The position numbers were made by a program, and so were the translations under genes. From Microcaldota archaeon (GTDB lineage Archaea > Micrarchaeota > Micrarchaeia > Micrarchaeales > Micrarchaeaceae): DNA of 10,000 bases. The DNA lies in the NCBI GenBank assembly GCA_030039935.1, contig JASHUQ010000088.1, positions 1 to 10,000 on the forward strand, given 5' to 3'. Positions 1 to 10,000 of the stretch are shown one piece after another (position 1 is the stretch's first letter; each line of letters starts with the position of its first letter). The notes below the pieces were generated by a model, which made no database searches, was not told where the DNA came from, and saw only the letters and a list, made by a program, of their open reading frames with translations.

Positions 1-11
1 CTAAGGGAAAG

Positions 12-1700
12 ATGAAGGCAATGGACAAGCGAAACGTACTGGTTTATTCCATAATATTCGTTGTGATAGCTGTAGCTGTCGCATCTATACTTATAAGCTC
101 TTCCAATTCAAGCTACAACGTAACAGTAGCCCTGTCGGCTAATACAAGCACAGCGGGCAAGCTCTATCCATACCAATCTGCAAGCTTTACAATAATAATA
201 AAGAACAATGGCGGAAGGATAAACCAGATGCCATTTTCCTTCTACCTTGATGGAAGCCCTATAGAATCATATACAGTAAGCATACCTGGCGGCCAAATAG
301 CGCAGATAAACTATACCTATGTGTTTCCAAGCAACGGAACCTATGATTTCGAGGCTGTTGCAGATCCTGGCCAGGTATTGGATATAGTGAACAGAAGCGG
401 GGCGCACAGCTCTGTTGTACTGAATGTGAGCACTGTGCAGGAACCTCTTGTATACACATCAATACCAAACAATGGTATAGAATCAACTCAGGAATTCTCT
501 TTATTTAGGAATGGAACTGCCGCCTCTTACATTTTCGGAAGCTACTACAATATTGGCGTAATAAGCAGCATGTTCGGCCCAGCCAATGTGATAATATCAT
601 CGCTTTTGTACGACTTCTCTGACACGCTCAACTATGCCGGAGGAGCAACAGCTACGTATGAAAATAACAGCAATGCATACTCACTCTGGCTGCAGGGGAC
701 AATAAACCCGAAAATAGTTAGTGCTCTTGTAAAGAGCTTCTCGATTCCGGTGACAAGCGCTGTGCAGAACAACGTTAACATCTCTTTTGCAAAGGAGAGC
801 AACACAACGAGCATTTGCTTCTTCTATTCAAATGGCTGGACAAAGATAATTTCATACCGCAATGAGTCAAATGGAGTGACGTGCAAAGAGATAATCTCAA
901 ATTATTCCGGCACTGAGCAATACTCCCTTGAAAACGACCTCAATTCATCTGCGCAGTTGAAGGGCTACAGCGCAAACTTCCTTTATACAAACTCAACAAA
1001 CCTTGCATCATCGCTTGCTGACTACAACAACAGCCTATCAACCATAAATGTGTTCGAGAACCAGTATGGCTCTTTTGTGAGCTATATAAAGGAGAACCAG
1101 ATTCCGGTCAACGTAGCAAAAGCAAAGCCGTCTTGCAATGGAATAACATATTCAAACGGAACTACAAACATATGCTCTGAAGCGGTGATAATAAACGCGG
1201 TTCCAAATCTTATTCTTCTGAACCAAACAGAGATAACCAGAGACTATACAATATCAATATACTCGCTGATAAACTCAACATATTCACTGTCTGCAAACCA
1301 GGATGGGATAGAACTCATAGAGCTGCTCAACTCTACAGCGCAAAGTGCGGTATGGCAGAGCACTTTCAAGAACACATGCAACCTGTTCAATGCATCTCTG
1401 TCGTGCAACGTTGTTGGCTTTGACCACTCTTCCAACGTTGCAGAATTCAATATAACAAACAACAAGCAAGGCAATGTAACCATAAACAACATAGCCTGCT
1501 ATGCGCCAGGAACCCAGCTAAACCAGAGCGTTGACAGGATGATAGGGCCAAAAGGAATCATAAACGTGTCTACAACATGCATCAGCATACCGGTTTCTGT
1601 CGCCAGCGAGACAACAACATACAACATATCGATAAACTACACAAACAGCAACAAGAATTATGTCGATTATGGAATTGTAAACATAACAAATCTTTCCTAA
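12..1700 (+). CDS. Putative membrane-anchored, heavily glycosylated extracellular protein
   Basis: I do not recognise this 562-residue protein as a named family. It opens with a short basic stretch (MKAMDKR) and one strongly hydrophobic segment at about residues 8-29, which reads as a signal-anchor or uncleaved signal peptide. The rest should lie outside the cell. Residues about 35-140 have the look of a CARDB/Ig-like beta domain: alternating beta strands, an IIIKNNGG-type turn, and a segment ending in a VLNVS strand. The last ~90 residues look like a second beta-rich domain. I count about 29 N-X-S/T sequons and eight cysteines, so dense N-glycosylation and disulfides are plausible. There are no long charged or catalytic motifs. 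The start ATG at 12 follows a purine-rich AGGGAAAG; an ATG at 21 is an alternative. CTAA at 1-4 may be the end of an upstream gene. The gene is probably independent of the Complex I operon, because a minus-strand gene separates them. A role as an S-layer, adhesion or substrate-binding surface protein is inference only. Confidence 0.8.
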   Translation: MKAMDKRNVLVYSIIFVVIAVAVASILISSSNSSYNVTVALSANTSTAGKLYPYQSASFTIIIKNNGGRINQMPFSFYLDGSPIESYTVSIPGGQIAQINYTYVFPSNGTYDFEAVADPGQVLDIVNRSGAHSSVVLNVSTVQEPLVYTSIPNNGIESTQEFSLFRNGTAASYIFGSYYNIGVISSMFGPANVIISSLLYDFSDTLNYAGGATATYENNSNAYSLWLQGTINPKIVSALVKSFSIPVTSAVQNNVNISFAKESNTTSICFFYSNGWTKIISYRNESNGVTCKEIISNYSGTEQYSLENDLNSSAQLKGYSANFLYTNSTNLASSLADYNNSLSTINVFENQYGSFVSYIKENQIPVNVAKAKPSCNGITYSNGTTNICSEAVIINAVPNLILLNQTEITRDYTISIYSLINSTYSLSANQDGIELIELLNSTAQSAVWQSTFKNTCNLFNASLSCNVVGFDHSSNVAEFNITNNKQGNVTINNIACYAPGTQLNQSVDRMIGPKGIINVSTTCISIPVSVASETTTYNISINYTNSNKNYVDYGIVNITNLS

Positions 1701-1960
1701 ATGTTTACGAAGTCTTTTGCGCCCTTTCCTTTAGGAAAAGCCCTGCAGTTCTGCGATTCAACCGGCAGTCCAATCTCATCAGCGAGCCTCGAGACCTCGC
1801 TCATATCAACCAACCGGTCCGCATGCAGCTCTGTGAATTTCTCGTTTCCAATCTCAATCCTCTTTACCCTGAATGTGAGATACTGAAGCATACCAGACCT
1901 CTTGACCCTTAGCTTTATCTCCCCGTTTTTTATTATGCTTCTTGCATATTCAGATATCAT
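1697..1960 (-). CDS. Small basic protein, unrecognised
   Basis: An 87-residue protein rich in Lys/Arg/Glu with no hydrophobic segment, so probably cytoplasmic. The N-terminal half (about residues 12-43) reads as beta strands (GEIKLRVKR, YLTFRVKRIEIG). The middle (about 47-63) is a likely helix (RLVDMSEVSRLADEIG). The tail contains a basic FPKGKGAKDF patch. This could suit nucleic-acid or ribosome binding, but that is a guess; there is one Cys and no metal-binding motif. I judge it real because its composition is balanced, it fills the space between neighbours exactly, it has a TATA-like TTTATATT about 35 nt upstream of its ATG, and the competing plus-strand frames read poorly. Its TAG stop overlaps the TAA of the convergent gene by 4 nt. 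It is divergent from nuoH, with only 56 nt between the starts. Confidence 0.7.
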   Translation of the reverse strand: MISEYARSIIKNGEIKLRVKRSGMLQYLTFRVKRIEIGNEKFTELHADRLVDMSEVSRLADEIGLPVESQNCRAFPKGKGAKDFVNI

Positions 1961-1990
1961 TCAATCAATTTACTCTCTTGTTCGCAAAAC

Positions 1991-1999
1991 AATATAAAT
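1991..1999. promoter_or_regulatory. TATA-like box in the divergent promoter region before nuoH
   Basis: AATATAAAT sits in the 56-nt gap (1961-2016) between the divergent small gene and nuoH. On the plus strand it is preceded by CGCAAAAC, an acceptable purine-rich BRE. Its centre lies about 22 nt before the ATG at 2017 and about 31 nt before the ATG at 2026, the usual archaeal spacing for a short or absent leader. On the minus strand it reads ATTTATATT, close to the archaeal TATA consensus, about 35 nt before the ATG of the small gene. It is the only TATA-like element in the gap, so it may drive both directions. No operator-like inverted repeat was seen. Confidence 0.5.
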
Positions 2000-2016
2000 G
2001 TGAGAGTAGAAGGAAC

Positions 2017-3069
2017 ATGGATGAGATGCTCCAGATAAGCTCTGGGTTCATAAGCAATATTTTCAATAGCTTTCAATCAGCGCTAAACCGGATTGTTGGA
2101 CCAGCAATAGCAGCGCCTCTTGCGCTCATAATCGCGTTTATAGCTTTCGCAGTAACCCTAATGATACTTGTAACCCTTTTTGTCTATTTTGTTGGATGGT
2201 TTGAAAGGAAGTTCATGGCAAGGGCGCAGTCTCGCCACGGCCCGACATATGTAGGAAAATATGGGATACTCCAGAACTTTGCTGACCTTGTCAAGCTTCT
2301 TTCCAAAGAGAACATAGTTCCGGATAATGCAGACAAATACCTTTTCCAAGTATCGATTCCTGCAATACTTGGCGCATTTGTGCTAATGCTCTCTTTCATT
2401 CCTCTTACGCAAACCTATGTGGGAATAGACACAAGCATAGGGTTGATCGTTGTTTTCATGCTGCTTTCTCTTGCCCCGATACTTATATTCGTGTCAGGAT
2501 GGACCAGCGGGAACAAGTTCGCGTCTATAGGCGCAGAGAGGTCTGTTGTTCTTCTTATAAGTTATGAGATTCCACTGCTTCTTGTTATAGTCGCAATAGC
2601 GATGCTGGCAAACAGCTACAATTTCTCCAGCATAATATCCGCACAGAACGGCTTCTGGTTCGCTGTTCTAATGCCAATAGGGTTTGTGGTGTTTTTCATA
2701 ATAATGATGGCAGAGTTCGAAAGGCCCCCATTCGATGTAAGAGAAGCGGACAGCGAGCTTATTGCAGGATGGCTTACTGATGTGAGCGCGCCATACTATG
2801 GGCTTGTCCTGTTTCTTGATTATGCTAGGCTTTTCACTGGCTCTCTGCTCATAACCGTTTTGTTCCTCGGGGGCTATCTCGGGCCAAGCATACTTCCGCC
2901 GTTTGCCTGGACAATAGTAAAAGTTGTTGCAATAACATTGCTGGTCATACTTGCGAGGGTTACATTTGTAAGGATGAGGATAGACAGGATACTAAGGCTC
3001 GGATGGCTGTACCTTACTCCTTTAGCCATAGTTAATTTATTACTTACATTTGTATTGTTTATCCATTAG
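2017..3069 (+). CDS. nuoH: Complex I subunit NuoH (NADH-quinone oxidoreductase subunit H / ND1-like)
   Basis: Membrane subunit that anchors the peripheral arm and forms much of the quinone-binding cavity and the first half-channel. About eight hydrophobic helices are visible in 350 residues, a normal family length. Family signatures: SRHGPTYVG with YGILQNFADLVKLLSKE (about 72-97), GWTSGNKFASIGAERS with ISYEIP (about 161-186), and the hallmark loop AEFERPPFDVREADSELIAG (about 232-251). The last corresponds to AETNRxPFDLPEAESELVAG in E. coli-type proteins. Differences from the classical sequence are ETNR to EFER, the final E of EAE to D, and the TEYSG-type motif to TDVSA. The reading frame is open back to a TTG at 1942, but that would overlap the divergent gene and its promoter. 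ATG 2017 is preferred, preceded by AAGGA; ATG 2026 is possible. It is the first gene of the run, and nuoI begins 8 nt after its stop. Confidence 0.96.
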   Translation: MDEMLQISSGFISNIFNSFQSALNRIVGPAIAAPLALIIAFIAFAVTLMILVTLFVYFVGWFERKFMARAQSRHGPTYVGKYGILQNFADLVKLLSKENIVPDNADKYLFQVSIPAILGAFVLMLSFIPLTQTYVGIDTSIGLIVVFMLLSLAPILIFVSGWTSGNKFASIGAERSVVLLISYEIPLLLVIVAIAMLANSYNFSSIISAQNGFWFAVLMPIGFVVFFIIMMAEFERPPFDVREADSELIAGWLTDVSAPYYGLVLFLDYARLFTGSLLITVLFLGGYLGPSILPPFAWTIVKVVAITLLVILARVTFVRMRIDRILRLGWLYLTPLAIVNLLLTFVLFIH

Positions 3070-3077
3070 ATGATATA

Positions 3078-3440
3078 TTGATTGTAAAACCTGTTGTTGA
3101 CATTGGAAAAGAGGCGCTGCACAAGCCGCAAACTCTGGAGTATCCGGATGAAAGGGAGGCAGTAACAGACAACTATAGGGGAATACACAAGCTCGACATG
3201 AAAACATGCATAAGCTGCTCTGCATGCCAGAGGATCTGCCCGAACCAGACAATAAACATGGTAGAGGTGAATACAGAAAAGGGGAAAAAGCTCATGCCGG
3301 AGATAAACCTTGAGAGATGCCTTTTCTGCGCCCTATGCGAAGAGGTCTGCCCAACCGAATGCCTGATACTCACAAAGGATTATGATTTTGAGAGGTTTGA
3401 CAGAAGAGAGTTCATAAAGAGACCAGAGGACTTGAAGTAA
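3078..3440 (+). CDS. nuoI: Complex I subunit NuoI, two-[4Fe-4S] ferredoxin-like protein
   Basis: Fe-S subunit of the peripheral arm that passes electrons through clusters N6a/N6b toward NuoB and the quinone. Two complete cluster motifs are visible: CISCSACQRICP (Cys 44, 47, 50, 54) and CLFCALCEEVCP (Cys 81, 84, 87, 91), the standard crossed-ligand pattern. The preceding YPDEREAVTDNYRGIHKL (about 22-39) is the usual NuoI lead-in (YPxE...FRGxHxL). At 120 residues it is shorter than typical bacterial NuoI (roughly 150-180), mainly at both ends. The start is TTG at 3078, the only start that keeps the conserved KPxTLEYP segment. The first in-frame ATG (3198) would leave only three residues before the first cluster motif. 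GATGAT at 3069-3074 is a weak Shine-Dalgarno-like match. It lies between nuoH and nuoJ in canonical order. Confidence 0.95.
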   Translation: MIVKPVVDIGKEALHKPQTLEYPDEREAVTDNYRGIHKLDMKTCISCSACQRICPNQTINMVEVNTEKGKKLMPEINLERCLFCALCEEVCPTECLILTKDYDFERFDRREFIKRPEDLK

Positions 3441-3454
3441 AAGAACTGTTGGTC

Positions 3455-3952
3455 ATGGTCATGATTTACATTGTCACATATATCGTAGCTGCACTTATAT
3501 TGATAGCAAGCGCTCTTGTTTTCATATTCAAGGATGTACTGCACATAGCTGTTGCGCTTTCCACAGTCTTCCTGATAAATTCTGTCTTGTTCCTAATTCT
3601 GCAGCAGCCCATCCTCGCCGTAATCCAATTGTTCATAATGATAGGTGGGGTATCTACCTATCTTTTTGTAGGAGTCGCAGCGGCGAGCTATTCAAATTTC
3701 AAGTATACAAACTATATCGCCCTTGTTGGATTGTCAATAGTGATATTCTCTGCAATAACATACGGGGCATACAGCACAAGTACAATAACGCAGGCCGGCA
3801 CATCAAATTCCATAAACACATTTTCTTCCAATTCAATAGCGAGTACATTCAACTCCAGCTACTCAATAATTTCCTTTTATATAATAGGGATAATGCTTTT
3901 TTCGATTGCAATAACAGCTATTCTTCTTTTGAATAGGCTAAGAAGTGTATAA
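3455..3952 (+). CDS. nuoJ: Complex I subunit NuoJ (ND6-like)
   Basis: Membrane subunit linking NuoH to NuoK. About five hydrophobic helices fit the family. An ungapped comparison from DVLH (like NPVH in E. coli NuoJ) runs through the TM3 region IQLFIMIGGVSTYLF, the counterpart of the E. coli stretch EIIVYAGAIMVLF. The Gly at the TM3 bulge is kept. The conserved Tyr (E. coli Y59) is Met (codon 3638-3640) and the preceding Glu is Gln. The stretch at about 109-140 is a Ser/Thr/Asn-rich extramembrane loop. Start choice is uncertain: TTG 3449, ATG 3455 and ATG 3461 are all in frame with no clear Shine-Dalgarno. I use 3455. The stop is one nucleotide before the nuoK ATG. Confidence 0.9.
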   Translation: MVMIYIVTYIVAALILIASALVFIFKDVLHIAVALSTVFLINSVLFLILQQPILAVIQLFIMIGGVSTYLFVGVAAASYSNFKYTNYIALVGLSIVIFSAITYGAYSTSTITQAGTSNSINTFSSNSIASTFNSSYSIISFYIIGIMLFSIAITAILLLNRLRSV

Positions 3953-3953
3953 A

Positions 3954-4253
3954 ATGTTTGGAATATTCTTGCTGCTGAGCTTTGCGCTGTTCTCTCTGGG
4001 GATAGCCGGTATAGCGGCGTCAAGGCATTTCGTGGTAATGATACTAAGTGTTGAGATACTGCTTGTTGGAAGCTCCCTCCTCGCTCTGTCTTCCTATGCA
4101 TATATAGCAACAGGGCAGATCCTTGTCCTGCTATTCGCAATATGGTCTATAGCGGCATTGGAGGTAATCGCCCTTGTTGTATTCTACAGATATTTGGCAA
4201 AGCTTGAAGTGAGCATGAATGTTACAAAGCTTATGAAATACAAAGAAAGATAG
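3954..4253 (+). CDS. nuoK: Complex I subunit NuoK (ND4L-like)
   Basis: Small three-helix membrane subunit, MrpC-like, between NuoJ and the first antiporter-like subunit. At 99 residues the length is standard. Both conserved membrane glutamates of the E-channel are present: one in MILSVEILLVGSSL (TM2, like E. coli E36) and one in SIAALEVIALVVFYR (TM3, like E. coli E72 in AAAEAxIGL). The classical SLGIAGIAASR segment in TM1 and its following loop is also recognisable. ATG 3954 begins one nucleotide after the nuoJ stop. A GTG at 3945 in the same frame would add three residues and overlap nuoJ by 8 nt, so translational coupling is likely either way. Confidence 0.93.
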   Translation: MFGIFLLLSFALFSLGIAGIAASRHFVVMILSVEILLVGSSLLALSSYAYIATGQILVLLFAIWSIAALEVIALVVFYRYLAKLEVSMNVTKLMKYKER

Positions 4254-4262
4254 CGCGATCTA

Positions 4263-6050
4263 ATGAACCCATTAATCATATTGTTGCCGATTCTTCTTGG
4301 AGGGATATTGTCGCTCGCATCCCAGAAGTACTCAAGGTTCATAGCACTTGCAGGGTCTGTACTGTCTTCAATAGTGATTATTTTTGTTTTGCTCGGAAGC
4401 TCTTTTTCTTTTGCATCCGCATATACGGCGGCGTTGCCAACATATTCGCTTAACTGGTTTTCTCTCAGCACATTGAGCGTATCGCTTTACCTTTCCACAA
4501 TGTCAATAAACGAGCTTCTGCTAATCCTTGTCGGGATAATTTCTCCCTTGATATTCTGGTACTCGATAGGCTATATGGATGTTCCAAGCGAAAACAGCCG
4601 CTATTACTTTGAGCTTAGCGTTTTTGCTGCCTCCATGCTGCTTTTCGCAATGTCAGCCGATTTCATAACAATGTTCATAGCCTGGGAAGGCCTTGGAATA
4701 ACAAGCTATTTGCTTATAGGTTTCTGGTACAACAAAAGAGAGCCACCATACGCGGCAAGAAAAGCCATCACAACAATAATAATTGGAGACATACTCATGC
4801 TTTCCGGGATACTTATAATATGGACCAGTTTCCATACATTCGTTTTCTCAACTCTTATAAACTCCCAGGCAACGCAGTCAACGAACTTTGCAATAGCACT
4901 GCTGCTTATTTTGTTTGCATCATTTACCAAATCTGCGCAGTTCCCGTTCCACGAGTGGCTTTCAGATGCAATGGAGGGGCCAACCCCAGTTTCAGCATTT
5001 CTTCATTCATCGACAATGGTAAAAGCTGGTGTGTTCCTCATCGCCCTCTTGCTCCCTTTGTACATATCCGCGCATCTTCTTCCTGTAATTCTAGTTTTTG
5101 GAATAATCACCGCAATTTTTGGAGTGATTAATGCTGTTTCATCTAAGCACATTAAGAAGATACTCGCATACTCGACAATAGAGGACCTTGGCCTCATGTT
5201 TGTTGCACTTGGCCTCGGAGCCATTTTGGCGGCGCTTCTTCTCTTCATTGTGCAAACATTTTACAAGGCGCTCATGTTCATGAACGCTGGCTCAATAATG
5301 AAAGCAAACGATGAAGAGACAAATATATACAAAATATATTCTTTTGGCGGAAACAAAACGCTGCTTGCAGCGGCTGTTATTGGTTCGCTCTCTCTGGCCG
5401 GAGTGTTTCCGTTCAGCGGCTTTCTGGGAAAGGCGGCAATAGATACATCGGCATCATCAAACATAATGGTTTATTTGATACTGGTAGCGCTTGATTTCCT
5501 CACGGCATTCTATATTTTCAGATGGTTGTTTGTTCCAATGAAACAGCAGAAATCAAACCCGCGCGATTCAAGAATAGGAACAAATTTCGCATACGCAAAA
5601 AAGAGCATGATAGTCCCGCAGCTTATTCTTTCTGTAATTGTCATCGGGGTTTCTCTATTTGCATTTTACATGAATTCAATAAGCCAATACATAACGACAA
5701 CGGATTTGATTATAGAGAGCGCAGTTTCCATAGCTGGGGTTGCTGTTGCGCTTTTTGTATTTTACATTCCAAAGAGGGCGCTTTTCTCAGAGAGAAGTGC
5801 GGCAAGGAACTTCCTTTCAAAAGGCTTGTTTGTTAACGCGGCATATTACTACATAGCAAGGTTTGTCCAGCTCGTCGCGCACGCAATAGACATATTTGAC
5901 TATGAGCTCAACAGGTTCTTCTATTCCGGAGCGAGGGGAACCACGGATTTAGGAAACGCCATAAGAAAGACGGAGAGCGGCTCTGTCAATCTATACCTAA
6001 CAGCATTTGCCGTAGGCCTCATATTTATAATACTGATATTAGTTTTGTGA
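4263..6050 (+). CDS. nuoL: Complex I subunit NuoL (ND5-like, distal proton-pumping antiporter-like subunit)
   Basis: Largest antiporter-like subunit of the membrane arm, 595 residues, close to the usual ~610. Core channel residues are retained: E142 in FIAWEGLGITSYLL (TM5, like E. coli E144), K223 in FTKSAQFPFHEWLSDAMEGP (TM7, like K229), H248 in TPVSAFLHSSTMV (TM8, like H254), K335 in QTFYKALMF (like K342) and K390 in GVFPFSGFLGK (TM12, like K399). Residue 391 is Ala where E. coli has D400. The two TM11 histidines of E. coli (H334/H338) correspond to L327 and Q331. The C-terminal part has a polar stretch that fits the lateral amphipathic helix and ends in a final TM helix (about 575-595), so the gene is complete. 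ATG 4263 lies 9 nt after the nuoK stop; nuoM begins 4 nt after its stop. Confidence 0.96.
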   Translation: MNPLIILLPILLGGILSLASQKYSRFIALAGSVLSSIVIIFVLLGSSFSFASAYTAALPTYSLNWFSLSTLSVSLYLSTMSINELLLILVGIISPLIFWYSIGYMDVPSENSRYYFELSVFAASMLLFAMSADFITMFIAWEGLGITSYLLIGFWYNKREPPYAARKAITTIIIGDILMLSGILIIWTSFHTFVFSTLINSQATQSTNFAIALLLILFASFTKSAQFPFHEWLSDAMEGPTPVSAFLHSSTMVKAGVFLIALLLPLYISAHLLPVILVFGIITAIFGVINAVSSKHIKKILAYSTIEDLGLMFVALGLGAILAALLLFIVQTFYKALMFMNAGSIMKANDEETNIYKIYSFGGNKTLLAAAVIGSLSLAGVFPFSGFLGKAAIDTSASSNIMVYLILVALDFLTAFYIFRWLFVPMKQQKSNPRDSRIGTNFAYAKKSMIVPQLILSVIVIGVSLFAFYMNSISQYITTTDLIIESAVSIAGVAVALFVFYIPKRALFSERSAARNFLSKGLFVNAAYYYIARFVQLVAHAIDIFDYELNRFFYSGARGTTDLGNAIRKTESGSVNLYLTAFAVGLIFIILILVL

Positions 6051-6054
6051 TGGA

Positions 6055-7461
6055 ATGACAATATTACTTTCATTGATCGCAGTTCCAATACTGTTCCTGG
6101 CCTTGATGCTTCTCACAAAGAGGCGCAGCGGGTCGCTAGCCACAATATCCACTTTTATAAGCCTTGTTATAGTTGTTTATCTCCTGATTTTCTCGATAAT
6201 AAACAAAAGCGCAAGCATAAACGAAAGCTACAGCTACATATCAAGCCTCGGCATAGGATTCGACCTCAGCCTCAACTCGATATCCCTTGTATTGCTGCTC
6301 ATGTCATCGATAATACTTTTCGTTACAGCGTTGAGCGGCAACATAAAAAAAGAGATGGAAAGAACAGCAAGCATTCTCCTTGTACTGTTCCAGATCGGCG
6401 CTACCGGCCTTTTCCTTTCTGGAAACCTCTTCTTGTTCTTCATATTCTGGGACATAGGCGTCATAGCCCCGTTCTTCATGATAAATATACTTGGATCTGC
6501 CAACAGGAGGAACGCATCCTATAAGTTCATAATATATGAAATATTCGCAAGCGCACTTCTTCTATTCGGGATAATACTGATCTACATTTTCGCCCCTGGG
6601 CATTCGCTCAGCATAGCTGGCCTTTCAAGCTCGCTGTCACAGATGCCTATGTACGTACAGCAATTGACATTCATACTCTTGTTCCTCGCATTCATGATAA
6701 ACATGCCGATATTCCCTTTGCACTCATGGCTCCCAGATGCGCATACAGAGGCATCAACACAAGGATCTATGGTTCTTTCTGGAATTCTTACAAAGTTCGG
6801 AGGGTTTGGCATGCTGATAATATTCACCAGTTTTACAATAGCGCATAACTATTCATTTTACATTGCGGTTCTTTCGGTCGTTTCTGCATTCTATGCCGCT
6901 CTTCTTATAATGCGCCAGCACGACATAAAAAGAATAGTCGCGTATACTACGATAATAGAAATGTCGATAATAATGTTCGCAATAACCGCCATGAACACTC
7001 TTGGATTATACGGCGCCCTGTTCGCAATGCTGGCTCACGGACTTGTTGTTGCCCTAATGTTTCTCGCAGCTGGCTCCATAGAGCACGCGTTCTCTGAGAG
7101 AAGCATAGACGTGCTCAAGGGAATAGCCGCAGATGCAAAGCTCACATCATATGTGTTCCTTGTAGGAATACTTGCAATTACAGGGGTTCCCCTTACAACG
7201 GGGTTCATAGCCGATGTGGCAATGTTCCTTGGGGCAATAGGAGCATATGGAGCATATGCAGTAATTCCTTTGTTCTCTCTTGTGCTTCTTGGGGGTTTCA
7301 TGTACTACGTTGTAAACAAATCAATATTCTCTACAAAAGAAAGGACCCAAAGCTCTGCTTTCATAGGATCAAGCCAAAAAATAGGATACGCCATCCTATT
7401 GGCATCAATATTCATATTTGGGATAATTCCATCAATAATATTGAATATCATAAACATATAG
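6055..7461 (+). CDS. nuoM: Complex I subunit NuoM (ND4-like) with substituted channel residues
   Basis: Middle antiporter-like subunit, 468 residues (E. coli about 509), with about 14 hydrophobic helices. Identity rests on FPLHSWLPDAHTEAST (about 220-235), the LSGILTKFGGFG helix, RQHDIKRIVAYTTI (about 287-300) and AHGLVVALMFLAAG. Lys 247 matches E. coli K265. Other channel positions differ. FWDIGVIAPF has D133 where E. coli has essential E144. AFMINMP has N216 where E. coli AFAVKMP has essential K234. TTGFIADV has D387 where E. coli has E407. The alignments are short and ungapped with strong flanking identity, so I trust the positions. The start ATG 6055 follows GTGAT (6047-6051), a Shine-Dalgarno-like match overlapping the nuoL stop. 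It is more like NuoM than NuoL/NuoN in the HTEA(S/P)T signature. Confidence 0.94.
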   Translation: MTILLSLIAVPILFLALMLLTKRRSGSLATISTFISLVIVVYLLIFSIINKSASINESYSYISSLGIGFDLSLNSISLVLLLMSSIILFVTALSGNIKKEMERTASILLVLFQIGATGLFLSGNLFLFFIFWDIGVIAPFFMINILGSANRRNASYKFIIYEIFASALLLFGIILIYIFAPGHSLSIAGLSSSLSQMPMYVQQLTFILLFLAFMINMPIFPLHSWLPDAHTEASTQGSMVLSGILTKFGGFGMLIIFTSFTIAHNYSFYIAVLSVVSAFYAALLIMRQHDIKRIVAYTTIIEMSIIMFAITAMNTLGLYGALFAMLAHGLVVALMFLAAGSIEHAFSERSIDVLKGIAADAKLTSYVFLVGILAITGVPLTTGFIADVAMFLGAIGAYGAYAVIPLFSLVLLGGFMYYVVNKSIFSTKERTQSSAFIGSSQKIGYAILLASIFIFGIIPSIILNIINI

Positions 7462-7469
7462 GCGAATGA

Positions 7470-8891
7470 ATGGCAATATCGGCAATAATGCAAATGCAGT
7501 TCGTATATATTCTTGTAGCATCGCTCATCCTTCTCACAGTTTCTAATATATTGTCTGTTTTCTCAAGGCGTCACAAGATTGCGTTTTTTGGAACGATAGC
7601 ATTCTTGTTCATATCCCTTACAGCAACAGCATTGCTCTATGCATCAAACGCAAGCTTCTACTTTTTCAGCATATTCCACACGAATGCGTTCTCAGAGTTT
7701 TTCTTCATGTTCTTTGCAATAGCAATAATAATGGTGGAAACACTCTCTTACAAGTATAGCCACGAATTGCCGGCATTTTCACTTTTATTATCCCTTGTTA
7801 CATTCGGGGTGTTCCTCGTAACGTTTGCATACTCGTTAATAGCAATACTCGTTGGACTAGAAACCGTTGCGCTTGCTAGCACGTTTATGATAATAATGAA
7901 TGGGAAGAGGTTCGTAGAACCGGCAGTGAAGCTGTTCATACTCAGCGCAATATCAATAGCAATATTCACATTCGCGCTCGCTTTGCTTCTTCCATATGAT
8001 CCGCAATTGACTCTTTCTCTTCCAGGAACATCGCAGGCTGGTAGCTACCTGCTTGGATTGTCCCTTATACTATTTGCCGGGGCGTTGTCCTTGGATGCAG
8101 CGGCATTCCCATTCAACCTATGGGTTCCTGACGTGTACGAAGGATCTCCATCTAATGTAACCGCTCTGCTGGCTAGTGTAAACAAAAAAGTCTCATTCAT
8201 CGCCATACTCGAGGTTTTCATAATAATATTTGCGGCTTACAGATCCAGCTTCGGCACTCCTTTATTCTCTCTTGTGTTCTTCTTTTTGTCAATATTCACC
8301 ATGTTCTTCGGCAACCTTGTCGCCCTTGTGCAAAAGAACCTCAAAAGGCTATTCGCATATTCATCAATTTCTCAAGCCGGATATATTTTCATAGGGATAG
8401 CTGTTGCGAGCACAGCTGGAATACAGGCGAGCATATTCTACATTGTATCCCATATGTTCATGATAATCGGAGCATTTGCGATTGTGCTGTGGCTTGAGTC
8501 AAAGAGCATAAGAAATATAGATGAATGCACAGGACTTGCATCAAAGAACTCCTTCGCGGCAATAAGCCTCACGATACTGATGCTGTCTATGGCCGGAATA
8601 CCTCCATTGGTTGGATTCATTGGAAAATTCCTGCTTTTCTCCAGCGCGGTGTATGCAAACGATGCTGTTCTTGCATTTATAGGAATAATAAACAGCTTCA
8701 TATCGATTTACTATTATGCAAAGGTGATAAACCAGATGTACACAAGAAGGCAAGGGAAGAAGATGCAGATGGACAAAAACATAGCCATTGTAGTGATCGT
8801 ATGCCTCATTTTCGTTATCGCGGTTGGAATATACCCACAGATCCTCATATCTGCTGCCTCATCGGCAGCCAGCGCGCTTGGCGCTGTCTGA
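7470..8891 (+). CDS. nuoN: Complex I subunit NuoN (ND2-like) with Asp in place of the TM7 lysine
   Basis: Proximal antiporter-like subunit, 473 residues (E. coli about 485), with about 14 helices. Signatures: ILVGLETVALAS with E131 (like E. coli E133), NLWVPDVYEGSPSNVTALLASVNK (about 216-239, like HLWTPDVYQGAPAPV...), KNLKRLFAYSSISQAGY, and MLSMAGIPPLVGFIGKF with K386 (like E. coli K395). Lys 239 matches K247. In the TM7 stretch SLDAAAFPFNLW, D209 occupies the position of essential K217 of E. coli FKLSLVPFHLW, and N216 replaces the His. The nearest upstream in-frame start is ATG 7470; ATGs at 7488 and 7494 are alternatives. It is the last gene of the Complex I run and is followed by a 202-nt non-coding or leader region. 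Confidence 0.94.
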   Translation: MAISAIMQMQFVYILVASLILLTVSNILSVFSRRHKIAFFGTIAFLFISLTATALLYASNASFYFFSIFHTNAFSEFFFMFFAIAIIMVETLSYKYSHELPAFSLLLSLVTFGVFLVTFAYSLIAILVGLETVALASTFMIIMNGKRFVEPAVKLFILSAISIAIFTFALALLLPYDPQLTLSLPGTSQAGSYLLGLSLILFAGALSLDAAAFPFNLWVPDVYEGSPSNVTALLASVNKKVSFIAILEVFIIIFAAYRSSFGTPLFSLVFFFLSIFTMFFGNLVALVQKNLKRLFAYSSISQAGYIFIGIAVASTAGIQASIFYIVSHMFMIIGAFAIVLWLESKSIRNIDECTGLASKNSFAAISLTILMLSMAGIPPLVGFIGKFLLFSSAVYANDAVLAFIGIINSFISIYYYAKVINQMYTRRQGKKMQMDKNIAIVVIVCLIFVIAVGIYPQILISAASSAASALGAV

Positions 8892-9093
8892 TGCACTATT
8901 GCCGTATTTAGACAAAAGAAATAAAAAGACTTGATAGAAAGTTTTTCTCATATAAGGTGACCACACGGTTGAAACAGACCAGAATACACTAGTTGGCATT
9001 GGCGGCGAAAGATTAACAAAAACAGGATTCCGCGTTTTTTATTCAGTCATAAGGCGCGCAACCCCAAAAATACGGGTAAATCCAAATACATTA
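8892..9093 (+). other. Intergenic/leader region after nuoN with possible expression signals
   Basis: 202 nt with no gene starting at ATG, GTG or TTG that I can support. An oligo-T run at 8942-8946, just after AGAAA with weak TTTCT complementarity, may end the nuo transcript. CATATAAG (8949-8956) is TATA-like, and AAGGTGA (8954-8960) is a good archaeal Shine-Dalgarno match with no obvious in-frame start behind it. A second T-run lies at 9035-9040. AAAAATAC (9066-9073) is centred about 25 nt before ATG 9094 and could be a TATA box for a leaderless transcript. The frame of the next gene is open throughout 8956-9093 (see findings). No tRNA or riboswitch-like fold was recognised. Confidence 0.4.
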
Positions 9094-9780
9094 ATGCCAG
9101 TAAAGCTGAGGGTCGATTTCGGACAGCTGGATGAAAAGCTGTTGCCCTTGCTCAAAAGACCAGATATAGAAATTGCAGAGGAGAACAGCCAGGCGTTAAG
9201 CATAGAGCAGCTAGAGCAATCAGTAAGGATTACGGATGATCTAGCCTATTATTTTTCTGAAAATGCTATAGAACTGCTAAGGAGCGGACTGATAACAAGG
9301 TCAAAGAGACAGCTCAGCTACATTCCACATCAGATTGGGCTTGACAACTTTGAGACACAAGTAGAATTAGTGAAATCATTCATTGACGAAGAAGCAAGCG
9401 GGGCAGAGACCCGCCACGATGATGAATATTACAAAAAGATATCTGAGATCTCAACTTTCGTGGAGGGCATGCACTCAATTGTTCAGGTTGAAAGGCTGGC
9501 GTCAGGGCTTGTAAGATTTGTTGGAAGACTGAATGGCAATAGAAAAAGCCAGGCAAACAGCCTTGTGGATTTCCTTTTATCTGATGAGGGCGCAAGATTT
9601 GTCCCACTGATAAGCGCACTGGCAAGCGATACCGGTGTTACAGTATGTTACGACAGGGATTCCAAAGAATTTGTACCAGCGATCCCAGCACATCAACGCT
9701 CTAACCTTGGGCTGTTGCATCAATCATTTGTATCTGGGTCGCAACTTCTTGTGAGTCCGGATATACACCACACAATCTAA
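9094..9780 (+). CDS. Hypothetical soluble protein, unrecognised
   Basis: A 228-residue protein with no transmembrane segment and no signal peptide, probably cytoplasmic. I do not recognise a family. Most of it reads as helical: residues about 26-67 are Glu/Gln-rich with heptad-like leucines (ENSQALSIEQLEQSV, ENAIELLRSGL), and about 88-150 are also helical (VELVKSFIDEE, EYYKKISEISTFVEGM). The stretch around 155-205 (SLVDFLLSDEGARFVPLIS, then GVTVCYDRDSKEFVP) may be a small alpha/beta unit. There is a single Cys and no visible catalytic motif. ATG 9094 has no Shine-Dalgarno, which fits leaderless translation. The frame remains open for 46 codons upstream without a standard start, so the true N-terminus may be longer. 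Its TAA overlaps the TAG of the convergent gene by 4 nt. Codon use resembles its neighbours. Confidence 0.7.
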   Translation: MPVKLRVDFGQLDEKLLPLLKRPDIEIAEENSQALSIEQLEQSVRITDDLAYYFSENAIELLRSGLITRSKRQLSYIPHQIGLDNFETQVELVKSFIDEEASGAETRHDDEYYKKISEISTFVEGMHSIVQVERLASGLVRFVGRLNGNRKSQANSLVDFLLSDEGARFVPLISALASDTGVTVCYDRDSKEFVPAIPAHQRSNLGLLHQSFVSGSQLLVSPDIHHTI

Positions 9781-10000
9781 ATGTTCCTCATTCTGAAAAT
9801 CAGCCCCTTTGCAGTTTTACTAGGGCTGTCCATATCACCATATTTTCCAAGAAGGCTTTCCAGTCCTATGAGCTGCGACATTCTGAATACAAGCTCAAAG
9901 CTCCTTTGGCTCATAGATGAATAGTAATTGTGGATAATCCTGTGGAGCATTAGGTCGAGTCCATATCTTTTGCGCCAGAGCCTTTCATAAGCAAGAAGCG
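9777..10000 (-). CDS. C-terminal end of a probable geranylgeranyl-reductase-like FAD-dependent oxidoreductase (partial)
   Basis: The minus strand is open from the window edge to a TAG at 9777-9779, giving the last 73 residues of a protein. The visible part begins LLAYERLWRKRYGLDLMLHR and continues with a helical SFELVFRMSQLIGLESLLGKYG segment to a basic end (GLIFRMRNI). The YExxWRKxYGxxL pattern is typical of the C-terminal region of archaeal geranylgeranyl reductase / FixC-type flavoproteins, which saturate isoprenoid chains of membrane lipids. The FAD-binding N-terminus lies outside the window, so this assignment rests on one motif and is moderate at best. The gene converges on the 9094-9780 gene, sharing CTAA at the stops. 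Confidence 0.55.
   Translation of the reverse strand, partial: LLAYERLWRKRYGLDLMLHRIIHNYYSSMSQRSFELVFRMSQLIGLESLLGKYGDMDSPSKTAKGLIFRMRNI

Follow-up and report, generated by a model that had tools for sequence, protein, structure and literature searches.

The lysine of transmembrane helix 7 (TM7) pairs with a glutamate of TM5 in each antiporter-like subunit of complex I, and this pair is a named element of competing mechanisms for the enzyme: the domino model treats it as a protonation switch (PMC10212512), and the wave model as an ion pair that alternately opens and closes (PMC9271201, PMC13324432). The TM7 lysine has been termed absolutely conserved in an Mrp structure paper (PMC7419157). 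In purified E. coli complex I, the NuoN variants K247A and K395A are severely impaired; E. coli NuoN K217A retains 46 to 56 percent of oxidase activity with pumping of 68% in vesicles and 109% in proteoliposomes, and E133A is near wild type (PMC13073174).

Two described subunits come close to the case reported here, each with a clear difference. HycC of E. coli formate hydrogenlyase is antiporter-like, with the TM5 Glu present and the TM7 Lys absent (PMC9474812), but it has Leu, not an acid, at the TM7 site and belongs to another complex. NuoM has an acid, Glu407, where its sister subunits have Lys, but this residue lies in TM12 rather than TM7 and is described as conserved in NuoM (PMC9271201). 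In the available part of a survey of how complex I is distributed among prokaryotes we noticed nothing on the TM7 residue (PMC12361115). Likewise, a search of the open-access literature turned up no natural NuoN described as having a TM7 acid, which, with few subscription papers covered, is weak evidence of absence.

The window, by which we mean the whole stretch of DNA that was analyzed, is an entire 10 kb contig from a 0.71 Mb draft genome of a member of the Micrarchaeota (DPANN). An open reading frame list and an NCBIfam profile search place nuoH, I, J, K, L, M, and N on its plus strand, the gene order expected of complex I:

1942..3440, plus strand: nuoH and nuoI, of the same gene cluster; nuoH start uncertain
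3449..3952, plus strand: nuoJ, with Met64 at the position of E. coli Tyr59
3945..4253, plus strand: nuoK, keeping Glu37 and Glu73 (E. coli E36 and E72)
4263..6050, plus strand: nuoL, keeping the classical set Glu145, Lys226, His251, and Lys393
6055..7461, plus strand: nuoM, with TM5 Asp137 (6463-6465), TM7 Asn220 (6712-6714), TM8 Lys251, and TM12 Asp391
7470..8891, plus strand: nuoN, an open reading frame of 473 amino acids with an acidic TM7 site

The TTG start listed for nuoH (1942-3069) leaves approximately 40-65 residues ahead of the NuoH profile matches, and the real start is probably further in. Two further reading frames, at 12-1700 (562 amino acids) and 9094-9780 (228 amino acids), are without an NCBIfam match. 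The same type of NuoN is found in genomes titled “Candidatus Micrarchaeota” (NCBI phylum Microcaldota), including Candidatus Micrarchaeum sp. A_DKE and Candidatus Mancarchaeum. Published accounts of complex I in these archaea differ on nuoEFG, with a survey of Micrarchaeota describing the complex without these genes (PMC5864196) and the paper on Ca. M. harzensis reporting a full NADH dehydrogenase (PMC8975820).

The best NCBIfam match of the 473-residue protein is TIGR01770 (NuoN), over residues 13-460 with 265.9 bits and an E-value of 7e-79. This falls below the curated cut-off of 332.6, which is passed by none of 295 genomes drawn from the phylum. Alignment with NuoN of E. coli K-12 assigns the functional residues as follows:

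7860..7862, plus strand: Glu131 (GAA), the TM5 Glu, E. coli E133; kept in 141 of 142 rows of the order
7929..7931, plus strand: Lys154, the TM6 Lys, E. coli K158; 142 of 142 rows
8094..8096, plus strand: Asp209 (GAT), at the position of the E. coli TM7 Lys217; acidic in 141 of 142 rows
8115..8117, plus strand: Asn216 (AAC), at the position of E. coli His224; Asn in 134, Asp in four, and Ser in four of 142 rows
8184..8189, plus strand: Lys239-Lys240, the central TM8 Lys (K239, E. coli K247) followed by an extra archaeal Lys
8625..8627, plus strand: Lys386, the TM12 Lys, E. coli K395; 141 of 141 readable rows, one row falling short of the site

The codons were read directly, and the residues, coordinates, and register that the preliminary description had given for D209 and N216 are correct, as is its observation that the TM5 Glu is intact. 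Misalignment by one or two residues was ruled out because the PFxLWxPDVY motif anchors the register, with the E. coli numbering checked. Consequently, the TM5 Glu, TM8 Lys, and TM12 Lys expected of a NuoN are all present, while the TM7 Lys that should pair with the TM5 Glu is absent and Asp209 stands in its place. An acid occupies this site in nearly all rows read from the order, and we regard the orthologue, lacking the Lys, as a NuoN variant, a non-canonical member of its kind.

The antiporter-like NuoN/ND2 fold is predicted to be present. An AlphaFold2 model built with 53 sequences (the window and named loci) has a mean pLDDT of 95.7 and a pTM of 0.95, and NuoN/ND2-type chains rank first among its Foldseek matches in the PDB. 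The protein thus shares with the NuoN/ND2/Nqo14 subunits, represented by E. coli NuoN (7z7s_N), the modeled fold (TM-score 0.87), the gene order, the TM5 Glu, and the lysines of TM6, TM8, and TM12. It differs in the changes of TM7 Lys217 to Asp or Glu and of His224 to Asn, Asp, or Ser, in an identity of 25% in the structural match, and in its profile score. The modeled helix of residues 192-209 ends at Asp209, matching the expected break in TM7.

The acid is a property of the archaeal order rather than of this one genome. In a first set of 56 NuoN proteins, from 60 genomes searched and including the window's own, the K217 column holds Glu in 45, Asp in ten, and Gly in one, the H224 column holds Asn in 55 and Ser in one, and E133, K158, K247, and K395 are each invariant, with identities to the window's protein spanning 28 to 64 percent. 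When the sample was enlarged to 142 rows from 141 of the order's 164 genomes (in the other 23, NuoN was not found, was only partial, or was not fetched), the K217 column became 110 Glu, 31 Asp, and one Gly, with Lys in none. The few departures at the other sites are one Ala at E133 and one Glu at K247, where the next Lys is kept. The Candidatus Micrarchaeum sp. A_DKE chromosome, titled complete (L237), has Glu at the TM7 site and Asp at the His site. Sequencing error, which the preliminary description had named as an explanation that would undo its reading, and a mutation private to this genome are thereby both rejected, because the acid recurs across the order.

Several features of the first set bear on whether the site is constrained. 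It is one of six NuoN columns that are acidic in at least 50 of the 56 rows. On a tree of the 56 rows, built with the TM7 column removed, the column changes nine times over Glu, Asp, and Gly, and just once between acid and non-acid. Assuming that all single-base changes of a Glu codon are equally likely and free of selection, the probability that at least eight of nine changes lead to Asp is approximately 3e-4, although this codon-based figure is a rough argument. To judge from these alignments, the TM7 site looks to be held acidic and not to be drifting. In the row with the lone Gly (L053, genome G034), a Glu stands two positions further along, at a site occupied by Ser, Ala, or Gly in the other 55 rows.

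That exception also bears on a different explanation, namely that at the helix break the TM7 acid serves structure or hydration without relaying protons itself. The acid is the last residue of the modeled helix, the His-to-Asn/Asp/Ser change falls in the stretch after it, and the only genome to lose the acid has one close by. Capping a helix does not require strictly Glu or Asp, however, and the site is among the key protonatable positions in published models (PMC10212512), so that we consider a purely structural role unlikely.

A basic residue moved into the TM7 region from elsewhere could restore the missing charge, as the preliminary description had recognized. We took the columns that carry a charge in 80 percent or more of the 56 Micrarchaeota rows and compared them with 15 Lys-type rows from Thermoplasmata, 16 Lys-type bacterial rows (including E. 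coli), and other acid-type rows. This comparison showed no conserved basic column of the core that is peculiar to Micrarchaeota, and a newly placed Lys or Arg of that kind can be set aside. Lys240 was rejected as compensation because it is also carried by 13 of the 15 Lys-type Thermoplasmata proteins. Positions 146 and 427 are basic more often in the order than elsewhere; in the AlphaFold2 model their places are the start of a helix and a loop, and the idea of a lysine shifted into the TM7 site was rejected with them. What is largely or wholly special to the order in the same comparison is Glu343 and the His-to-Asn change at 216.

Across natural NuoN proteins, the sites kept and the sites changed follow the E. 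coli mutants, the lysines of TM8 and TM12 being essential and nearly invariant and the TM5 Glu and TM7 Lys replaceable. We find it somewhat more probable than its opposite that this NuoN still pumps protons, with a protonatable carboxylate pair replacing Lys-Glu and the acid kept by selection. Because the TM7 site is kept acidic in the order, it probably does something there, as the partner of the TM5 Glu. In this model, the TM7 Lys would have given way to a carboxylate early in the history of Micrarchaeota complex I, the direction from Lys to acid being the probable one, and Glu or Asp would have been retained by selection afterwards. NuoN would still be a proton-transfer element, in which the acid at the break of helix 7 acts as the protonatable switch partner of TM5 Glu131. 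The Glu-Glu pair (Asp-Glu in the window), if its members indeed face each other, could share a proton in place of the Lys-Glu ion pair, while the TM8 and TM12 lysines would perform the essential proton hand-over as in E. coli. Such a pair would be one charge more negative than that of E. coli and would hold the same number of mobile protons. The lower H+/e- ratio that had been suggested is not supported, as E. coli K217A keeps the pumping quoted above with its oxidase activity roughly halved, and E133A comes close to wild type (PMC13073174). The pumping by K217A also means that the site may tolerate many residues, in which case the conservation of the acid would be the sole sign of its function.

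Two neighboring carboxylates might alternatively form a cation site, so that NuoN couples to Na+ or K+ instead of H+. Carboxylates, Asn, and Ser have been proposed as ligands of Na+ in Mrp and MBH (PMC7419157), although at a site in other subunits, outside the MrpD-like one. The TM8 and TM12 lysines, which would repel a cation, are kept in the order, and its NuoK keeps the Glu pair of complex I (E36 in 53 of 53 rows, E72 acidic in 52 of 53), which argues for the complex I type and against Na+-coupled Mrp/MBH antiporters. We regard a change of coupling ion as very improbable.

To see how far the acid extends beyond the order, we searched a genome collection of 84,980 species with a DNA pattern in which Glu or Asp precedes the Trp of the PFxxW..DVY[EQ]G motif by nine residues; the pattern demands both the Trp and DVY[EQ]G and covers only NuoN proteins having both. 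The scan returned 106 stretches, of which 57 are of the Micrarchaeota type (53 Microcaldota and four titled Marsarchaeota with the same PFN motif) and two were not counted, one where the pattern was not found again (L179) and one with a context that is not NuoN-like (L225). The other 47, which are loci and not genomes, with two possible per genome, comprise 24 from Pseudomonadota, six from Thermoplasmatota, three from Bacillota, two each from Aquificota, Thermodesulfobacteriota, and Chlamydiota, one each from Acidobacteriota and Myxococcota, and six without a phylum. Antiporter reading frames from class-level relatives were set aside as comparators for NuoN, their best match being NuoM or NuoL; the four whose motif was read (L121-L124) have the TM7 Lys.

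Genomes drawn from around some of the acid-type loci give the background. An open pattern matched 20 of 145 genomes drawn from the phylum of a Sysuiplasma genome (Thermoplasmatota), 19 with Lys and one, the chosen center, with Glu. Of 185 genomes drawn from the class to which a Rhodanobacter genome belongs, two (one being the center) matched acid patterns and 77 matched Lys patterns. The family of another Rhodanobacteraceae genome (that of L155) gave 58 matches in 59 genomes, three with Glu, the center included, and 55 with Lys. The acid-type NuoN of Rhodanobacteraceae and other bacteria (L155, L169, L182) resembles that of the order in TM7 Glu, TM5 Glu, and the TM8 and TM12 lysines, but keeps His224 and, around L155, is confined to those three genomes.

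These distributions bear on a proposal of the preliminary description, that with the TM7 acid the enzyme is adapted to the large inward proton gradient of acid habitats. Acid mine drainage and hot springs are indeed the main sources of published Micrarchaeota genomes (PMC5864196), and the habitats of the other acid-type loci can at most be guessed from isolate names. Lys is nevertheless kept in those 19 of 20 matching genomes of the Thermoplasmatota draw, whatever their own habitats, and the acid occurs in loci named Parachlamydia, Desulfobacteraceae, and Betaproteobacteria as well as Rhodanobacter. An explanation by acid habitat seems to us highly unlikely.

On a tree of 99 rows, built with the TM5, TM7, and His columns removed and using 26 of the 56 Micrarchaeota rows, there are at least nine changes between Lys and acid; outside Micrarchaeota, rows were chosen by the acid pattern, which over-represents the acid type in the tree as well as in the counts, and therefore the direction and number of these changes are known only roughly. 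The 26 Micrarchaeota rows form one side of a branch with an SH-aLRT of 100. The acid-type Thermoplasmata rows group with Lys-type Thermoplasmata, and those of Rhodanobacter fall among Lys rows. Inheritance of the order's NuoN from Sysuiplasma-type Thermoplasmata was considered and is not supported, given that branch, with the long-branch rows L086 and L087 unsure.

The Sysuiplasma-type proteins (L209, L148, L212) share with the order the TM7 Glu, the TM8 Lys-Lys, and the TM12 Lys, but they keep the His, form a separate clade, and have lost the TM5 Glu to Ala or Ser. Among the 38 non-Micrarchaeota acid-type proteins that could be aligned, TM5 has Glu in 33, Gln in one, and Ala or Ser in four, all four being Thermoplasmata. 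As the TM5 Glu is gone from all four of the aligned Thermoplasmata with a TM7 Glu (of six), a Glu-Glu pair is not needed there, which counts against the pairing proposed above. In these four (L209, L148, L212, L192) it looks as though the acid shifted from TM5 to TM7. The existence of natural enzymes with two acids, and of others with a TM7 acid without one in TM5, suggests that NuoN does not depend on which sign the charge at TM7 has.

The remaining membrane-arm subunits vary as well. In the window, NuoM aligns N220 with E. coli K234 (TM7), D137 with E144 (TM5), and D391 with E407 (TM12), so the earlier statement that NuoM lacks its TM7 Lys is right for this genome; it does not extend to the order, in which NuoM, found in 40 of 56 loci, has Asn at this site in 21 rows, Lys in 18, and Gly in one, with at least eight changes on the NuoN tree. 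Its TM5 residue is Asp in 30 of the 40. The accompanying claim that only NuoL keeps the classical pair holds for the window and fails for the order on the same 18 rows and on NuoL itself, where family f1 keeps the TM12 Lys (E. coli K399) in 31 of 32 rows and family f2 has it in none of its 22 readable rows. The f2 residues at that site are Asn in ten, Ser in six, Asp and Gly in two each, and Ala and Thr in one each (loci L065-L085, L087, L088). At the position of the TM3 gate tyrosine of NuoJ (E. coli Tyr59), the residues among 52 rows include Met (21), Phe (17), Leu (nine), Thr (two), and Val (one); the tyrosine is kept in the NuoJ of two Sysuiplasma-type Thermoplasmata. NuoH has E157 in 48 of 49 rows and E220 in 49 of 49. 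The genome with the lone Gly in NuoN (L053) has a nearly discharged arm: its NuoM is uncharged at four axis sites (Ser in TM5, Gly in TM7, Gln in TM8, and Tyr in TM12) and its NuoL has lost the TM8 His and the TM12 Lys, with NuoN keeping the TM5 Glu and the TM8 and TM12 lysines.

Since the NuoM, NuoL, and NuoJ sites vary in the order, the whole arm may work differently from that of E. coli. One form this could take is partial decoupling of NuoN, together with NuoM, in which the TM7 site has dropped out of pumping and fewer protons are moved per electron. The NuoM Asn, the absence of the NuoL TM12 Lys from f2, the losses in NuoM and NuoL of L053, and the Met, Phe, or Leu at the NuoJ gate in 47 of 52 rows would all fit such an enzyme, and the idea keeps some weight because small symbiont genomes may tolerate a simpler pump. 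It sits poorly with a NuoN whose TM5 Glu and TM6, TM8, and TM12 lysines are nearly invariant and whose TM7 site is kept acidic, and in E. coli K217A lowers pumping in only one of two assays (PMC13073174). On balance, we think decoupling doubtful.

Returning to a NuoN that pumps with two carboxylates, we tentatively put forward a broader possibility, which we rate as rather less than an even chance. Here, the polarity of the TM5/TM7 pair would lie outside the coupling of NuoN, a protonatable group at TM7 would suffice, and Lys and acid would have replaced one another on at least nine occasions. Within the order, the swap would be part of a re-charging of the membrane arm, comprising the Glu-to-Asp and Lys-to-Asn changes in NuoM, the loss of the NuoL TM12 Lys in f2, and that of the NuoJ gate Tyr. 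The tree supplies paired native cases, such as Rhodanobacteraceae with either Lys or Glu, that offer a natural test of the pump mechanism.

The two residues also occur side by side within single genomes. In the small phylum of the genome carrying L145, seven of nine genomes matched, and in two genomes a Glu-type NuoN coexists with a Lys-type one. Two-NuoN genomes are seen in L272/L273 (G706) and L274/L275 (G707), each with one protein bearing the TM7 Lys and one bearing a TM7 Glu.
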